This document shows positions 1 through 64,000 of a stretch of DNA of 64,000 nucleotides, piece after piece. The notes under the pieces are model-generated. The model was not told the origin of the DNA, made no database searches, and saw only the letters and a list, made by a program, of their open reading frames with translations. Both the position numbers and the translations under genes were made by a program. The first letter of the stretch is position 1, and the number at the start of each line of letters is the position of its first letter. Source of the stretch: Planctomycetota bacterium (GTDB taxonomy: Bacteria > Planctomycetota > UBA8742 > UBA2392); NCBI GenBank assembly GCA_027493625.1, contig JAOSKM010000001.1, positions 587,489-651,488 on the forward strand, read 5' to 3'.

Positions 1-1
1 C

Positions 2-1912
2 AGGCTGGCGGAGCAGATGCGCCAGTTCATCATCGAGACCGTCGCCGGCCGCACCGGCGGCCATCTGGGTTCGGGCCTTGGCACCGTTGAGCTGACCATC
101 GCCCTGCACTACTACTACGACCTGCTTGAGCGCGACAGCGTAGTCTACGACGTCGGCCACCAGTGCTACCCGCACAAGCTGCTGACGGGGCGGCGCGCGC
201 AGTTCGGCACGTTGCGCCAGTACCACGGCATCTCCGGCTTCCCTGATCCCAAGGAAAGCCCCTACGACCGTGTAAAGACCGGCCACGGCGGCACAAGCCT
301 CAGCACGGCGCTGGGCATTGCCGTCGCCAACAAACAGCAGGGCTTCACGGACCGCACCGCCATTGCGGTGATCGGTGACGGCGCGCTGCAGGAGGGCCAG
401 GCGCTGGAGGCGCTGAACCATGGCGGCGACATGCGCGACCTGAAGTACCTGATCGTGCTCAACGACAACGAGCATGGCATCGGCCCCGCCACCGGCGCGC
501 TGGCCAATTACTTCAGCAAGTTCCGCACCAGCCAGGCCTACACCAGCGCCAAGAAAGACATCAAGAAGATGCTCAAGCTGCTCGACGAGCAGGCGGGCAG
601 CTTCGGCCGTGCCGTCCACGATGTGCTGGACCACGTCAAGGCCGGCCTGCACGGCCTGATGCCGGCCACCCACCCGGGCGTGCTGTTCGAAGAACTGGGG
701 TACTTCTATTACGGGCCGATCGACGGGCACGACATCCCCACGCTGCTGGAAGCCTTCGAGAACGCAGCCCGCGTGCCCAAGCCGGTGGTGCTGCACGTGA
801 TGACGAAGAAGGGCAAGGGTTTCAACAACGACGAGCCCGACCACTACGCCTACCACGCCGCGAAGACTCACAGCAAGCTGACCGCGCACCTGCCCAAGGA
901 GTACAGGCGCGCGGGCGGCCCTGCTTATACCGATGTGTTCATCGACAAGACCTTCGAGATGATGGAGAAGGATCCCAAGGTTGTCGCAATAACCGCGGCG
1001 ATGCTGCAGGGCACCGGTCTCGAGAAGGTCCAGCAGAAGTACCCTGAGCGAGTGATCGACGTCGGCATGGCCGAGCAGCACGCCGTGGGTTTCGCCCAGG
1101 GCCTGAAACTCGGCGGCCTGAAGCCGATCTGCGCGGTGTATTCAACCTTCATGCAGCGCAGTGTGGACCAGCTGTTCCAGGAACTGGCATTGATCAAGTG
1201 CCCGGTACTGATGGCGCTGGACCGCGCCGGGCTGGTGGGCCCCGACGGCGCGACACACAACGGCGTGTTCGACATCGCCTACATCAGCATGCTGCCAAAC
1301 ACCGTGCTGATGGCGCCGCGCGACGCCACCGAGCTCAAGAACATGATGGACTTCGGCCTTGAGCTCAGCCTGCCTGCCGCGGTGCGTTTCCCGCGCGCCC
1401 AGTCACCCAAGCAGGAGTTTCCTGCAGGGCCCGCGCTTGAGCTGGGCAAGGCGGAAGTGCTGGTCGAGGGCGACGACGGTGTGGTGATCGCTTACGGCTC
1501 GATGGTCTATCACGCCCTGGAAGCGATCGAGCTGATCCAGGAGCGGCATGGTAAGCGGCTGACCCTGGTCAATGCCCGCTTCGCAAAGCCCTTTGACGAA
1601 GCGCTGTTCGCCAGGCTGATCGAAAAACACGACCACGTCTTCACCGTCGAGGAACACGTCCGTCGCGGCGGTTTCGGCAGCATCGTGCTTGAGTTTGCCA
1701 ACCGCGCCCGCCTTGAGAGCGGCAAGATCGAGGTGCTGGCCATCGACGACCGCTTCGTCGATCACGGCGCCCGCGTCGAGGTGTTGCAGGAAGTGGGCCT
1801 CGACCCGGCCGGCATCGCCGCCAGCATCGAACGCCGCATGGGCCTGCGCAAACCGGGCAGCGAAAGCGGCAGCACGCGTAACGTGGCCACCGGGAGCAGC
1901 GTCAGCGGATGA
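2..1912 (+). CDS. dxs: 1-deoxy-D-xylulose-5-phosphate synthase, 5' partial
   Basis: Thiamine-diphosphate enzyme condensing pyruvate with glyceraldehyde 3-phosphate, the first step of the MEP isoprenoid pathway. The frame is open to the window edge: an ATG occurs at 17, but the residues before it (RLAEQ) continue family-like sequence, so the true start lies upstream. Visible features are GGHLGSGLGTVELT, the TPP-binding GDGALQEGQALEALNH segment, a divergent LNDNEHGIGPATGAL loop, and the transketolase central domain with GMAEQHAVGFAQG. The ThDP loop differs from the usual GDGAxTGG form, so it is a somewhat divergent family member. Its stop overlaps the nadK start (ATGA), implying coupled translation. 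Confidence 0.93.
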   Translation, partial: RLAEQMRQFIIETVAGRTGGHLGSGLGTVELTIALHYYYDLLERDSVVYDVGHQCYPHKLLTGRRAQFGTLRQYHGISGFPDPKESPYDRVKTGHGGTSLSTALGIAVANKQQGFTDRTAIAVIGDGALQEGQALEALNHGGDMRDLKYLIVLNDNEHGIGPATGALANYFSKFRTSQAYTSAKKDIKKMLKLLDEQAGSFGRAVHDVLDHVKAGLHGLMPATHPGVLFEELGYFYYGPIDGHDIPTLLEAFENAARVPKPVVLHVMTKKGKGFNNDEPDHYAYHAAKTHSKLTAHLPKEYRRAGGPAYTDVFIDKTFEMMEKDPKVVAITAAMLQGTGLEKVQQKYPERVIDVGMAEQHAVGFAQGLKLGGLKPICAVYSTFMQRSVDQLFQELALIKCPVLMALDRAGLVGPDGATHNGVFDIAYISMLPNTVLMAPRDATELKNMMDFGLELSLPAAVRFPRAQSPKQEFPAGPALELGKAEVLVEGDDGVVIAYGSMVYHALEAIELIQERHGKRLTLVNARFAKPFDEALFARLIEKHDHVFTVEEHVRRGGFGSIVLEFANRARLESGKIEVLAIDDRFVDHGARVEVLQEVGLDPAGIAASIERRMGLRKPGSESGSTRNVATGSSVSG

Positions 1913-2737
1913 TCTTACTCGTCGGCGACAGTCACCGGTCAGACGTGGTGCACGCGATTGCCCAGGTTGAGCCGCTGTTGCGTGAGCTGGAAGACGTTGT
2001 CGTAGACCTCGATCAGCGCCACGACCTCGAAAAAACACCCACCACGGCTGGTGATCAACTTCGGCGGCGACGGGTCGATTCTGCGCGCCGCCGGTCGCCT
2101 GGGAGAACGCCAGGTACCCTTGTTGGGCGTCAACTTCGGCAAGTTCGGCTTTCTGGCCGAATACGAGTTGCCTGAGTTGCTGGTGAATCTCGACAAAGTA
2201 GTGAACGGCGACCTGCCGACCCGCCAATCCTTGCTCCTGAACGTGACCATCACCCACGGCACTGAACGCATCGAGCGAGTTGTTGTGAACGACGTAGTTC
2301 TGCAACGCGCGCCTGACAAGCGCATGTCTCACGTGTTCGCCCACTACGACGGCGCGCTGCTGGCCGATTACTTCGGCGACGGCCTGATCGTCAGCACGCC
2401 GCTCGGCTCCACGGCCTATAATCTGGCCGCCGGCGGGGCTCTGCTGCACCCGGAACTCAGCGCGTTGATCCTGACACCGATGTGCCCGCACACACTCAGC
2501 CTCAGGCCGCTGGTGTTGCCTGCAGGCGGTATGCTGGAGCTGCGCATCGAGGGCGAAGACACGCTTACCATCACCATGGACGGTGAAGGCACCACAAACC
2601 TGAACGGCGGCGACGTGGTGCAGTTGCGCAAATCGGCCGCGCCGCTGACCCTGATCGCGCACCCGACGCGCTCCTACTTCGACACGCTTCGACTCAAGTT
2701 CGACTGGAGCAAGCGAACCACCGTTTCGCGACCTTAG
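1909..2737 (+). CDS. nadK: NAD kinase (reading frame broken by one extra A)
   Basis: Phosphorylates NAD to NADP in the cytosol. Residues 1-43 are read in one frame (MILLVGDSHRSDVV...), the rest in the next, starting at LVINFGGDGSILRAAG, which holds the GGDGS motif of the family. Later motifs include GVNFGKFGFLAE and the substrate loop STPLGSTAYNLAAGG. Dropping one A from the six-A run at 2030-2035 gives a continuous protein of about 275 residues, a normal length, reading LEKHPPRLVINFGG across the join. NAD kinase is essential, so a sequence error is more likely than a real mutation. It is coupled to dxs by a 4-base overlap. Confidence 0.9.
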
Positions 2738-2738
2738 T

Positions 2739-2747
2739 TGGTATACT
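2739..2747 (+). promoter_or_regulatory. possible extended -10 promoter before the HD-GYP gene
   Basis: TGGTATACT fits an extended -10 element (TG-n-TATACT) 20 bases before the ATG at 2767. No good -35 is seen. GAGGA lies between it and the start codon and could act as ribosome-binding site. Suggestive only. Confidence 0.3.
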
Positions 2748-2766
2748 CCGGCGCGAGGATCTGCCC

Positions 2767-4878
2767 ATGCGCTCCGCGACGTCACGGCTGTACAGACGCA
2801 TCCCGATCACCGACAGCAAGCAGACGCTGACCTTCATCGTTTACAGCCAGGACGAAGCCCGCCGCCGCGCCGTGATGGCGGCTTTGTCGTCTTCTCCGGC
2901 CTTCAGCGAAGTGCGTGACCAGATTATCGAGGTCGCAGCACCCGATCAGACAGGCCTGTTTACCTTGCGCAATGGCGCGGTACTGCTCATTGATACCGCC
3001 GCTGAACCGCTCAATCAGCAACTGATCGAAGATCGCGCCCCGTCCACAGTGCTGGCCGGCTTCGGCGAACAGCGCATCGACGACCCGGCATACGACGACC
3101 ACTTCGCCCTGCCCCCGAAGCCGGCCGCCTTCGACCGCTTCATCCCGCGCGCCCGCGAACTGGCATGGCTGCGTTCGCGCGCGTTCAGTGAAGGTTCCAG
3201 CACTGCTTCACGCGACAAGCTGGCGCGCCTGAACCGCATTGGCACGGCGCTTTCCGACATCCGCGTGCTGCATGATCTGCTCGAAGTCGTGCTGACAGAG
3301 GCCCGCAACATCATGGATGCCGACGCCGGCAGCATTTACATCATCGAAAGCGGCCGCGGCGCCGGCTTCAGCGGCCGCAAGGTTCTGGGCCGTGCCGAAC
3401 GCCGCACCCGTGCCGTGGCGGTCAAGCGCGCGGCGCTGACCAGCCAGATCTTCAGCCTGCGCTTTGCGGCAGCCCAGAACGACAGCTGCGAAATTCCTTT
3501 CGAGGAGATCGTGTTCCCCGCCAACCTGGAGAGCATCGCGGGCTACGCGGCCATTACAGGGCAGATCGTTTCCCTGCCGGATGTCTACAAGCTGCCGAAG
3601 GAAGCGCCCTACAAGTTCAACAAGTACATCGACGAGAAGTACGGCTACCGCACCTGCAGCATGCTGACCGTGCCGCTCAAGAATACCAGCGATGAAGTCG
3701 TGGGCGTCGTGCAGCTGATCAACAAGAAGCGCAATCCGCTCAATCGCCTGGATCTGAAGGGCGACCCCACCAGTAACATCATCCCGTTCACCGACGAAGA
3801 CGTGGAACTGGCCACCAGCCTCGGCAGCCAGGCAGGCGTTGCAATCGAAAACGTGCGGCTGATGGACGCCATCACCAACCTTTTCGAGCGCTTCGTGATC
3901 GCCTGCGTGCAGGCCGTGGAACAGCGCGACCCCGCTACGGCCGGCCATTCCGGCCGGGTAGACCGCCTGACCATGGCCATCGCCGATGAGGTCAACAAGG
4001 CCAAGGAAGGCCCCTTCGCCAACGAAATGTTCAGCGACGCCGAGATGGTCGAGCTGCATTACGCCGGCCTGCTGCACGATTTCGGCAAGATCGGCGTGCG
4101 CGAGCACGTGCTGACCAAGGCCGAGAAGCTGTACCCGGCGCAGGCGCAGGCCATCGACTTCAGGGGCGAGATCATCCGCCGCGAGCTGCAGCTGGACGCG
4201 ATGCGCCGCCAGGCGCAGCTCTACGCTGACAGCACCGCTACCGACGAATACCTGCAGGCCATCCGCGATGAGCTGGAGCAGCAGATCAAAACGCTGGATG
4301 ACGACCTGTCGTTCATCCACACCCACACCAAGCCGGTGTTCCTGTCAGAGGACGGCGAGAAGCGGCTGAAGGACATCTTCGAGAATCCGCGCAAGATCGG
4401 CGACCTGATCCTGCCCCTGCTCAGCAAGGACGAATACGAGAGCCTGCAGACCAGGCGCGGCACGCTGAACAACGAGGAACGCAAGGAGATTGAAGGCCAC
4501 GTTGCCGACTCCTGGAAGTTCCTCAAGCAGATTCCCTGGACCGACGACCTCGCCCACGTGCCCGAAATCGCCGGCCAGCACCACGAGAAAATGCGCGGCG
4601 GCGGCTACCCCAACGGCGTGCCTGCGGCGCAGACCCCGCTGGGCTCGCGCATCATGGCCGTGGCCGACGTGTTCGACAGCCTCACCGCCAGCGACCGGCC
4701 GTACAAGCCGGCCATCCCGCTGGAGCGCGCGATCAAGATCCTGCAGGCCATGGCGGACGAGGGCGACCTCGACCCGGAAGTGGTCAAGCTGTTCGTCGAG
4801 ACGAAGATCTGGGAGAAGCTGAAGCTCAAGGTCCTGCGTATGGCCGACGCCAACGAGGCCCAGAAAGCCGCTCGCTGA
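2767..4878 (+). CDS. GAF and HD-GYP domain signalling protein
   Basis: A 703-residue cytoplasmic protein. Residues 1-150 are unassigned; about 150-370 form a GAF sensor domain (AGSIYIIESG, VVGVVQLINKK, QAGVAIENVRLM); about 390-690 form an HD-GYP domain, a family that hydrolyses cyclic di-GMP. The metal-binding HD pair is H437-D438 (LLHDFGKIGV), and GYP is at 613-615 (HHEKMRGGGYPNG), followed by DVFDSLTASDRPYK. HD and GYP are about 175 residues apart, versus roughly 60 in typical members, because of an inserted charged, probably helical segment (about 455-565). All key residues remain, so activity is plausible. The input signal is unknown. Confidence 0.85.
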   Translation: MRSATSRLYRRIPITDSKQTLTFIVYSQDEARRRAVMAALSSSPAFSEVRDQIIEVAAPDQTGLFTLRNGAVLLIDTAAEPLNQQLIEDRAPSTVLAGFGEQRIDDPAYDDHFALPPKPAAFDRFIPRARELAWLRSRAFSEGSSTASRDKLARLNRIGTALSDIRVLHDLLEVVLTEARNIMDADAGSIYIIESGRGAGFSGRKVLGRAERRTRAVAVKRAALTSQIFSLRFAAAQNDSCEIPFEEIVFPANLESIAGYAAITGQIVSLPDVYKLPKEAPYKFNKYIDEKYGYRTCSMLTVPLKNTSDEVVGVVQLINKKRNPLNRLDLKGDPTSNIIPFTDEDVELATSLGSQAGVAIENVRLMDAITNLFERFVIACVQAVEQRDPATAGHSGRVDRLTMAIADEVNKAKEGPFANEMFSDAEMVELHYAGLLHDFGKIGVREHVLTKAEKLYPAQAQAIDFRGEIIRRELQLDAMRRQAQLYADSTATDEYLQAIRDELEQQIKTLDDDLSFIHTHTKPVFLSEDGEKRLKDIFENPRKIGDLILPLLSKDEYESLQTRRGTLNNEERKEIEGHVADSWKFLKQIPWTDDLAHVPEIAGQHHEKMRGGGYPNGVPAAQTPLGSRIMAVADVFDSLTASDRPYKPAIPLERAIKILQAMADEGDLDPEVVKLFVETKIWEKLKLKVLRMADANEAQKAAR

Positions 4879-4942
4879 CCCGCCGTTGCCATGCCTGCGC
4901 GAGGGGCTAGACTCCGGCCCTTTCAGCTGACGCAGGAAACCC

Positions 4943-5779
4943 ATGCCCGAGCCCAAGACCATCACCGTCGCGCACTCGCCGGATGCCGATGACGCCTTCA
5001 TGTTTCATGCCCTGGCCAACCACAAGATCGACACCGGCTGGCTCACCATCAACCACGAGCTGTGCGACATCGAGACGCTCAACCAGCGCGCCAAGCGCAA
5101 CGAGCTCGAGGTCACGGCCGTCAGCTTTCACGCCTATCCGTACATCGCGGACAAGTACGTGATCACCCGCGCGGGCGCCAGCATGGGAGACCGCTACGGG
5201 CCGATCCTGGTCAGCAAGGAGCCGCTGAACCCCGCCGAGCTCAAGGGCCGGAAAGTCGCCGTGCCCGGGCCGCTCACCAGCGCCACGCTGGCCATGCGGC
5301 TCTACAACGACGACGTTGAGCTGGTGAACCTGCCCTTCAACCAGGTACAGCACGCGGTGCTCGACGGCCGCGTCGATGCGGGCGTGATCATCCACGAGGG
5401 GCAGGTGACCTACAACGACCTCAAGCTGTTCAAGGTGGTTGACCTGGGCGAGTGGTGGCACACCAAGTACGAGCTGCCGCTGCCGCTGGGCTGTAACGTC
5501 GCGCGCCGCGACCTGGGCAACGAAGTGATCGCCCAGTTCAGCAGGTGCTTCAGCGCCAGCATCAGGTACGCCCTCGATCACCGGCAGGAAGCACTGGATT
5601 ACGCGCTGACCTACGGCCGTGGACTTGACCGGTCAAGGGCCGACAAGTTCGTGGGCATGTACGTCAACGACTACACCATCGACATCGGCGACAAGGGCAT
5701 GCAGGCGGTAAGGCTGTTCCTGAAGCTCGGGCGCGAGCGCGGCTTCATCACCAGCAACGCCGAGCCGGAGTGGATCTGA
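4943..5779 (+). CDS. mqnD: 1,4-dihydroxy-6-naphthoate synthase-type MqnD
   Basis: Late enzyme of the futalosine route to menaquinone, cleaving cyclic dehypoxanthinyl futalosine to 1,4-dihydroxy-6-naphthoate. The 278-residue protein has the periplasmic-binding-protein-like fold of the MqnA/MqnD family: HSPDADDAFMFHAL at the N-terminus, VPGPLTSATLAMRL in the middle, and the C-terminal YGRGLDRSRADKFVGMYVND segment typical of MqnD. Length matches the family. Other mqn genes are not in the window. The presence of this gene suggests a menaquinone-based respiratory chain without the classical Men pathway. Confidence 0.88.
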   Translation: MPEPKTITVAHSPDADDAFMFHALANHKIDTGWLTINHELCDIETLNQRAKRNELEVTAVSFHAYPYIADKYVITRAGASMGDRYGPILVSKEPLNPAELKGRKVAVPGPLTSATLAMRLYNDDVELVNLPFNQVQHAVLDGRVDAGVIIHEGQVTYNDLKLFKVVDLGEWWHTKYELPLPLGCNVARRDLGNEVIAQFSRCFSASIRYALDHRQEALDYALTYGRGLDRSRADKFVGMYVNDYTIDIGDKGMQAVRLFLKLGRERGFITSNAEPEWI

Positions 5780-5782
5780 CCC

Positions 5783-6148
5783 ATGTCTGGAAGGCTGCCA
5801 GAGATTGACGGTCTGATCACCTGCCTCGAAGTGGGCCAATTTACTCGCTACTCCCTTCACGATGTCTTCAGGTCCATTGCGTTTCTTCCGGAGACAGTGG
5901 CGGTGTACATCGAGTGGCGTCTCGAAGAACCGTTCCGGTTTCGGCTTCGCCTGCAAGCCCAGGCTCAGGACCTGGAGTTCGAAACCGAGGATTTCGAAGT
6001 ATTGGCGCACGCATCAGGGCGCAGTGAAAGCGTTGTGGAGCTGCCGCTCAAGCTGGCGGGGCTTCTCCCCGGCGGTTACAATCTGGTGGTAGTTACGGAA
6101 GACGGAACTGAGTTGCACCGGCGGATCCTGTTTTTCGGGGAGATGTAA
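5783..6148 (+). CDS. hypothetical protein, possibly DUF6941-like
   Basis: A 121-residue soluble protein of unknown function, starting 3 bases after mqnD stops and probably in its transcript. The pattern ITCLEVGQF at the start, a central run of short beta-strands (PFRFRLRLQAQAQDLEFE), and LLPGGYNLVVVTEDGTEL near the end resemble small all-beta DUF6941-type proteins; this is an impression from pattern only. No signal peptide or membrane segment is present. Its TAA stop overlaps the next ATG (TAATG), so the two are probably translated together. Confidence 0.65.
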   Translation: MSGRLPEIDGLITCLEVGQFTRYSLHDVFRSIAFLPETVAVYIEWRLEEPFRFRLRLQAQAQDLEFETEDFEVLAHASGRSESVVELPLKLAGLLPGGYNLVVVTEDGTELHRRILFFGEM

Positions 6149-6288
6149 TGGCGGAAAAGAAGAAAGTCGGAATCGCCCGCCATTGGACCATCGTCGATGG
6201 CAAGCGCGTCGAGTTAAAGCCCGCTGAGCTCTTCCGTATCACGAAGGGCAAGGGTGGTGCCGGCAAGAAGCGCCGCAAGTCTGCCTGA
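6148..6288 (+). CDS. 46-residue basic peptide, coupled to the upstream gene
   Basis: A very small gene whose ATG overlaps the previous stop (TAATG). The product is lysine/arginine-rich at both ends (MAEKKK, GKKRRKSA), with a central WTIVDGKRVELKPAEL segment. I do not recognise a family. Support is the exact start/stop overlap, the open frame and a strong hairpin terminator two bases after the stop. The charge would suit nucleic-acid binding, but that is a guess. Confidence 0.6.
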   Translation: MAEKKKVGIARHWTIVDGKRVELKPAELFRITKGKGGAGKKRRKSA

Positions 6289-6289
6289 C

Positions 6290-6310
6290 ACCGCGCCCTT
6301 GGGGCGCGGT
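6290..6310 (+). terminator. intrinsic terminator
   Basis: ACCGCGCCC pairs perfectly with GGGCGCGGT across a 3-base loop; TCTGTTT follows. It closes the mqnD to small-peptide transcript. Confidence 0.7.
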
Positions 6311-6358
6311 TCTGTTTCCGGCCCTTTGGATTCTTGCGCAGGCCTGTAATCTGGTGCC

Positions 6359-7027
6359 ATGGCCGAGCAGGACAAACCCGAGAACCCTGAAAAACGCGAG
6401 GCGCTGCGCCGCCTAGCGGGCGACGCCGTCAAGACCGCCACCCGCCTGGTGCCCGGCTCGCGCCTCGTGCAGAACTGGGACCCGGACCTGTTCAAGAAAC
6501 TCTACGAAGGCGGCGTCTCCAAGCACGCCGCACTGCCGCGCGACTTCACCGACATGCACGGCCGCAAGTTCTTCCGGCCCCCGGGCGCGATCCACGAGGA
6601 CCGCTTCAACGAAGTCTGCAGCAAATGCAACAAGTGCGTCGAGGCCTGCCCCGAGCACGTGATCATCCGCAGCAACGGCAAGGACGGCGGCACCGAAGGC
6701 ACGCCGATCCTGCGCCCGAACCACGGCCCCTGCACCCTGTGCGGCGACTGCATGGAGGTGTGCCCGACCGGCGCGCTGCAGAAAACGCCGGTGGGAGAGA
6801 TCCGCATCGGCATCGCGGTGGTGGAGCCCGACACCTGCCTCGGCTATCTCGGCAAGACCTGCCGCGCCTGCCATGAGGCCTGCCCGCTCGATCCCAACGC
6901 CATTGACTTTGACGCGACCATGCCCAAAGTCGATTCCCGCATCTGCACCGGCTGCGGCCTGTGCGTGCAGGCCTGCCCCACGAAGCCGCCCAGCATCGTG
7001 GTGCTGCCGCGCCCCCGGAGAGGCTAG
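6359..7027 (+). CDS. NapG/MauM-like polyferredoxin with four [4Fe-4S] motifs
   Basis: A 222-residue electron-transfer protein. Four cysteine clusters are visible: CSKCNKCVEACP, CTLCGDCMEVCP, a looser CLGYLGKTCRACHEACP and CTGCGLCVQACP. The segment FFRPPGAIHEDRFNEVC before the first cluster matches the RPPGA-type region of NapG/MauM ferredoxins. Unlike many NapG proteins it has no clear twin-arginine signal, so location is uncertain. No nitrate reductase or amine dehydrogenase genes are nearby and the redox partner is unknown. Its TAG stop directly abuts the repeat array of the S23 element. Confidence 0.82.
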   Translation: MAEQDKPENPEKREALRRLAGDAVKTATRLVPGSRLVQNWDPDLFKKLYEGGVSKHAALPRDFTDMHGRKFFRPPGAIHEDRFNEVCSKCNKCVEACPEHVIIRSNGKDGGTEGTPILRPNHGPCTLCGDCMEVCPTGALQKTPVGEIRIGIAVVEPDTCLGYLGKTCRACHEACPLDPNAIDFDATMPKVDSRICTGCGLCVQACPTKPPSIVVLPRPRRG

Positions 7028-7471
7028 TTGTCAGTTGTCGGTTGTCAGTAAAGAGGATGACAAAGACGCAGACATACGGATTTGAAGACCTTCACGCGTG
7101 GCAACGTGCTATGGATCTGGTTGATCAGGTTTACACGCTGACTGAATCGTGGCCAAAAGCGGAACAATATGGCTGACAAACCAGGTGAGGCGCGCGGCGG
7201 TCTCAGTGCCCAGCAACATCGCCGAAGGCCAAGGAAGAAAGAATGAAGGTGATTTCGGCCGATTCCTTGCGATTGCGTACGGTTCACTAATGGAGGTGCG
7301 GACTCAGCTGCTCATTGGAGAGCGCCGTAAGTATTCCAACACAGAACAAGTTGCATCAGTACTCTTAATATTGGACGAGACAGGTCGCCTCCTGAACGGA
7401 CTGAAGCGCTCACTCCGCGATAGATCGAAGAAGGCATGATGCCGACAACTGACAACCGACAACCGACAACC
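7028..7471 (+). mobile_element. S23-type element bounded by inverted heptamer arrays
   Basis: Left edge (7028-7048): three 7-base direct repeats TTGTCAG, TTGTCGG, TTGTCAG. Right edge (7442-7469): four units CCGACAA, CTGACAA, CCGACAA, CCGACAA, the reverse complement of the left unit. Between them is a single small gene (S23 family). The element fills the junction between the ferredoxin stop and the cysteine desulfurase coding region. Two other loci here have the same design with other repeats and cargo. Mobility is inferred; no target duplication is obvious. Confidence 0.65.
7057..7439 (+). CDS. S23-family four-helix-bundle protein (one base missing)
   Basis: Member of the small four-helix-bundle family first noticed in intervening sequences of 23S rRNA genes; its biochemical role is unsettled. 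The N-terminal half reads FEDLHAWQRAMDLVDQVY, the C-terminal half LTNQVRRAAVSVPSNIAEG, the family signature. The frame breaks at GGCTGAC near 7173; adding one C gives YGLTNQVRRAA and a 127-residue protein of normal length. GAGG lies directly before the ATG. Its stop overlaps the desulfurase start codon. It is cargo of the repeat-bounded element, and may be intact if the missing base is a sequencing error. Confidence 0.85.
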
Positions 7472-8620
7472 AAGCAGTACGTCTATTGCGACTACGCCGC
7501 CGGTGCGCCCTGCCGGCGTGAGGCCCTGGCCGAGATCGAGAAGTACGCGCTCGAGCAGTACAGCAACCCGGGCGCGCATCACCCGCTGGCCTACATCGCC
7601 AAGCGCCACCTGGAGGAGCTGCACAAGCGCGCGGGCGCCTGCATCGGCGCCGACCCGCGCGAAGTCATCTTCACCAGCGGCGGCACCGAGGGCGACGCGC
7701 TGGCCCTGCGCGGCATGCTGGCCAACGCGGGGCCGGAGCGGCGCGAGCTGGTGATCAGCAAGATCGAGCACCACGCCGTGCTGCTGGAGGCCGAGCGCCT
7801 TGAGCGCGAAGGCGTGCGCGTACACTACGCGCCCGTGAACACTGACGGCGTGCTGGACCTGGCAGAGCTGCGCAAGCTGGTGGGGGACAGGACCGCGCTG
7901 GTCAGCGTGATGTATGCCAACAACGAAACCGGCGTGATTCAGCCCGTGGCCGAGGTCGCAAAGATTACCCACGCGGCCGGCGCGAAGTTCCACTGCGACG
8001 CGGTGCAGGCCTACGGCAAAGTGCAGCTGCGGCCCAAAGAGTTCGGCGCCGATCTGATGACCCTGGCAAGCGCCAAGTTCGGCGGCCCCAAGGGCATGGG
8101 CCTGCTCTACAACGACATGACCAACCGCATCACGCCGCTTATCGTGGGCGGCCCCCAGGAATGGGGCTTCCGCGCCGGCACAGAGGACCTGCCCGGCATG
8201 GCGGGCATGGTGAAGGCGATGGAATTGGCCGAGGCAGAGCGCGAGAAAACCTGGCCGCGCGTGGCCGCCGTCCGCGACGCCATGGAAGCCCGCATCCTCG
8301 AGGGCCTGGGCAAGCACGTCCGCATCAACGGCCGGGGCGCGCCGAGGCTGCCGAACATCAGCAACATCAGCTTCCTCGAGATCGAGGGCCAGGCCCTGGC
8401 GATCGAGCTTGGCGAGCAGGGCTACTGCGTAGGCCTCGGCAGCGCCTGCGCGCCCGGCGAAACCGACCCCAGCCACGTGCTGGCGGCCATGGGTTTAAGC
8501 TGGGAAGACGCGATCGGCTGCATTCGCATCAGCTTCGGTCCCGACATCACGGCCGAGCAAGCCAACCGCCTCGCCGACCTCTGCGTGGCCAATTACAAGC
8601 ACCTGCGGGGGCTGGGATGA
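7436..8620 (+). CDS. cysteine desulfurase (NifS/IscS class)
   Basis: PLP enzyme that takes sulfur from cysteine for Fe-S cluster or thiocofactor assembly. Visible are TSGGTEGDALALRG, the aspartate-bearing HCDAVQAYGK segment, the PLP-lysine region ASAKFGGPKGMG and the active-site cysteine loop GSACAPGETDPSHVLAAMG. The histidine normally just before the PLP lysine (xHK) is alanine here. Length (394) is normal. The start codon and first dozen residues (MMPTTDNRQPTTK) are encoded by the right repeat array of the S23 element, so the original N-terminus was altered. The ferredoxin upstream suggests Fe-S biology. It overlaps the next gene by ATGA. Confidence 0.9.
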   Translation: MMPTTDNRQPTTKQYVYCDYAAGAPCRREALAEIEKYALEQYSNPGAHHPLAYIAKRHLEELHKRAGACIGADPREVIFTSGGTEGDALALRGMLANAGPERRELVISKIEHHAVLLEAERLEREGVRVHYAPVNTDGVLDLAELRKLVGDRTALVSVMYANNETGVIQPVAEVAKITHAAGAKFHCDAVQAYGKVQLRPKEFGADLMTLASAKFGGPKGMGLLYNDMTNRITPLIVGGPQEWGFRAGTEDLPGMAGMVKAMELAEAEREKTWPRVAAVRDAMEARILEGLGKHVRINGRGAPRLPNISNISFLEIEGQALAIELGEQGYCVGLGSACAPGETDPSHVLAAMGLSWEDAIGCIRISFGPDITAEQANRLADLCVANYKHLRGLG

Positions 8621-8868
8621 AGCTCGAGTTCTCACGCCATGCCAAAGAGCGGATGCAGGAGCGTAAGGTTTCGCGCCGTGAGGTGGAACTGTGCATCGAA
8701 GGCGGTTCCAAGCGCAGAGTTGGGCAAGGCAGAACCCGCTTCAGACGCGTGTTCCCCAACAAGGCGACGTTTCGAGGCCGCAAGGTACGCAACAAGCGGA
8801 TCGAAGTGCTGGCAGTGCGTATCGATGGTGGCTGGCGCGTGGTGACGGTGTTGGTAAACTATTTTTGA
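8617..8868 (+). CDS. DUF4258 domain protein, possible toxin
   Basis: An 83-residue basic protein opening MKLEFSRHAKERMQERKVS, the standard opening of DUF4258 (hxfSxHAxxRMxER), and ending in beta-strands (EVLAVRIDGGWRVVTVLV). DUF4258 proteins are often treated as RelE/BrnT-like toxin candidates and are frequently encoded beside DUF2283 genes, as here. Its start overlaps the desulfurase stop (ATGA). Toxin function is inferred from family and partner only. Confidence 0.78.
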   Translation: MKLEFSRHAKERMQERKVSRREVELCIEGGSKRRVGQGRTRFRRVFPNKATFRGRKVRNKRIEVLAVRIDGGWRVVTVLVNYF

Positions 8869-8875
8869 GGTTGCC

Positions 8876-9115
8876 ATGAAGCTGAGTTACGACGCCGAGT
8901 TGAACGTTGCCTACATCCGGCTCCATGATCGCAAGTCGCGCGACGTGGAGACGATCAGCGTTTCCGAAGACCTGAACATCGACATCGCTCCCGACGGCAC
9001 GGTGTACGGAATCGAACTTCTGGACGCCAAGCGTCAGCTTTTCAGCAAGGACCACGGCGAGCTCGTCCTTGAAGACGAAAACAGCGGGAAGGTTCGCAGC
9101 GTCAAACTGGCGTGA
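8876..9115 (+). CDS. DUF2283 domain protein, partner of the DUF4258 gene
   Basis: A 79-residue acidic protein with the DUF2283 pattern: MKLSYDAELNVAYIRL, then ISVSEDLNIDIAPDGTVYGIELLDA. DUF2283 genes commonly sit directly before or after DUF4258 genes, a layout read as a toxin-antitoxin module; the order here (toxin candidate first) is less usual for classical systems. It starts 7 bases after the DUF4258 stop and ends 4 bases before aroA, so the pair lies inside a housekeeping transcript. Confidence 0.78.
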   Translation: MKLSYDAELNVAYIRLHDRKSRDVETISVSEDLNIDIAPDGTVYGIELLDAKRQLFSKDHGELVLEDENSGKVRSVKLA

Positions 9116-9119
9116 CGCC

Positions 9120-10479
9120 ATGAACCTCCGCCTGATAACACCTCTGTCCAAACCATTCGACGTGCGGCTGGAGTTGCCAGGCTCCAAGTCGTTTTCCAAC
9201 CGGGCGCTGGTTTGTGCGGCGCTTTCGGGCTCGGCCTGCACCATCCAAAACCTCTCGCCTGCCGATGACACCGGTCTGATGCTGAACGTGCTGGCCAATC
9301 TCGGCCTGTCCGTGAGGCGCCCCAATCCGCTGTCGAAGGAAGTCACCGTCGCGCCACAGCCCGGCCTGCCGCCTTCGCCCTACCGCGTGCAAATCTACAC
9401 CGGCCCGGCCGGCACCGTCACGCGATTCACGGCCGCGCTGCTGACCGTGTTGCCGGGCCAGTTCCTGCTGGACGGCAACGAGCGCATGCGCGAACGGCCG
9501 ATGGGGGAGCTGATCGGCGCGCTGCGGCAGCTCGACGCGCAGATCGTTGAGAAAGGCAAGCCCGGTTGCGTGCCGCTGGAGATTGAGGGGGCGTCCCTGC
9601 GCGGCGGCAAGTGCCGACTGCGTGGCGACGTCAGCAGCCAGTTCCTGTCGGCGCTGCTGATGGTAGGGCCCACGCGCGCGGGCGGCATAGAAATAGAAAT
9701 CGAAGGCGAACTGGCCAGCAAGCCCTACGCGGACATCACCATCGAGGTGATGCGCGCGTTCGGCTTCGAAGTCGAGCGGGATGGTTACCGGCGCTTTCAT
9801 GCGCTGGAGGCGAAGGGCCGCGGGCGAGGCGCCCACGTCACTTACACCTGCCCGCCGGATGGCACGGCCGCGAGTTACTTCTGGGGTGCGGCGGCTGTGG
9901 CGGGCGGCAAGTGCGTGATCGACGGGCTGACACGACGGAGCGTGCAGGGCGACGTGAAGTTCGTCGAGCTGCTGGGCCAGATGGGCTGCGAGATTCTCGA
10001 GTTTCCAAACGGGTTGGGCGTAGGGGCGGCCCCAAGTGGCCGCCCGTTAAAGGGGATTAGCGCCGACCTGGCCGCCCTGCCCGATTGCGCCCAGACACTG
10101 GCGGTGGTCTGCGCGTTCGCAGAAGGAACGTCGCGCCTGACCGGCCTGGCGACTTTACGCGTCAAGGAAACCGACCGCATTGCCGCCCTGCAGGCGGAGT
10201 TGAAGAAGCTGGGTGTAGAAACACGAGCGGGTGAGGACTGGCTGGAGATCGACGGGATTGGAAACAGGAGCCCGGAGCAGTCTGCGAAGCAGACGAACCG
10301 CAGGGGGAAGCACTGCTTCCCCGAGGAGCAGACGGGTTAGCGTGCGTACCTACGACGACCACCGCATGGCCATGAGTTTCGCCATCGCCGGCCTGCGCGT
10401 GCCGCTGGAAATCGAACACCCGGAGTGCGTGTCCAAGAGCTTCCCGACGTTCTGGGAATACTGGGAACGGCTCATATGA
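9120..10479 (+). CDS. aroA: EPSP synthase with palindromic insertion and one extra base
   Basis: Joins shikimate 3-phosphate and phosphoenolpyruvate in the shikimate pathway. Motifs: GSKSFSNRAL (start), GNERMRERPM, RGDVSSQFLSALL, VKETDRIAAL and TYDDHRMAMSFAIAGL. Two oddities interrupt it. At 10020-10045 a GTAG-headed palindrome is read in frame as VGAAPSGRP. At about 10266-10336 a roughly 75-base block with two hairpins separates EIDGIG from TYDDHR, and the frame shifts inside it. Removing one G from the five-G run at 10303-10307 restores one open frame of about 452 residues, with roughly 25 extra residues in that loop. Enzyme activity is plausible but uncertain. Confidence 0.88.
10020..10045 (+). 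repeat. GTAG-headed REP-like palindrome inside aroA
   Basis: GTAG followed by GGGCGGCC, a short loop and GGCCGCCC. A 26-base near-identical copy (one mismatch) lies on the other strand at 50825-50850. The GTAG head plus GC-rich hairpin is the layout of bacterial REP sequences. This copy is translated in frame. Confidence 0.65.
10266..10336 (+). repeat. palindromic insertion within aroA
   Basis: Two stem-loops in a row: GTCTGC-GAA-GCAGAC and GGGGAAGC-ACT-GCTTCCCC, with GGAGCAG near both edges as a possible direct repeat. The encoded residues (about 25) have no counterpart in ordinary EPSP synthases between the conserved strands on either side. Confidence 0.55.
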
Positions 10480-10504
10480 TAGTACCGCGGGCGGGGCGCC
10501 TGCG

Positions 10505-11806
10505 CTACGTTGCCAGCCACAGGATCAGGAAGGTGACCGCTGCGATACAGGCCCCTGCGGCCACGCCCCAGGCTACCTTGGCGGCGGCTGAGGCTGCTTC
10601 GGCCTTGGCCTCGGCGGCCTTGATCTTTTCTGCCATCTCGTTGTGGCGGCTCTTCTCGATGTTCAGCGCGCGCATGATGCTGCTCTTGCCGATCTCGTAC
10701 TTGGTGGCCGCCTTGGCCGTATGCGCGTCGCGCAGCGCCTCCAGGTCCGCGAACAGGCTGGTGATGTTGGCGTAGCGCTTGTTGGGGTCTTTCTCCAGCA
10801 TGCGCATCAGCACATTCACCACGTCGTCCGAAAGGCTGGGCCGGTAGGTGCGCGGGTCCGGCATCGGCGTGCGCGTGTGCGCCAGCATCACTTTGCTGGG
10901 CGTGCCGTCGTACATCGGACGGCCGGTCAGCATGTGGTACAGCGTGGCGCCCAGGCTGTAGATGTCGGCGCGGTAGTCTACGTCGTCCTTGCCCATGGCC
11001 TGCTCGGGCGCGATGTAGTCCGGCGTGCCCAGCACCATGCCCTCGTAGCCGAGCTCTTTGTCCAGCTTGCTCTTCACGAAGCCGAAGTCGCCCAGCTTCA
11101 CCAGGCCCGAGCGCGTGATCATGATATTGCTCGGCTTGATGTCGCGGTGGACGATGTCGAAGTCCTTGTAGTAGTTGATCGCCCGCAGCGTCTGGATGCA
11201 GATGTCCACCGCGCGACCAACCTCCATCTGCTTGCGCGGGGCCTCGCGGATCAAATCCTCGACGGTGCGGCCGTCGACGAACTCCATGCTGAAGTAGTAG
11301 TAGTCGCCTTCGCGGCCGACGTCGTAAACCTGGATCAGGTTCTGGTGGCTGAGCTTGCCGACGATGCGGGCCTCGAGCACGAAGCGTTTGCGGAACTCGT
11401 CGTCGCTGATCCACTGGTTGTGCAGCACCTTGAAGGCGACCAGCCGGTTCATGCTGACCTGGCGGGCCTTGAACACGCTGCCCAGGCCGCCTTCGCCCAG
11501 GGTGCTGATGATCTCGTAGCCCTTGAACTTGAGGTCCTGCTTGCGCTCGCGGTCCTGGGTCAGCTGCTGCTGGGCGCGCTCTACGCGGAGGCACTCCTCC
11601 TCGGTCATCAGCCGATCGGTGAGGATGATGTCCTTGAGCGTACGGTTTTCGCCCAGATTGGCGCTGGCGGCCTGCTTGGCGCGGCACTGGTCCAGCTGCT
11701 CGGCGGTAAGCAGGCCGTTGCGCACGGCGAGCATGCCGAAGTCCAGGGCGCCGCGACCTTCCCGGTACTCGAGCGGGTCGGTAACAGTGCCCGTGGCATC
11801 CGACAT
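10505..11806 (-). CDS. membrane-anchored Ser/Thr protein kinase
   Basis: A 433-residue Hanks-type kinase. Residues 1-95 form an N-terminal region with LDFGMLAVRNGLLTAEQLDQC, a helical motif shared with the kinase at 37531. The kinase domain (about 97-355) has LGEGGLGSVFKA, the lysine in VAFKVL, HRDIKPSNIM, DFGFVK and TPDYIAPEQ, so all catalytic residues are present. A charged alanine-rich coiled coil (about 375-410) leads to a C-terminal membrane helix ending at the last residue, so the kinase faces the cytoplasm. It lies 54 bases after the TPR/alpha-CTD gene on the same strand and probably shares its transcript. Confidence 0.88.
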   Translation of the reverse strand: MSDATGTVTDPLEYREGRGALDFGMLAVRNGLLTAEQLDQCRAKQAASANLGENRTLKDIILTDRLMTEEECLRVERAQQQLTQDRERKQDLKFKGYEIISTLGEGGLGSVFKARQVSMNRLVAFKVLHNQWISDDEFRKRFVLEARIVGKLSHQNLIQVYDVGREGDYYYFSMEFVDGRTVEDLIREAPRKQMEVGRAVDICIQTLRAINYYKDFDIVHRDIKPSNIMITRSGLVKLGDFGFVKSKLDKELGYEGMVLGTPDYIAPEQAMGKDDVDYRADIYSLGATLYHMLTGRPMYDGTPSKVMLAHTRTPMPDPRTYRPSLSDDVVNVLMRMLEKDPNKRYANITSLFADLEALRDAHTAKAATKYEIGKSSIMRALNIEKSRHNEMAEKIKAAEAKAEAASAAAKVAWGVAAGACIAAVTFLILWLAT

Positions 11807-11860
11807 TGCAGCTCCGCGTTCCTTCCCCTGTGTTCGCGCGGGACGTCGTCCCGGCCAGGG

Positions 11861-13147
11861 TTATTCCTTGAGTGCCAGCCCCAGTTCCGCAAGCTTCTGG
11901 CGCACTTCATTGAGCGAGGTCTGGCCGAAGTTGGGCGCGGCCATGAGTTCCGCCTCGCTGTAATCGACCAGTTCGGCGATGGTCTTGATGCCAAGTCGCT
12001 CCATGCAGCGGCGCGAGCGCACGGACAGTTCCAGCGTCTCGATCGGCTGGGCGAGCTGGTCGCCGGCGCTGACCACGGGCGCGGCACCCTCTTCGGGCGG
12101 CGCGTAGGCCAGGGCTTCCTCGGTGCGCATGCCGAGGCGCAGGCCCTTGCTGCCGAGGATCGCCTTGATTTCCTGCAGGCTGGTTTCGCCGAAGTTCTTG
12201 TAGCTGAGCAGCTCCGATTCCGTCTTCAGGATCAGGTCGCCCAGGGTGTCGATCTTCATCTTCTGCAGGCAGTTGCGCGAGCGCACCGACAACTCGAAGT
12301 CGGTGACCGGCGTGCGCAGGATCTGCAGGCGCTTGTCTTCCTTGCGCTCGCGATCCTCGTCGTAGAACATGTTTTTACTGGACTCGGCGTCGCGCTTGTA
12401 CAGGCGGGCGCGGGCGTGAGTCGGGTAGGCGGCAAGCACCGTCTCGTAGCACTTGATGGCCAGGTCCCAGTGGCCCTCGTCTTCGTAAAGCGTGCCGAGG
12501 TTGATCAGCACGTCCACCGACACGGGCGGATGCTGCGCGATCTGCTCATAGGCCCTGCGGGCGGCCTCGTCGTCGCCGGCGGCCTGGGCGATCTGCGCGT
12601 ACACGAAGGCAACCTGTCGGTCGGTCGGCGCCTCGTTGTAGAGGGCGACGATGTCGTCCATGGCGCCTTCGAGGTCGCCGTTGCGGTACTTCAGCTCGGT
12701 GATGAAGGCCTTGATCGTCGGGTGCTCGCCCTTGAAGGCCTTCAGCGTCTTCTCGGCGTCCGCGTACTTGCCCTGCATCAGCTGGGCGCGGTACAGCGGC
12801 ACCAGCACGTCGAGATCCTTGTTCGACTTGAACTCGACGGCCAGCATTTCTTCGCCGCGGGCGTAGTGCCCGCAATCGACCAGCGCGCGCGCCAGGAAGT
12901 GCTTCGCCCAGGCTGCTGAAGCCTCGGTCTCCAGCACGTTCAGCGCGCGCTCCAGGCGGCCCAGCAGGTAGAGCAGCACGCCCTGACGCTCACGGGTCGC
13001 GCTCCAGTTGTCGAGGGCGACGTCGACCTGCCTGCGCAGGCCGGGCTCTGCCAGCAGCTGCTCACGCAGCTCGAGCAGGTGCTTCACGTCGGGGCTCTTG
13101 TTTTCGGTAACTTCGCTGAGGAGGTCGGCGGCAACCGCTGTGGACAT
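11861..13147 (-). CDS. TPR protein with two C-terminal RNA polymerase alpha-CTD-like domains
   Basis: A 428-residue protein. The first 270 residues are helical TPR-like repeats (KYADAEKTLKAFKGEHP, GHWDLAIKCYETVLAAYP). Two copies of an alpha-CTD-like helix-hairpin-helix fold follow: about 283-340 (FELSVRSRNCLQKMKIDTL ... NFGETSLQEIKAIL) and about 365-425 (LELSVRSRRCMERLGIKTI ... NFGQTSLNEVRQKL). In RNA polymerase this domain binds UP-element DNA and activators. Proteins of this build recur in planctomycetes and I use it as a taxonomic hint. A role as transcription adaptor is inference. The kinase downstream could regulate it. Confidence 0.85.
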   Translation of the reverse strand: MSTAVAADLLSEVTENKSPDVKHLLELREQLLAEPGLRRQVDVALDNWSATRERQGVLLYLLGRLERALNVLETEASAAWAKHFLARALVDCGHYARGEEMLAVEFKSNKDLDVLVPLYRAQLMQGKYADAEKTLKAFKGEHPTIKAFITELKYRNGDLEGAMDDIVALYNEAPTDRQVAFVYAQIAQAAGDDEAARRAYEQIAQHPPVSVDVLINLGTLYEDEGHWDLAIKCYETVLAAYPTHARARLYKRDAESSKNMFYDEDRERKEDKRLQILRTPVTDFELSVRSRNCLQKMKIDTLGDLILKTESELLSYKNFGETSLQEIKAILGSKGLRLGMRTEEALAYAPPEEGAAPVVSAGDQLAQPIETLELSVRSRRCMERLGIKTIAELVDYSEAELMAAPNFGQTSLNEVRQKLAELGLALKE

Positions 13148-13294
13148 TCATGACTCCAATAAACGACGCCCCGCCACGGATTGTGACGAGGCTGCGAACT
13201 CTCAAGGGCAGAAAACCATAGGGTTTGCGTTCAAAATGTCAATGGTTCGCTTGGCCCGTCGTGCAAAATTCCATAAGCGCATGCCTGTCACGGA

Positions 13295-14536
13295 TTAAGG
13301 CAGCGTGTAGTCGCTGGTGCTGGTCCAGGTACGCACGATCCCGCCGCCCTGCGGCTGCGCCGCCCAGCACACCACCACCTGGTTGTCATCCAGCGCCAGC
13401 ACCGGCGTGACGTTGGTCGAGGGCTGGCTGTTGCCCTGGCTCAAGTCAACCGGAGCGCCAGGCCAGTTCTCTGCGTTGTCGTGGCTCGATTTCAGCAGCA
13501 CCGCGCCTCCGCCCACCGGCCCGTCCTGGCACACGACCATCACCGTGTAGTTGCCGTCAGGCCGCTTGAATGCCGCGATTTCCGGGTCACGGATGCCGCC
13601 GGTCTGGCTGGTGATCAGCTGGCCCGGAGAGGCGAACGTGCCACCTGTGCGGGTGTAGCTCGCGAACAGCGCCCGGTCGCCGTTGAGCGCCTGGCCCACG
13701 AAGGCCAGGAACACTTCACCGTCCAGGCCGCCCTGCACGCGGGGGGTGGTCATGTCCACGCTGCCCGTGGCCGCAAAGCCGCTGCCGACGCCGCCGAAGT
13801 TCGCGCCGTTGTCGTCGCTGCGCACCATGCGGATGTTGCGGCTGGTGCCGTCGCTTTCGGACCACACCACGTAAATGCGGTCGCCCGCGTCGGTGCAAAG
13901 GTCGGCCATTTCCGCCGGCTGGTTGCCCGCAGCCTTGGGAAGGATCACCGCCGCCAGGAACAGGGCGCCCTGGGTGCGCCGGTAGAAGATCGCGGTGGTG
14001 GGATTGGGTGGGGGTGTACCGCCCGTCCACACCACGTGGATGCGCCCGCTGCTGTCCACGTGGACGCGCGGGTCGGCCTCGTCTTCGCTGGTGTTGGTCA
14101 GGTTGGTGGGGGTGGAGATCACGCCGCCGGAGGTGCGCGTGGCGTAGTAGATCTCGCGGTTCGGCGAGGTGCCCTCCTGCCACACCATGTGCAGGGTGCC
14201 CGCCCCGTCCAGGAACACGTGGGCGTTCAGGCTGTCGCCCGTGGAGGCCGGGAAGATCGGCGCCGGCGCCACGTAGCTGCCAGCGCCCAGGCGGTTGGTG
14301 TACATCAGGTCGTACTGGCTGACGCCGTCCCACTGGCTGTAAACCAGGTGTGTGCGCGTGCCGTCGTAGGCCACGGCCGGGTCAAGCGCCGGGTGCGTGG
14401 GCAGTGAGGGCTGCTCCAGCGCTACGCCTGGCGTGATGTTGATCGGCTTGATTTCCTCTTCTTCGTCGTCTTCGGGTCCGCAAGCGGCAAGGCAGAGGGC
14501 CAGCAGGGCAAGGATCGTCCAGCGTGTGAACTTCAT
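13295..14536 (-). CDS. secreted lipoprotein with sialidase-type beta-propeller pattern
   Basis: A 413-residue exported protein. The N-terminus (MKFTRWTILALLALCLAACG) is a lipoprotein signal with an LAAC lipobox, followed by an acidic linker (DDEEEE). The remainder repeats blades such as LDPAVAYDGTRTHLVYSQWD, DADPRVHVDSSGRIHVVW-type and DDNGANFGG, which resemble BNR/Asp-box propellers without sialidase catalytic residues that I can identify. Likely a surface-exposed binding protein; ligand unknown. GGGG-rich leader before the start supplies a weak Shine-Dalgarno. Confidence 0.72.
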   Translation of the reverse strand: MKFTRWTILALLALCLAACGPEDDEEEEIKPINITPGVALEQPSLPTHPALDPAVAYDGTRTHLVYSQWDGVSQYDLMYTNRLGAGSYVAPAPIFPASTGDSLNAHVFLDGAGTLHMVWQEGTSPNREIYYATRTSGGVISTPTNLTNTSEDEADPRVHVDSSGRIHVVWTGGTPPPNPTTAIFYRRTQGALFLAAVILPKAAGNQPAEMADLCTDAGDRIYVVWSESDGTSRNIRMVRSDDNGANFGGVGSGFAATGSVDMTTPRVQGGLDGEVFLAFVGQALNGDRALFASYTRTGGTFASPGQLITSQTGGIRDPEIAAFKRPDGNYTVMVVCQDGPVGGGAVLLKSSHDNAENWPGAPVDLSQGNSQPSTNVTPVLALDDNQVVVCWAAQPQGGGIVRTWTSTSDYTLP

Positions 14537-14564
14537 CGTGTGCTCAGAGGGGGGAATTCCGGGG

Positions 14565-14804
14565 TTATTCGCGCTCGTAGGTGCCCTTGTCGCGGCGCAC
14601 CCACTTGCTGAAGCCGAGCTCTTTGAGCCGGCTGGGCGCCAGCTTATCCGCTCCGCCCGAGAAGCGCGAGAGGATCTTCTCTACGGGGTGGCCGCAGACG
14701 GGGCATTTGGTAAGGGGTTCGTCGGACATCTTCTGGAAGATTTCGAACGACTCTTCGCAGGTGTCGCCGACTTTGCCTGTGTGTCTGTACTCATAGATGG
14801 GCAT
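14565..14804 (-). CDS. FmdB-family zinc ribbon protein
   Basis: A 79-residue protein starting MPIYEYR, with EESFEIFQKM and the C-terminal zinc knuckle CPVCGHPVEKILSRFSGG typical of FmdB-family regulators. The first knuckle, normally CxxC right after YEYR, is degenerate here (HTGKVGDTC), leaving at most one cysteine there. Function in the family is poorly defined. Confidence 0.8.
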   Translation of the reverse strand: MPIYEYRHTGKVGDTCEESFEIFQKMSDEPLTKCPVCGHPVEKILSRFSGGADKLAPSRLKELGFSKWVRRDKGTYERE

Positions 14805-14999
14805 GGCGTGTCAACTTTTCTTACACGGGGCCAAGATACTTGACAGTATCATTCTCGCCCAGTCCTGGTTGCCGGGCCGAAAGCCCTAGATTCAAGGCCT
14901 CATGACACCCCGATTAGATATGGCATATCTTGTGCTTACTGGCAAGCCACGGTTTTAGGCAGTACTGACCTGAACACATTACAAACCAGGGAGAGATAC

Positions 15000-15518
15000 A
15001 TGCGTAAGAGCATTCTTTTCAGCCTTCTGTGCCTGATCGCCGTTGTGGCGGTGGCTTGCGGCGGCGGCGCCGGCAACAACGCGGCACCCAGCACCGGCAA
15101 CAAGGCCTGCAGCGGCGGCGGCGGTGGCGACGACAAGGCGGCCGCGGCCGACCCCTACGCCCTTTACAAGAAGAAGGGCCGTAACTGGACGCACAAGACC
15201 GCGGGCGGCCACATGAAGGTGGAAGTTGTCGAGCTGGCAGAAGACCACGCCATGACCAAGACGTGGATGCTGGACGCCGACAAGAAGCCGATGGCCGGCA
15301 TGCCCGAGCCGGAACCGACCAAGGTCGAGTTCAAGACCGCTGAAGGTACCGGCACCGCCACCGGCGAGGCCAAGGAGCCGAAGAAGGAAACCGTCAGCGC
15401 CGCCGGCAAGGACTGGAAGTGCGTGAGCTACGACGACGGCAAGACCTGGATGGCCGAAGACATGCCCGGCCTGATCGTGAAGAGCGAGCACATGGAACTG
15501 GTTGAGTTCAACGACTAA
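15000..15518 (+). CDS. small lipoprotein, first of four paralogous secreted proteins
   Basis: A 172-residue lipoprotein: signal MRKSILFSLLCLIAVVAVAC with lipobox VAVAC, a Gly/Ser/Asn-rich linker, then one copy of a domain of about 120 residues opening DPYALYKKKGRNWTHKTAGG and closing CVSYDDGKTWMAEDMPGLIVK then ELVEFND. The same unit occurs in the next three genes. I recognise no named family. AGGGAGAG precedes the ATG. Its hairpin terminator is nearly identical to the one after the next gene, consistent with tandem duplication. Confidence 0.8.
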   Translation: MRKSILFSLLCLIAVVAVACGGGAGNNAAPSTGNKACSGGGGGDDKAAAADPYALYKKKGRNWTHKTAGGHMKVEVVELAEDHAMTKTWMLDADKKPMAGMPEPEPTKVEFKTAEGTGTATGEAKEPKKETVSAAGKDWKCVSYDDGKTWMAEDMPGLIVKSEHMELVEFND

Positions 15519-15536
15519 GCTGATTCCCGATTCCAC

Positions 15537-15564
15537 AAAGCGGGCGCCTGCGGGCGCCCGCTTT
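15537..15564 (+). terminator. intrinsic terminator
   Basis: AAAGCGGGCGCC pairs with GGCGCCCGCTTT across a 4-base loop, followed by CGTTTG. A second copy with the same sequence ends the next gene. Confidence 0.8.
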
Positions 15565-15674
15565 CGTTTGGCCCGGTCGTTCACGCCGTGAGACTGTGGA
15601 CACAGGGTCGCCGGCACTGTCTAATCCGTCTCCGAGACGCGATGGAGTACCGTCATTCTTCCAAGGAGAATCCC

Positions 15675-16565
15675 ATGAAACTGAAGCAACTGTGCGCGGC
15701 CATGGCGGCCGCGGCCCTGCTGGTCGTGTTCGCGGCCCCGTCGCCGCGGGCCCAGGAAAAGGAAACGCCCAAGGTCGAAAAGGAAGACGCCAAGCCGGCC
15801 GTGAGCCAGGAAGTGCGCCGGAAAGAAGGCGAGAATCTGCTTCGCAGCCTGAGAGACCAGGCGCGCGTCAGCTACGCCAAGACGGGATCCGCGCCTGAGA
15901 CGCTGACGGGCAGCGTCGAGAAAAGTGGCTGCGGCGCCGACGCCGAATCCATCAAGGGCGACTACTGCAAGCTGCACGACAAGGTTTACGTTGTGGATGA
16001 GAAAAATGCCGCCCTGATCGCCGAGGACTTTAGCGGTGGCGACGGCTTCGCGGTTCTGGAGTTCAAGTGGGCCTCGGGTGAATCCAAGATCACCTGGTAC
16101 GACACACTGGAAGCCCTGAAGGAAGCCCACAAGGACCTGAAGATCGAGGACAAGTCCACCGAGGCCGACAAGAAGGACGACAAGAAAGACGAAGCCGGCG
16201 ACACGGACCCCTGGGCCACATACCGCAAAGAAGGCCGCAACTGGACCTACGAAACGGCCGGCGGCTTCACCATGAAGACCACCGTCAAGAACGTCACCGA
16301 GGATGGCTGCGACCTGGAGAACCAGGCGTTCATGAACGGCAATGCGTTGACGGAGCCGACCATAGTGCCCCTGAAGTTCACCAAGCCGGAAGACGTGCCC
16401 GATGCGCGCGTCGACACTCCCAAGCCCATCGAGAAGAACGTTGAGTGCAAGGCCGGCAAGTACGACTGCATCAGCTACGACGACGGCAAGACCTGGATGA
16501 TGAAGAAGTACCCCGGAATCGTGGTCAAGGCGGCAAGCCTGGAACTGATCGAGTTCAACGAATAG
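15675..16565 (+). CDS. secreted paralog with C-terminal GRxWT-type domain
   Basis: A 296-residue exported protein. The ATG at 15675 is chosen for the AGGAG just upstream and the signal peptide that follows (LCAAMAAAALLVVFAAPS, cleaved near RAQ). Residues 30-165 hold a helical segment then QARVSYAKTGSAPETL and two cysteines around CGADAESIKGDYC. A lysine/aspartate-rich linker (KKDDKKDE) leads to one copy of the shared domain: DPWATYRKEGRNWTYETAGG to CISYDDGKTWMMKKYPGIVVK and ELIEFNE. The terminal part is very similar to the preceding lipoprotein, so the pair is a recent duplication. Confidence 0.78.
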   Translation: MKLKQLCAAMAAAALLVVFAAPSPRAQEKETPKVEKEDAKPAVSQEVRRKEGENLLRSLRDQARVSYAKTGSAPETLTGSVEKSGCGADAESIKGDYCKLHDKVYVVDEKNAALIAEDFSGGDGFAVLEFKWASGESKITWYDTLEALKEAHKDLKIEDKSTEADKKDDKKDEAGDTDPWATYRKEGRNWTYETAGGFTMKTTVKNVTEDGCDLENQAFMNGNALTEPTIVPLKFTKPEDVPDARVDTPKPIEKNVECKAGKYDCISYDDGKTWMMKKYPGIVVKAASLELIEFNE

Positions 16566-16582
16566 CTGACTTCCGAATCCAC

Positions 16583-16610
16583 AAAGCGGGCGCCTGCGGG
16601 CGCCCGCTTT
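16583..16610 (+). terminator. intrinsic terminator, copy of the one at 15537
   Basis: Same 12-base-pair stem and loop as after the previous gene, followed by CGTTTG. Confidence 0.8.
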
Positions 16611-16680
16611 CGTTTGGGAATCACTTGCGGCGTTTCCGCGCTGCCTTAGTAGACTGCGGGCTGCTCGTTTCGGAGACGCC

Positions 16681-18012
16681 ATGAAACGTTTCTGCCTGTC
16701 ACTTGCGCTGTTCTTGCTTGCCGGCTCCGTTAACTTCGCCCAGGACCCGAAGCCTGCGGCAGAGGTCGATCCGGCCGTGCAGCTCATGAACCTCTACCGC
16801 GTCAAGGGCCGCAGCTGGAGCCATCGGGTGATCACCTGGCAGCGAGGCTCCGGGCCCAGCGTGCAGATCTCCAGCGGCTGGGTCCGCGAGGTCAAGGACG
16901 GACGCGCCCAGGTGCGCAGCCAGATCGGCAGCGCTGGTCGCGGCAGCGTCAGCAGCTCGGATGCGAACTACCAGCTTGATGACCCGAACCACAAGTCGCG
17001 GGCCGATGCCGGCAAAGACGCCCCCAGCGTCGAGCTTGATTTGGGCTGGCGCAAGTTCCGTTGCAAGAAAGTGAAACTGGACATCGAAGGCGCCCAGCGC
17101 ACGAGCTGGATCAGCACTGAGTTTCACCCGCTGGTCGTGAAGCACGTCGAGATGCGCGAAAACGGCACCACCATCATGAACCTGCAGTCATTCCTGGAGG
17201 CGCCCGTCGATCCCTGGCTGCTGTACCGCAAACAGGGCCGCAAGTGGACGCAGGAAACCTCCATCCGCATCGGCGGCAAGGGCGGCGTCGGCCTCGGCAC
17301 TACCAGCAAGATGCAGTACCGCGTCAAGGAAGCGCGGGAAAACAGCGCCAGCTGGACCATGTCGGTGCTCGACGACAAGGGCAAGCCCAGCTTCAGCCAG
17401 GACCAGGAAATGCAGTTCACCGGCAGCGCCATCGAGCGCGACTCCGCGCCGTTCGCGGATACCGGCATGCAGCTCAAAAGCTGCCCGGCCGGCGAGTTCC
17501 TGTGCTGGTACACGAAACAGGGTGGCTACGAGACCTGGTCCAGCGTCAATTGGCCGGGCGTGCTGGTGGCAATGGCCGCCAAGGACTACTCGATGGAACT
17601 GACCGAGTTCGACCTCGGCCACGACGAGCAGGCTTTCTTCCGCACGCAGGGAAACTCCTACGAGTTGACCACGACCGCCGGCGACAGCACCACGGTGGTC
17701 CGCTGCGAGATCACGCAGCTCGCCGACGGCAAGGCGACCTGCCGGACCGCCAGTCTCGACGCGGACGGCAACGAGATTTCCGCCGCCGACAGCGTGCACG
17801 AAGTGCCGGATGCGCCGGATACCCTGATGGCCTACGCGGGGCAGGTCGAAGAGCTGGTGGTCACGCCGGCCGGCAGCTTTCCCGCGATCCGTTCCACGGA
17901 TGATTCGGCCGGACGCACCACCTGGAAGTGGAACGGCATCACCGTGCGTGAAGTGCTGCGCGGCCCCGAAGGCGAGACGGTATCCGAGCTGACCGCGCTG
18001 AATCTTCAGTAG
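16681..18012 (+). CDS. secreted paralog with three GRxWT-type domains
   Basis: A 443-residue exported protein with signal peptide MKRFCLSLALFLLAGSVNFA. Three tandem copies of the family domain can be followed: about 33-165 (LYRVKGRSWSHRV, later FHPLVVKHVE), 178-315 (DPWLLYRKQGRKWTQET, later CWYTKQGGYETWSSVNWPG and ELTEFD), and 318-443 (AFFRTQGNSYELTTTAG, later VTPAGSFPAIRST and VREVLRG). Each unit is beta-rich with a cysteine or serine before the closing tryptophan strand. Function unknown; repeated secreted beta-domains suggest a cell-surface role. Confidence 0.75.
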   Translation: MKRFCLSLALFLLAGSVNFAQDPKPAAEVDPAVQLMNLYRVKGRSWSHRVITWQRGSGPSVQISSGWVREVKDGRAQVRSQIGSAGRGSVSSSDANYQLDDPNHKSRADAGKDAPSVELDLGWRKFRCKKVKLDIEGAQRTSWISTEFHPLVVKHVEMRENGTTIMNLQSFLEAPVDPWLLYRKQGRKWTQETSIRIGGKGGVGLGTTSKMQYRVKEARENSASWTMSVLDDKGKPSFSQDQEMQFTGSAIERDSAPFADTGMQLKSCPAGEFLCWYTKQGGYETWSSVNWPGVLVAMAAKDYSMELTEFDLGHDEQAFFRTQGNSYELTTTAGDSTTVVRCEITQLADGKATCRTASLDADGNEISAADSVHEVPDAPDTLMAYAGQVEELVVTPAGSFPAIRSTDDSAGRTTWKWNGITVREVLRGPEGETVSELTALNLQ

Positions 18013-18076
18013 GCGGAAAGGCGCTCGGCCGTTACACTGTGGCGGGCCAAAGCACCCCTTTTGAGGAGGAGGAGGC

Positions 18077-19039
18077 ATGCATCACCTGACACGCGCGGCA
18101 GCGCTCTGTTTCGTGCTGGCGCTGCTGGCATGGCACCAGGCGCCCGTGAGCGCCGAGGCCAAGGAAGGCGAATGGGCCAAGGGCTGGAACACCTGGGCCA
18201 CCGCCCAGAAAGGCGACTGGGCCGAGTACTCGATGGAGGGCGGCAACAAGGTCCGCTGGGATGTCGTGAAGGTGGACGGCAAGAACGTTACCTACAAGCG
18301 TTCCACCTTCGCCAAGGACCAGCTCACCAGCGAGCAGGAGCTGACCAAGGCCTGGAACTCGATCAAGCTGCAGAGCAAGCTGCCCTACGGCAAGGACGCC
18401 ACCAACACCAAGTGGAGCCAGCAGGACCTGGTGCTGTCCGGCGTCACCCTCAAGTGCGACGTGGCCGACTGGGCCATCGGCGAAGCCGCCAGCTCGATTT
18501 ACTTCTGCAAGGACGTGCCCTGCGGCGGCGTGGTCAAGACCACCACCAACGGCAAGGACGTGGTCTGGCTGTCGGCATTCCAGAAAGCCGGCGCCGGCGA
18601 AGTGAAGTCCGACCCGCAGCCCGAGGTGAAGTCCCAGATGCCGCGCTTCTACGCGGCCGCGGACAACCACATGGTGCTGAAGATCAGCGGCACCGGGCGC
18701 GACACCAAGTACCAGCGCCGCACGGTGACCAGCGCGGGTGAAACCTCGGCCAAGGTGAGCATCGTGGCCTGCGACGAGACCGGCACGCCCGACGCGAAGG
18801 CCGTGGCCAGCGAATCCGAGCTCACGAAGGAAAGCTGGGACAAGGACTACGGCAAGCCCGCCGAAACCGGCGTAAAGCTGAAGACCGAGGCCGGCGAGTT
18901 CACCTGCGACGTGTACAAGACTTCCGACAAGGGCAAAGAGGTCACGGAGTGGATTTCCGAGGGCGCGATGGTGAAGAAGCTGATCAAAACCGGATCCAGT
19001 GAAACGGTGCTGGAAGCGGTGAAGCTGGAAATGAAGTAG
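18077..19039 (+). CDS. secreted paralog with two GRxWT-type domains
   Basis: A 320-residue exported protein. A GAGGAGGAGG ribosome-binding tract lies just before the ATG. The signal peptide is LCFVLALLAWHQAPVSA. Two divergent copies of the family domain follow: about 33-178 (WATAQKGDWAEYSMEGG, closing near CGGVVKTTTNGKDVVWLSAF) and 195-320 (LKISGTGRDTKYQRRTV, closing EFTCDVYKTSDKGKEVTEW then GAMVKKLIKTG). The closing pattern 'GEFTC..Y..sd..g..tEWiSe..p..vK' is shared across the cluster. Unknown function. Confidence 0.75.
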   Translation: MHHLTRAAALCFVLALLAWHQAPVSAEAKEGEWAKGWNTWATAQKGDWAEYSMEGGNKVRWDVVKVDGKNVTYKRSTFAKDQLTSEQELTKAWNSIKLQSKLPYGKDATNTKWSQQDLVLSGVTLKCDVADWAIGEAASSIYFCKDVPCGGVVKTTTNGKDVVWLSAFQKAGAGEVKSDPQPEVKSQMPRFYAAADNHMVLKISGTGRDTKYQRRTVTSAGETSAKVSIVACDETGTPDAKAVASESELTKESWDKDYGKPAETGVKLKTEAGEFTCDVYKTSDKGKEVTEWISEGAMVKKLIKTGSSETVLEAVKLEMK

Positions 19040-19053
19040 CGCGCCGAAAACGC

Positions 19054-19081
19054 AAGAGGGACGCCCGCGGGCGTCCCTCTT
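19054..19081. terminator. bidirectional hairpin between convergent genes
   Basis: AAGAGGGACGCCC pairs with GGGCGTCCCTCTT almost without a loop. It lies between the ends of two convergent genes and has CTCGTTT on one side and GCGTTTTC on the other. Confidence 0.75.
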
Positions 19082-19098
19082 CTCGTTTCGGGCGGGTA

Positions 19099-20175
19099 TC
19101 AGCCCTTGTCGGCCTCCGCCAGTACGCGCGGGAAACCCAGCGCCAGTGCGGTGCGCAGCTTCTCGCGACGCTTCTTCCACTTGGCGTCGGTGCCTTCCAG
19201 CTTCTTGGTGCACTGGTAGGCGCGACCCAGGCAGTAGCCCTCCGTCGTGCCGCCGGTCCACCAGGCGTAGTAGGCGCCCTTGATGTAGGCGTCGTAAGCT
19301 TTCTGGAAACCGTCGCCCTCGAAGTGGGCGTCGCCCAGGGCGCGGAACGCAATGCCCAGCGCGATTTCGTCAGTGGTGCCGCTGGGATCGTCGAGCTTCG
19401 GGTCTTCGGTGACCGTTTCCAGCAGCGTCTTGGCGCCTGCCGTGTTGCCGTTGCGCAGGGTGGCCCAGCCTTCCCAGGCCATGGCCAGGTACTCGGCGCT
19501 CAGGTCCTTTTCACCCTTGGCCGCAGTCTGCGCGGACTTGAAGGCGGAAATCGCTTCAGCCCACTTGCCCTCACGGGCTTCGAGCTCGCCCAGCAGCTGG
19601 TTGCCCAGGCGCGCCAGGCTGGCGTCCGCCCGAGCCATGTTGCCCAGCGTGGTGCGGGCCGCCGCGGTAGGCTGCAGGTTCGCCAGGCTGCGGTAGGCGT
19701 CGCGCGCGAAATAGCCGGCCTTCCAGGTCTTGGTGTAGCCGTCGTAGGCCTTGACCGCCTCGCTCAGCAGCGAGCGGTCTGCGTTGCTCTCGCTTTCCAG
19801 CAGCTGGGCGCGCAGAAAGGTCGCCTCCTCCTTGTCCAGCGCGTTGCCGCCGGACGCCACGGCTGCCAGTTCAGCGATGGCGCCACGCGGGTCCTGGCCC
19901 ACCAGGTTCAGCGCGTCGGAAAGCTGCTGGCTCATGGTGCCGCCGGTGCGGTCGACGGAAACGACGTCCTTGTACGCTACCGACAGCTTCTTCTTGTCGG
20001 CGGTTTCGTAGTCGACCTTGGAAGCGCTCCAGCTCGTGATGGCGACCCGGTCCTCCACCTTCAACTCGGTCTTGCCGCCCGAAGTGGCCAGGTAGGTGAT
20101 CCGGTCCGCGTGCAGCGCGCCGCCCAGCAGCACGCCCATCAGCGCCAGCGCTACGAAATGCCGGTATGTCCGCAT
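19099..20175 (-). CDS. exported TPR-type repeat protein
   Basis: A 358-residue protein. The start at 20175 is preferred over the longer frame because AGGGA lies just upstream and a signal peptide follows (YRHFVALALMGVLLGGALHA). Residues 25-80 form a small beta domain (DRITYLATSGGKTELKVEDR); the rest is alpha-helical repeats with TPR-like spacing (EGKWAEAISAFKSAQTAAKG, GFQKAYDAYIKGAYYAWW). Such exported repeat proteins usually act in protein interaction in the periplasm; no specific role can be assigned. Confidence 0.75.
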   Translation of the reverse strand: MRTYRHFVALALMGVLLGGALHADRITYLATSGGKTELKVEDRVAITSWSASKVDYETADKKKLSVAYKDVVSVDRTGGTMSQQLSDALNLVGQDPRGAIAELAAVASGGNALDKEEATFLRAQLLESESNADRSLLSEAVKAYDGYTKTWKAGYFARDAYRSLANLQPTAAARTTLGNMARADASLARLGNQLLGELEAREGKWAEAISAFKSAQTAAKGEKDLSAEYLAMAWEGWATLRNGNTAGAKTLLETVTEDPKLDDPSGTTDEIALGIAFRALGDAHFEGDGFQKAYDAYIKGAYYAWWTGGTTEGYCLGRAYQCTKKLEGTDAKWKKRREKLRTALALGFPRVLAEADKG

Positions 20176-20266
20176 GCGTGTATCCCTGTTTCGGTTGGGG
20201 TGAGGGCCAAGTCTGCCCAAATTATCACCTCGAGACAACCCCGGGCCCCTTCATTGTAACGGGCGG

Positions 20267-21214
20267 CTACGCCTCAGGTTCAGACGCAAGCTGCGCGATC
20301 TCTTCATGGAAGGTCTTCACGGCCTGCTCCACGGCCTCGCGCCAGTGGGTTTCGCCGAAGTCTTTCAGGGGCCCGCTGGCGTAGGCGTGCATCACGCCGC
20401 GGCTTGAGTTCACGATGGCGCCCTTGCCCCGCGTGTCAAAACAGGCCCGCACCGCGGCCGCGTGGCCGCCCTGGGCGCCCCAGCCCGGCACGAGAAACGG
20501 CGTGCGCGGCATCAGCTTGCGCAGGTGGCGGGCGGCGTCGATGTGGGTGGCGCCGACCACCGCGCCGATGTCGCTGTAGCCGCACTCGCCGACGCTTTCG
20601 CTGCCCCAGGCGTCGATGCGCCGGGCGACCTCGTCAACCAGCGTGCCTTCGGGCTTCAGGTGCAACTGCTGGAACTCGGCGCTGCCCGGGTTGCTGGTGC
20701 GCGCCAGCACGTACAGACCCGCGCCGTTCAGCCTGGCGCGCTCGATGAAGGGCACCACGCTGTCGCTGCCGAGGTACGGGTTGATGGTCGCGCAGTCCAC
20801 GTGGGCGGACTCGACCGTGATGCCCTTGATCTCGTGGCGCCCGAACAGCGCCTGCGCGTAGGCCTCGGCGGTGCTGCCGATGTCGCCGCGCTTGACGTCG
20901 GCGATCACCAGCAGGCCCAGCTGGCGGGCCCTGGCGCAGACCGCGAAGAAGTCGTCCCAGCCGCCGGCGCCCAGAGCCTCGAAGAACGCGGCCTGGGGCT
21001 TCACCGCGGGCACATGGGGCGCCACCACTTCCAGCACCTCCAGGCAGAAGGCCCGAACGGCGGCCCGCACGGCCTGCGGCGTAGGTCCGTGGGCGTTGAT
21101 GGCGGCGTCGAAGAAGGATTGCGGCACCCAGTCGGGTCGCGGGTCAAGCCCTGCGCAAATGGGCGCTCCCTTGGCCTGTATGGCGGCTTCCAGGCGATCG
21201 GCGAAGTGGGGCAC
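20267..21214 (-). CDS. pyrF: orotidine 5'-phosphate decarboxylase, type 2
   Basis: Last step of UMP synthesis. The 315-residue length and motifs fit the longer subfamily 2: ICAGLDPRPDWVP at the N-terminus, VKPQAAFFEALG, the catalytic IADVKRGDIGSTAEAYA, NPYLGSDSVVPF, GAVVGATH and FLVPGWGAQGG. A GTG at 21214 is taken as start because AAAGGAA sits 5-7 bases before it and the upstream extension is low-complexity. It is transcribed away from mraZ. Confidence 0.92.
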   Translation of the reverse strand: MPHFADRLEAAIQAKGAPICAGLDPRPDWVPQSFFDAAINAHGPTPQAVRAAVRAFCLEVLEVVAPHVPAVKPQAAFFEALGAGGWDDFFAVCARARQLGLLVIADVKRGDIGSTAEAYAQALFGRHEIKGITVESAHVDCATINPYLGSDSVVPFIERARLNGAGLYVLARTSNPGSAEFQQLHLKPEGTLVDEVARRIDAWGSESVGECGYSDIGAVVGATHIDAARHLRKLMPRTPFLVPGWGAQGGHAAAVRACFDTRGKGAIVNSSRGVMHAYASGPLKDFGETHWREAVEQAVKTFHEEIAQLASEPEA

Positions 21215-21430
21215 GAGAGTTCCTTTCGGTGGTGGGGCGATTGTGCGGGGAAAGCGGAGTGGGGGAAAGGGGTGGTTTTGGAAAGGCACAGGTGGGTGAA
21301 GGTGGAGATTCTGAGTTGTAGATGGTCCAAAAAGTCGCCAAAAAAGTATGATTGATCACGCGATGAGAAGCGTTATCCGGACAAAACTACACAATATATA
21401 GTGCATATGATTGCTGAAACACCGCACGTG

Positions 21431-21460
21431 TTGCGACGCGACACTGTAAGCCCATATATC
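21431..21460 (+). promoter_or_regulatory. possible sigma-70 promoter for the dcw cluster
   Basis: TTGCGA, an 18-base spacer and TATATC: an imperfect match to -35/-10 elements, 80 bases before the mraZ start. Low certainty. Confidence 0.35.
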
Positions 21461-21498
21461 AAAAGATTTAGGAAAAAATCCCTGATCGAGTTGGACAA

Positions 21499-21518
21499 GT
21501 GGGTGAAAGTGGGTTATC
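21499..21518 (+). promoter_or_regulatory. MraZ-box direct repeat
   Basis: GTGGGTGAAA followed directly by GTGGGTTATC: two GTGGGT units with a 10-base period, the known pattern bound by MraZ upstream of its own operon. It lies between the putative promoter and the GGAGG of mraZ, fitting autorepression. Confidence 0.65.
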
Positions 21519-21539
21519 TTCCCTTGGGTCGGAGGGGAA

Positions 21540-22025
21540 ATGGCGGGTCTGCCCAGATATTTCGGTCTCGCCACTACTTCGATGGACGCGAAGAACCGCA
21601 TCACAATCCCGGCCAAGTTCCGTTCGAAGTTGCCGGTGAGCAGTGATGGCAAGGTTCTGCTGTACGTGATGATCGGCGCGGACTTCCGGCACCTTGACAT
21701 CTTCGACCAGGAAAGCGGCGAACGCCGCATCGAGGCCCTGACCGGCGAGACCGGGCTGCCGGGCGAGGTGCAGCGCAAGCGCCAGCAGTTCCTGGCCATG
21801 GTGGAGCAGGTCGAGCTCGACAAACAGGGCCGCGTCCTGCTTCCCAAGAGTCATGTGGGTTACGCCAGCTTGAAATCTGAAGTGGTGATCAGCGGCGCGG
21901 GGGATCACATGCAGGTTTACGATCCCACCGAAGCCGAGGCGGTAAGCGCGCCGGTCAGCGTTGAGAAACTTGACCCGCGCGATGTGTCAGCAATCTACAA
22001 CAGCACGCTACCTGAGCAGGGATAG
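21540..22025 (+). CDS. mraZ: transcriptional regulator MraZ
   Basis: First gene of the cell-division/cell-wall cluster; an AbrB-fold DNA-binding protein that represses its own operon and can inhibit RsmH in E. coli. The 161 residues hold both half-domains: STSMDAKNRITIPAKFR-type at the N-terminus (here TTSMDAKNRITIPAKF) and VELDKQGRVLLPKSH in the second. GGAGG precedes the ATG. The C-terminal tail (about 125-161) is slightly longer than usual. Confidence 0.93.
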   Translation: MAGLPRYFGLATTSMDAKNRITIPAKFRSKLPVSSDGKVLLYVMIGADFRHLDIFDQESGERRIEALTGETGLPGEVQRKRQQFLAMVEQVELDKQGRVLLPKSHVGYASLKSEVVISGAGDHMQVYDPTEAEAVSAPVSVEKLDPRDVSAIYNSTLPEQG

Positions 22026-22251
22026 CGTGCTGCCGGCAAAAGCCGGGCCCGGCGCGCAAGCGCCCCAGGATGAGGGAAACCCGCCTGGCGCTCACTGGCC
22101 GCGAAACAGCCAGTCGCCAGACGTCCGGCGCTGGGACGTCACTTCAACAGTTGATGCCGCATCTGCGGCGAAACCGATCTCCGGCATGGGCGGCGTGGTG
22201 AACACGTCACTGGTCGCCCTGTGCCTGAAGAATCTCCGGAAGGGGGGAGCC

Positions 22252-22506
22252 ATGCACATCGTTCCGAATACGCGCCAGGAAGACGACCCGCACGGCCTGA
22301 AGGCGGTGGCGGAGTTGCTGGACCACGGCAAGGACGACGACTTCGAGCAGAAGGTCAGTAACCGCCTGCCGGAAATCCAGCGCGTGAAGAAGCTGCTGAC
22401 CCGCGTGCAGGAGCTGAGCCCCGGCATCGAGTTCAGCCCCTACGTGATGCGCATGATCAACGTGGCCGACAAGCACGAGAGCGCGCGCCTGGCGGAGGTA
22501 GCGTGA
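22252..22506 (+). CDS. hypothetical protein between mraZ and rsmH
   Basis: An 84-residue soluble helical protein (EQKVSNRLPEIQRVKKLLTR). I recognise no family. The ATG at 22252 is favoured by the GGGGGGAG before it; the same frame is open further upstream but that part looks non-coding. It ends 7 bases before the rsmH start and is presumably co-transcribed with the dcw genes. Confidence 0.55.
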   Translation: MHIVPNTRQEDDPHGLKAVAELLDHGKDDDFEQKVSNRLPEIQRVKKLLTRVQELSPGIEFSPYVMRMINVADKHESARLAEVA

Positions 22507-22513
22507 GCACCCC

Positions 22514-23452
22514 GTGGCCGAACACGTTCCCGTCCTTGTCACAGCGGTTGTCGAGGCCTTTGCGGGTCTCAGAGCCGGCGCGGTTGTCGTGGACGGTACC
22601 TGCGGCTTCGGTGGACACAGTGCCGCGATCCTCGATGGGCATGCGGGGCTGCGAATCATCGGCCTCGACCGTGACCCGACGGCGGTGGCACATGCAACTG
22701 AGCGTCTTGCAGGATACGGAGGACGTGCGGTTGTCAGGCACGGTCGGTTCGGAGAGTGGCTTGAACAGCTCCGCGCCGTGGGTCTGGAGCACGCAGACGG
22801 TCTGTTACTAGACCTTGGCGTGTCCAGCGTGCAGCTGGACAGACCTGAGCGCGGTTTCAGTTTTCGCGAAGCGGGACCTGTGGACATGCGGATGGACCCT
22901 GGCGGGGGTCCATCCGCCCTCGAATTCCTGCAGGGCGCGCCGGAAGATGAAATCGCGCGTGTGATCTGGCGGTACGGCGAAGAGCGACACTCGCGCCGCA
23001 TCGCCCGCCAGATCAAACGCGCGGTCGACGAGGGCCGGTTGAGCACAACCGTTGACCTCGCGGAAATCTGCCGGCGCGCCTACCCCTCCGGCCCGCAGCG
23101 CATCGACCCCGCCACCCGCACCTTCCAGGCTCTGCGCATCCACGTGAACGACGAGCTCGGCGAGCTCGAGCGCGCCCTGGCGTCAGTGCCGGACGGCATG
23201 GCCCCCGAGGGCGTGGTCGCCGTCATCAGCTTTCATTCCCTGGAAGACCGCATCGTCAAGCACACCTTCCGCGACTGGCAGCGCGGCGAGCAGGGGAGAA
23301 TCCTCAAGCCCGAGCTGATAACCGCCGATCAATCGGAGTGCGCCGCCAACCCACGCGCCCGCAGCGCCAAGCTGCGGACCTTCGCATGGGGAAAGCAGGC
23401 GCAGGATGAAGGCGCGGACAAATACCGCAGCAAGAAACACAGGCGGAAGTAG
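22514..23452 (+). CDS. rsmH: 16S rRNA (cytosine-1402-N4)-methyltransferase
   Basis: SAM-dependent methylation of C1402 of 16S rRNA; standard member of the dcw cluster (formerly mraW). GTG start. Motifs: EHVPVLVTAVVEAF, SAM loop DGTCGFGGHS, LDRDPTAV, LLLDLGVSSVQLDRPERGFSF, VDMRMDP, TFQALRIHVNDEL and VISFHSLEDRIVKH. Length of 312 residues is normal. Confidence 0.95.
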   Translation: MAEHVPVLVTAVVEAFAGLRAGAVVVDGTCGFGGHSAAILDGHAGLRIIGLDRDPTAVAHATERLAGYGGRAVVRHGRFGEWLEQLRAVGLEHADGLLLDLGVSSVQLDRPERGFSFREAGPVDMRMDPGGGPSALEFLQGAPEDEIARVIWRYGEERHSRRIARQIKRAVDEGRLSTTVDLAEICRRAYPSGPQRIDPATRTFQALRIHVNDELGELERALASVPDGMAPEGVVAVISFHSLEDRIVKHTFRDWQRGEQGRILKPELITADQSECAANPRARSAKLRTFAWGKQAQDEGADKYRSKKHRRK

Positions 23453-23522
23453 GCGGCAGACGGCAGGCGGCAGCAGCAGCTCACGCCCGCCGCCTCACGC
23501 CTCACGCCATGAGCGGAGCGAC
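23453..23522 (+). repeat. short direct-repeat arrays between rsmH and ftsL
   Basis: About four GGCGGCAG/ACGGCAG-like units (23454-23480) are followed by CGCCTCACGC/CTCACGCCAT-type units reaching almost to the ftsL start. It resembles the tandem arrays at 50718 and may be a degraded gene-less element. Confidence 0.45.
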
Positions 23523-23819
23523 ATGAACGTTAAAACCGGCATCATCTTCCTTATCTTCTGCGTGGCGCTCGCGGCCGTGGTTGTGGGCCAGCGCCTGAAG
23601 ATCCGCAGCGTCGGCTTCGAGGCTGCCCAGTACGACCGCGAGCTGCGCGACCTGGACGAGCGCAAACGCGTGCTGAACGCCGACCTGGCACGCAAGCGCG
23701 ACCCAGCACGCATGATCCGCGAAGCCCGCGAAGCCGGGCTGCCCCTGCTGCCCCCGGAAGGCGAAATCAAGCCGCTCCCCGGCAAACGCAAGACCGACGA
23801 GCCGAAGGAGGGCGCATGA
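23523..23819 (+). CDS. ftsL: FtsL-like cell-division protein
   Basis: A 98-residue bitopic protein: short cytoplasmic start, membrane helix at about 6-23 (IIFLIFCVALAAVVVGQ), then a charged coiled coil (YDRELRDLDERKRVLNADL) and a proline-rich tail. Sequence is too divergent for direct recognition, but size, topology and position between rsmH and ftsI identify it as FtsL, which links FtsB/FtsQ to the septal synthase. Its stop overlaps the ftsI start. Confidence 0.75.
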   Translation: MNVKTGIIFLIFCVALAAVVVGQRLKIRSVGFEAAQYDRELRDLDERKRVLNADLARKRDPARMIREAREAGLPLLPPEGEIKPLPGKRKTDEPKEGA

Positions 23820-25675
23820 AGCTGCTGTTCTGGATGTTCCGTGAAAACGGCCGGGCAACTTCGCCGCGACTTGCAGGCCGCTGGGTGCTGGGCGGCATGG
23901 TGGTGCTGTTCTTCGGGCTTGCCGGGCGGCTGTTCAGCCTGCAGGTGTGGCACCACGACGACTACATCGCGCAACGCCACGCCAACTCCACACGCACCGT
24001 GACGCTGCCCGGCACACGCGGCAGCATTTTCACCGAAGACGGCGTCTGCCTGGCGCAGACCACCTTTTCCGGCGCTTCTCTCATTGTTAACCCGCGCGCG
24101 GTGCCCGGCGACCGCCGCATCGAGCTGGCCAACAGCCTGGCGCGCATCATGGGCCGCGACGCCGAATACGCGCGCGAGCTCGAGCGCGAGCTGTATGACC
24201 GGCGCGACAAGTACTACTACTGCGTCGAGCGCGAAGTCAGCCCCGGTGTCGCCGAGGAAGCCATGCGCCTCAGCCGCCTTGGCGAGCTGCCCGGCGTGGA
24301 GTTGCGCTCGATCGAGACCCGCGAATACCCGCTCGGAAACTATGCCTCCCACATCGTCGGCTTCGTCGGCAGCGACATGTACGGCCAGGAGGGCGTGGAG
24401 CGCGCGCTGGAAGCCCACCTCGCCGCGCAACCCGGCAAGCGCGTGATCACCGTGGACGCCCTGGGCCGGCCGATTGAGAACGTGGACGACCGCATCTCCG
24501 CGCCGCGTGACGGCGCCAGCGTGCATCTCACGTTGAACTCGGGCATCCAGGCCATCGTCGAGGACGAGTTGCGCACGCTGGTGGACCAGTGGGACCCGGT
24601 CACGGTTTCGATCATCGTGATGGAGACCAACACCGGCGCCATCCTGGGCATGACCAACTTCCCGAATTTCGACCCGCGCAACCCGGGCAGCGACGCCGCA
24701 GCCCGCAAGAACATCGCGATCACCGACCCCTTCGAGCCCGGCTCGATGTTCAAGCCGCTGATCGTCTGCAGCGCCTACCAGAAGGGGCTGCTCGGGCCCG
24801 ACAGCCTGGTCGAGTACACGCCGGAACTGCAGGTGCCCGGCCGTAAAAAGCTGGTGAGCGACCACGGCCACGAAATCCCGGACCAGTACTTCATCCAGCA
24901 GAACGGGCGCAACTACGTCACCGTAAATCGCGCGCTGGTCAGCAGCAGCAACACCGTGATGACGCGCATCGGCCTGATGCTTGGGTGCGAGAGCCTGCAC
25001 GACTCGATCAAGGGATTCGGCTTCGGGCGGCGTACCGGCTTTGACCTGGGCGGCCCGCGCTTCGGTGAAAGCGCCGGCGTTGTGCGCCCGCTGGACAAGT
25101 GGACGGTGCCCAATTCGATCCCAAGCATCTCGATCGGCTACGAAGTGCAGGTCACGCCGCTGCAGATGCTGAATTGCTTCAACGCCATCGCCAACGGCGG
25201 CCATGTCTACAAGCCCTGGGTGATCGGCCGCGTGACCGGACCGGACGGCAAGATGCTGTACGAGGGCAAGCCGGAAGTGCTGGTGGAGAGCGGCTTGTCG
25301 GAAGAAGTCACCCGGAAGCTGATGAACGAGACGCTGAAGGGCGTGGTGGAAGACGGCACCGCAACGTCGGCGCACATCGACCAGTACCGCATCGCCGGCA
25401 AGACCGGCACCGCCCACAAGGTGAAGATGGGCCAGTACAGCGACGACAAGATCTGCAGTTTCGTGGGTTACGCGCCGGCCGACAACCCGGTGATCAGCGT
25501 GATCGTGGTAGTGAACGAAGCGCGCGCCAAGGTGATGAACAAGTACGGCTGGCGCATCCGCCATTACGGCGGCACGGTCGCGGCGCCCACCATGTCGCGC
25601 ATCGTGCTGCGCTCACTCAAGCAGCTCGGCGTCCCCGAAGACGCACCTGAGGGGCTGGTTGAGACTGAAGAGTAA
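23816..25675 (+). CDS. ftsI: peptidoglycan transpeptidase FtsI (class B PBP)
   Basis: Septal peptidoglycan cross-linking enzyme. A 619-residue protein with one membrane helix (about 22-45, LGGMVVLFFGLAGRLFSL), a PBP dimer domain starting at TRGSIFTEDG, and a transpeptidase domain with all three catalytic motifs: SMFK with Ser310 and Lys313, SSN at 377-379, and KTGT at 529-532. No PASTA domains follow. The start overlaps ftsL by 4 bases. Immediately after its stop begins a repeat-bounded GxxExxY element that separates it from murE. Confidence 0.93.
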   Translation: MKLLFWMFRENGRATSPRLAGRWVLGGMVVLFFGLAGRLFSLQVWHHDDYIAQRHANSTRTVTLPGTRGSIFTEDGVCLAQTTFSGASLIVNPRAVPGDRRIELANSLARIMGRDAEYARELERELYDRRDKYYYCVEREVSPGVAEEAMRLSRLGELPGVELRSIETREYPLGNYASHIVGFVGSDMYGQEGVERALEAHLAAQPGKRVITVDALGRPIENVDDRISAPRDGASVHLTLNSGIQAIVEDELRTLVDQWDPVTVSIIVMETNTGAILGMTNFPNFDPRNPGSDAAARKNIAITDPFEPGSMFKPLIVCSAYQKGLLGPDSLVEYTPELQVPGRKKLVSDHGHEIPDQYFIQQNGRNYVTVNRALVSSSNTVMTRIGLMLGCESLHDSIKGFGFGRRTGFDLGGPRFGESAGVVRPLDKWTVPNSIPSISIGYEVQVTPLQMLNCFNAIANGGHVYKPWVIGRVTGPDGKMLYEGKPEVLVESGLSEEVTRKLMNETLKGVVEDGTATSAHIDQYRIAGKTGTAHKVKMGQYSDDKICSFVGYAPADNPVISVIVVVNEARAKVMNKYGWRIRHYGGTVAAPTMSRIVLRSLKQLGVPEDAPEGLVETEE

Positions 25676-26164
25676 ACAGGCCACGAAAACACAAAAACAC
25701 AAAAGGAAAGCCACGAAATGACTTTCGCGCCATTGCCGGATCACATCGAAACGCTGATTCACGACGTGATAGGTGCCGCAATCGAGGTCCATAAAGTGCT
25801 CGGCCCCGGCCACCTTGAGCAGCACTACGAGAATGCTCTCTGCATTGAGCTTGAACTCAGGAGCATACCGTTCAAGCGGCAGCAGACAGTGGTGCTGAAC
25901 TACAAGGGTCATGAGATCGGTGAAGGCAGGATTGATCTTGTAGTTGCCGACGAACTGGTAGTTGAGCTGAAGGCCGTCGAAGGCATCAGCAACATCCATC
26001 TGGCGCAGGTGATTTCTTACCTTCGCATCCGTGAATCCAGGGCCGGGTTGCTGTTGAACTTCAATGTGCCTGCCATGAACAGCAAGGAAGCGATCCGGCG
26101 TGTGATCGTCAACTAGGTCTTTTTGTGGGCAGTACCTTTTTGTGCTTTCGTGTTTTTGTGGCCA
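25676..26164 (+). mobile_element. GxxExxY element 1 with inverted short-repeat arrays
   Basis: Left array (25680-25717) is built of CCACGAAAA / CACAAAAA-type units; right array (26117-26164) is its imperfect reverse complement (TTTTTGTG, GTGCTTTCG, TGTTTTTGTGG). The arms begin and end with GGCC. One GxxExxY gene lies inside. The insertion fills the whole ftsI/murE gap, in operon orientation. Arms of the same repeat family form a gene-less element at 40023-40118. Confidence 0.65.
25718..26116 (+). CDS. GxxExxY-family PD-(D/E)XK nuclease-like protein
   Basis: A 132-residue protein of the GxxExxY family (PD-(D/E)XK superfamily by fold prediction in the family; function unproven). Motifs seen: IIGAAIEVHKVLGPGHLEQHY-like N-terminus (GxxExxY is GHLEQHY), then the nuclease-type core GRIDLVVADELVVELKAV with D and ExK in proper spacing, and a C-terminal helix-strand pair. 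Intact frame. It starts directly after the left repeat array and stops one base before the right one, inside the dcw operon, where it has no obvious cell-wall role. Confidence 0.85.
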   Translation: MTFAPLPDHIETLIHDVIGAAIEVHKVLGPGHLEQHYENALCIELELRSIPFKRQQTVVLNYKGHEIGEGRIDLVVADELVVELKAVEGISNIHLAQVISYLRIRESRAGLLLNFNVPAMNSKEAIRRVIVN

Positions 26165-26185
26165 ATCCATTTGCAGGACACACCC

Positions 26186-27703
26186 ATGCGCTTCCAGTCT
26201 CTCTCCCGTGCTCTCAAGCAGCTTGATCCCGCCATCTGGGTGCTCAACGACCAGCGCCTGCGCATCACCGGCGCCGCTGACGACAGCCGCAGTGTCATGC
26301 CCGGCAACCTGTTCGCGGCGCTGCCCGGCACCAAGGCCGACGGCACCCAGTACGTGCGCGATGCCCTCAACCGCGGCGCCGCCGCGCTGCTGGTTGGACG
26401 GCCGCTCAAGGAATACAAGCTGGTGCCGCAGATCGTCAGCGACAACCCGCGCCGCACGCTGGGCCACCTGGCCAGCCTGCTGTACGGCCAGCCATCGAAG
26501 CACATGAAGGTAGTCGGCATCACCGGCACCAACGGCAAGACCACCAGCGCCTTCCTGCTGCGCGAGATATTCGAACGCTGCGGCATCCGCTGCGGCCTGA
26601 TGGGCACGGTCTGGAACATCGTGGGCAGCGAGCGCCGCACCGCCAAGCTGACCACGCCCAGCAGCCTCGAGGTCCACAAGCTGCTGGCCGAGATGCGCGC
26701 GCGCGGACAGGAAGCCTGCGTAATGGAGGTCAGCAGCCACGCCCTCGACCAGCACCGCGTGGCGGGCGTCAACTTCAAGGGCGCCATCTTCACCAACCTG
26801 ACCCGCGACCACCTGGACTACCACGGCGACTTCGAGCAGTATTTCAACGCCAAGGCCCGGCTGTTCGAGATGCTGCACCCGGTGCACGGCGTGGGTGTGG
26901 TCAACCTGGACGACGCCTACGGCGCACGCATGGCCGAGCGCTCACGCGGCGTGTGCTTCACCGTCGGCGAGCACCCCGAGGCCGACGTCGACGTCGAGCA
27001 GATCAAGCTGGGTGTGCAGGGCATGTCCTTCGGCATGCGCTGGCTCAGCCGCGGCTCGCTGTTCACCAGCCCCATGACCGGCCGTTACAACGTGCAGAAC
27101 CTGGCGGGCGCGATCACCATGGGACTGGCGCTGGACCTGCCGCTGCAGAGCATCCGCGCGGCCGTGATGGATTTCAAAGGCGCCCCCGGCCGGCTGGAGC
27201 GCGTCAACTTCGAGCAGCCCGCGCCCACGGTGTTCGTGGATTACGCCCACACTCCGGACGCCATGCAGAACGTGCTGAGCACACTGCGCCAGGTGTGCGA
27301 AGGGCGCAAGCTGGTGTGCGTGTTCGGCTGCGGCGGCGACCGCGACCGCACCAAGCGCCCGAAGATGGGCGCGATCGGGGCCGAACTTGCGGACCGTGCG
27401 ATCGTCACCAGCGACAACCCGCGCAGCGAAAAGCCCGAGGCGATCATCAACGAAATCCTCGCCGGCTTCCCGCCCCAGAAGCTGCCCGCGGAAGTGTACG
27501 TGGACAGGCGCGAGGCGATCAGAAACGCGATCGCCCAGGCTGCGCCGGAAGACGTGGTGGTGATCGTGGGCAAGGGCCACGAGGACTACCAGATTTTCTC
27601 AGATCGCACGGTGCACTTTGACGATAAGGAAGAAGCCCGGAATGCCCTCCAGCATTACTGGGGCGTCGCCGGCAGCGGCCGACGCGCACTCGCGGTGAAA
27701 TGA
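26186..27703 (+). CDS. murE: UDP-MurNAc-L-Ala-D-Glu ligase, meso-DAP type
   Basis: Adds the third residue of the peptidoglycan stem peptide. The 505-residue protein begins at the ATG at 26186, just after the right arm of the GxxExxY element. ATP loop GITGTNGKTTSAF near residue 114; MEVSSHALDQHRV; FTNLTRDHLDYHG; FVDYAHTPDAM. The substrate motif is DNPR at about 410-413, the signature for meso-diaminopimelate rather than lysine. It supports a diderm-type peptidoglycan. Confidence 0.94.
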   Translation: MRFQSLSRALKQLDPAIWVLNDQRLRITGAADDSRSVMPGNLFAALPGTKADGTQYVRDALNRGAAALLVGRPLKEYKLVPQIVSDNPRRTLGHLASLLYGQPSKHMKVVGITGTNGKTTSAFLLREIFERCGIRCGLMGTVWNIVGSERRTAKLTTPSSLEVHKLLAEMRARGQEACVMEVSSHALDQHRVAGVNFKGAIFTNLTRDHLDYHGDFEQYFNAKARLFEMLHPVHGVGVVNLDDAYGARMAERSRGVCFTVGEHPEADVDVEQIKLGVQGMSFGMRWLSRGSLFTSPMTGRYNVQNLAGAITMGLALDLPLQSIRAAVMDFKGAPGRLERVNFEQPAPTVFVDYAHTPDAMQNVLSTLRQVCEGRKLVCVFGCGGDRDRTKRPKMGAIGAELADRAIVTSDNPRSEKPEAIINEILAGFPPQKLPAEVYVDRREAIRNAIAQAAPEDVVVIVGKGHEDYQIFSDRTVHFDDKEEARNALQHYWGVAGSGRRALAVK

Positions 27704-27708
27704 GTGGA

Positions 27709-28166
27709 CATCGCGCAGAGATCGCAGAGAGCGCAGAGAAAAAAATGACAGCCAGGATCAACGAAATCACGGGCGAGATCATCGACGCAGCGATCAAGGT
27801 GCACACTGTGCTGGGCCCCGGTCTCTTGGAGAGTGTCTACATGGCCGCTCTGGCCGCTGAATTGCGGAAGCGTGGCTACAAAGTGGAGCGTGAAGTTCCC
27901 ATTCGAGTTGATTGGGAAGGTGAGGATCTGGGCGTCGGATTCCGGGCGGACATGCTGGTCGAAAGATCTAGTCCTCGTGGAGGGCAAGGCTGTCGAGGAG
28001 AACTTGAGACTGCATCGCCGGCAACTTCGCAGCTACGTGCGCCTGGCGAAGAAGAACATCGGTCTCCTCCTGAGTTTCGGTCTTGAACTTATGAAAGAGG
28101 GCATCTTCCGCCATGTGGAAGGCCTTGAAGAGTAGTCTCTGCGTTCTCCGCGCTCTCTGCGCGATG
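27709..28166 (+). mobile_element. GxxExxY element 2 with inverted short-repeat arrays
   Basis: Left array (27709-27743): CATCGCGCAGAGA, TCGCAGAGA, GCGCAGAGA. Right array (28136-28166): reverse-complement units TCTCTGCG, TTCTCCGCG, CTCTCTGCGCGATG. A single GxxExxY gene lies between. It fills the murE/murF junction. The repeat unit differs from that of element 1 although the cargo family is the same. Confidence 0.65.
27745..28135 (+). CDS. GxxExxY-family protein, second copy (one extra base)
   Basis: Same family as the gene at 25718. N-terminus: EIIDAAIKVHTVLGPGLLES with GxxExxY as GLLESVY; then VGFRADMLVE. The frame shifts at the AAA at 27962-27964; removing one A gives MLVEDLVLVEGKAVEENL, i.e. 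the conserved D...ExK core, and a 129-residue protein ending SFGLELMKEGIFRHVEG. The two copies are clearly diverged, so they are independent insertions rather than a recent duplication. Confidence 0.8.
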
Positions 28167-28189
28167 CCTGCCATGTCGGGAGCTGCGTG

Positions 28190-29710
28190 ATGCACAACAT
28201 GACCGTCCAGGATGTTCGTTTGGCCGTGGGCGGGGAATGGATTCGCCGGCCTGACGACGCCGAGGGGCGCGAGGCCGAAGACAGCGCGCGCGCCCTGCCC
28301 GTCACCTTCGGCGCTGTGTGCACCGATACCCGCAACATCCTGCCCGGCGACGTGTTCGTGGCCCTGCGCGGCGAGCGCTTCGACGGCGCCGATTACCTGG
28401 CCGAGGCCCAGGCTCGCGGCGCGCGCTGCCTGGTCACGCGTCGCGTGCCGGAGGGCTTCACGCCCGCGGTGCCGACCATCCTGGTGCCGGACAGCCTGAA
28501 GGCGCTGGGCCGCCTGGCGCGCGCATATCGCGACCTGCGCCACGCCTGCGTCGTCGGCATCACCGGAAGCAACGGCAAGACCACCACGCGCGAGATGGCC
28601 AGCGCGATCCTGAAACGCAAGTTCACGGTGTTGCAGAACAGCGCCAACGAGAACAACCGAGTCGGCGTGCCGCAAACGCTGCTGCGCCTGTCGGATCGCC
28701 ACGAGTTCGCGGTGATCGAGATGGGAACCTCCGAGCCCGGCGAAATCGCCGAGCTCGCGCGCATCGGCCGTCCCAACTGCGGCGTGCTTACCAGCATCAG
28801 CGAAAGCCACCTGAGCGGCCTGGGAACCCTCGAGGGCGTACTGGCCGAGAAAGCAGAGCTGCTGGCAGCCCTGCCGCGTGACGGCGTGGCGATTGTGAAC
28901 TTCGATGACCCGCGCTGCGTGAAGGCCGCCGAGCGCGCCAACTGCCGCGTGGTCGGCTACGGCACTGACGAGCGCTGTGAAGTGCGCGCCGACGACGTGC
29001 GCAGCAACAAGTTCGGCACACATTTCATGCTCAACGGCCGCCACGAGTTCCGCCTGCCGCTGCACGGCCAGCACAACGTACTCAACGCGCTCGCCGCGAT
29101 CGCGGTGGGCTGGGTCAGCGGGGTGGAAATCCGCGATATGCAGCTGGCCCTGCGGACGCTTGAGCCCGTAGGTCGCCGCCTTGAGTACCGCGAGTTCGCG
29201 GGCATCGGCCTGCTTGATGACTCCTACAACGCCAATCCCGCCAGCACCTGTGCGGCCCTGCGCACGCTGGGGGGCTTCCCCTGTGAGGGCCAGCGTATCG
29301 CGGTGCTGGGCGACATGCTGGAACTGGGCGAAGAATCCAATCGCCTGCACCGCGAGGTCGCCTGGCTGGGCACCACGCAGCCGCTCGACCTGGTGGTGGC
29401 CGTCGGGCCCGAGATGCGCGCACTGGCCGACATCTTCGACGAGCATTTCTACGAGATCGGCCGCGGCAGCGTGTGGCGCTTCGACACCTCCGAACAGGCA
29501 GCTTCGCATCTGCTTGAGGAATGCCGGCGCGGGGACCTGCTGCTGGTGAAGGGCAGCAACGGCATGAAGATGAACCGCATCGTGGAAGCCTTCCGCAAAC
29601 GCTACGAGGGCGAAAACCCCATGCCGCTCAAGCCCACCCTGCGCGAGCGCCCGGTCGGCGACCCGCTCCCGGAACGCCTGGAAAGTCAACGCAAACCCGC
29701 AGCGGCCTGA
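28190..29710 (+). CDS. murF: UDP-MurNAc-tripeptide D-Ala-D-Ala ligase
   Basis: Adds D-Ala-D-Ala to complete the stem pentapeptide. ATG at 28190 chosen (GGGAG eight bases upstream); a GTG directly before it is also possible. Motifs: GAVCTDTRNILPGDVFVAL, ATP loop VVGITGSNGKTTTRE near residue 126, NNRVGVPQTLL, IEMGTSEPGEIA, LLDDSYNANPAS and VLGDMLELGEES. A proline/arginine-rich tail of about 30 residues follows the last conserved strand. About 506 residues, slightly long. Confidence 0.93.
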   Translation: MHNMTVQDVRLAVGGEWIRRPDDAEGREAEDSARALPVTFGAVCTDTRNILPGDVFVALRGERFDGADYLAEAQARGARCLVTRRVPEGFTPAVPTILVPDSLKALGRLARAYRDLRHACVVGITGSNGKTTTREMASAILKRKFTVLQNSANENNRVGVPQTLLRLSDRHEFAVIEMGTSEPGEIAELARIGRPNCGVLTSISESHLSGLGTLEGVLAEKAELLAALPRDGVAIVNFDDPRCVKAAERANCRVVGYGTDERCEVRADDVRSNKFGTHFMLNGRHEFRLPLHGQHNVLNALAAIAVGWVSGVEIRDMQLALRTLEPVGRRLEYREFAGIGLLDDSYNANPASTCAALRTLGGFPCEGQRIAVLGDMLELGEESNRLHREVAWLGTTQPLDLVVAVGPEMRALADIFDEHFYEIGRGSVWRFDTSEQAASHLLEECRRGDLLLVKGSNGMKMNRIVEAFRKRYEGENPMPLKPTLRERPVGDPLPERLESQRKPAAA

Positions 29711-29715
29711 ACACC

Positions 29716-30876
29716 ATGAACCTAGCACACCCTGAGCTGAGCTGGACTTTCGCCGCTGTCGTGATTGCGGGCGCGGCCTCGCTGTTCGTCGCTGCCGCGC
29801 TGTTGAGCGCCGGCGCCGGGCGGCTGCTGATTCCCTGGCTGGTGCGCCGCAAGCTCAACGACGGCGAGCAGCGCAAGGCCAGCGACTACCTCAACATGCT
29901 GCACGCCGACAAGAAGAACACTCCCACCATGGGCGGCGCTTTCCTGGTGCCGGCCATGCTGGTTTCGGCCGTGCTGGGCGGCGCGGCGCTGACGCTTGCG
30001 GGCGCCGACCCGCTGCGCGTCTGGCCCGCCCTGGGCGCCGCCGCCTTTGCGGTTCTGACGCACGCGGGCCTGGGCCTTTGGGACGACTACTGCAAGCTCA
30101 CCAAGCGCGGCAAGGACGGCATCTCGGGTAAGAAGAAACTCGCCGCGCAGACCACCATCGCCGCGCTGACCTGCACGGCCGCGTACCTGCTGGTGGGGGA
30201 TGCCAACGCGAAGTTGCTGCTGCCGTTTGCCGAGCTGCCGCTGGGTGTGCTGCTGGTGCCGCTGGGCGTGTTCGTGATGGTGGGGGCCAGCAACGCCTAC
30301 AACCTGACCGACGGCCTCGACGGCCTGGCGGGCGGCACCGGCGCGATCGCCTTCTACGCGCTGGGCGGTGCCGCCGCCCTGCTGGCGATCTTCGGCGGCA
30401 CCGACCCAAGCCTGGCCTGGACCTGCGCCGTGCTGGGCGTCAGCGCCTCGGGTGCGCTGCTGGGTTTCCTGTTCTGGAACCGCCATCCCGCCAAGGTGTT
30501 CATGGGCGACACCGGCAGCCTGAGCCTGGGCGCGCTGCTGGGCTTCATCGCGGTGCTGGGGCGGCTCGAGCTGGTGCTGGCTGTGGCCGGCGGCGTGTTT
30601 GTTGCCGAGGCCGGGTCAGTGATGCTGCAGGTCGGGTATTTCAAAGCTACCAGGGGCAAGCGCATCTTCCGCTGCGCGCCGCTGCATCACCACTTCCAGT
30701 TCGGCGGCCGTCACGAGTCGCATGTCACGCGCAACTTCTGGAAGGCCGGCATGGCCTGTGCCGCGATTGCGCTGGCGCTGCTGCCGGTCACCATCCGCCA
30801 GCCGCAACCGCCGATAGAACAGCCGGTAGCCGAGCAGCCCGCACGCGCACCCGCAGAAGCGCTGGTAGAGCGCTAG
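29716..30876 (+). CDS. mraY: phospho-MurNAc-pentapeptide translocase
   Basis: Makes lipid I at the cytoplasmic membrane. A 386-residue polytopic protein with about ten membrane segments. Catalytic signatures: PTMGGAFLVPAML, GLWDDYCKLTKRGKDGISGK (aspartate pair), NAYNLTDGLDGLAGG, FMGDTGSLSLGALL and APLHHHFQFGG. A proline-rich extension of about 30 residues follows the last helix. It starts 5 bases after murF. The dcw cluster ends here: no murD, ftsW or murG follows, and the next gene is convergent with overlapping stops. Confidence 0.93.
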   Translation: MNLAHPELSWTFAAVVIAGAASLFVAAALLSAGAGRLLIPWLVRRKLNDGEQRKASDYLNMLHADKKNTPTMGGAFLVPAMLVSAVLGGAALTLAGADPLRVWPALGAAAFAVLTHAGLGLWDDYCKLTKRGKDGISGKKKLAAQTTIAALTCTAAYLLVGDANAKLLLPFAELPLGVLLVPLGVFVMVGASNAYNLTDGLDGLAGGTGAIAFYALGGAAALLAIFGGTDPSLAWTCAVLGVSASGALLGFLFWNRHPAKVFMGDTGSLSLGALLGFIAVLGRLELVLAVAGGVFVAEAGSVMLQVGYFKATRGKRIFRCAPLHHHFQFGGRHESHVTRNFWKAGMACAAIALALLPVTIRQPQPPIEQPVAEQPARAPAEALVER

Positions 30877-31364
30877 TTCGGCATCTTCGGCTTGTTCACG
30901 TAGGGCCCGAAATCCGTTTTCGGGTTGTTGATGTCGAAGTACCAGCGGCCGTTCTTCTTCACGAACACCAGGTGCACCTTCGTCGTGTCCAGCTGCGGGC
31001 CCAGCCCCAGCGCGCCGTACTGGGCCACGATGGAAACGTCCAGCTCATACTCGGTTGCACCCTCGGGCACGTTGATCAGGCCGGTAGGAGTGGCCGATGT
31101 GATGCTGACGTATTCGGCCTGCGCGGGCACGGCGTCGAGCCACGCCTGTTTCTCGGCCGGTGTGAGGTCGCAGAGCGCGAACAGGTCTTCCCAGTCGTGG
31201 TCGCTGACCTCGTCGCTGCCGCGCTCGATCAGCGCGCGGATCTGGGCCTCGTCTGACTGCGCGCCCTCGAACAGCCCGAAGTACGCCGCCACGAACAGCA
31301 GCAGGCAGACCAGCACTACGCCCGCCACGATGTTCCGAACCAGCCGTTTCTGTTTGTCGTCCAT
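30873..31364 (-). CDS. hypothetical membrane-anchored protein
   Basis: A 163-residue protein with one N-terminal membrane helix (about 11-30, IVAGVVLVCLLLFVAAYFG) and an outside domain that looks like a small alpha+beta fold of NTF2/SnoaL type (IRALIERGSDEVSDHDWEDL at the start, VHLVFVKKNGRWYFDINN near the end). No firm family. Its TAG stop and the mraY TAG share the palindromic CTAG at 30873-30876. Confidence 0.7.
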   Translation of the reverse strand: MDDKQKRLVRNIVAGVVLVCLLLFVAAYFGLFEGAQSDEAQIRALIERGSDEVSDHDWEDLFALCDLTPAEKQAWLDAVPAQAEYVSITSATPTGLINVPEGATEYELDVSIVAQYGALGLGPQLDTTKVHLVFVKKNGRWYFDINNPKTDFGPYVNKPKMPN

Positions 31365-31393
31365 GTCCTGATTCTACCCCGCCGCGGACGCGC

Positions 31394-31419
31394 AGAGGAC
31401 GGCCGGGGCCGTCCTCTTT
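31394..31419 (+). terminator. terminator-like hairpin
   Basis: AGAGGACGGC pairs with GCCGTCCTCT across a 4-base loop and is followed by TTTG on the plus strand. It lies between the start of one minus-strand gene and the end of another, so its target transcript is unclear. Confidence 0.45.
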
Positions 31420-31427
31420 GCAGATTG

Positions 31428-31488
31428 GTAGCACGAGAGGGTCAGCCCCCGTTTTCGCAAGCGAAAACGGGTGTCAGACCCTTGCTAC
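31428..31488. repeat. GTAG...CTAC palindrome with GTTTTCGC hairpin core
   Basis: A 61-base near-palindrome: outer arms GTAGCA...AGGGTC and GACCCT.TGCTAC, inner stem CCCGTTTTCGC/GCGAAAACGGG. The minus-strand GTAG contains the TAG stop codon of the VWA gene. A related palindrome (arms GGGTC, core GTTTTC) lies at 59653-59696. Confidence 0.6.
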
Positions 31489-33137
31489 TTGCCGATCGCG
31501 ACGTACTTGCCGCCGCATGCGCGTGCCAGGGCGCTGAGCGTGGTGTTGTCCTGGCGCTGGCCGACGCCCACGCAGTTCAGGGTGATGCGCGCGATGCGGT
31601 TGCGGTCTTTGATTTCCTGCACCATCAGGGTCATGATCGGCGCGTATAGCTTTGCCTTTTCCTCGTTGGATTTGCCGGCCCACAGCGCGTCTTCGCCCGA
31701 ATACTTTCCCCAGGTGGCGTAGCCGTCGGTGTACAGGAAGATGGTGTCCGGCAGCGCTTCGTCGGGCGACTTGCCGGTGATGGGGCCTTCCTTCTCGCCT
31801 TTCTTGGGCTTTTTGGGCTTGCGCTTCTCCACGTCGGTGCCGGCGATGCGCTCGCTGAGGTCATATGCTGCGTCCAGCGCGCCGAACACGTTGGTGCGCT
31901 TGGCGCCCTTGATGCCGCGCAGCCAGTCGGCCACGGCCTCGACGTTCTCCTTGCTGGTGGGTACCAGCTCGTCCTTCCAGACAGTGGCGTTCTCGGCGAA
32001 CGAGATCACGGTGAAGGTGGTGCGCTCCGGGTCCATGACCTCGAGGCTGCGGATCATTTCTTCGCGGGCGAGGTCGAGCTTGCAGTTGATCTTGCTCCAG
32101 TCCAGGGGACGGCGCGGGTCCTTCTCATCGCCGGGGCCGCTGGTGATCGACTTCTGCAGGCGCTCTTTCTCTTCAGGCGTGATCTTCTCGGTCATCGAAA
32201 CCGAGGTGTCGATCAGGAACACGTAGCGGTCCGAGAACGTCTCGGTCTCGAACACCTTCACGCGTGTGCCGCGGTCGCCCTTGCCGCTCTTGGCGGGCAG
32301 GCCCTGCTCTTCGCGCTTCTTGTTCTTGAACCAGTCGATCCAGGCGTCCGGGTCGGTGCCCAGGTTTTCGCCGGTCAGCTTCTTGAGCGCGTCGGCCAGG
32401 ATCTTGCGCATCTTGCCGGTTTCCTGGGCCAGCGCGCTGATCAGCGCCAGCACAATCTGGTCCTCATAGTTGTCCGGGGCGTCCAGCAGCGCCGTGACGG
32501 CCGCGTCACGCACGCGCCAGCTGGAGTCACGCAGGGCCTGCATCAGGGTGGTGAATACCGACTGCTCCGCGGCGTGTACGCCCAGGTACTGCACCGCCAG
32601 CACGCGCATGTCGGTGTCCTGCTTGCCGCCTGCGTTGCCGGCCAGGTCCATCAGTACTTTCAAGCAGGCGGGGTCCTTGGCGTTGGCTGCGACGGCGTCA
32701 ACCATGGCCATGCGCGGGCGCAGCGAGTACGTCTCGGCGTCGCCCAGAACCTTGGCGAACTTGGCGCACTCCTCGGGGTCGTCCATGGCGCGGATGTTGT
32801 CGAGGATCTGGTTGGCGATCTTGTACGCGAACTTCGGACGGCCCTTGGATTCCTTGGGCGCGTTCTTGTCGCCCGCCGCCGAGTCCCAGGCGCGGTCGCA
32901 CTCGTCGAAGTATTTAAGCATCTCCAGGGCCAGGTCGTAGTCGACGTTGCCCTTGAGTTTCTCCAGCGCCGCCAGCGGCTCATCCACCGCTTCCTTGTCG
33001 CGCTTCAGGAAGTTCTCGGCTTCGCTCCAGTTCTTGCGCTGTTCGCCCTTGTCAACCTTGGCGTCGACGGGTTGCGGCACGCTTGCCAGCAACAGCGCGC
33101 AGGCCGTCATCGCGGCCACGATGGAAAAGCACTTCAT
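31485..33137 (-). CDS. exported HEAT-repeat and VWA-domain protein (copy 1)
   Basis: A 550-residue exported protein; start at 33137 chosen because AGGAGG lies just upstream and a signal peptide follows (VAAMTACALLLASVPQPVDA). Residues 40-260 are HEAT-like helical repeats (MRVLAVQYLGVHAAEQSVF, SSWRVRDAAVTALL). A VWA domain begins at about 300 with the MIDAS motif DTSVS (RYVFLIDTSVSMTEK); DTIFLYTDGYATWGKY is the conserved late strand. A Lys/Pro-rich insert (EKRKPKKPKKGEKEG) lies inside the VWA domain. Two more proteins of this build lie at 61293 and 62719. Role unknown; metal-dependent protein binding in the periplasm is likely. Confidence 0.82.
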   Translation of the reverse strand: MKCFSIVAAMTACALLLASVPQPVDAKVDKGEQRKNWSEAENFLKRDKEAVDEPLAALEKLKGNVDYDLALEMLKYFDECDRAWDSAAGDKNAPKESKGRPKFAYKIANQILDNIRAMDDPEECAKFAKVLGDAETYSLRPRMAMVDAVAANAKDPACLKVLMDLAGNAGGKQDTDMRVLAVQYLGVHAAEQSVFTTLMQALRDSSWRVRDAAVTALLDAPDNYEDQIVLALISALAQETGKMRKILADALKKLTGENLGTDPDAWIDWFKNKKREEQGLPAKSGKGDRGTRVKVFETETFSDRYVFLIDTSVSMTEKITPEEKERLQKSITSGPGDEKDPRRPLDWSKINCKLDLAREEMIRSLEVMDPERTTFTVISFAENATVWKDELVPTSKENVEAVADWLRGIKGAKRTNVFGALDAAYDLSERIAGTDVEKRKPKKPKKGEKEGPITGKSPDEALPDTIFLYTDGYATWGKYSGEDALWAGKSNEEKAKLYAPIMTLMVQEIKDRNRIARITLNCVGVGQRQDNTTLSALARACGGKYVAIGK

Positions 33138-33227
33138 CTTCGTCCTCCTGCCCTCATCCTCAGGGGAAAGGATAGCAAAGCTTTGCCGCAATGGTTTTAC
33201 GTTTTGCGTCATTGACGATAGCAACCA

Positions 33228-33998
33228 TTACCCTGCCTGTGTGTGGTCCCAGGCCGGTTTTCGTTTCGCCAAAAATGCCTGCGGGCCTTCATTCGCGTCA
33301 TGCAGCGTGAGCAGGCGCTCAAGGTAATCGTTCTCGATCCCGCCCACCTGCGCCATGAAACGCTCGGCCGCGCCGTCCCGCAGCAGCCGGGTGGCCTCAA
33401 GCAGCGGCCCCCGCGGCAGGCTGGCGTAGTGGCGCGCGGCCTGGGTGATGGCATCCGCCTGATTGCCCTCCGCCAATCGTGCGCCGCCGCGCCGGGAGAA
33501 CTCATGGGCCGAGACGCTCTGGCCGCCCTGGATCAGCTCGCTGGCCAGCAGCGCGGGCAGCTTGCGCGGCATCAGCGCCAGGGCCGCCGGCGGATAGCAG
33601 CCGAGCTGGATTTCCGGGGTGCCGAAGGTCGCGTCGCCGACGGCCACAACCTGGTCGCAAGCCAGCGCCATCTCGAACGCGCCGCCCAGGCAGGGGCCCT
33701 GCACGAAGGCCAGCGTCGGCACCGGGCAGCGCAGCAACTCGGCAATCAGGCCGTGGGCGGCCTTCAGCATGCGCGCGCACTGTTCGCGCCCGAGGTGTTC
33801 GCGCACGTCGGCGCCCGCCGAGAACACGCCCGGCACGGCGCTGGAGATCAGCACGGCGTTGTGGTCGGTGCGCGCGCGCAGCCCGGCCAGCGCCTCCCCC
33901 AGCTCATCCTGCAGTGCGGCGGTCATGATGTTCAGCGGCGGCGCATTGAGCATCAGCTGCGCCACGCGACCACTGACGGAAACCTCGACTGCCGCCAT
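33228..33998 (-). CDS. enoyl-CoA hydratase/isomerase family protein
   Basis: A 256-residue crotonase-fold protein. Conserved features: SSAVPGVFSAGADVREHL (oxyanion loop), CPVPTLAFVQGPCLGGAFEMALACD and FGTPEIQLGCYPPAAL. The pattern FSAGADVxEH and GCYPP resembles dienoyl-CoA hydratases such as cyclohexa-1,5-dienecarbonyl-CoA hydratase more than fatty-acid enoyl-CoA hydratases, but no other degradation genes are nearby. It begins 1 base after the next gene's stop on the same strand, so they are likely co-transcribed. Confidence 0.82.
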   Translation of the reverse strand: MAAVEVSVSGRVAQLMLNAPPLNIMTAALQDELGEALAGLRARTDHNAVLISSAVPGVFSAGADVREHLGREQCARMLKAAHGLIAELLRCPVPTLAFVQGPCLGGAFEMALACDQVVAVGDATFGTPEIQLGCYPPAALALMPRKLPALLASELIQGGQSVSAHEFSRRGGARLAEGNQADAITQAARHYASLPRGPLLEATRLLRDGAAERFMAQVGGIENDYLERLLTLHDANEGPQAFLAKRKPAWDHTQAG

Positions 33999-33999
33999 C

Positions 34000-34431
34000 C
34001 TAAACCTCCGGCTCAATGTACTCGTGACCCGTGACCTTCCCCTGCTCGTCCAGACGCAGCAGCCAGGCCGAGGCATGCCCGCAGGCGTTGCACGGCACGC
34101 CCAGCTGCATCAGCGCGCCGGGTATGTTGTTGCTGTGGGCAACCCACACGGCCGTGCCCGTAAGCCCCCTGACGCGAAAGGTGCGTGCGATGTGCAGGGC
34201 GTTGTCGACCCGCGGCTCGATGCCCAGGGCCTTGCCGATTTCCTCGGCGGTCTGGCGGCACCTCTGGTGGGGGGCCGTGCGGAAGTCATCCACCGGCAGG
34301 CCGCGCAGCTGCTTGCCCATCCATTGGGCCTGCCGCAGGCCCCGGGCCGACAGCGGGCGCGTGGCGTCGTCGCCGTCCCAGTCCCAGGGCGACACCGGCT
34401 CGGCATGTCGGATCAGGTAGATGATCGGCAC
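34000..34431 (-). CDS. histidine phosphatase (phosphoglycerate mutase-like) protein
   Basis: A short (143-residue) histidine phosphatase. The catalytic motif is LIRHAEP near the start, followed by RPLSARGLRQAQWMG, an arginine in SAPHQRC-like form (TAPHQRCRQTAEEIG) and the second histidine in WVAHSNNIPG. GTG at 34431 is taken as start, because a longer frame would run into the divergent protease gene. Substrate unknown. Confidence 0.78.
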   Translation of the reverse strand: MPIIYLIRHAEPVSPWDWDGDDATRPLSARGLRQAQWMGKQLRGLPVDDFRTAPHQRCRQTAEEIGKALGIEPRVDNALHIARTFRVRGLTGTAVWVAHSNNIPGALMQLGVPCNACGHASAWLLRLDEQGKVTGHEYIEPEV

Positions 34432-34537
34432 CGAAACGATTATGTAACGGTGATTCGCGCCTGTCGCCTGTGGACGTAAGATCGCGCGCTCTGCTTCTAC
34501 TTGTAGTATGTGGCCCACCGTCGACCGGAGGCTTTTT

Positions 34538-37412
34538 GTGACCATGAAGTGGACCCGTCCCCTGCTTGCGCTGACGCTGCTTGCGCTGCTGGGCCTGCTT
34601 TCCCTGCAGTCGCCGAACGCGCAATCCGCGCCCGCCCAGCCGACCGACAAGTTTGAAGACTACCTGGCGCTTGAGCGCCGCATCCAGGCCACAGCCGAGC
34701 GCGTGCGACCGGCCGTGGTGGGCGTGCGCATGAGCAGCTCGTCGGGCTCGGGTTGCTTCATCAGCGAAGACGGCTGGGTGGCAACAGCGGGCCACGTGAC
34801 GGGCCCGAAGGCCGGCACCAGGTGCCGCATCGTGACCCACGGTGGTGAGACATTCGAGGCGGTGACCCAGGGCTGGCACGAGGCCATGGACTACGCGCTG
34901 ATCAAGGCCGACACCAAGGGCAAGAAAGTGCCGTTCTGCGAGCTGGGCGAGAGCGAGAAGGTTGTCGCCGGCCAGTGGCTGATCCCGATGGGCCACCCGC
35001 TGGGCCCCGAGGCCGGGCGCGACGCCGTGGTGCGCGCCGGGCGCTGCCTGGTGCCCGAGAACGACCGCAGCATGATCGTGACCGACGCGCCGGTGATCAG
35101 CGGCGATTCGGGCGGGCCGGTGTTTGACCTGGACGGCAAGATTATCGCCATCAACCAGTCGATCCAGACCAACAACGTCAGCATCAACAACGTCACGCCG
35201 GTCAAGCTGATGAAAGAGCTGCTGGCCGAGCTCAAGGGCGGCAAGGGCTACGGCAACGCGGCGGCCCCAAGCTGGGGCAAGGGCATGAAAAGAGCCGACC
35301 GAGGGCGGCCTGGTCGGCAAGGAAATCCAGCAGTACCAGCAGGCCATGAAGGCGCTTCAGGAACGTAACCTGAAGCGCTGCACCGAGCTGTTCGACGAGT
35401 TGCTGAAGCCCGAGAAACGCACCGCCGACGTGCTCTATAACGCGGCCTGCGCGTATTCCCTGCGCTCGGCCGAGCTCAAGGGCGACGAGGCGGACGTGAT
35501 GGCAAAGAAGGCCGTCTCCGCCCTGACCCGTGCCACGGCGGCGGGCTGGCGCGACATGAACCACGCCGCCTCGGATACCGACCTCGACGCGATCCGCGAG
35601 CGCCAGGATTTCAAGGAGTGGCTGCAGAACGGCCGGCGCGCAAGCAAGCGCCCGGTGGTGGGGCTGTCGGTGCGCTCGTTCCAGGGCGTGCGGGTGGACG
35701 ACGTGCTGCCCAACTCGCCGGCCCACAAGGCGGGCTTTGAAGTCAACGACGTGATCGAGCGCGTGGGCAAGGACAAGGTCGGCAAGGCCACCGACTGGGT
35801 GGTGTGGGTGATCGAGCGAGGCCTGGATGCCGGGCAGGAGATCAAGATCAGCCGAGGCGGCAAACGCCACACGCTGAACCTGGCGGTACCGGCCTTTGGC
35901 GCCCGGGTGTTCGGCCAGGGTGGCGCGCGAATCATCGAGCTGTTCGAGGGAGGACTGGCCTTCAACGCCGGCCTGCGCGAAAACGACGTGATCGTGAAGG
36001 TGGGGGACGTGAACGTCGAGGGCGCGCTGGATTTCGCCAACGCCATGCTGCAGATCGACGGCAACAGCGAAACCGAGCTGGAGGTCAAGCGCGGCTACTC
36101 ACGCGAGCGCATCAAGTTCAGCTACTCCACAGGCGCCGTGGGCGGCGATGCGGGTGACGGAACCCTGCCCCGCAAAGACTGGAAGCAGGGCGACAACCTG
36201 CTGGTGCTGTGGTCGAAGCTGCTGGTCGAGAAGGCCGGCGGCACGGTGTTCCCCGTCAAGCAGAAGGGGAAGCAGGTTGCGTTTGCCACCGCGGTGCGCG
36301 CCGACGGCTACCTGCTCACCAAGGCCAGCGAAATCGACGAGAGCCAGAAGATCGAGCTGCTGGACGGCACCACACCCTTCGAGGCCAAGGTCCACGCGCG
36401 CAACGACCGGCACGACCTGGCGCTGCTCAAATGCGACCGCAGGTTCAAGAAGTGGGTCGATTTCACGGCCGGCACCGCCAGCGAGGATTTCCCGAAGATC
36501 GGCACCATGCTGGCCACCGTGGACGCCCGCGGCAACGCCATGGCTCATGGGTTCGTTGCATTGCCGCCTTACGACAGCGACAAGCTGGCCGGCGAGCCCG
36601 ACCCGAACAGCCCGTTCCTGGGCATCAACGCCAAGGACGCCCAGGGCGGAGGCGCAGAAATCACCGACGTCACGCCGTCCATGCCGGCCGACAAGGCCGG
36701 CGTGAAAGTGGGCGACGTGGTGTTGAAGATGTCCGGCCAGCCCGTGGCGACCTGGACCGACCTGATCGCCATGATCCGCGGGCGCAAGGGCACCGACCAG
36801 GTGACGCTTACGGTGAAACGCGGCGCGCAGACGCTCGATCTCGAGGTGCAGCTGGTGCCGCGCGCCGAGGCGCTGGGCCAGAAAGCGCCATCCAAGGGCA
36901 CCGGCAGGCCTGAACTGGGCATCTACCAGTCGCGCCCGACGGACGACAAGAAGGGCGTGCAGATCGGCTTCGTGAAACCGGGCTCACCGGCCGAGTTGGC
37001 GGGCATCTCCAGCGGCGAGGTGCTGCTGAAAGTCGAGGACAGGCCGGTGGCGCAGCAGAAGGACATCGACGAGGCGCTGAAGTCGCGAAAGATCGGCGAC
37101 AGCGTGGCGCTGGTGCTGCTGCGCGACGGCAAGGAAACCCGCATCGACGTGGAACTGGCCGAAGAAGACGCGCCGCCGCCGCCGCCGGGGCAGGGCCGCC
37201 CGAACGTGAAGGGGCCGATCAACGCGCGCTACACGCACATGGGGAAAGTGATCCAGCACGACGGCGTGGTGCTGCCGTCTCAGCAGGGCAGCCCTGTGTA
37301 CGATCTGCGCGGCAACCTGGTGGGCCTGAACATCGCGCGCGCCGACCGCACCCGCACGTTCGCCCTTTCAGCGAATGAAGTTGCGACAATACTGAAAGAG
37401 CTCCTACCTTAG
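34538..37412 (+). CDS. secreted trypsin-like protease with four PDZ domains and a split second protease-like domain (one extra base)
   Basis: Joined length 957 residues. GGAGG six bases before the GTG at 34538 sets the start; a signal peptide follows (LLALTLLALLGLLSLQSPNA). First protease domain: His in TAGHVTG, Asp in EAMDYALIKAD, Ser in SGDSGGPVFDLDG, so it looks active. After a TPR-like stretch come PDZ1 and PDZ2 (from VVGLSVRSFQGV and IIELFEGG), then the N-terminal half of a second protease fold in which the histidine is replaced (GYLLTKASEI), PDZ3 and PDZ4, and finally its C-terminal half (QQGSPVYDLRGNLVGLN). The frame shifts at four A's at 35288-35291; removing one gives GMKEPTEGGLVGKE. 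Periplasmic quality control is the likely role. Confidence 0.83.
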
Positions 37413-37530
37413 CGCGACTTTGCGCACGAAAAACAGCTTGAAGTTGGGAAAATTGCCGTCCCCACTTGCGGTGGCTCACGGTATGATTCGCGCCTGCAAG
37501 TGGTTATGACGTTAGAGGCCAAGCGGGCGC

Positions 37531-39823
37531 ATGCCGAACACCCAGGCAGAAATCGACGAGGCGTTCCTCAACTTTGTCCTTGAGCGGGGCCTCATCTCCG
37601 CCCTGGAGGCTGAGACTTTGCGCTCAGAGCTGCGGCGCCGCCAGGCCACCCAGAAAAAACTCACCATGCAGGGGCTGCTGGTCCACAAGGGGCATGTCAC
37701 CCAGGAGTACGCCGACCAGCTTTACAGCCAGATGATGGACGTGCTGTCGCAGCCGACGCTGCTGCCCGACGAAGATGACACCGGGCGCGCGCCCCAGCCC
37801 CGTTCGGATCGCCAGACCAGCCGGCGACCGACGGCGCCCATCGACTCCGCAGCACGACCTACCACACGCCGCCCGACCGGCGGCGTGGACCAGAGCTCGG
37901 CGCCCACTGACAAGCGTCCCGCCGGCGACGCGGATCAGCCGGGCCGGGGCACGGACCGCAGCACCAGTTCCGTCGAAGACAGCCGCGCCACCACCGGGCG
38001 CAGCACCACCTCACGCACCACCGGCGGCGGCAACAGCGGCTGGAACCTGCACCGCGACACCGACGCGCTCAGCGCCACCGACAAGATGGTGCCGGCCGGC
38101 ACCATCATCGCGGCCAGCGAAATGACGATCGCGCAGGTGCGGCAGAAGGTTGGCATCGACGACGGCGTGAAGCTGATGAGTGACAAGATGCACTCGTCGC
38201 TCGCGCAGTTTCAGCCCGACGCCACGGCCGACAAGAAGCGCTATGTGGTGATCCGCGAGATCGCGCGCGGCGGCATGGGCAAGGTCTTGGAGGTGGAGGA
38301 CACCGAACTGCGCCGCAGCGTGGCTTTGAAGGTTCTGCGCAAGGAGTTCCTGGGCCGACGCGACGTGGTGGAGCGCTTCCTTGAGGAGGCGCAGATCACC
38401 GGCCAGCTCGAACACCCCAACATCGTGCCCGTGCACGAGATGGGGGTGGACGGCGCCGGCAACCTGTACTTCACCATGAAGATGGTGGAGGGGCTGAGCC
38501 TGGCTGAGGTTCTGCTTCGGCTGCGTGAGGGCAACCGCGACGCCCTGCGTGAATTCGACCTGATGCGCCTGCTGGACGTGTTCATCAAGATTTGCGAGGG
38601 CATGAGCTTCGCGCACAACCGCGGCGTGATCCACCGCGACCTCAAGCCCGCCAACATCATGGTCGGTCGTTTCGGCGAAGTGCAGGTGATGGACTGGGGC
38701 GTGGCCAAGGTGGTCGGGCGGCAGTTCCGCAGCGAATCGGACAGCGGCATCGTGCTGACCGACCGCCTGGACATGGGCGCCTCCCACACCATGATGGGCG
38801 CGATCATCGGCACGCCCAGCTACATGTCGCCGGAACAGGCCAAGGGCGACATCGAGGCGATCAACCATCACAGCGACATCTTCAGCCTGGGCGTGATCCT
38901 GTACGAGATGCTGTGCCTGCGCTCGCCCTGGACCGGCAAGTCTTCCGACGAAGTGCTTGAGCAGGTGCGGGAGATGACGCCGGTCAAGCCCCGCGAGCGC
39001 AACCCGGAGATCGAGATCCCCGCTGAGCTCGAGCGCCTCGCGCTCAAAGTGCCTCGAGAAGGATCCCGAGCGGCGCATCGACACCGTGGCCGAGCTGGCC
39101 GAGAACGTCCGCAACTTCATCGAAGGCCGGGCCATGGGCTCGGTGGAGTACTCGCTGCTGCGCCTCGCGATCAAGTGGGTGGGGCGCTACAAGAAGGAAG
39201 TCGGCGGTGTGCTGCTCATGCTGCTGCTGGTCGCGGGCGGCATCTTCGGCACGCTGTGGTACATCCGCAAGCTCGACCAGGACAAGATCCTGGGACTCAA
39301 TGACGACGCCCGCGCGCTCATGGCGGAATGGCACGAACTCGCGGCCGAGGAGAAGTTCGACGAAGCCGAGATCAAGATCGACGAGGCCAAGATCCTGTTC
39401 CAGAAGGTGCTGGCCGTCAACGACACCGACGAAACCGCCGCCACAGGACTTTCGGAAGTGGACGAGGCCGCCCGCGAACTGCGCAGGCTGCGCGCCAAGG
39501 CCGCCCAGGCGCAGGCCCTGCGCGAACAGCGCGAACAGCTGATCGCCGAGGGCAGGAAGTCGATTGACGCGGGCCTGGCTGATTCCGTCTGGGGCTTCCG
39601 CCACCTCGAGTTGGCCCATGACAAGGCCGCCGCGGTGCTGGCGCTGGAACCCGCCAACAAGGATGCCCTGTCGCTAAAGGCCACGGCCGCCAATGAACTC
39701 GCCAAGTGGGCCCGCAACGAGAGGCGATGGGAAATCATGAAGCTGTGGATCGACCGGCTCGAGGCCACCGGACTGCTGGTCGACGAGTTGAAGGACCGCA
39801 AGAACGAGTGGAACCGGCGCTAG
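37531..39823 (+). CDS. membrane Ser/Thr protein kinase (one extra base)
   Basis: Joined length 763 residues. Residues 1-70 hold a helical motif (FLNFVLERGLISALEAETL) like that of the kinase at 10505; a Thr/Pro/Arg-rich linker follows. Kinase domain about 230-515: IARGGMGKVLEVED, VALKVL, HRDLKPANIMVG, DWGVAK in place of DFG, and TPSYMSPEQAKGD. A membrane helix (GGVLLMLLLVAGGIFGTLWY) separates it from an outside coiled-coil/TPR-like region (AEIKIDEAKILFQKVLAV). The frame shifts at AAA 39046-39048; removing one A gives LALKCLEKDPERRIDTV, the expected end of the kinase domain. DWG kinases are common in planctomycetes and myxobacteria. Confidence 0.86.
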
Positions 39824-39868
39824 TACGCAGTCAATGAAGTCCTGCGACAGTTGAAGGTGTCGAACGAC

Positions 39869-40190
39869 GCGGTCACCGCGAAGAGCCGCCAAGGACCGCA
39901 AAGCACTGCAACTGCCGCGGCGCGCAGCTTGCGCGCTGAAGACCTGGCGATAGCGAGAGAGGGCAGAGCACACGGAGTATCTTCGCGCCGGCCCGCAGTT
40001 CTTTGCGAGCTGCGAGGTGACAGGCCACAAAAGCACGAAAACACAAAAGGTAACGCCACAAAAAAGTTGCCCGGAGTTTCTGTGTGCAGCTGTTTTGTGC
40101 TTTGGTGTTTTCGTGGCCTGACTGCAGTTGGAAACAAGCTGCAACCGCGAAGAACCGCCGAATCCTGCAACTTCGCGGTGCTTCGCGGTT
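39869..40190. repeat. cluster of short-repeat arrays in a gene-free 414-base gap
   Basis: The gap 39824-40237 contains no credible gene. Left part (39869-39916) has CACCGCGAAGAG, CCGCCAAGGA, CCGCAAAG-type units. Right part (40143-40190) has ACCGCGAAGAA next to its inverse TTCGCGGTGCTTCGCGGT, folding as a hairpin. Between them lies the GGCC-ended element at 40023-40118 and a GCGAGAGAGGGCAGAG stretch like the repeats of GxxExxY element 2. It looks like nested gene-less remnants of the repeat-bounded elements. Confidence 0.6.
40023..40118. mobile_element. gene-less miniature of the GxxExxY element 1 repeat family
   Basis: Arms begin GGCCACAAAAGCACG and end with the inverse (GTGTTTTCGTGGCC); units CACGAAAA/CACAAAAGG match the left arm of the element at 25676. 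Only about 40 bases separate the arms and no reading frame exists. It is 96 bases long and would fold as one hairpin. Confidence 0.6.
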
Positions 40191-40237
40191 ACATTTCAGG
40201 GCAGGTGCAACTGGCGGAGAACTTGCCCGACGCTGTA

Positions 40238-41209
40238 CTAGCCGCGCTTCTTTCCGAACAGTCCAGGCAGCGAATCCAGGTCCGCGTTGCCGCCGCTCAG
40301 AATCACGCCCACGCGCTTGCCCGGGAAGCTCAGCACGCCCGAGTGCAGCGCCGCGTAGGCCAGCGCGCCCGTCGGCTCCACCACCAGCTTCATGCGCTCC
40401 CAGATGAAGCGCATCGCATCGATGATCGCCGCGTCGTCCACCGTCACCATGTCATCCACGTGCTCGCGGACCAGTGGAAAGGTCAGTTGCCCCAGAGATG
40501 GCGTGCGCGCCCCGTCGGCCACCGTCTCGGGGTTCGTCACCGTCTGCAGCTCGCCGCTCTTGAACGAGCGCGTGGCGTCGTCCGCGGCCGCGGGCTCCAC
40601 GCCGATCACCTTGCATCCCGGCACCAGCCCGCTGGTGGCAACCGCGCAGCCCGAGAGCAGCCCGCCGCCACCGCAAGGCGCCAGCAGCACTTCCAGCCCG
40701 CCCGCCTGCTCGTGCAGCTCCAGCGCCACGGTGCCCTGACCGGCGATGATGTCCTCGTGGTCGTAGGGCGGGATGATCGTCAGCCCGCGCTCAGCGGCGA
40801 TCTGCGCCCCCAGCTCTTCGCGTGTGGTCGCGTGCTTGTCGTACAGCATTACCTCCGCCCCGTAGCCGCGGGTGGCGGCCAGCTTCACGGCGGGCGCATC
40901 CTGGGGCATCACGACCACGCGCGGGATTTCCAGCAACTGGCCCGCCAGCGCGATCGCCTGCGCGTGGTTACCCGAGCTGTAGGTCAGCACGCCCGCCTTG
41001 CGCTGCTCGGGCGTCAGCTGGCACAGCGCGTTGTAGGCGCCCCGGAACTTGAAGGCCCCCGCGCGCTGGAAGTTCTCGCACTTGAAGAACACCTTGGCGC
41101 CGCAGCGTTCGTCCACCATGCGCGAAGTGTGCACCGGCGTCAGGCGCGACAGGCCTTTCAGCCTGCCGGCCGCCGCCTTGATGTCTTCCAGCGTGACGCT
41201 CACGATCAC
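40238..41209 (-). CDS. threonine dehydratase / serine racemase-like PLP enzyme
   Basis: Fold-type II PLP enzyme of 323 residues without a regulatory ACT domain, so of catabolic TdcB or serine-racemase type. The PLP lysine is in GAFKFRGAYNAL; the phosphate loop is GGGGLLSG; SSGNHAQAIALAG and the final LSGGNADL segment are standard. GTG start at 41209 (a second GTG at 41203 also fits). Probable reaction: threonine to 2-oxobutyrate or serine to pyruvate. It is divergent from the selenoprotein gene, with 67 bases between starts. Confidence 0.87.
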   Translation of the reverse strand: MIVSVTLEDIKAAAGRLKGLSRLTPVHTSRMVDERCGAKVFFKCENFQRAGAFKFRGAYNALCQLTPEQRKAGVLTYSSGNHAQAIALAGQLLEIPRVVVMPQDAPAVKLAATRGYGAEVMLYDKHATTREELGAQIAAERGLTIIPPYDHEDIIAGQGTVALELHEQAGGLEVLLAPCGGGGLLSGCAVATSGLVPGCKVIGVEPAAADDATRSFKSGELQTVTNPETVADGARTPSLGQLTFPLVREHVDDMVTVDDAAIIDAMRFIWERMKLVVEPTGALAYAALHSGVLSFPGKRVGVILSGGNADLDSLPGLFGKKRG

Positions 41210-41276
41210 CCCCGGTTTTCGTATCCCCGCGACATTCCGTGATCATAGACTGTAACTTGTGATCGGGGGATTCTCA

Positions 41277-41948
41277 TTGAGGAAGCTTGCCGCAATCCTG
41301 CCGCTTCTGCTGGCCGCGTGTGTCACAACCCGTCAGCCCGACGCGACGGCCGAAGTGTTCATCCGCGTGGATGGCATGACCCGGGTTCAGGGCATCACGT
41401 GACTCGACTGACCGAATGCGGTCAAGACAGCCCTGGAAGGGCTGAACGGAATCCTGGAACTCGAGACGGACCTGGCCTCCGACACGTTCCGCGTTGCATA
41501 TGATCCGCGGCGCACCGGCGTTGATGCGATGATGGCCGCCATCTCGGAGGTCGGCTACCAGGGCCGCGAGGTGCCTGCGGCCGAGTTCGGCGCGCCTGTC
41601 CGCTGGCGGATCAGCGACCTGCCCGCCGAGCTGCAGGAGCTGTTCGCACGGGCAAAGGCGGAACATCGCCTGGTGCTGATCGACGTGCACGGCCCCGGCT
41701 GACTTCCCTGCGCGAAGATGGAACGCGTGACGTATCCGAACCCCGAAGTGCAACAGGTGCTGGAGCGCTTTTACCTGCGCAAAGTACTGGACCTTGAACT
41801 CGACGCGCAGGCCGCGGAAACCCTGGGGGTGCCGGGCATACCGGTCGCGATTGTTGCCGACGCCGAAGGCAACGAGCTTGCCCGCATCGAGGGTTTCATT
41901 GAGCCGCAGGACTACGCCCGGCAACTCAGCGACCTTGCGGGTGAATGA
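41277..41948 (+). CDS. predicted selenoprotein: lipoprotein with HMA (UxxU) and thioredoxin-like (UxxC) domains
   Basis: One frame of 224 codons contains no TAA or TAG and exactly three in-frame TGA codons (41400, 41409, 41700). TTG start with GGGGGA six bases upstream. Residues 1-15 are a lipoprotein signal (LPLLLAAC, Cys15). Residues 27-100 match a MerP/HMA heavy-metal domain: GIT-U42-LD-U45-PNAVKTAL aligns with the GMTCxxC helix of MerP. Residues 110-223 match a thioredoxin-like domain: VLIDVHGPG-U142-LPC145-AKME aligns with WCxxC, then LGVPGIPVAIVADAEG carries the cis-proline. All three TGAs fall on expected cysteines, so selenocysteine is the best reading. Whether the host makes selenoproteins cannot be seen here. 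Confidence 0.85.
41400..41444 (+). promoter_or_regulatory. candidate bacterial SECIS serving TGA codons 1 and 2
   Basis: After the TGA pair, CAGCCC (41428-41433) and GGGCTG (41439-41444) form a perfect stem with loop TGGAA. The loop starts 22 bases after the second TGA and 31 after the first, within the 16-37 base window commonly used for bacterial SECIS elements. A second small stem, TGACCG-AATG-CGGTCA, starts at the second TGA itself. Confidence 0.45.
41700..41729 (+). promoter_or_regulatory. candidate SECIS for TGA codon 3
   Basis: TGCGCG (41709-41714) pairs with CGCGTG (41724-41729, two wobble pairs) around the 9-base loop AAGATGGAA, 12 bases after the TGA. The loop shares TGGAA with the other candidate. 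The distance is a little short for known elements. Confidence 0.3.
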
Positions 41949-42121
41949 GCCGCGAACTCGCGCGCTCCTCGGCCGTTTGTAGCTGCATGAGGCATACGGT
42001 CTTTTACTTCGCGGTGGCGCTCAGCACGACCCTCGCCGTCGGCTTCGGCCTGCTGCTGATCTTCCTGCGCACACCGGATGATCCACCCCGGCCGCCCACG
42101 GCCCACGAACGGCTGCCCTGA
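41945..42121 (+). CDS. 58-residue single-pass membrane peptide coupled to the selenoprotein
   Basis: ATG at 41945 overlaps the selenoprotein stop (ATGA). The product has two cysteines in VCSC near the start, one membrane helix (about 18-40, VFYFAVALSTTLAVGFGLLL) and a proline-rich tail (DDPPRPPTAHERLP). No family recognised. It could hold or serve the adjacent lipoprotein, but only the overlap supports this. Confidence 0.55.
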   Translation: MSRELARSSAVCSCMRHTVFYFAVALSTTLAVGFGLLLIFLRTPDDPPRPPTAHERLP

Positions 42122-42124
42122 GCC

Positions 42125-42886
42125 TTACCCCTCCAGCTCGCGCAGTGTGCGCTGAAACAGCTCGCCGGCGCGATCCAGCTTGGCCAGCAGGTCCGGGCCG
42201 CTGCCGGGCCACAGCAGGCTTTGCAGCTCCGCGTGCGCCTCGGGCGGCAGGTCCAGGCGCGTGTAACGCAAGCCGTAGTCGAATCGCGCCGGGCAGTGGC
42301 GGATGCGCAGCAGGTCAACCAGCGGTCGCAGCGTCCAGTTCATCCAGGTCGCCGTCGCCTCAACATCGTCGCCGCGCAGCACGGCCTTGCGGGTGAGGTT
42401 CTGGAACATCGGGAAAGATGCCTTCAGCCACGCCAGCCGCCGCTCGATGGCAGCCTGGTGCGCGTCCTGGTCAAGCGCGACCGGCTTGATCAGCCCGTCG
42501 TGGTCGAACAGCACCACCGCGCGGCCGTGGCGCGTGGGTTCCAGGAACGTCTGCATCTGCCCGGGCGTGAGCTGGCAGAAGTCGATCATCAGGAACTCGT
42601 CTGTGTCCCGCAGCCTGTAGAAACGCTGGCTCAGCTCCGGCCACAGGCCGCTGGGCGGCATCTCCAGCTTCAGCTCGATCGGCGACAGGGCCTCCAGGGC
42701 GGCTTCCACGGCCGCGAAGATCACCGGCGCGTCGGCCATGGGGGCGATGGCGCCAAGGTCGATGTCCGAGTAGCGGTCATGGCGGCCGAAAGCCTCGCTG
42801 CCGCCCAGGAAAGCCGCCCGCACAGAAGGCAGCGCCGCCAGGGCCGTCTTGCACGCCTCAACAATGGCTTCCCGGCTGATGTTCAT
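42125..42886 (-). CDS. nucleotidyltransferase-superfamily protein
   Basis: A 253-residue protein. The nucleotidyltransferase motif GGSEAFGRHDRYSDIDL (GS...D-x-D) is near residue 28, followed by a second acidic strand (MIDFCQLT), and a helical C-terminal domain. It resembles stand-alone MNT/KNTase-type proteins such as aminoglycoside nucleotidyltransferase-like enzymes. Substrate unknown. Convergent with the selenoprotein operon, 3 bases apart. Confidence 0.75.
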   Translation of the reverse strand: MNISREAIVEACKTALAALPSVRAAFLGGSEAFGRHDRYSDIDLGAIAPMADAPVIFAAVEAALEALSPIELKLEMPPSGLWPELSQRFYRLRDTDEFLMIDFCQLTPGQMQTFLEPTRHGRAVVLFDHDGLIKPVALDQDAHQAAIERRLAWLKASFPMFQNLTRKAVLRGDDVEATATWMNWTLRPLVDLLRIRHCPARFDYGLRYTRLDLPPEAHAELQSLLWPGSGPDLLAKLDRAGELFQRTLRELEG

Positions 42887-42921
42887 GGTCTGCTTCCTGG
42901 TTGGCGTGCAGGGAAAAGGCG

Positions 42922-43087
42922 TTTTTGTCCACTAAGAACACGAAGTTCACGAAGAACCGCAACTACGGAAGCCACGCGGGGGCGCAAAGGCGCAAGGATC
43001 GGCGGGAGTCAAATCTCGCGCATTAGCGCTTTCGCTTAGTCCAATCGTTGGCCTCTCTTCGTGGACTTCGTGTCCTTAGTGGAAAAC
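42922..43087. mobile_element. gene-less inverted short-repeat element
   Basis: Left arm (42922-42960) and right arm (43051-43087) are inverse of each other: CCACTAAG-ACACGAAGT-CACGAAGA with few mismatches. The inside (about 90 bases) has no frame but carries GGGGCGCAAAGGCGCAAGG, a unit found again at 49370-49396. It resembles the arrays around the GxxExxY genes without cargo. Confidence 0.6.
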
Positions 43088-43130
43088 CCGCAGTTCCATA
43101 CGTCGCGAGACCGTCCATCACCTGCAAACA

Positions 43131-43161
43131 CGCGCGGGCGCCCCTGGGGGACGCCCGCGCG
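43131..43161 (-). terminator. terminator of the tRNA-Glu gene
   Basis: CGCGCGGGCG pairs with CGCCCGCGCG (perfect 10-base stem, 11-base loop), 7 bases beyond the CCA end of the tRNA on the minus strand, with TGTTTG after it. Confidence 0.65.
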
Positions 43162-43168
43162 AATCGAA

Positions 43169-43245
43169 TGGTACCCCTAACGGGATTCGAACCCGTGTCT
43201 GAGCCTTGAGAGGGCTCCGTCCTAGGCCGGCTAGACGATAGGGGC
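43169..43245 (-). tRNA. tRNA-Glu (anticodon CTC)
   Basis: Reads as a full cloverleaf on the minus strand: acceptor GCCCCTA/TAGGGGT, anticodon stem GAGCC/GGCTC with loop CTCTCAA (anticodon CTC, for GAG codons), T-arm ACGGG-TTCGAAT-CCCGT, discriminator A and an encoded CCA. 77 bases. Confidence 0.93.
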
Positions 43246-43429
43246 CTGCTCTGTCAGTCTCGGTAAGCAATCCACGGACCTGACGAATCCGTGAATCGAG
43301 CCAAAAAAGGTAATCAGCCCTGAACCAAAGTCAAGCACGGGTCGAACACCGTGTTTGGAATTGAATCTAACTCCTTATTTCAAACAAGTTACGGTTGCTT
43401 CCAAATGATTGTTCTTGTCAAGCCCCCAT

Positions 43430-43458
43430 TTGACGATGCCCAATCCATGTGATACGGT
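43430..43458 (+). promoter_or_regulatory. probable promoter of dnaG-rpoD
   Basis: TTGACG, a 17-base spacer and TACGGT preceded by TG (extended -10). It lies in a locally AT-rich stretch (43300-43450) with no gene, about 100 bases before the dnaG start. Confidence 0.5.
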
Positions 43459-43561
43459 TCCGGGTGCTTCAGTTTACTGCCACTCTGGCAGGAAATCCGA
43501 GGGCCGTTCCCGGTTTTCGCCCGCGAAGACCGGGAGTGCCCCTCGCCGGGAGATCCGCTCG

Positions 43562-45309
43562 TTGGCAAGGGTTACGCGCGAGAGCATTGAGGAAGTTCGC
43601 CGGGCCAACGACATCGTGGACGTGATCCGCGGCTACGTGCCCCTGCAGAAGCGCGGCAGCCAGTTCTGGGCCAACTGCCCCTTCCACGACGAAAAGACCC
43701 CTCATTTTCCGTGTCGCCCCAGCGCCAGTTCTACAAGTGTTTCGGCTGCGGCGCCTTCGGCAACGTGATCGATTTCGTCATGGCCCAGGAGCGTCTGGAT
43801 TTCCGTGAGGCCATCGAAAAACTGGCCGAGCGCGGCGGCGTCACCCTCAGCTACGACGGCGGCAACGCCCCCAGCCGCCAGGAAACCAGCATCCGCGCCC
43901 GCGCCCTCGAAATGATGGAGTGGGCCCAGCGCGGCTTCGTCGCCAACCTCGCGAAACATGAGCCCGCGCGCCAGTACCTCGAATCCCGCGGCCTGGGCGG
44001 CGAAGTCGCCGAGCGCTGGGGCATCGGCTACGCGCCCGACGAATACCACCGCCAGGCCGACGCCGCGCTCAAGAAATTCGACGCCGAAACCATCGAGGCC
44101 ACCGGCCTCTGCAAGCGCAACGAGCGCGGCTGGTACGACTTCTTCCGCGGCCGTGTCACCTTCCCGATCCGCGACCCGCGCGGGCGCATCGTCGGCTTCG
44201 GCGCGCGCCTGCTGGACCCTGAGGCCAAGGCCCAGAAGTACCTGAACTCGGCGGAAGGCCTGCTGTTCCAGAAATCCAAGCTGCTCTACGGCGTAGACCG
44301 CCTGGCGCACTCGCAGAAGCTGAAGGAAAGCGGTCGCGTGCTGCTGATGGAAGGCTACACCGACGTCATTGCCGCCCACGAGGCCGGGTTCGACAACGCC
44401 GTGGCGCCGCTCGGCACCGCCCTGACCCGCGAGCAGGTGGCGCTCGCGCACCGCTACGGCGAGGGCATCACGCTGGTGCTGGACGGCGACGACGCCGGCC
44501 GCGCGGCCGCCGAGCGCGCGGTGAACGTGGTGCTTGAGCTTGGCGTGGACGCCAGGGTGGCCACCATCACCGGCGCCAAGGACCCCTTTGACCTGCTGCG
44601 CCAGCAGGGCCCGCAGGCCTTCCAGGGCGTGCTGGACGGCGCCAAAGACGCCTTCGACTACAAGCTCGAGCTGGTGCGCCAGCGCCACTACCTGCAGCGC
44701 CCCGTCGAGGCAGAGCAGGCCCTGCGCGAGCTGGCGGGCATGATCGGCCGCGCCGAGAGCCCCAGCCTGCGCGAGCTGTACGCGCGGCGCGCTGCCACGG
44801 CTTTGAACCTGCGCGAGGCCGCGGTGATGAGCGCCGTGCAGTCCGAGCACATCAAGCACACTGAGACCCAAAGCCGCGAGCAGCAGCCCCGGCCCGCGCA
44901 AGCGCCGGCCCCGGGCGGCGCGCGAGCGGCGTACGAGCGCGAGGTGCTGCGCCGGTTGTTCGAGCATCCGCGCGCGCTGGGCACGGCATCATCCGAGCTG
45001 GCGCCGGAAGCCTTCAGCGCCGAGGCCCTGCGGCAGCTGTACCGCGAGATGCTGAACGCCTGGGATGAACACGGAGAGCTGGTGCCCGGCGCATTGCTGT
45101 CACATCTGCAAAATGATGCGCGTCAGGAGCTTGAAAGAGTGCTGGAGCACATCAGAATCCCCGCCGACCAGGGGGCCGACCACGCCGAGGAAGAAAACCG
45201 GCTGGTCCAGGAAATACAGAAGCTGGCGGCGGAAAACGCCGGGAATCGGCGGGCACAGGGGCTCGAGGAATTGCGTCTCAGGAAAGGGCGCCGCGCAACC
45301 CGGGCGTAA
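43562..45309 (+). CDS. dnaG: DNA primase (one base missing)
   Basis: Makes RNA primers at the replication fork. N-terminal zinc-binding domain: IVDVIRGYVPLQKRG, CPFHDEKTP and CFGCGAFGNVIDF (CHCC ligands). TOPRIM core: GRVLLMEGYTDVIAAH, APLGTALTREQ, and LDGDDAGRAA. C-terminal part binds helicase in the family. The frame shifts at TTTT 43705-43708; adding one T gives HFSVSPQRQFYKCFGCG and a 582-residue protein. A TTG at 43562 is the best start available near the conserved N-terminus (GGGAG upstream), though not certain. rpoD follows after 102 bases. Confidence 0.92.
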
Positions 45310-45411
45310 AGCCTGATTTGGCGCGGTTTACAGGATGGGGCAGGCAACCCTGCTTCGTTAAGCAGGTGTACCAGGAATGCAGGGCCAACCTGCACAGGAA
45401 GAGAACACCCG

Positions 45412-47428
<2,017 letters not shown>

Positions 47429-47431
47429 AGG

Positions 47432-47690
47432 CAAGGGGACTGTCCCCGATTTGGGGACTGTCCCCGTCCTCGACTCATCCAAGGCAATCGAGCCCCGGCC
47501 GAAAGGCCGGGGACACGCGGGCTTGCCCGCGTGAATTCGACGTCTCCCGTTCCGGGACAGTCCCCATCCGTCACGTCCGGGGCAGTCAGGCGCGGAGCGC
47601 CTGCACAACGTTAGCCCCCACCGAATGCGCAGCATTCGGTGGGGGACCTTCACGAATTCACAGCCTGAGGCGCGGAGCGCCGACACAACC
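47432..47690. repeat. palindrome-rich spacer after rpoD
   Basis: The 307-base gap 47429-47735 holds no gene. It contains GGGGACTGTCCCC twice and its inverse-like GGGACAGTCCCC once, GCCCCGGCC...GGCCGGGG, and two GGCGCGGAGCGCC palindromes around CCCCCACCGAATGC...GCATTCGGTGGGGG. The latter modules recur in the elements at 48424 and 54567. Confidence 0.55.
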
Positions 47691-47735
47691 CACTTCTGCG
47701 TTTCCGAAATCGGCCCGATTCGCTACAAAGGGTCC

Positions 47736-48419
47736 ATGGCCGAGTTCTCCGAAAGCCTCGACGCCCTGTGGGCCGTGCAGAAACACGACGCCGTGATCGT
47801 GCGCCAGCGCGAGCAACTGGCCAAGCTCGAGCGCGAGAACCAGGCCGAGCAAGCCAAGGTCGAGGCCGCCAAATCCAACCTGGAAGAACGCAAAGGCAAG
47901 CTGCGCAAGCTGCAGAGCGAGCACAAAGAGCTGGAGCAGGAGTTGCAGCGCCTGGACGCCCGCGTGAAGCAGCTCGAGGCCCAAGGCACCGAGGCCGGCA
48001 TGGAGGCCGCCGCCAAGCAGCGCAACAAGATCGACGAGCTGGAAACCGGCGGGCTCGACCTGCTCACGGCCGTCACCATCGCCGAGCAGGAAGTGCAGGT
48101 CGCCGAGACCGAGCTGAAGCAGAAACAGGAAATTCAGGCGGCCAGACTGAAAGTCAACGCCGACGTAGCGGCCGCGGCCAGGCAGTTGATCGAGGCCACC
48201 GGGGCCGTGCGCGCCACAGCGGCCGCGCAGGTCACGCCCGAGCTGCTGCAGGTCTACGATGAAGTGAACGCGCGCCACGCCGGCAAAGCGCTGGCGAAGA
48301 TAGCGGAAGGCTTTTGCTCAGCCTGTTCAGGCGAGATCAACACACAGCTGGCCATGCAGGTCCGCGCCCGCAAAGAAATCCTGCGCTGTCCCCACTGCAC
48401 CAGAATCCTCGACGCGTAG
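47736..48419 (+). CDS. coiled-coil protein with C4-type zinc ribbon
   Basis: A 227-residue protein. Residues 1-165 form a long coiled coil (EQAKVEAAKSNLEERKGKL); the C-terminus is a zinc ribbon with CSACSGEIN and CPHCTRILD. This is the layout of the DUF164/CT398-like family widespread in bacteria, of unclear function (links to RNA polymerase sigma-54 and secretion have been proposed for CT398). AAGGG lies close before the ATG at 47736. Confidence 0.8.
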   Translation: MAEFSESLDALWAVQKHDAVIVRQREQLAKLERENQAEQAKVEAAKSNLEERKGKLRKLQSEHKELEQELQRLDARVKQLEAQGTEAGMEAAAKQRNKIDELETGGLDLLTAVTIAEQEVQVAETELKQKQEIQAARLKVNADVAAAARQLIEATGAVRATAAAQVTPELLQVYDEVNARHAGKALAKIAEGFCSACSGEINTQLAMQVRARKEILRCPHCTRILDA

Positions 48420-48423
48420 TGGC

Positions 48424-48818
48424 GCAGGCTGCCAACCCAATACTGCGCGGTTAGGGAAATTCGGGGCAGACCGCAATGTAATGGATCATTCGGCAATCAA
48501 GCGCATCCGCGGCACCACAGTGTGGTGCCAAGCGGACGTTGCGAACGCAACCGCTGTAACAACTGTTAGCCCCCAGCGTAAGCTGGGGGTGATCGGAACC
48601 CCAAGAGGCAGAGCCGCGGAGCGGCGACACAGCGGCGGCTTGCCGCCGATTGGGACGAGCGGACGTGGCCGAACGTGTGTCGGCGCTCCGCGCCTCGTGT
48701 TTCTTTCCGTACTGTCCCCCCAGCTTACGCTGGGGGCTAACAATTGTGGGCCTGCTCCGCAGGTAAAACTCTGCAGTCGCGATCTCATTAACCCCACAGT
48801 ATTGGGCTGCCAGCCTGC
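48424..48818. mobile_element. 395-base palindromic element with terminal inverted repeats (copy A)
   Basis: Ends are inverse copies: left GCAGGCTG...CCCAATACTG..CGGTTA, right TAACCCC.CAGTATTGGG...CAGCCTGC. Inside, CCCCCAGCGTAAGCTGGGGG and its mirror copy CCCCCAGCTTACGCTGGGGG, a GCCGCGGAGCGGC/GGCGCTCCGCGCC pair and a GGCGGCTTGCCGCC hairpin make nested stems. No plausible gene. The same ends and modules are found at 54567-54841. It fills the gap 48420-48830. Confidence 0.6.
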
Positions 48819-48830
48819 GGAGTGGTGTGT

Positions 48831-49331
48831 TCATCCTGTATTGAGAGCCGTCGGGTAGATCACTAGGCAGCTCAGACCTGGGTTTGGGTGGTAGATGTTT
48901 GGTGCGGGGTCGATGACGGCCTGGATGGTGAAGTCGCCGCGCCGGAACACGCGCGTTTTTACTTCACCCTCTGACGGGATAGGGCAGGGCATCATGCCTG
49001 TACCCGTTTGCCGGCCGAGAATGCGACGTACCTGCTTTAGGCTCATGCCCATGGCGAGTACTTCCTCGCGCGGGCGGAACACGCCGAAGCGGCGCACCAG
49101 CCCAAGGTCGCGCATGAGGCGCATGAGGGTGTTGCCGTCGATGCTCAACCATTCCAGGTAGATCAAGCACGTAGTACGCGGTTGCTCCGGCGTGGAGAGG
49201 AACCACGAGCAGCCATGCGCTTCGCAAATCCAGTCGCGGCCCCAATAACGGAACTTGTGGTCGAACTTGACTTGCTTCTCGTCGAAGTAGTCAAAAGGGT
49301 CCAGCCGCCCAAACTCGTCCAGCGAGATCAT
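48831..49331 (-). CDS. hypothetical protein
   Basis: A 166-residue soluble protein I do not recognise. Notable features are a cysteine/tryptophan-rich stretch (YWGRDWICEAHGCSWFLST) and LKQVRRILGRQTGTGMMPC. No signal peptide or membrane helix. It ends just beyond the right end of palindromic element A. Coding potential is supported by length and composition only. Confidence 0.5.
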   Translation of the reverse strand: MISLDEFGRLDPFDYFDEKQVKFDHKFRYWGRDWICEAHGCSWFLSTPEQPRTTCLIYLEWLSIDGNTLMRLMRDLGLVRRFGVFRPREEVLAMGMSLKQVRRILGRQTGTGMMPCPIPSEGEVKTRVFRRGDFTIQAVIDPAPNIYHPNPGLSCLVIYPTALNTG

Positions 49332-49369
49332 GCTTGGATTCTAGCGCCGCTGACGTTCCCCGCACAAAT

Positions 49370-49396
49370 AGTCCCTTTGCGCCCTTGCGCCTCCGC
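49370..49396. repeat. single short-repeat array
   Basis: CCTTTGCGCCCTTGCGCC followed by TCCGCGTGG: inverse of the GCGCAAAGGCGCAAGG stretch and its CCACGCGG flank inside the element at 42922. Only one arm is present. Confidence 0.45.
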
Positions 49397-49560
49397 GTGG
49401 ACTTCTTCTCGCGAAGGTCTGGATGATCAGGATGGGCAGGGAGTTACAGGATGCGGCGTTGTGTTGACCCGCGCCTTCGTCGGCCGGAGTCCATTTCCTT
49501 CTTGTCAGTCTTGGTTCTTTGATGTGTGCGGCCGGGTAAGTGAGCTGCACTCTGCTGATC

Positions 49561-49870
49561 CCCGGCCTTTGCAGGCCGGGTTTTTGGGGCGCATGGCCGG
49601 TTCGGGTTGGCCGACGGCCTGGTGAACGGCCCCTTCAGGGCCGTGTTTTGTGCGGCGCTTGATTCCCCCAAGGCTGAGGGCCCCGAATGGGGCCCCCTGT
49701 GGTAGCCGGGCGCGTGAGCGCCCGGATCATGGGTAGCGTGGCCGCGCCCGAAGGGCCGCCTGAAGGGTTCGATGTCCGCTTCAGGCGGCCCTTCGGGCGC
49801 CACTCTCGACGTGTCTTCAATCCGGGGGCTTACGCCCCCGGCTACCTTAGGCGGGCCCTTCGGGCCGAAC
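49561..49870. repeat. array of seven hairpins, including a GTAG-headed inverted pair
   Basis: The 546-base gap 49332-49877 has no gene. Hairpins: CCCGGCC/GGCCGGG with TTTTT (49561-49580, terminator-like); ACGGCCC/GGGCCGT (49626-49644); GGGCCCC/GGGGCCC (49678-49695); GTAG+CCGGGCGC/GCGCCCGG (49702-49725); a perfect 22-base inverted repeat (49744-49765 with 49779-49800); CCGGGGGC/GCCCCCGG+CTAC (49822-49845); and GGGCCCTTCGGGCC at the end. The two GTAG units face each other like a BIME. Confidence 0.6.
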
Positions 49871-49877
49871 GCCCCGC

Positions 49878-50615
49878 TTACTTGCGTTTGCGTTTGGCGG
49901 CTACTGGGTCTACTACTTCGGCCGTGGCTACTTCGGCTTCGTGGAAGCGGGGCAGCAGGTCCTTTACCAGCAGCAGCAGCTCGTCGGGCGCGTCGTCGCT
50001 GGCCCTTACGGTGCCCTTGCGGGTTACGGTGAGGGCGCAGGCGCCGTCGGGCAGCTTCAGCGTCAGCGTGAAGGCTTCCAGCTGGTCGCTGAACTTCTCG
50101 GCGATCTTGTCGCCCTCCTGCCGGTCGAGAATCTTGAAACTGGCGTTGGCCAGCATGTTCTCGCGCGCCAGGTAGTCCTTGATGCGCAGGGTTTTCACTT
50201 CGTTCTTCTTGTAGGCGCCCTGCACCTCGAACATCAGGTCAAGCAGGTTGAGGTTCAGATCCTCGAACTCCACGTTCGCGTCGGGGATGGCATCCAGCGC
50301 TTCATACAGCGCGTTCAACTCGCCGCGGCGCTGCTCGACCATCACCAGCCCCTTTTGCTGGTCCAGCTCGAAGCGGCATTCCGCCAGGGACTCCGTGGCT
50401 TCTTCCGTGGGCTCCAGCGACTCCGGGTCGATGCGCACCAGCTTGCCCAGCTTGGTGTAGATGTAGCGGCCTTTCACGCGGTTCTGGTTGCTCTCTTTCG
50501 ACAGCAGGAAGCCGCGCTGCATGCCGGGCTCGTAGGTCAACTGCGGCAGGGTTGCGCCAATGGCGCGGAAGCTGGGTTGGCCGCAGATCATCATCTTGTA
50601 GTGAAGGGCGCGCAT
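49878..50615 (-). CDS. hypothetical protein
   Basis: A 245-residue soluble protein of unknown family. ATG at 50615 chosen (GGAG upstream and no conserved sequence before it). It begins MRALHYKMMICGQPSFRAIG, has charged helical segments (EDLNLNLLDLMFEVQGAYKK) and ends in a basic tail (PVAAKRKRK). No motifs of known enzymes seen. Composition and codon use are like neighbouring real genes. Confidence 0.65.
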   Translation of the reverse strand: MRALHYKMMICGQPSFRAIGATLPQLTYEPGMQRGFLLSKESNQNRVKGRYIYTKLGKLVRIDPESLEPTEEATESLAECRFELDQQKGLVMVEQRRGELNALYEALDAIPDANVEFEDLNLNLLDLMFEVQGAYKKNEVKTLRIKDYLARENMLANASFKILDRQEGDKIAEKFSDQLEAFTLTLKLPDGACALTVTRKGTVRASDDAPDELLLLVKDLLPRFHEAEVATAEVVDPVAAKRKRK

Positions 50616-50717
50616 GGTTGTTCTCCGGCCGCAAAGGGTAGCCAGCAGCGCGACACGAACCAGCGCAGCGATCAAAAGTTTGCTGACAATCGCGCGTGTC
50701 AGTTGTGTGGAAAGGTG

Positions 50718-50824
50718 GAGGCGGGCAGGCGGCAGGAAGCAGTCGGCAGGAGGCAGGCAGTTACGGACCACGATTCACCAACCACGAACCACGATCCACG
50801 ATCCACCAGCCACCAATCACCAGC
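50718..50824. repeat. tandem short-repeat arrays upstream of the HEAT gene end
   Basis: GGCGGGCAG, GCGGCAGGA, GTCGGCAGGA, GGCAGGCAG-type units are followed by ACCACGA/TCCACGA/CACCAACC-type units. No gene. Similar to the array at 23453. Confidence 0.5.
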
Positions 50825-50850
50825 GGGCGGCCACGTGGGGCCGCCCCTAC
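50825..50850 (-). repeat. GTAG-headed REP-like palindrome supplying a stop codon
   Basis: On the minus strand: GTAGGGGCGGCC, loop, GGCCGCCC; one mismatch from the copy in aroA. The TAG of its GTAG head is the stop codon of the HEAT-repeat gene. Confidence 0.65.
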
Positions 50851-53458
50851 TTGGGCTTCAAACGCCGCTTGATGTCTGCGCGCTGGGTTTCGGTGAGGGC
50901 CTTTGAGGCCGCGAGCTGTTCCAGCATGTTGCGGGCCTGGAACAGGCGGTCGCGCAGGGCGTCGAACAGGCCCTCGATCACCACGCGGCGCGCGTGCTCG
51001 ATTTCCTTCTCGCTTTCGCCGATGCGCGCGCGCTGGGCGATGGCGCTCATGGTCTCCAGGATCTGGCGGCGTTCCGTGGGCTCCGGGCCGGGCTCTTCGT
51101 TCAGGCGCTTGGTCAGCTCGTTGAACACGCGCAGGGCGATCAGGTCCATGCGTTCGCTGGCCGGGCCGGCCAGCACCAGGCGGCTGATCACCTGCATCAC
51201 CGGCAGCAGCACCAGCTTGCGGGTCAGCAGGTCCGTGATGTCCTCGGCCATGCGCGGCTTGCAGCGCGGTCCGAGCGCGATGCCCCCAGCAGGCGGGCCA
51301 GCGTCATGGTGGCCGCGGGCGCCCACACCCGCTTGTAGTCGGTGATCTCGGTCCACAGCTTGATCAGCTCTTCGGCGATGCGCTCGAACAGCACGTCCGG
51401 CGTGGCCCTGGCCTCGATCATGCGGCCGAGCCCTTCCAGGATGCGCGGGATCATGTCCGTGTAGGCCGTGGTCTCGCGCCCGAAGTGCAGCACGTCTTCG
51501 CCTTCTTCGTTCTTGCGCATGCGGCCGGACATGCTGGGCAGCCCGCGCTTGAGCACGCCCAGCAGCTGGTAGCCGATCTCGAGGCGTTCTTCGCGCGACA
51601 GGTTCTCGCCGGCGGCCAGGTAGCCCAGGCCCTCCATGATGTCGTAGACGCTGCTGGTGCGGCCAATGCGCTCGCGCATGAGCGCCGCCAGTTCGTTGGC
51701 GCGCTCGGCGGGCATGTTGGGGTGGCCGCCGATGCGCCCCAGCGCGACGTACAGGGCGCCGCGGTCGGGGAAGTCGGTTTCCTCGGCGTCGGTGAGGCCG
51801 CGGATCGAGTCCATGATCTGCAACAGCTCTTCGCTGCTGACTTCGGGCACGCGCGCGGCGATCTCGGGCATCAGGCGCGCGGCCGCCAGGCGCGTGACGT
51901 CGTAGGCGGACTCCAGCATGGCCAGGCGCAGCGGTTCCAGGGCGAAACGGCCGCAGCGCTCCAGGGCGGCGTGCACCAGCTCGAGCTGGCGCTCGAAGCG
52001 GAACTCGTGCATGCCCTCGATGATCAGCTCGGCGGCCTTGACGCGGGCCTTGTCGTTGAGGGCGGGGTGGTCGAAGAAGCCGCTTTCCAGCAGCGCCGTG
52101 CAGACCTCGGGGCTGGCGTCGCCGTACAGGCCCAGCAGCGCGTTGGCGATGCGCGCGGCGCTGGGCTTCTTCACGGGGTACTCGGTGCTCTCGCCGCCGC
52201 GCAGCATGTGGCCCAGCAGGTCGATCACGCGTTCGCGCCCGGCGTCGTCGGCGGACTCCAGCGCCTGCAACAGCCCCGGCACGGCCTTTTCACCCAGGCG
52301 GTTCAGGGCGGCCAGGCAGGCCTGGAAATTGCGGTCAAGCTCGGAGCCGTGGCGCAGGCCCTCGATCAACTGGGCGATCACGGCCGGGGCGGATGCCGCG
52401 GCCAGGTCGTATTCGGTGAGCAGGCTCAAAATGAAGAAGCGCAGCTCCGGCTGGCTGACCTCGTCGATGCTGCCGACCAGCAGCTGCGAGGTGCCGTCGC
52501 GGTCGGCCTTGAACAGCGTGGCGTAGACCTTGCGGGCGGCGTCCTCGTACACGCTGAAGCGCACCTGCAGCAGCTCGATCAACTGCTTGTGCAGGCGCGG
52601 TGCGAGGCTGGCAAAGGCCTCTCCGCCCGCGAGCTGCGTCGCCAGCACGCCCAGCGCGCCCTGGACAATCTCTTTTGTTTCAGAGGCGGTCACGAACTCC
52701 ACCAGCAGCCCGACGCCCAGCTGGCGCTGCGCGGAATCCAGCTTGCCGAGCACGCGGGCCAGGTTGCTGATCGCTACCACGCGCTCGTCCACGGCGCCGC
52801 GCGCGGCCTTGGCCAGGTTCTCGGTCAGCGCGGCCTCAAGCCCCAGGCCGCCGAGCGCGCGGGCGGCTTCGGCGCGCACGTCGGCTTCGCGGTCGCGCAG
52901 GGCGGTCAAAAACAGGCGCAGCTTTTCGTCGGGCGGCAGCTCGGTGAGGTACAGCTTGCGCACGGCCTCGAGGCGGCGGCCGACATCGGCGCTGGTGACC
53001 AGCTCCAGCTTGAGGCGCGAGATCTCGTCGTGGCTGAGCAGCTTGCGGGCCTCGTCGCGGTCGATCACGGAGCTGATGCGGCCCTCGGGCATCACGGCCA
53101 GAGGCTGCGCTGGCGCCGTGGGGGATGGCTCAGCGCCTTCGGCTTCTTCAGCCAGGCACAACACGCGAGCACCGTTCACGCTGCGCAGGGCGACGGGGTT
53201 TTCCTCGAAGAAATCGGCGTCCTGCTTGGATGCCAGTTTCTGCAGGGCGGCGTCGCTCAGCTTGTCGGCGCCGTCCAGCAGGGCCTTGGCGAGCAGCAGC
53301 TTGCTGAGCGGCTTGCCGTCGTCATCCAGCGCGAATTCAAGCAGCGTCTCGCTGACATGCAGGCCCTTACGCGCCAACGCGCCCAGCCGCGTCGCCACGC
53401 GGCGAGACGCGCCAAAGCTGTCTACCAGGTTGTCGAAATCGTCCCGGATGATGCGCAC
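50847..53458 (-). CDS. HEAT-repeat protein (one base missing)
   Basis: Joined length about 870 residues, soluble, almost entirely helical repeats: RDREADVRAEAARALGGLGL is a textbook HEAT unit near residue 180, with many degenerate copies after it. GTG at 53458 (AAGGG five bases upstream) is the start; only 15 bases separate it from the divergent heptosyltransferase start. The frame breaks at the C5 run 51283-51287; adding one base continues LARLLG into GPRCKPRMAEDITDLL. Likely a protein-interaction scaffold; no catalytic domain visible. Confidence 0.78.
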
Positions 53459-53473
53459 GGACGCCCTTCGGCT

Positions 53474-54544
53474 ATGATCACCCCGATGGTACGCGAGCTT
53501 CTGGACTCCCGCAACGTGGTCGTGCGCGCCCCCAACGCGCTGGGCGACCTGGTGATGGCCACGCCGGCCTTCGCGCGGCTGGCCGCGCACTTCGGGCCTC
53601 AGCGCCTCACGCTCGTGTGCCTGCCGATCGGCGTGCCGCTGCTGGAAGGCAACGCGTGGTTTCATGAAATCCTGTCTTATGACCGCAAGGGCGCCCACCG
53701 CGGCCTGCTGGGCGGCAGCAAGTTCGCCACGGAGCTGCGCCGCCGCAGGTTCGACCTCGGCATCATCTTCCCCAACAGCTTCAGCAGCGCCTGGCAGTTC
53801 ATGCAGGGCCGCGTGAAGCGCCGCGTGGGCTACTTCAAGGACGGCCGTCGCTTCCTGCTGCACGCCGGGCGCGAACGCGACCACGACGCCGCAGGCAAGT
53901 TCGTGCCCAAGTACACCGGCCGATACTTCATGGAGCTGCTGGATGCGATCGGCCTGCTGCCCGGCGAGCTGGTCCCCAGCCTGCCGGTCAGCGACGCCGA
54001 CCGGGATGCCGCCGCCCGCTTCATCGACGAGAAGGGCCTGGCAGGCGGCCCCCTGGTGATCTGCGCACCGGGCGGCGCCTTCGGCCCCAGCAAACTGTGG
54101 CCCTTCGAGCGCTACGCGACCGTGCTGAACGCCCTGGCCGATGAAGGCGCGAAGGTGCTGCTGAGCATCGCGCCCAACGAGCAGGCGGAAGGAGCAGGCG
54201 TACTCAAGGCCGCCGGGCGCGACTACCCCACGGTGGCGGGTTTGGGGCTGGGGGCGCTGAAAGGCGTGTACGAGCGCGCCGCGCTGGTGCTGACCAACGA
54301 CACCGGGCCGCGGCACATTGCCGTGGCGCTGGGCCGGCCGGTGGTGTGCGTGATGGGCCCCAACGACCCGCGCTACACGGCACTGCCGGAAGTCGAGCGC
54401 GGGGAAGTGATCCGCGAGCCCGTGGATTGCAGCCCGTACAGCTGGCCCTGCCAGTTGAAGGAGTGCCCGATCGACCATCGCTGCATGCAGGCGATCAGCG
54501 TGGAGCGCGTGCTGGCTGCGTGCCGGCGCGAGTTGGATGAGTAG
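53474..54544 (+). CDS. waaF: heptosyltransferase II-like GT9 glycosyltransferase
   Basis: ADP-heptose:LPS heptosyltransferase-type enzyme, 356 residues. N-terminal acceptor domain has VVVRAPNALGDLVMATPA; the C-terminal donor domain has FGPSKLWPFERYA and the family signature LTNDTGPRHIAVALGRPVV with MGPNDPRYT. The cysteine cluster near the end (CSPYSWPCQLKECPIDHRCM) matches the WaaF C-terminal CxxxxxxxC pattern. ATG at 53474, or a second at 53486. It suggests a heptose-containing lipopolysaccharide and an outer membrane. Confidence 0.85.
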   Translation: MITPMVRELLDSRNVVVRAPNALGDLVMATPAFARLAAHFGPQRLTLVCLPIGVPLLEGNAWFHEILSYDRKGAHRGLLGGSKFATELRRRRFDLGIIFPNSFSSAWQFMQGRVKRRVGYFKDGRRFLLHAGRERDHDAAGKFVPKYTGRYFMELLDAIGLLPGELVPSLPVSDADRDAAARFIDEKGLAGGPLVICAPGGAFGPSKLWPFERYATVLNALADEGAKVLLSIAPNEQAEGAGVLKAAGRDYPTVAGLGLGALKGVYERAALVLTNDTGPRHIAVALGRPVVCVMGPNDPRYTALPEVERGEVIREPVDCSPYSWPCQLKECPIDHRCMQAISVERVLAACRRELDE

Positions 54545-54566
54545 AGTTGAAAGGCACAGGAAGCTT

Positions 54567-54841
54567 GCCCAATGCTGCGGGGGTAAGCATTTCGCGACAA
54601 ACGACTGCATGCTGAACACATCAGCTGCCAGGCGCGGAGCGCCGTCACAACGGCCGCTTGCGGCCGGATCGCTCTCGCGGCGATAGCCGCGAGTGTGTCG
54701 GCGCTCCGCGCCTTCGACCATTCTTCTGCCGAGTACCCCCACCGAACGCCAGAGGCGTTCGGTGGGGGCTTCCACTGTGCAGGCGCTCCGCGCCAAACAG
54801 CTTCAGCAATGACCGCCTAGCATAACCCCGCAGTATTGGGC
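54567..54841. mobile_element. 275-base palindromic element with terminal inverted repeats (copy B)
   Basis: Left GCCCAATGCTGCGGGG, right CCCCGCAGTATTGGGC. Inside are GGCGCGGAGCGCC and GGCGCTCCGCGCC modules, GGCCGCTTGCGGCC, CGCGGCGATAGCCGCG and a long CCCCCACCGAACGCC/GGCGTTCGGTGGGGG stem. Order and modules parallel copy A at 48424. No gene in the gap 54545-54888. Confidence 0.6.
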
Positions 54842-54888
54842 AGGATTGCCTGTCCACGCTGGAGTACTGGCGGATTGCCTGTGCCACG

Positions 54889-55158
54889 CTAGCCGGCGGC
54901 TGATTGGCCTTCGCTGGCGGCCTTGCGGTCTTCTTCTTCCAGCATCTCGCGGATTTCGTTGAGCGTGCGGTGGATCTTCAGCAGCTCGATGCGGCGGATG
55001 CGGTCGAACACCGACTCGTCGTAGAGACGATGGCCTGACTCCGTGCGCTCGACGGGGTGGATCAGGCCCAGCATGGTGTAGTTGTGGATGGTCTGCCGCG
55101 ACAGCCCGGTGTGGCGCATGATCTCGCCGACCTTGTAGCGTTTGGGTGGCGCTGGCAT
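54889..55158 (-). CDS. MerR-like transcriptional regulator, DNA-binding domain only
   Basis: An 89-residue protein with the MerR helix-turn-helix: YKVGEIMRHTGLSRQTIHNY, LGLIHPVERTESGHRLYDES and IRRIELLKIHRTLNEIREML. The dimer coiled coil is short and there is no effector domain, so ligand sensing is unlikely in this chain. Ligand and targets unknown. Confidence 0.85.
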   Translation of the reverse strand: MPAPPKRYKVGEIMRHTGLSRQTIHNYTMLGLIHPVERTESGHRLYDESVFDRIRRIELLKIHRTLNEIREMLEEEDRKAASEGQSAAG

Positions 55159-55235
55159 TGCTGGCTCCGTTCCCGGCTGACTGGGTGCTACTTAACTCAT
55201 CGGGCGCGGTTTCGCCATGGCGAAATCAGCGTTGT

Positions 55236-56363
55236 TCAGCGGGCGAACAGCTTTTCAGGCACGATGGCGGCGCGCTTCATCAGGGCCTGCTCGACCTTGG
55301 CCCGGTTCTGTATCAGGCGCTGGTTTTCCAGCTGCGTGCGTATGCTCTGCTGCACCTTGGGGCTTTCAAAGTTGCGGCGGTCGCCGTCTTCGCGTGAGAA
55401 CAGCTGCACAAACATCACGCCCTCGTACTGCTGCCCTTCGTCGTCAGTCTCGCGCACGGAGCCGACTTCGGACACTCCGCCCTTTGGCGACACCGACAGC
55501 ACCATCTGGTAGGCGGTGGGGTCAAGTTCGCTGTCATCTTTGGCCACGGTGCGCTCGCTGATCTCGAGTTTCACGCCGGGCAGGGACAGGTCCTGGATCA
55601 GCTTGATCAAGCCTTCGGCGGCGTTTTCCAGCGACTCCTTCTTCTCTACACGCGCGTGCACGCTGGTATCGCCCTCGACCACGGCGTTCACCAGCTTGCG
55701 TTTGGTATCGATGGAACTTTCGGCCGGGTACAGCAGCCGCAGCTGGCGGTAGTCGATGTTGCGGGCGATGCGCCAGCGGTCGGCGTCGCGCTCGAAATCC
55801 TTGCGCACTTCACCCGGCGTGACCGACAGCGAGAAGTAGATTTCCAGCGGGTACTGCGCGGGCAGCGGCCCGTAGGCGCCGGCCATGTAGTTGAGGATTT
55901 CGTTGCGGCGGATTTCGCCGCGGGTGCGGTTCAGGTACTCGCTGGGAGTCAGGTTGTACTTTTCCTTCAGGTAGCCTGCCCAGGCCTTGATGTCGTAGTC
56001 GCCGATGCCGATCAGCTTCTTCTGGCGCGTGATCACGCCGCGCATCTGCGCGTCGCTGATCTTGAGCTGGATCCGGTCGGCCTCGTCGTCCAGCAGCTTC
56101 TTGAGCACGTAACTCTGCAGCATCTGGAACACCAGCTGCTTCTCGAGCTCGCGGTCCGGGACCTCGGGCGGCACGCGCTGCGTGATGCGCGTGGCGTTGA
56201 TCTCGAGCTGCAGGTCGGTGTCGCCGACGATCTCCTGGTAGGTGATGGCCTTGCCGTTCACCACGGCCAGGATCTCGTTGGCGCCGTCGGCGCGGTCGCC
56301 CTGCGCTGTCACGACGGCGCAGAGAAGGCACAGGCAGATGGCGGCGGTCAGCAGGCGTTTCAT
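55236..56363 (-). CDS. SurA-like periplasmic chaperone
   Basis: A 375-residue exported protein: signal peptide LLTAAICLCLLCAVVTA, then the SurA_N-type helical core (NEILAVVNGKAITYQEIVGD, LEKQLVFQMLQSYVLKKLLDDEA). The C-terminal half resembles a degenerate parvulin region (GGVSEVGSVRET, EGVMFVQLFSRED) but the usual PPIase residues are unclear. Probably assists outer-membrane protein folding. It follows mfd on the same strand after 60 bases. Confidence 0.75.
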   Translation of the reverse strand: MKRLLTAAICLCLLCAVVTAQGDRADGANEILAVVNGKAITYQEIVGDTDLQLEINATRITQRVPPEVPDRELEKQLVFQMLQSYVLKKLLDDEADRIQLKISDAQMRGVITRQKKLIGIGDYDIKAWAGYLKEKYNLTPSEYLNRTRGEIRRNEILNYMAGAYGPLPAQYPLEIYFSLSVTPGEVRKDFERDADRWRIARNIDYRQLRLLYPAESSIDTKRKLVNAVVEGDTSVHARVEKKESLENAAEGLIKLIQDLSLPGVKLEISERTVAKDDSELDPTAYQMVLSVSPKGGVSEVGSVRETDDEGQQYEGVMFVQLFSREDGDRRNFESPKVQQSIRTQLENQRLIQNRAKVEQALMKRAAIVPEKLFAR

Positions 56364-56423
56364 GGTGGGGCAGCTTGCGTTGGGATTCGGCCCGGGGCAA
56401 GTGTGGTTTGCGTTGCGATTGCT

Positions 56424-59400
56424 CTAGTTTGTCGCGGCCGCCGCCGGCTCCGTTTCCTGTTCGAACACTCCCTGGCGGGCGAGCGCCGAAAGCAGGTTCG
56501 ACAGGAAGCGCAGCTGGTCGAGCGGCTGCTCGAGGCCCTTGCGCAACGGCAGCGCCAGGGTGGACTCGTCCAGCACGCGGAACGACTTGCTGGCCAGCGA
56601 CAGCTTGCGCGCGCTGAGCGGCGCCGACAGAGCCCGCAGCTTCAGGTGGTCTTCAGCGCGGGTCAGGCTCACGATGCCGAGCCGCGACAGCCGCGCGCGT
56701 ACCAGCGCACCCTGCACCAGCAGCTCGAACTCGCGGGGCGGCTTGCCGAAGCGGTCCCTGATCTCGGCGGCGATCTGCTCGGCCTGCTTGTCGTCGCCGA
56801 CGCGCGCCAGGCGCCGATAAATCTCGAGGCGCTGCTTGGCCGAGGCGATGTAGCCGCGCGGAATACGGAAATCGAGGCCGAGGTCGAGCTGGGTGTCCAC
56901 CTCGGGCGGCACGGGCTGGTGCTTCATCTTGCGCACCGCGCGGTCCAGCATGCGGCAGTACAGGTCATAGCCGATGGTGGCGATGTGGCCGGACTGCTCG
57001 GGCCCCAGCAGGTTGCCGGCGCCGCGCAGCTCAAGGTCGCGCATGGCGATCTTGAAGCCGCTGCCCAGCGCCGAGTACTGCAGGATCGCCTTGAGGCGCT
57101 TGGCGGCGATTTCACTCAGGCTCACGTCGTCGGGCACCAGCAGATAGCAGTAGGCCTGGTTGTGGTAGCGGCCCACGCGCCCGCGCAGCTGGTGCAGGTC
57201 GGAAAGCCCGTAGTTCTGGGCCTGGTCGATGATGATGGTGTTGGCGTTGCGCACGTCGATGCCGCTTTCGATGATCGTGGTGCACACCAGCACGTCCACC
57301 TCGCGGTTCATGAAACGCAGCATCACGTCTTCCAGCTGCCCCTCGGGCATCTGCCCGTGGCCGATCTCGACGCGGGCGCCGGGGGCCAGGCGCTGCACGC
57401 GCTCGGCCACCAGCTCGATGTCATAGACCCGGTTGTGCACGAAGAACACCTGGCCGTCGCGCGCGAGCTCGTGCTGGATGGCGTCGGACAGCTCACGCTC
57501 GTTCCAGTGCATCAGGCGCGTGATCACCGCCAGGCGCGCGGCCGGCGGCGTGGTCAGGTTGCTGATGTCGCGCAGGCCCAGCAGCGCCTGGTGCAGCGTG
57601 CGTGGGATGGGGGTGGCGGACAGCGTCAGCAGGTCCACGGTGCGGCGCATCTGCTTGAGGCGCTCCTTGTGCTCGACGCCGAAGCGCTGTTCCTCGTCGA
57701 TCACCACCAGGCCCAGGTTCTTGAACTGCACGTCCTGGCTGAGCAGGCGGTGGGTGCCGATCACGATGTCCACCTTGCCCTCGGCCAGCGCCTCGATGGT
57801 CTTGCGCTGCTCGGCCGCGGTGCGGAAGCGCGACAGCAGGTCCACCACCACGGGAAAGCTGTGCATGCGCTCGCTGAAGCTCAGGAAGTGCTGTTGCGCC
57901 AGTACCGTGGTGGGCACCAGGATCGCCACCTGGCGGCCTTCCAGCACCATCTTGAAGGCGGCGCGCATGGCGAGCTCGGTCTTGCCGTAGCCCACGTCGC
58001 CGCAGATCAGCCGGTCCATGGGTTTGCGCGATTCCATGTCGCGCTTGATGGATATGCTGCTGGTGGCCTGGTCGGGCGTGTCGCGGAAAGGGCAGGCGGC
58101 CTCGTACTCGGCCATCTCGGAACTGTCGGGCGCGCAGGCGTGGCCGGCCTCGTGGGCGCGGATGGCCTGCACTTCCAGCATCTCCGCGGCGAGCTTGAGC
58201 ACGCTGTGCTGGGCGCGCAGCTTGCGCTCGGACCAGGCCTGGGTGTTGAGCTTGCTGAGCTGCGGCACCATGCCGCGCATGCCGATGTACTTCTGCACCA
58301 CGTCGGCGTTGGTGGCGGGCACGTGCAGCACCACGTTGTCGGCGAACTCCAGGCCCAGGAACTCGCCGGGTTTGCCCTCGCGCTGCAGCGTCTCCATGCC
58401 CTTGAAGCGCGCGATGCCGTGCTGCAGGTGCACGACGTAATCACCGGGCTCGAGGTCGATGAACTCGTCGAGCAGTTCGCCCATCTCGCGGCGCTCACCC
58501 TGCTCAAAGTGCAGGCGCCGGCGTGCGCGGCCCAGCAGCTCGTGCAGGCTCAGCACCGCATAGCCGAGCCCCGGCAGCGCGCGGCCGCCCTCGACGTCGC
58601 CGGGCAGCAGGTGCAGCTTCTTCGACGACTTCACGCCGTGGCCTTCAAGTCCATCGCGGGCGGGGCGCATCTCGGCCTCGGCGCCGCAGAACAGCAGGCA
58701 GGTCAGGCCGGCGTCCTGCAGCGGCTTCAGCAGGGCGGCCACGCCCTCGTAGCCTTCGCCGAGGCTGACCGGCCTGGCGCACTCGAGCTTCGTCTCGGTG
58801 TCTTCGTGCGTCAGGGCGTCGGCGCCGGCGACAAGCTGATGGGCGCGCTCGATGCGCTTGTGCCGCGCGGGGTCTTCACTGAAGCTGGCCAGGGTGCGCA
58901 GGCGCTCCGCCACCTCTGCGGGCTCCAGCGCGATAACGGCGTGCTTCGGCAGGTGGTCCAGCAGCATCGCGTCGCGGCCGCCCTCCACGGGCACCAGCGG
59001 GAAAGCCGCGCCCTCGGACAGAGATTCGAAGCTGCGCTGGGTTTCGACATCAAAGGCCCGCACGCTCTCGATCACGTCGCCGAACAGCTCGAGCCGAACC
59101 GGGTTGCCCATGCTGGGCGGGAAGATGTCCACGATGCCGCCGCGCCGCGCGAACTGGCCGCCGCCGTCCACCTGCTCGACGCGCTGCATGCCGGCGTCGA
59201 TCAACTGCTTGAACAGCTCTTCCAACTTCACCTTCGCGCCGGGCTTCAGCACGAGGTTGCCGGACTTGATCTCGGCCGGCGAAGGCAGCGCCTCGATCAG
59301 CGCCGCCGCGGGCGTCAGCAGCACGGCCGGCCCGTCCAGGTGCGCCATGCGCGCCAGCAAGCTGATCCAGAGCGCCTGCTTGTCCGGGTTGTTTTCGTCC

Positions 59401-59623
59401 ATCACCGGCGCGATCAGAGTTTGCAGGCCGGGCGCCAGCGCCTCGATGTCCAGCGCGATGTCCTCGGCCGTCTCGGGGCCGGGGTGAGACACAGCAGCAG
59501 GCCGTCGCGCGCGCGGGCGGCGACCATGATGCTGAAAGCGCAGCCGCTGAGGCCGCCGACCAGCGCCCTGCCCGCGGCAAGGCGGGCCGCCGCTTCAAGC
59601 AGTTGTTCGCGCGCGTCGGGCAT
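56424..59623 (-). CDS. mfd: transcription-repair coupling factor (one base missing)
   Basis: ATP-dependent translocase that removes stalled RNA polymerase and recruits UvrA. Joined length about 1066 residues. N-terminus MPDAREQLLEAAARLAAGRA and the UvrB-like part (RRGGIVDIFPPSMGNPVRLE) precede the RNA-polymerase-interaction domain (EPGDYVVHLQHGIARFKGM) and the helicase motor: Walker A GDVGYGKTELAMRAAF, DEEQ box VVIDEEQRFGV, TPIPRTLHQAL, and QLRGRVGRYHNQAYCYLL. The frame changes near 59482-59500, where one base appears to be missing between LLLC and HPGPETAED. Confidence 0.93.
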
Positions 59624-59652
59624 CGGCGGATTGTACGGTCTTGAGCGTGGAA

Positions 59653-59696
59653 GGGGTCCGGCCCTGTTTTCATGATCGAAAACAGGGCCTGACCCC
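59653..59696. repeat. GGGTC/GTTTTC palindrome, relative of the one at 31428
   Basis: GGGGTC, GGCCCTGTTTTC, 6-base loop, GAAAACAGGGCC, GACCCC: a 44-base near-palindrome between mfd and the polyacidic protein gene. Confidence 0.6.
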
Positions 59697-59734
59697 CGGT
59701 TGGCTGTGATCAGGGAACGAGCGCGGGTTGCGGG

Positions 59735-60361
59735 CTATTCCTCGTCGTCTTCTTCGCCCTCGAACTCTTCGTCTTCTTCCTCGTCTTCCTCTTCTTCTTC
59801 CTCTTCTTCGCCTTCTTCCTCCTCCTCTTCTTCTTCCTCTTCCTCCTCCTCTTCTTCCTCGACCTCTTCTTCCAGTTCTTCCTCTTCTTCCTCTTCTTCG
59901 TCCTCGTCTTCGTCGAGTTCTTCCTCTTCGACCTCTTCCTCGGCCGCCTCGATCGCGAACTTGGCGATCTCACCGGTGGCTATGAACTCTTCCACGCCCT
60001 GCATGGCCAGCCAGTCCACGGCCGCATCCATCAGCTCGGTGCCGGCAAAGGCGATCCAGGCCTTTTTCAGGTCGGCGCGCTTCTGCAGCAGGCGGTTGAA
60101 CTTGTCGAAGCTGCCCTTGACCGCCTCCTGCACCTGCTTGGCGTCCTTGGGGTCGATGGTCTTGGCGAAGCCGTCCGTGAGCTGCTTGAGCTTGCGCTTG
60201 CCGATGGTGTCGATCAGCACGCGGCGCGTGCGGTCGTCGTCCAGCTCGCTGCTGCCGCGCACGATCTTGGAGCGCTTGGGATCCCAGTAGTGGGGGGTGC
60301 GGGTGTCCAGCATGGCGTCCACCATGCGGTCGAGGTTGATGGTGATCGGCGTGTTCGGCAT
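59735..60361 (-). CDS. UPF0158-like protein with a polyacidic tail
   Basis: A 208-residue protein. Residues 1-130 fit the UPF0158 pattern (INLDRMVDAML, YWDPKRSKIV, AVKGSFDKFNRLLQ, LMDAAVDWL). From about 143 to the end nearly every residue is Glu or Asp, including runs of more than ten glutamates, written almost only with GAA/GAG. The tail is encoded by a purine-rich tract prone to repeat-length change. Acidic tails of this sort may mimic DNA or bind basic proteins; that is inference. Function of UPF0158 is unknown. Confidence 0.75.
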   Translation of the reverse strand: MPNTPITINLDRMVDAMLDTRTPHYWDPKRSKIVRGSSELDDDRTRRVLIDTIGKRKLKQLTDGFAKTIDPKDAKQVQEAVKGSFDKFNRLLQKRADLKKAWIAFAGTELMDAAVDWLAMQGVEEFIATGEIAKFAIEAAEEEVEEEELDEDEDEEEEEEEELEEEVEEEEEEEEEEEEEEEEGEEEEEEEEDEEEDEEFEGEEDDEE

Positions 60362-60418
60362 GGCCTTTTCCCTTCACGGCTTCAGACGGTGCGCAAGGTA
60401 GTAACGGCACACGCGGAA

Positions 60419-61099
60419 TCAAGCCGAATCGTGGTAGCGTGTTGGGTCTTTGATTCCCGCCTGTTCAAAGCCCTGGCGGCGCAGCCGGCACGCATCGCAG
60501 CGACCGCAGGCCAGGCCGTTGATCGGGTCATAACAGCTGTGAGTCAGGCTGTAATCCACGCCCAAGGCCGTTCCCTGGCGGATGATTTCGGCCTTGGTCA
60601 GGCTGATCAGCGGGGCGTGAATCCGTATGGCCCGGCCTTCAACGCCTTCCCGGGTTGCCAGGTTCGCGAGCTTCTCGAAGGCCGCAATGAATGCCGGACG
60701 GCAGTCGGGGTAGCCCGAGTAATCGACGGCGTTGACCCCGATGAAAATGTCATGCGCGCCGGAAACCTCGGCAACGGCCAGGGCGTAGCTCAGAAACAGC
60801 GTGTTGCGCGCGGGCACGTAGGTCACCGGGATACCTTCGCCTACGCCTGCCTTGGGTACGTCGATGTCGGCCGTAAGGGCGCTGCCGCCGACGGCACGCA
60901 GGTCCAGGCGGATCACGCGAGGCGGCGCGACATGCATGGATTCGCACACGGCGGCGGCGGCCTGCAACTCGACGTCGTGGCGCTGGCCGTAGTCGAAGGT
61001 CAGGGCCTGAACGGCGTAGCCCTCGGCCTTGGCCATGGCGAGCACCGTGGCGCTATCCAGGCCGCCGGAAACAAGCACGATTGCGGGCTTCGCGTCCAT
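60419..61099 (-). CDS. queC: 7-cyano-7-deazaguanine synthase
   Basis: Converts 7-carboxy-7-deazaguanine to preQ0 in queuosine synthesis, using ATP. 226 residues. P-loop [15 protein letters not shown] at the N-terminus, [47 protein letters not shown] and the zinc-binding [19 protein letters not shown] near the end. No other que genes are in the window. Confidence 0.95.
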
Positions 61100-61146
61100 G
61101 GCCGAGAAATAGCCGGACGGGCCGGTCAGCGCAAGGCGGGGGTAGA

Positions 61147-61291
61147 GGTCAGGTTTCAGGTATCAGGTTTCAGGGGTCAGGGATTCGCTCAGCGCCCAAG
61201 ACAACGGCCGGCGCAGCGCCGGCCGTCTGGTGAATCTTGATTCTGGACCACACAAACCCTGAAACCTGAAACCTGTCCCCTGAAACCTGAC
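61147..61291. mobile_element. gene-less element of inverted TCAGGTT(T)-type arrays
   Basis: Left arm: GGTCAGGTTTCAGG, TATCAGGTTTCAGG, GGTCAGGG. Right arm (61256-61291): the inverse CCCTGAAACC, TGAAACCTG, CCCTGAAACCTGAC. The arms enclose a strong hairpin and about 30 other bases; no gene. It occupies the whole space between queC and the HEAT/VWA gene stop. Confidence 0.6.
61204..61226. terminator. hairpin within the gene-less element
   Basis: ACGGCCGGCGC pairs with GCGCCGGCCGT almost without loop. It lies downstream of the HEAT/VWA gene end and upstream of queC, so it may end the former transcript; no T-run follows. Confidence 0.45.
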
Positions 61292-61292
61292 T

Positions 61293-62685
61293 TCACTTCC
61301 AGTCGATCTTGCAGTACCAGTCGGTGTAGGCGCCGCCGGACTGTTTGGCGAAGCCCTTCATCAGTTCCTTGTCGTGGATGCCGATGCCGACGGTGTTGAT
61401 CATCACCTTGCGGAAACGGTTGAGATGCGCCGCGAGCTCCAGCAGCTTGTCGCGCTTGACGTATTCGCCGTCGCCAACGGGATTATTGAACTCGTCCTTG
61501 GCGGAGACGCTGTCCGAGTCGTCGCTCCAGGTCGGGTAGCCGTCGGTGAGGAACACGATGGTGTGGGCGCCGTTCAGGATGCACTCGCGGTCGAGCTCGG
61601 GGCTGTCGGATTCTTTCTTGCTGCCGTTGAACTTGAAGGCCTTCAGCAGCGCGCCGTGGATGTTGGTGGTGCTCTCCAGCTCGAGGCCTTCCACGTTCTT
61701 GATCCAGAGGTCGCAGTTCTTGTCGGTGGCCTCGATCCAGCCGTCGGTGAACATGGCGACGTCCTTCGAGTAGGTGATGATCGCGAAGGTGCGCGCCTCG
61801 GGGTCGTTCCTCAAGCCGCGGGTGCCCTTCTTCTTGTCTTTGTCCTTGGAGTTGGCGGCCGGGTCGGGACGCAGTTTATCGATCGAGTACTTCAGCTCGG
61901 CCTTGGCGAGGTCGAGCGGATTGGGGCGATCCGGCATTTTCTTCCAGTCGAGGTGACTGGTGAGCTTCTTGATCCTCTCCAGGTCGTCGGCGTTGATCTC
62001 GTGCTTCATGCTGTCGGAAATGTCGATCACGAACACCAGGCGCGTGCCGACGATCGGCTCTTTGAACACGATCGGCGCGGTCTTGCTCTTTTTTCTCGGG
62101 TGCCTTCTCGGCCTGCGCGACGCCCTTGTTGCGCACCCACCATTCCCAGAACGTGATGGTGTCGTCGGTGAGCGTGCAGTCTTCGCCGCTGAGCTTGAAC
62201 AGCACGCGCTCCGCCATGTGGCGCAGGCGCACCACCTGGTTCTTTGACCAGCGCTGCCAGTCGACCAGCGCCTGCGCGACTGTCAGGGCTTCCGGGTCGT
62301 CGCGCCCGGCCAGCGCACCCAGGCAGGCGATCACGTTGACCGTGACGATTTCTTCCTTGTGCAGCTTCTCGGAGTCCTTGCCCATCAGGGCGATCACGTC
62401 GGGCAGGAACACCTTGCCCGCGCCCGGCTTGTCCACCTCGCCCTGGCGCACGGCCTCCACGGCGGCAATCACGATCCAGTGCGACTTGTCACCGAGCGCC
62501 TTGCGTACTTCGGCGGCGTCCTTTTCATCGCCCGAGGTCACCAGGGGCAACAGACGCTCGAATTCGCTGAAAGCCTCTTTGCTGTCGTCCTTGACGGGCA
62601 CCGGGCGCACGCGGTCAGCGACGACGGCGGGCGCCAGCGCCAGCAGCACGGCCGCCGCGAACAGAGCAGATTTGAGGAGACGCAT
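61293..62685 (-). CDS. exported HEAT/VWA protein (copy 2, one extra base)
   Basis: Joined length 463 residues. GGAAGGA precedes the ATG at 62685; signal peptide LLKSALFAAAVLLALAPAVVA. Residues 30-200 are HEAT-like (SHWIVIAAVEAVRQGEVDKP). The VWA domain starts near 215 with LVFVIDISDSMKHE (MIDAS DISDS) and has AHTIVFLTDGYPTWSDDSDS; the protein ends SGGAYTDWYCKIDWK. The frame shifts at the T6 run 62089-62094 (A6 on the coding strand); removing one base gives EKKSKTAPIVFKEP. Directly downstream of copy 3 with only its own ribosome-binding site between. Confidence 0.83.
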
Positions 62686-62718
62686 GGTTGTCCTTCCGCA
62701 GGCCCGCAGGGGAGCAGG

Positions 62719-64000
62719 TTACTCGGGAAACTCCAGTCAACGTAGCCGCCACCGGTCTTCTTGGCCATGGTGCTGAGCAGCTCCTTGTCGTGGTTGCCGA
62801 TGCCCACGCAGCTGATGATCACCTTGCGGAACAGGTTCTGGCGCAAAATGTCGGGCCAGATGTCCTCGCTGTAGATGAAGGGGCCGTCGCCCACGCTGTT
62901 GTCGATGTTGTTGCGCTTGTCCTTGACCCGGGCGGTGCTCTGGTCGTCCCAGCTGGCCCAGCCGTCGGTCAGGAACACGATGGTATCCGCGCCGGTCAGC
63001 ACGCAGTTGGCGTCCACGGCCGGCTCATCGCACTTGTCGCCCTTGTCGGAGACCTGCAGGGCGTGCAGCAGCGCGCCGTGGATGTTGGTCATGCCCATGA
63101 AGTCCAGCTCGAGGGCGGCCTTGCTCCACTTGCTGCAGTTGGCTTCGTTGGCGTAGACCCAGCCGCCGGTGGGGCACTCGTGCTCGGTGCCGTAGACGAC
63201 GATCGCGAAGTAGCGGTCGCCCACGAAATCCTTGATCGCGCGGGAGAGCTCGAAGCGGGCGAGGTCCATCTTGGTCTCGATTTCCTTCCAGGGCAGGCGG
63301 CGCAGCGGGTTGTCGGCGTCCGGATCTTCCTCTTCTTCCTCGGGGGCCTTCTCGCCCTTGCGCCGGCCTGAAACCGGGCCGGATTCCTTTTGCGCTTTTC
63401 GATTTCCTCAAGGCTGATCTTGAGCGGCAGCTTCATGCTGTCCGAGCAGTCGATCACGAACACGAAGCGCTTGCCCACCGGCGCCGTGTCGAACACGGGC
63501 GGCACCGCGGCCGTCTTGCTGCGTTTGCCGTCGGGCTTCTTGCTGTTGTCAACGGCGCCAACGGCCTTCATCTGCGCGACCCACCACTTCCAGTAGAACG
63601 TGGATGCCATGTCGGCCACCTCGCCGGTGATCGCATTCAGCATCTTGCTGCCGAAGAAGCGCACGCGTTCATCGAGGCAGATCTTTGCGCTCTTCCCACA
63701 CCACCGCGGCCTCGACCGTCTTGATCACGGTTTCCTTGTTGGCGGTGTCCACGATGTCCTCGAGGCAGGCCATGGTGTTGATCGGGACGATCAGCCACTT
63801 GCGGGCCCACTCCTCGTTTTCTTCCAGCAGGATGTTCACCACGTCGTCGGTGAAGCGCGAGGCCTTGGCCTGGCGCACGGCCTCGAGGGCGGCGCACTTG
63901 ATGTAGGGGTTTTTGGCGTCGGCCAGCGCGGCGCGGATGGTCTTGTCGGCGGCCTCCACGCCTTCCATGCGGGCCAGCGACTTGAAGAAGTCGAACTGGT
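62719..64000 (-). CDS. exported HEAT/VWA protein (copy 3), 5' partial, three indels
   Basis: The N-terminus lies beyond the window. Visible: HEAT-like repeats (NPYIKCAALEAVRQAKASRF, EEWARKWLIVPINTMACLED), FYWKWWVAQMKAVG, then the VWA domain with FVFVIDCSDSMKLPL (MIDAS DCSDS), MGMTNIHGALLHALQ and TIVFLTDGWASWDDQS. Three single-base faults break the frame: an extra A at 63684-63686, a missing A at 63396-63399 and a missing base near 62725-62730. With the last corrected, the protein ends YVDWSFPE at a TAA at 62719, just before the copy 2 ribosome-binding site. Close paralog of copy 2. Confidence 0.78.

What the first reader, a model, noticed from the sequence alone, without database searches (positions are those of the whole stretch)
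41277..41948. Unannotated triple-selenocysteine lipoprotein combining an HMA domain (UxxU) and a thioredoxin-like domain (UxxC)
Seen: 224 codons in one frame with no TAA or TAG and three TGAs, each exactly where family alignment wants cysteine. TU-LD-UPNAVKTAL lines up with the MerP TCxxCP helix, and GPG-U-LPCAKME with the thioredoxin WCxxC helix. Replacement of both HMA cysteines by Sec is remarkable. Known: Sec-for-Cys exchange occurs in bacterial thioredoxin-like and MerP-like proteins. Inferred: an exported, membrane-anchored metal- or thiol-handling selenoprotein. I cannot check whether this fusion has been described. Ordinary gene callers would leave only the last 76 codons.
Basis: partly seen in the sequence, partly recalled or inferred. 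Interest (0 to 1): 0.95.

Follow-up and report, generated by a model that had tools for sequence, protein, structure and literature searches.

The report
Triple-selenocysteine metal-binding envelope protein
This bacterial gene contains three in-frame TGA codons that are predicted to be read as the rare amino acid selenocysteine, giving a likely membrane-anchored protein that would grip soft metals such as mercury; relatives with the same kind of in-frame TGA codons turn up in many genomes of its phylum, and the best matches in a large protein database begin too late and lack the selenocysteine pair.

Summary
Window 41277-41948 encodes a lipoprotein-like protein with an HMA (MerP-like) and a thioredoxin-like (DsbD-gamma-like) domain; TGA stands at codons 42, 45 and 142, each at a Cys site of its domain family. 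The assembly has selA, selB, selC and selD. In 392 genomes of the phylum (Planctomycetota by a relative's record title), 34 full-length rows occur in 30 genomes, all with 2-4 in-frame TGAs. In 35 members read, the first HMA site is TGA in 35, the second in 34 (one TGC), the Trx site in 16 (Cys in 19). Synonymous codons in the hairpin after the pair are frozen (GCC 26/27, CTG 26/26, GGG 25/25), a SECIS-like sign. No all-Cys full-length relative was found. In relatives, 9 of 13 MerT-HMA matches lie directly upstream of, or fused to, a family gene, and MerR-type genes lie within 4 kb of 8. Beside the window genome's second copy, the MerR-type gene itself has TGA at a Cys position of metal sensors. 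Most likely a selenol-based soft-metal (mercury-type) capture protein whose Trx domain keeps the pair reduced; metal and activity are inferred. A new variant of known selenoprotein kinds.

The parts
41277..41948 (+). Gene of the triple-selenocysteine HMA/thioredoxin-like lipoprotein (TTG start, TGA stop); a GTG at 41259 in the same frame is an alternative start
41265..41270 (+). GGGGGA, Shine-Dalgarno-like stretch before the TTG start
   Evidence: read; untested
41277..41321 (+). Signal peptide with lipobox LAAC; Cys15 would carry the lipid
   Evidence: read; a Cys stands at this place in all 7 rows (the window included); no predictor was run
41349..41570 (+). HMA domain, residues 25-98 (Pfam match 36-94)
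   Evidence: MerP 1osd, TM-score 0.93 by target length
41400..41402 (+). TGA, Sec42, first metal-site position
41409..41411 (+). TGA, Sec45, second metal-site position
41428..41444 (+). SECIS-like hairpin CAGCCCU-GGA-AGGGCUG; loop 32 nt from TGA42 and 23 nt from TGA45, so one hairpin may serve both
41625..41942 (+). Thioredoxin-like domain, residues 117-222 (Pfam Thioredoxin_7 119-192)
   Evidence: DsbD-gamma 1vrs, TM-score 0.80 by target length
41700..41702 (+). TGA, Sec142 of the UxxC motif (GPG-U-LP-C)
41720..41737 (+). Weak SECIS-like hairpin with loop CGUGA, 23 nt from TGA142
   Evidence: fails the strict criteria
41987..42121 (+). 44-codon ORF for a small, probably membrane-spanning peptide, same peptide after the gene in the relative L015; possible second gene of the unit
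   Evidence: read; no NCBIfam match

Best explanation
The frame at 41277-41948 is a gene with three in-frame TGA codons that are predicted to be read as selenocysteine, making a likely lipid-anchored envelope protein whose mercury-protein-like HMA domain would hold a soft metal such as mercury between two selenocysteines and whose thioredoxin-like domain would keep that pair reduced. Shown by calls: the frame, the domains, the TGA positions, the sel genes, conservation in the phylum, the frozen hairpin codons, the MerT and MerR-type neighbours in relatives. Inferred: Sec insertion itself, lipid anchoring, metal binding, which metal, and the electron path. Proposed working: the UxxU loop captures Hg(II) or a similar thiophilic ion on the outer face of the membrane and passes it on (to a MerT-type carrier where one exists, otherwise it sequesters it); oxidants close a Se-Se or Se-S bond that blocks the site; the fused DsbD-gamma-like domain (UxxC here, CxxC in many relatives) reopens it.
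For: Sec: selC (73.1 bits; ARAGORN tRNA-Sec), selA 547 bits about 0.7 kb away, selB 317, selD 394 bits with its own TGA, all over their cut-offs. TGA at HMA-1 in 35 of 35, HMA-2 in 34 of 35, Trx-N in 16 of 35 members read, Cys at the rest. All 34 full-length rows in 30 of 392 genomes hold 2-4 TGAs. Frozen synonymous codons downstream: Ala GCC 26/27, Leu CTG 26/26, Gly GGG 25/25; after Sec-type Trx sites Val GTG 10/10 and Tyr TAT 11/11 (background 0.36 and 0.28), while the three Cys-type Trx members with Tyr there use TAC. Metal: HMA model matches MerP; of 13 full-length MerT-HMA matches in 32 genomes 9 lie directly 5' of or fused to a family gene, matches at most 283 bases apart; 8 of 8 such upstream or fused proteins scanned pass Pfam's MerT cut-off; MerR-type genes lie within 4 kb of 8 family genes; the own-genome paralog lies in a row with a MerR-type regulator and a small HMA (UxxC) gene. 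Redox: Trx domain matches DsbD-gamma.
Against: The window copy itself has no mer-type neighbour: a threo-3-hydroxyaspartate ammonia-lyase-like gene on one side and a gene without an NCBIfam match on the other. The own genome (86.9% complete) shows no MerA over the cut-off (best 334.5 of 454.45 bits) and only an HMA-part match to the MerT-HMA model, so it may lack import and reduction of mercury; the MerT search rang nowhere, controls included, and says nothing. MerT-HMA matches in relatives stay under that NCBIfam model's own cut-off (0 of 32 genomes over it), and one of the nine linked loci (G319) has a relative without TGA. The hairpin after TGA142 is weak and fails the strict published criteria, which 39 of 62 random codons pass; hairpin energies are not clearly below synonymous shuffles (mean z -0.69 and -0.38). 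No metal has been tested.
Confidence: 0.6

Rival explanations
1. Selenocysteine protein, but a pure selenol/thiol redox relay: the HMA-like UxxU pair is a redox diselenide that passes electrons to or from the thioredoxin-like domain, as domains of DsbD do, and binds no metal in life.
For: DsbD-gamma-like domain; a Sec pair is easily oxidised (general chemistry); several UxxC thioredoxin-like genes in the same order.
Against: HMA part matches MerP; MerT and MerR-type neighbours in relatives, in L100 in one frame with the family protein.
Confidence: 0.22
2. Same protein, but for copper(I) rather than mercury-type divalent metals.
For: CopZ is among the closest HMA models (49.5 bits against 52.3 for UxxU_metal_bind and 36.8 for MerP); six of eight upstream or fused transporters carry a CopZ-type N-terminal domain (zf_CopZ).
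Against: The transporter part is MerT (8 of 8 over the Pfam cut-off); the paralog's regulator scores best with MerR (105.9 bits), then CadR-PbrR (102.7), then CueR (94.7), all under their cut-offs, and keeps a Cys77 that aligns with a Cys of mercury MerR structures (its role as a ligand, absent from copper sensors, is recalled).
Confidence: 0.12
3. No selenocysteine: the TGAs are stops and the region is a decayed gene or short separate ORFs.
For: TGA is used as a stop in this genome; TAA/TAG-free frames with TGAs are common here.
Against: Purifying selection across the TGAs; TGAs at the same sites in 35 members read, with identities to the window protein down to 26%; sel genes present.
Confidence: 0.02
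4. The real gene is the 216-codon antisense ORF 41274-41924.
For: It is the ORF a mechanical list gives.
Against: Two stops in the closest relative, dN/dS 1.26, 33 of 51 changes on its first codon position.
Confidence: 0.01

Closest known systems
NF041115 UxxU_metal_bind, metal-binding (seleno)protein (listed as putative mercuric reductase, UxxU, 2 Sec, in PMC13188914 Table 1)
   Same: HMA-type domain with a UxxU pair; best NCBIfam match of the HMA half (52.3 bits; 56.0 for the own-genome paralog)
   Different: Model is 74 positions and HMA only; curated cut-off 95 bits not reached; no thioredoxin domain
MerP (TIGR02052; structure 1osd)
   Same: HMA fold, metal-site loop at the same place
   Different: Cys pair; 36.8 bits against a cut-off of 92.55; no thioredoxin domain
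DsbD C-terminal (gamma) domain (1vrs, 2fwe)
   Same: Thioredoxin-like fold, active motif at the same place
   Different: CxxC; part of a membrane electron carrier; no HMA domain
NF045683 MerT/CopZ fusion-like heavy metal transport selenoprotein and NF045694 TsoB rhodanese/DsbD fusion-like selenoprotein
   Same: Sec-bearing relatives of an HMA transport protein and of a DsbD-like domain
   Different: Other architectures; the window protein is far below their cut-offs (24.6 of 375 and 30.4 of 805 bits)
Thiol:disulfide interchange selenoprotein, PF13098 UxxC (PMC13188914 Table 1)
   Same: Thioredoxin-like domain with UxxC
   Different: One Sec, no HMA domain in that table entry

Membership tests
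Bacterial selenoprotein | In-frame TGA at sites where relatives have Cys | tested here: met
   Trx site: 16 TGA, 19 Cys; HMA-2: 34 TGA, 1 Cys; HMA-1: 35 TGA and no Cys within the family; ordinary HMA proteins have Cys at both
Bacterial selenoprotein | selA, selB, selC, selD in the genome | tested here: met
Bacterial selenoprotein | SECIS hairpin after the TGA | tested here: inconclusive
   HMA pair: hairpin fits and codons are frozen; TGA142: weak hairpin, strict criteria failed, though codons after Sec-type Trx sites are frozen
Bacterial selenoprotein | Selenium in the protein | not testable with these tools
   needs 75Se labelling or mass spectrometry
HMA domain (PF00403) | Pfam gathering score | tested here: met
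   37.6 bits, cut-off 24.8
HMA domain (PF00403) | Metal site with two thiolates | tested here: inconclusive
   Two Sec replace the two Cys at the same place; binding untested
NF041115 UxxU_metal_bind | Curated cut-off 95 bits | tested here: not met
   52.3 bits
MerP (TIGR02052) | Curated cut-off 92.55 bits | tested here: not met
   36.8 bits
Thioredoxin_7 (PF13899) | Pfam gathering score | tested here: met
   35.0 bits, cut-off 27
Bacterial lipoprotein | Signal peptide with lipobox Cys | tested here: met
   LAAC read; pattern by eye, no predictor
mer operon protein | Neighbourhood with merR/merT/merA | tested here: not met
   Not at the window locus; MerR-type neighbour at the paralog and MerT/MerR-type genes at relatives; no merA over cut-off in the genome

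The most novel reading that the evidence does not exclude
These Planctomycetota run a selenolate version of a mercury-type response: a MerR-family sensor with selenocysteine at one of its metal-ligand positions switches on an operon for a UxxC HMA chaperone and a UxxU/UxxC HMA-thioredoxin lipoprotein, so that sensing, carrying and holding of a soft metal are all done with selenium; and the UxxU-HMA domain is an almost Sec-only variant with no all-cysteine form.
Probability: 0.4. Interest if true: 0.88.

Novelty: new variant of a known kind. Interest (0 to 1): 0.76.

Why it matters
Selenoprotein families usually have Cys counterparts (general knowledge); here the Sec pair of a metal site is kept in 34 of 35 members read from many families of one phylum, so selenium itself seems to be needed, pointing to metal (mercury-type) chemistry rather than general redox. 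The 15 best database relatives begin after the Sec pair, so the family is hard to see in standard annotation. A Sec-bearing MerR-type regulator in the same operon, if real, would be a metal sensor that uses selenium as ligand and gives a directly testable biological selenium-mercury link.

Tried and rejected
Recoded genome (TGA = sense codon): rejected, TGA ends 14 of 39 long ORFs picked in the window (the picking includes the antisense ORF). Antisense gene: rejected. Frame openness as evidence: rejected. SECIS by generic criteria: weak, 59 of 59 HMA TGAs pass, but also 11 of 16 Trx TGAs, 7 of 15 Trx Cys codons and 39 of 62 random codons; energy shuffles unhelpful; codon freezing was the useful test, with the caveat that related rows are not independent. 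Protein searches for an all-Cys full-length relative: none among 1, 12 and 52 reported hits; 949, 7999 and 7997 candidates were scored, the last two after a cut. In one search only the six best candidates of a genome were scored and only matches at E <= 1e-15 listed. PF02411 in the own genome: uninformative, nothing rang in controls either. Viral fold library: the named matches are thioredoxin-like or glutaredoxin-like for the most part. L143 neighbourhood (G158): I saw no mer-type genes in the ORF list, read by eye. Papers: searches showed no title or abstract on an HMA-thioredoxin selenoprotein or a Sec MerR regulator; subscription journals are mostly not held. Papers seen: PMC13188914 (passages, outline 47, section 7 parts 1-2 of 3, section 5); PMC9312934, PMC2398784, PMC4807772 (passages); PMC12013277 (term search without hits); all others listings only. 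Members outside the phylum were not searched for by genome; the genome-contig scan reaches close relatives only.

Full report
WHAT IS THERE. The frame 41277-41948 (+) reads as 223 residues with TGA at codons 42, 45 and 142 and a TGA stop. It begins with a short hydrophobic stretch ending in LAAC, then an HMA domain (Pfam 37.6 bits) and a thioredoxin-like domain (Thioredoxin_7 35.0 bits). An AlphaFold2 model built from 21 rows (mean pLDDT 83.6, pTM 0.56) matches MerP 1osd over the HMA part (TM-score 0.93 by target length, rmsd 1.2) and the DsbD gamma domain over the rest (1vrs_D, 0.80). The relative placement of the two domains is not trustworthy at this pTM.

IS IT MORE THAN CHANCE. A frame free of TAA and TAG is cheap here: 162 such frames of at least 223 codons exist in the window and 119 of them hold three or more TGAs. 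The real evidence is comparative. The closest relative (L013, a record titled Planctomycetota MAG Bin_90R) has the same three TGAs. Changes fall on third codon positions (35 of 54), dN/dS is 0.157, and is alike before, between and after the TGAs; the opposite-strand ORF fails the same test. TGA is a normal stop in the window (14 of 39 long ORFs picked by a simple rule, one of them the antisense ORF).

SELENOCYSTEINE MACHINERY. The window's assembly (4.72 Mb, 6 contigs, 86.9% complete) holds a tRNA-Sec gene (73.1 bits; confirmed by ARAGORN), selA about 0.7 kb from it (547 bits), selB (317 bits) and selD (394 bits), all over their cut-offs. SelD has an in-frame TGA itself.

THE FAMILY. In the order, 7 full-length relatives (the window's own gene included) occur in 6 of 17 genomes, each with exactly three TGAs, down to 39% identity; the own genome has a second copy at C1:2021764-2022363. 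In the phylum, 34 full-length rows occur in 30 of 392 genomes, with 2, 3 or 4 TGAs; none of the 34 is TGA-free (my count of the 50 rows of its table, leaving out the TGA-free partial G319 row, the partial G234 row and 14 rows that cover chiefly the Trx part; six candidates per genome were scored, E <= 1e-15). That the phylum is Planctomycetota is inferred: G008 contig 8 has the same length as the named record of L013. In a 31-row alignment TGA occurs in 4 of 296 columns: HMA-1 (30 of the 30 rows that reach it), HMA-2 (29, and one TGC), Trx-N (16, against 15 Cys codons) and one further column in three rows. Five more members (L101-L105) are UxxU plus CxxC, so for 35 members the counts are 35/35, 34/35 and 16/35. 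L099, a fusion in which the first half of this HMA domain is missing from the alignment, has no TGA and is not among the 35. On a tree of 30 rows the Sec/Cys label of the Trx site needs two changes, though well-supported branches force only one. Thus Sec and Cys have exchanged at the Trx site, while the HMA pair is nearly always Sec.

DATABASE BLIND SPOT. With the 31-row profile the top 15 database proteins (145-195 residues) all begin after the UxxU pair; two agree with truncated forms of L093 and L094. None of 12 and 52 reported hits carries both an HMA and a thioredoxin Pfam domain.

RNA SIGNAL. After the HMA pair a hairpin with loop GGA lies 32 nt from TGA42 and 23 nt from TGA45 in the window, so one element may serve both; the best hairpin's loop lies at 23 nt in 22 of 29 Sec-type HMA-2 sites. 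The amino acids there could be written in many ways, yet Ala is GCC in 26 of 27, Leu CTG in 26 of 26 and Gly GGG in 25 of 25 rows with these residues (backgrounds 0.36, 0.34, 0.29). After Sec-type Trx sites Val is GTG in 10 of 10 and Tyr TAT in 11 of 11 (0.36, 0.28), and the loop lies at 23 nt in 9 of 16 Sec rows and 0 of 15 Cys rows. Against this: energies are not clearly below synonymous shuffles; the published generic criteria (PMC13188914, section 5), as I coded them, are passed by 39 of 62 random codons, and TGA142 of the window fails them. Rows share ancestry, so the binomial values overstate significance.

NEIGHBOURS. The window copy stands between a threo-3-hydroxyaspartate ammonia-lyase-like gene (511 bits, cut-off 452, opposite strand) and a gene without an NCBIfam match; a 44-codon ORF follows it. 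In relatives the context is telling. Of 13 full-length matches to a MerT-HMA model in 32 genomes with the family, 9 lie directly 5' on the same strand or in the same frame, matches at most 283 bases from the family match: G172, G039, G249 (two), G037, G239, G040, G319, G020; the other four are G158, G172 contig 40, G319 contig 278 and G186. The G319 case is the TGA-free relative L099. All these matches are under that model's own cut-off (0 of 32 genomes over it), but 8 of 8 such proteins that I scanned (all but the second of G249) pass Pfam's MerT cut-off, and 6 of 8 carry a CopZ-type N-terminal domain. MerR-type genes lie within 4 kb at 8 family loci: the own-genome paralog, G007, G319, G037 (opposite strand), G039, G239 and two of G249. 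I saw no merA-like gene in the ORF lists of the eight stretches taken, read by eye without a family scan.

THE PARALOG OPERON. At the own-genome paralog (L051) the order is MerR-type regulator, small HMA gene with UxxC, triple-Sec lipoprotein. The regulator frame passes TGA at codon 112 and ends at a TGA that overlaps the ATG of the HMA gene. G007 has the same order with TGA at codon 112 and 54% identity. All 16 TGA-free relatives reported in the order have Cys at that place (9 in the alignment, 7 read by eye), and it aligns with a Cys of mercury MerR structures 4ua1 and 5crl that I recall as an Hg(II) ligand. In the phylum only these two of the listed MerR-type matches hold a TGA. Both carry a GCAGC-GGUC-GCUGC hairpin whose loop starts 15 nt after the TGA, one short of the published spacing. 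Both upstream regions hold a dyad between -35-like and -10-like boxes with 19 bases between them (read), the spacing that I recall for MerR-family promoters.

HOW IT LIKELY WORKS. Metal capture by a diselenolate HMA loop on a lipid-anchored protein, with the fused DsbD-gamma-like domain reopening the oxidised pair. Steps shown: sequence, domains, conservation, machinery, context in relatives. Steps inferred: Sec insertion, anchoring, metal identity, electron transfer. Weak points: no mer neighbours at the window locus, no MerA over cut-off in this genome, and an uninformative MerT search there.

WHAT IS KNOWN. The 2026 review PMC13188914 counts 119 prokaryotic selenoprotein families/subfamilies, among them a two-Sec UxxU metal-binding protein (NF041115), a Sec MerT-type protein and UxxC thioredoxin-like proteins; its Table 1 holds no HMA-thioredoxin fusion and no MerR-type regulator. 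The HMA half here scores 52.3 bits against NF041115's cut-off of 95. A marine survey lists a MerP selenoprotein (PMC2398784, passages), and selenoproteins in Planctomycetes are known (PMC4807772, passages). Ten paper searches showed no description of this fusion in titles or abstracts, within the limits of the library. Hence: a new family built from known selenoprotein kinds.

Noticed in passing
L051 6944-7333 (own genome C1:2020943-2021332) and L112 (G007:C298:8007-8378): MerR-family regulator with in-frame TGA at codon 112, where 16 of 16 TGA-free relatives in the order have Cys; a possible selenocysteine metal sensor.
   Followed up: partly
L051 7333-7566; L041; L033: Small HMA gene with UxxC (GFLUMxCP) directly before the triple-Sec gene in three loci.
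   Followed up: partly
L082, L083, L085 (family f81): A fourth in-frame TGA at IPDT-U-IL; the other aligned rows have Arg, Trp or aliphatic residues there, none Cys. Unexplained.
   Followed up: no
L086, after its Trx domain: A second HMA in the same TAA/TAG-free frame with TU-PDG-U (two more TGAs).
   Followed up: no
L089 2532-3011 and beyond: MerT protein (33.8 bits, cut-off 32.9) whose following HMA reaches GMT and then TGA: likely a Sec MerT-HMA protein upstream of a family gene.
   Followed up: partly
L020, L021, L025, L030, L034, L038: Thioredoxin-like genes with in-frame TGA in WUGPC or YUGPC motifs in the same order: a selenoprotein-rich lineage.
   Followed up: no
window 41987-42121: 44-codon ORF for a hydrophobic peptide; the same peptide is encoded after the gene in the relative L015.
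   Followed up: no
L045 (own genome C1:2059742): SelD with an in-frame TGA near its N-terminus (GU-GCKL).
   Followed up: no
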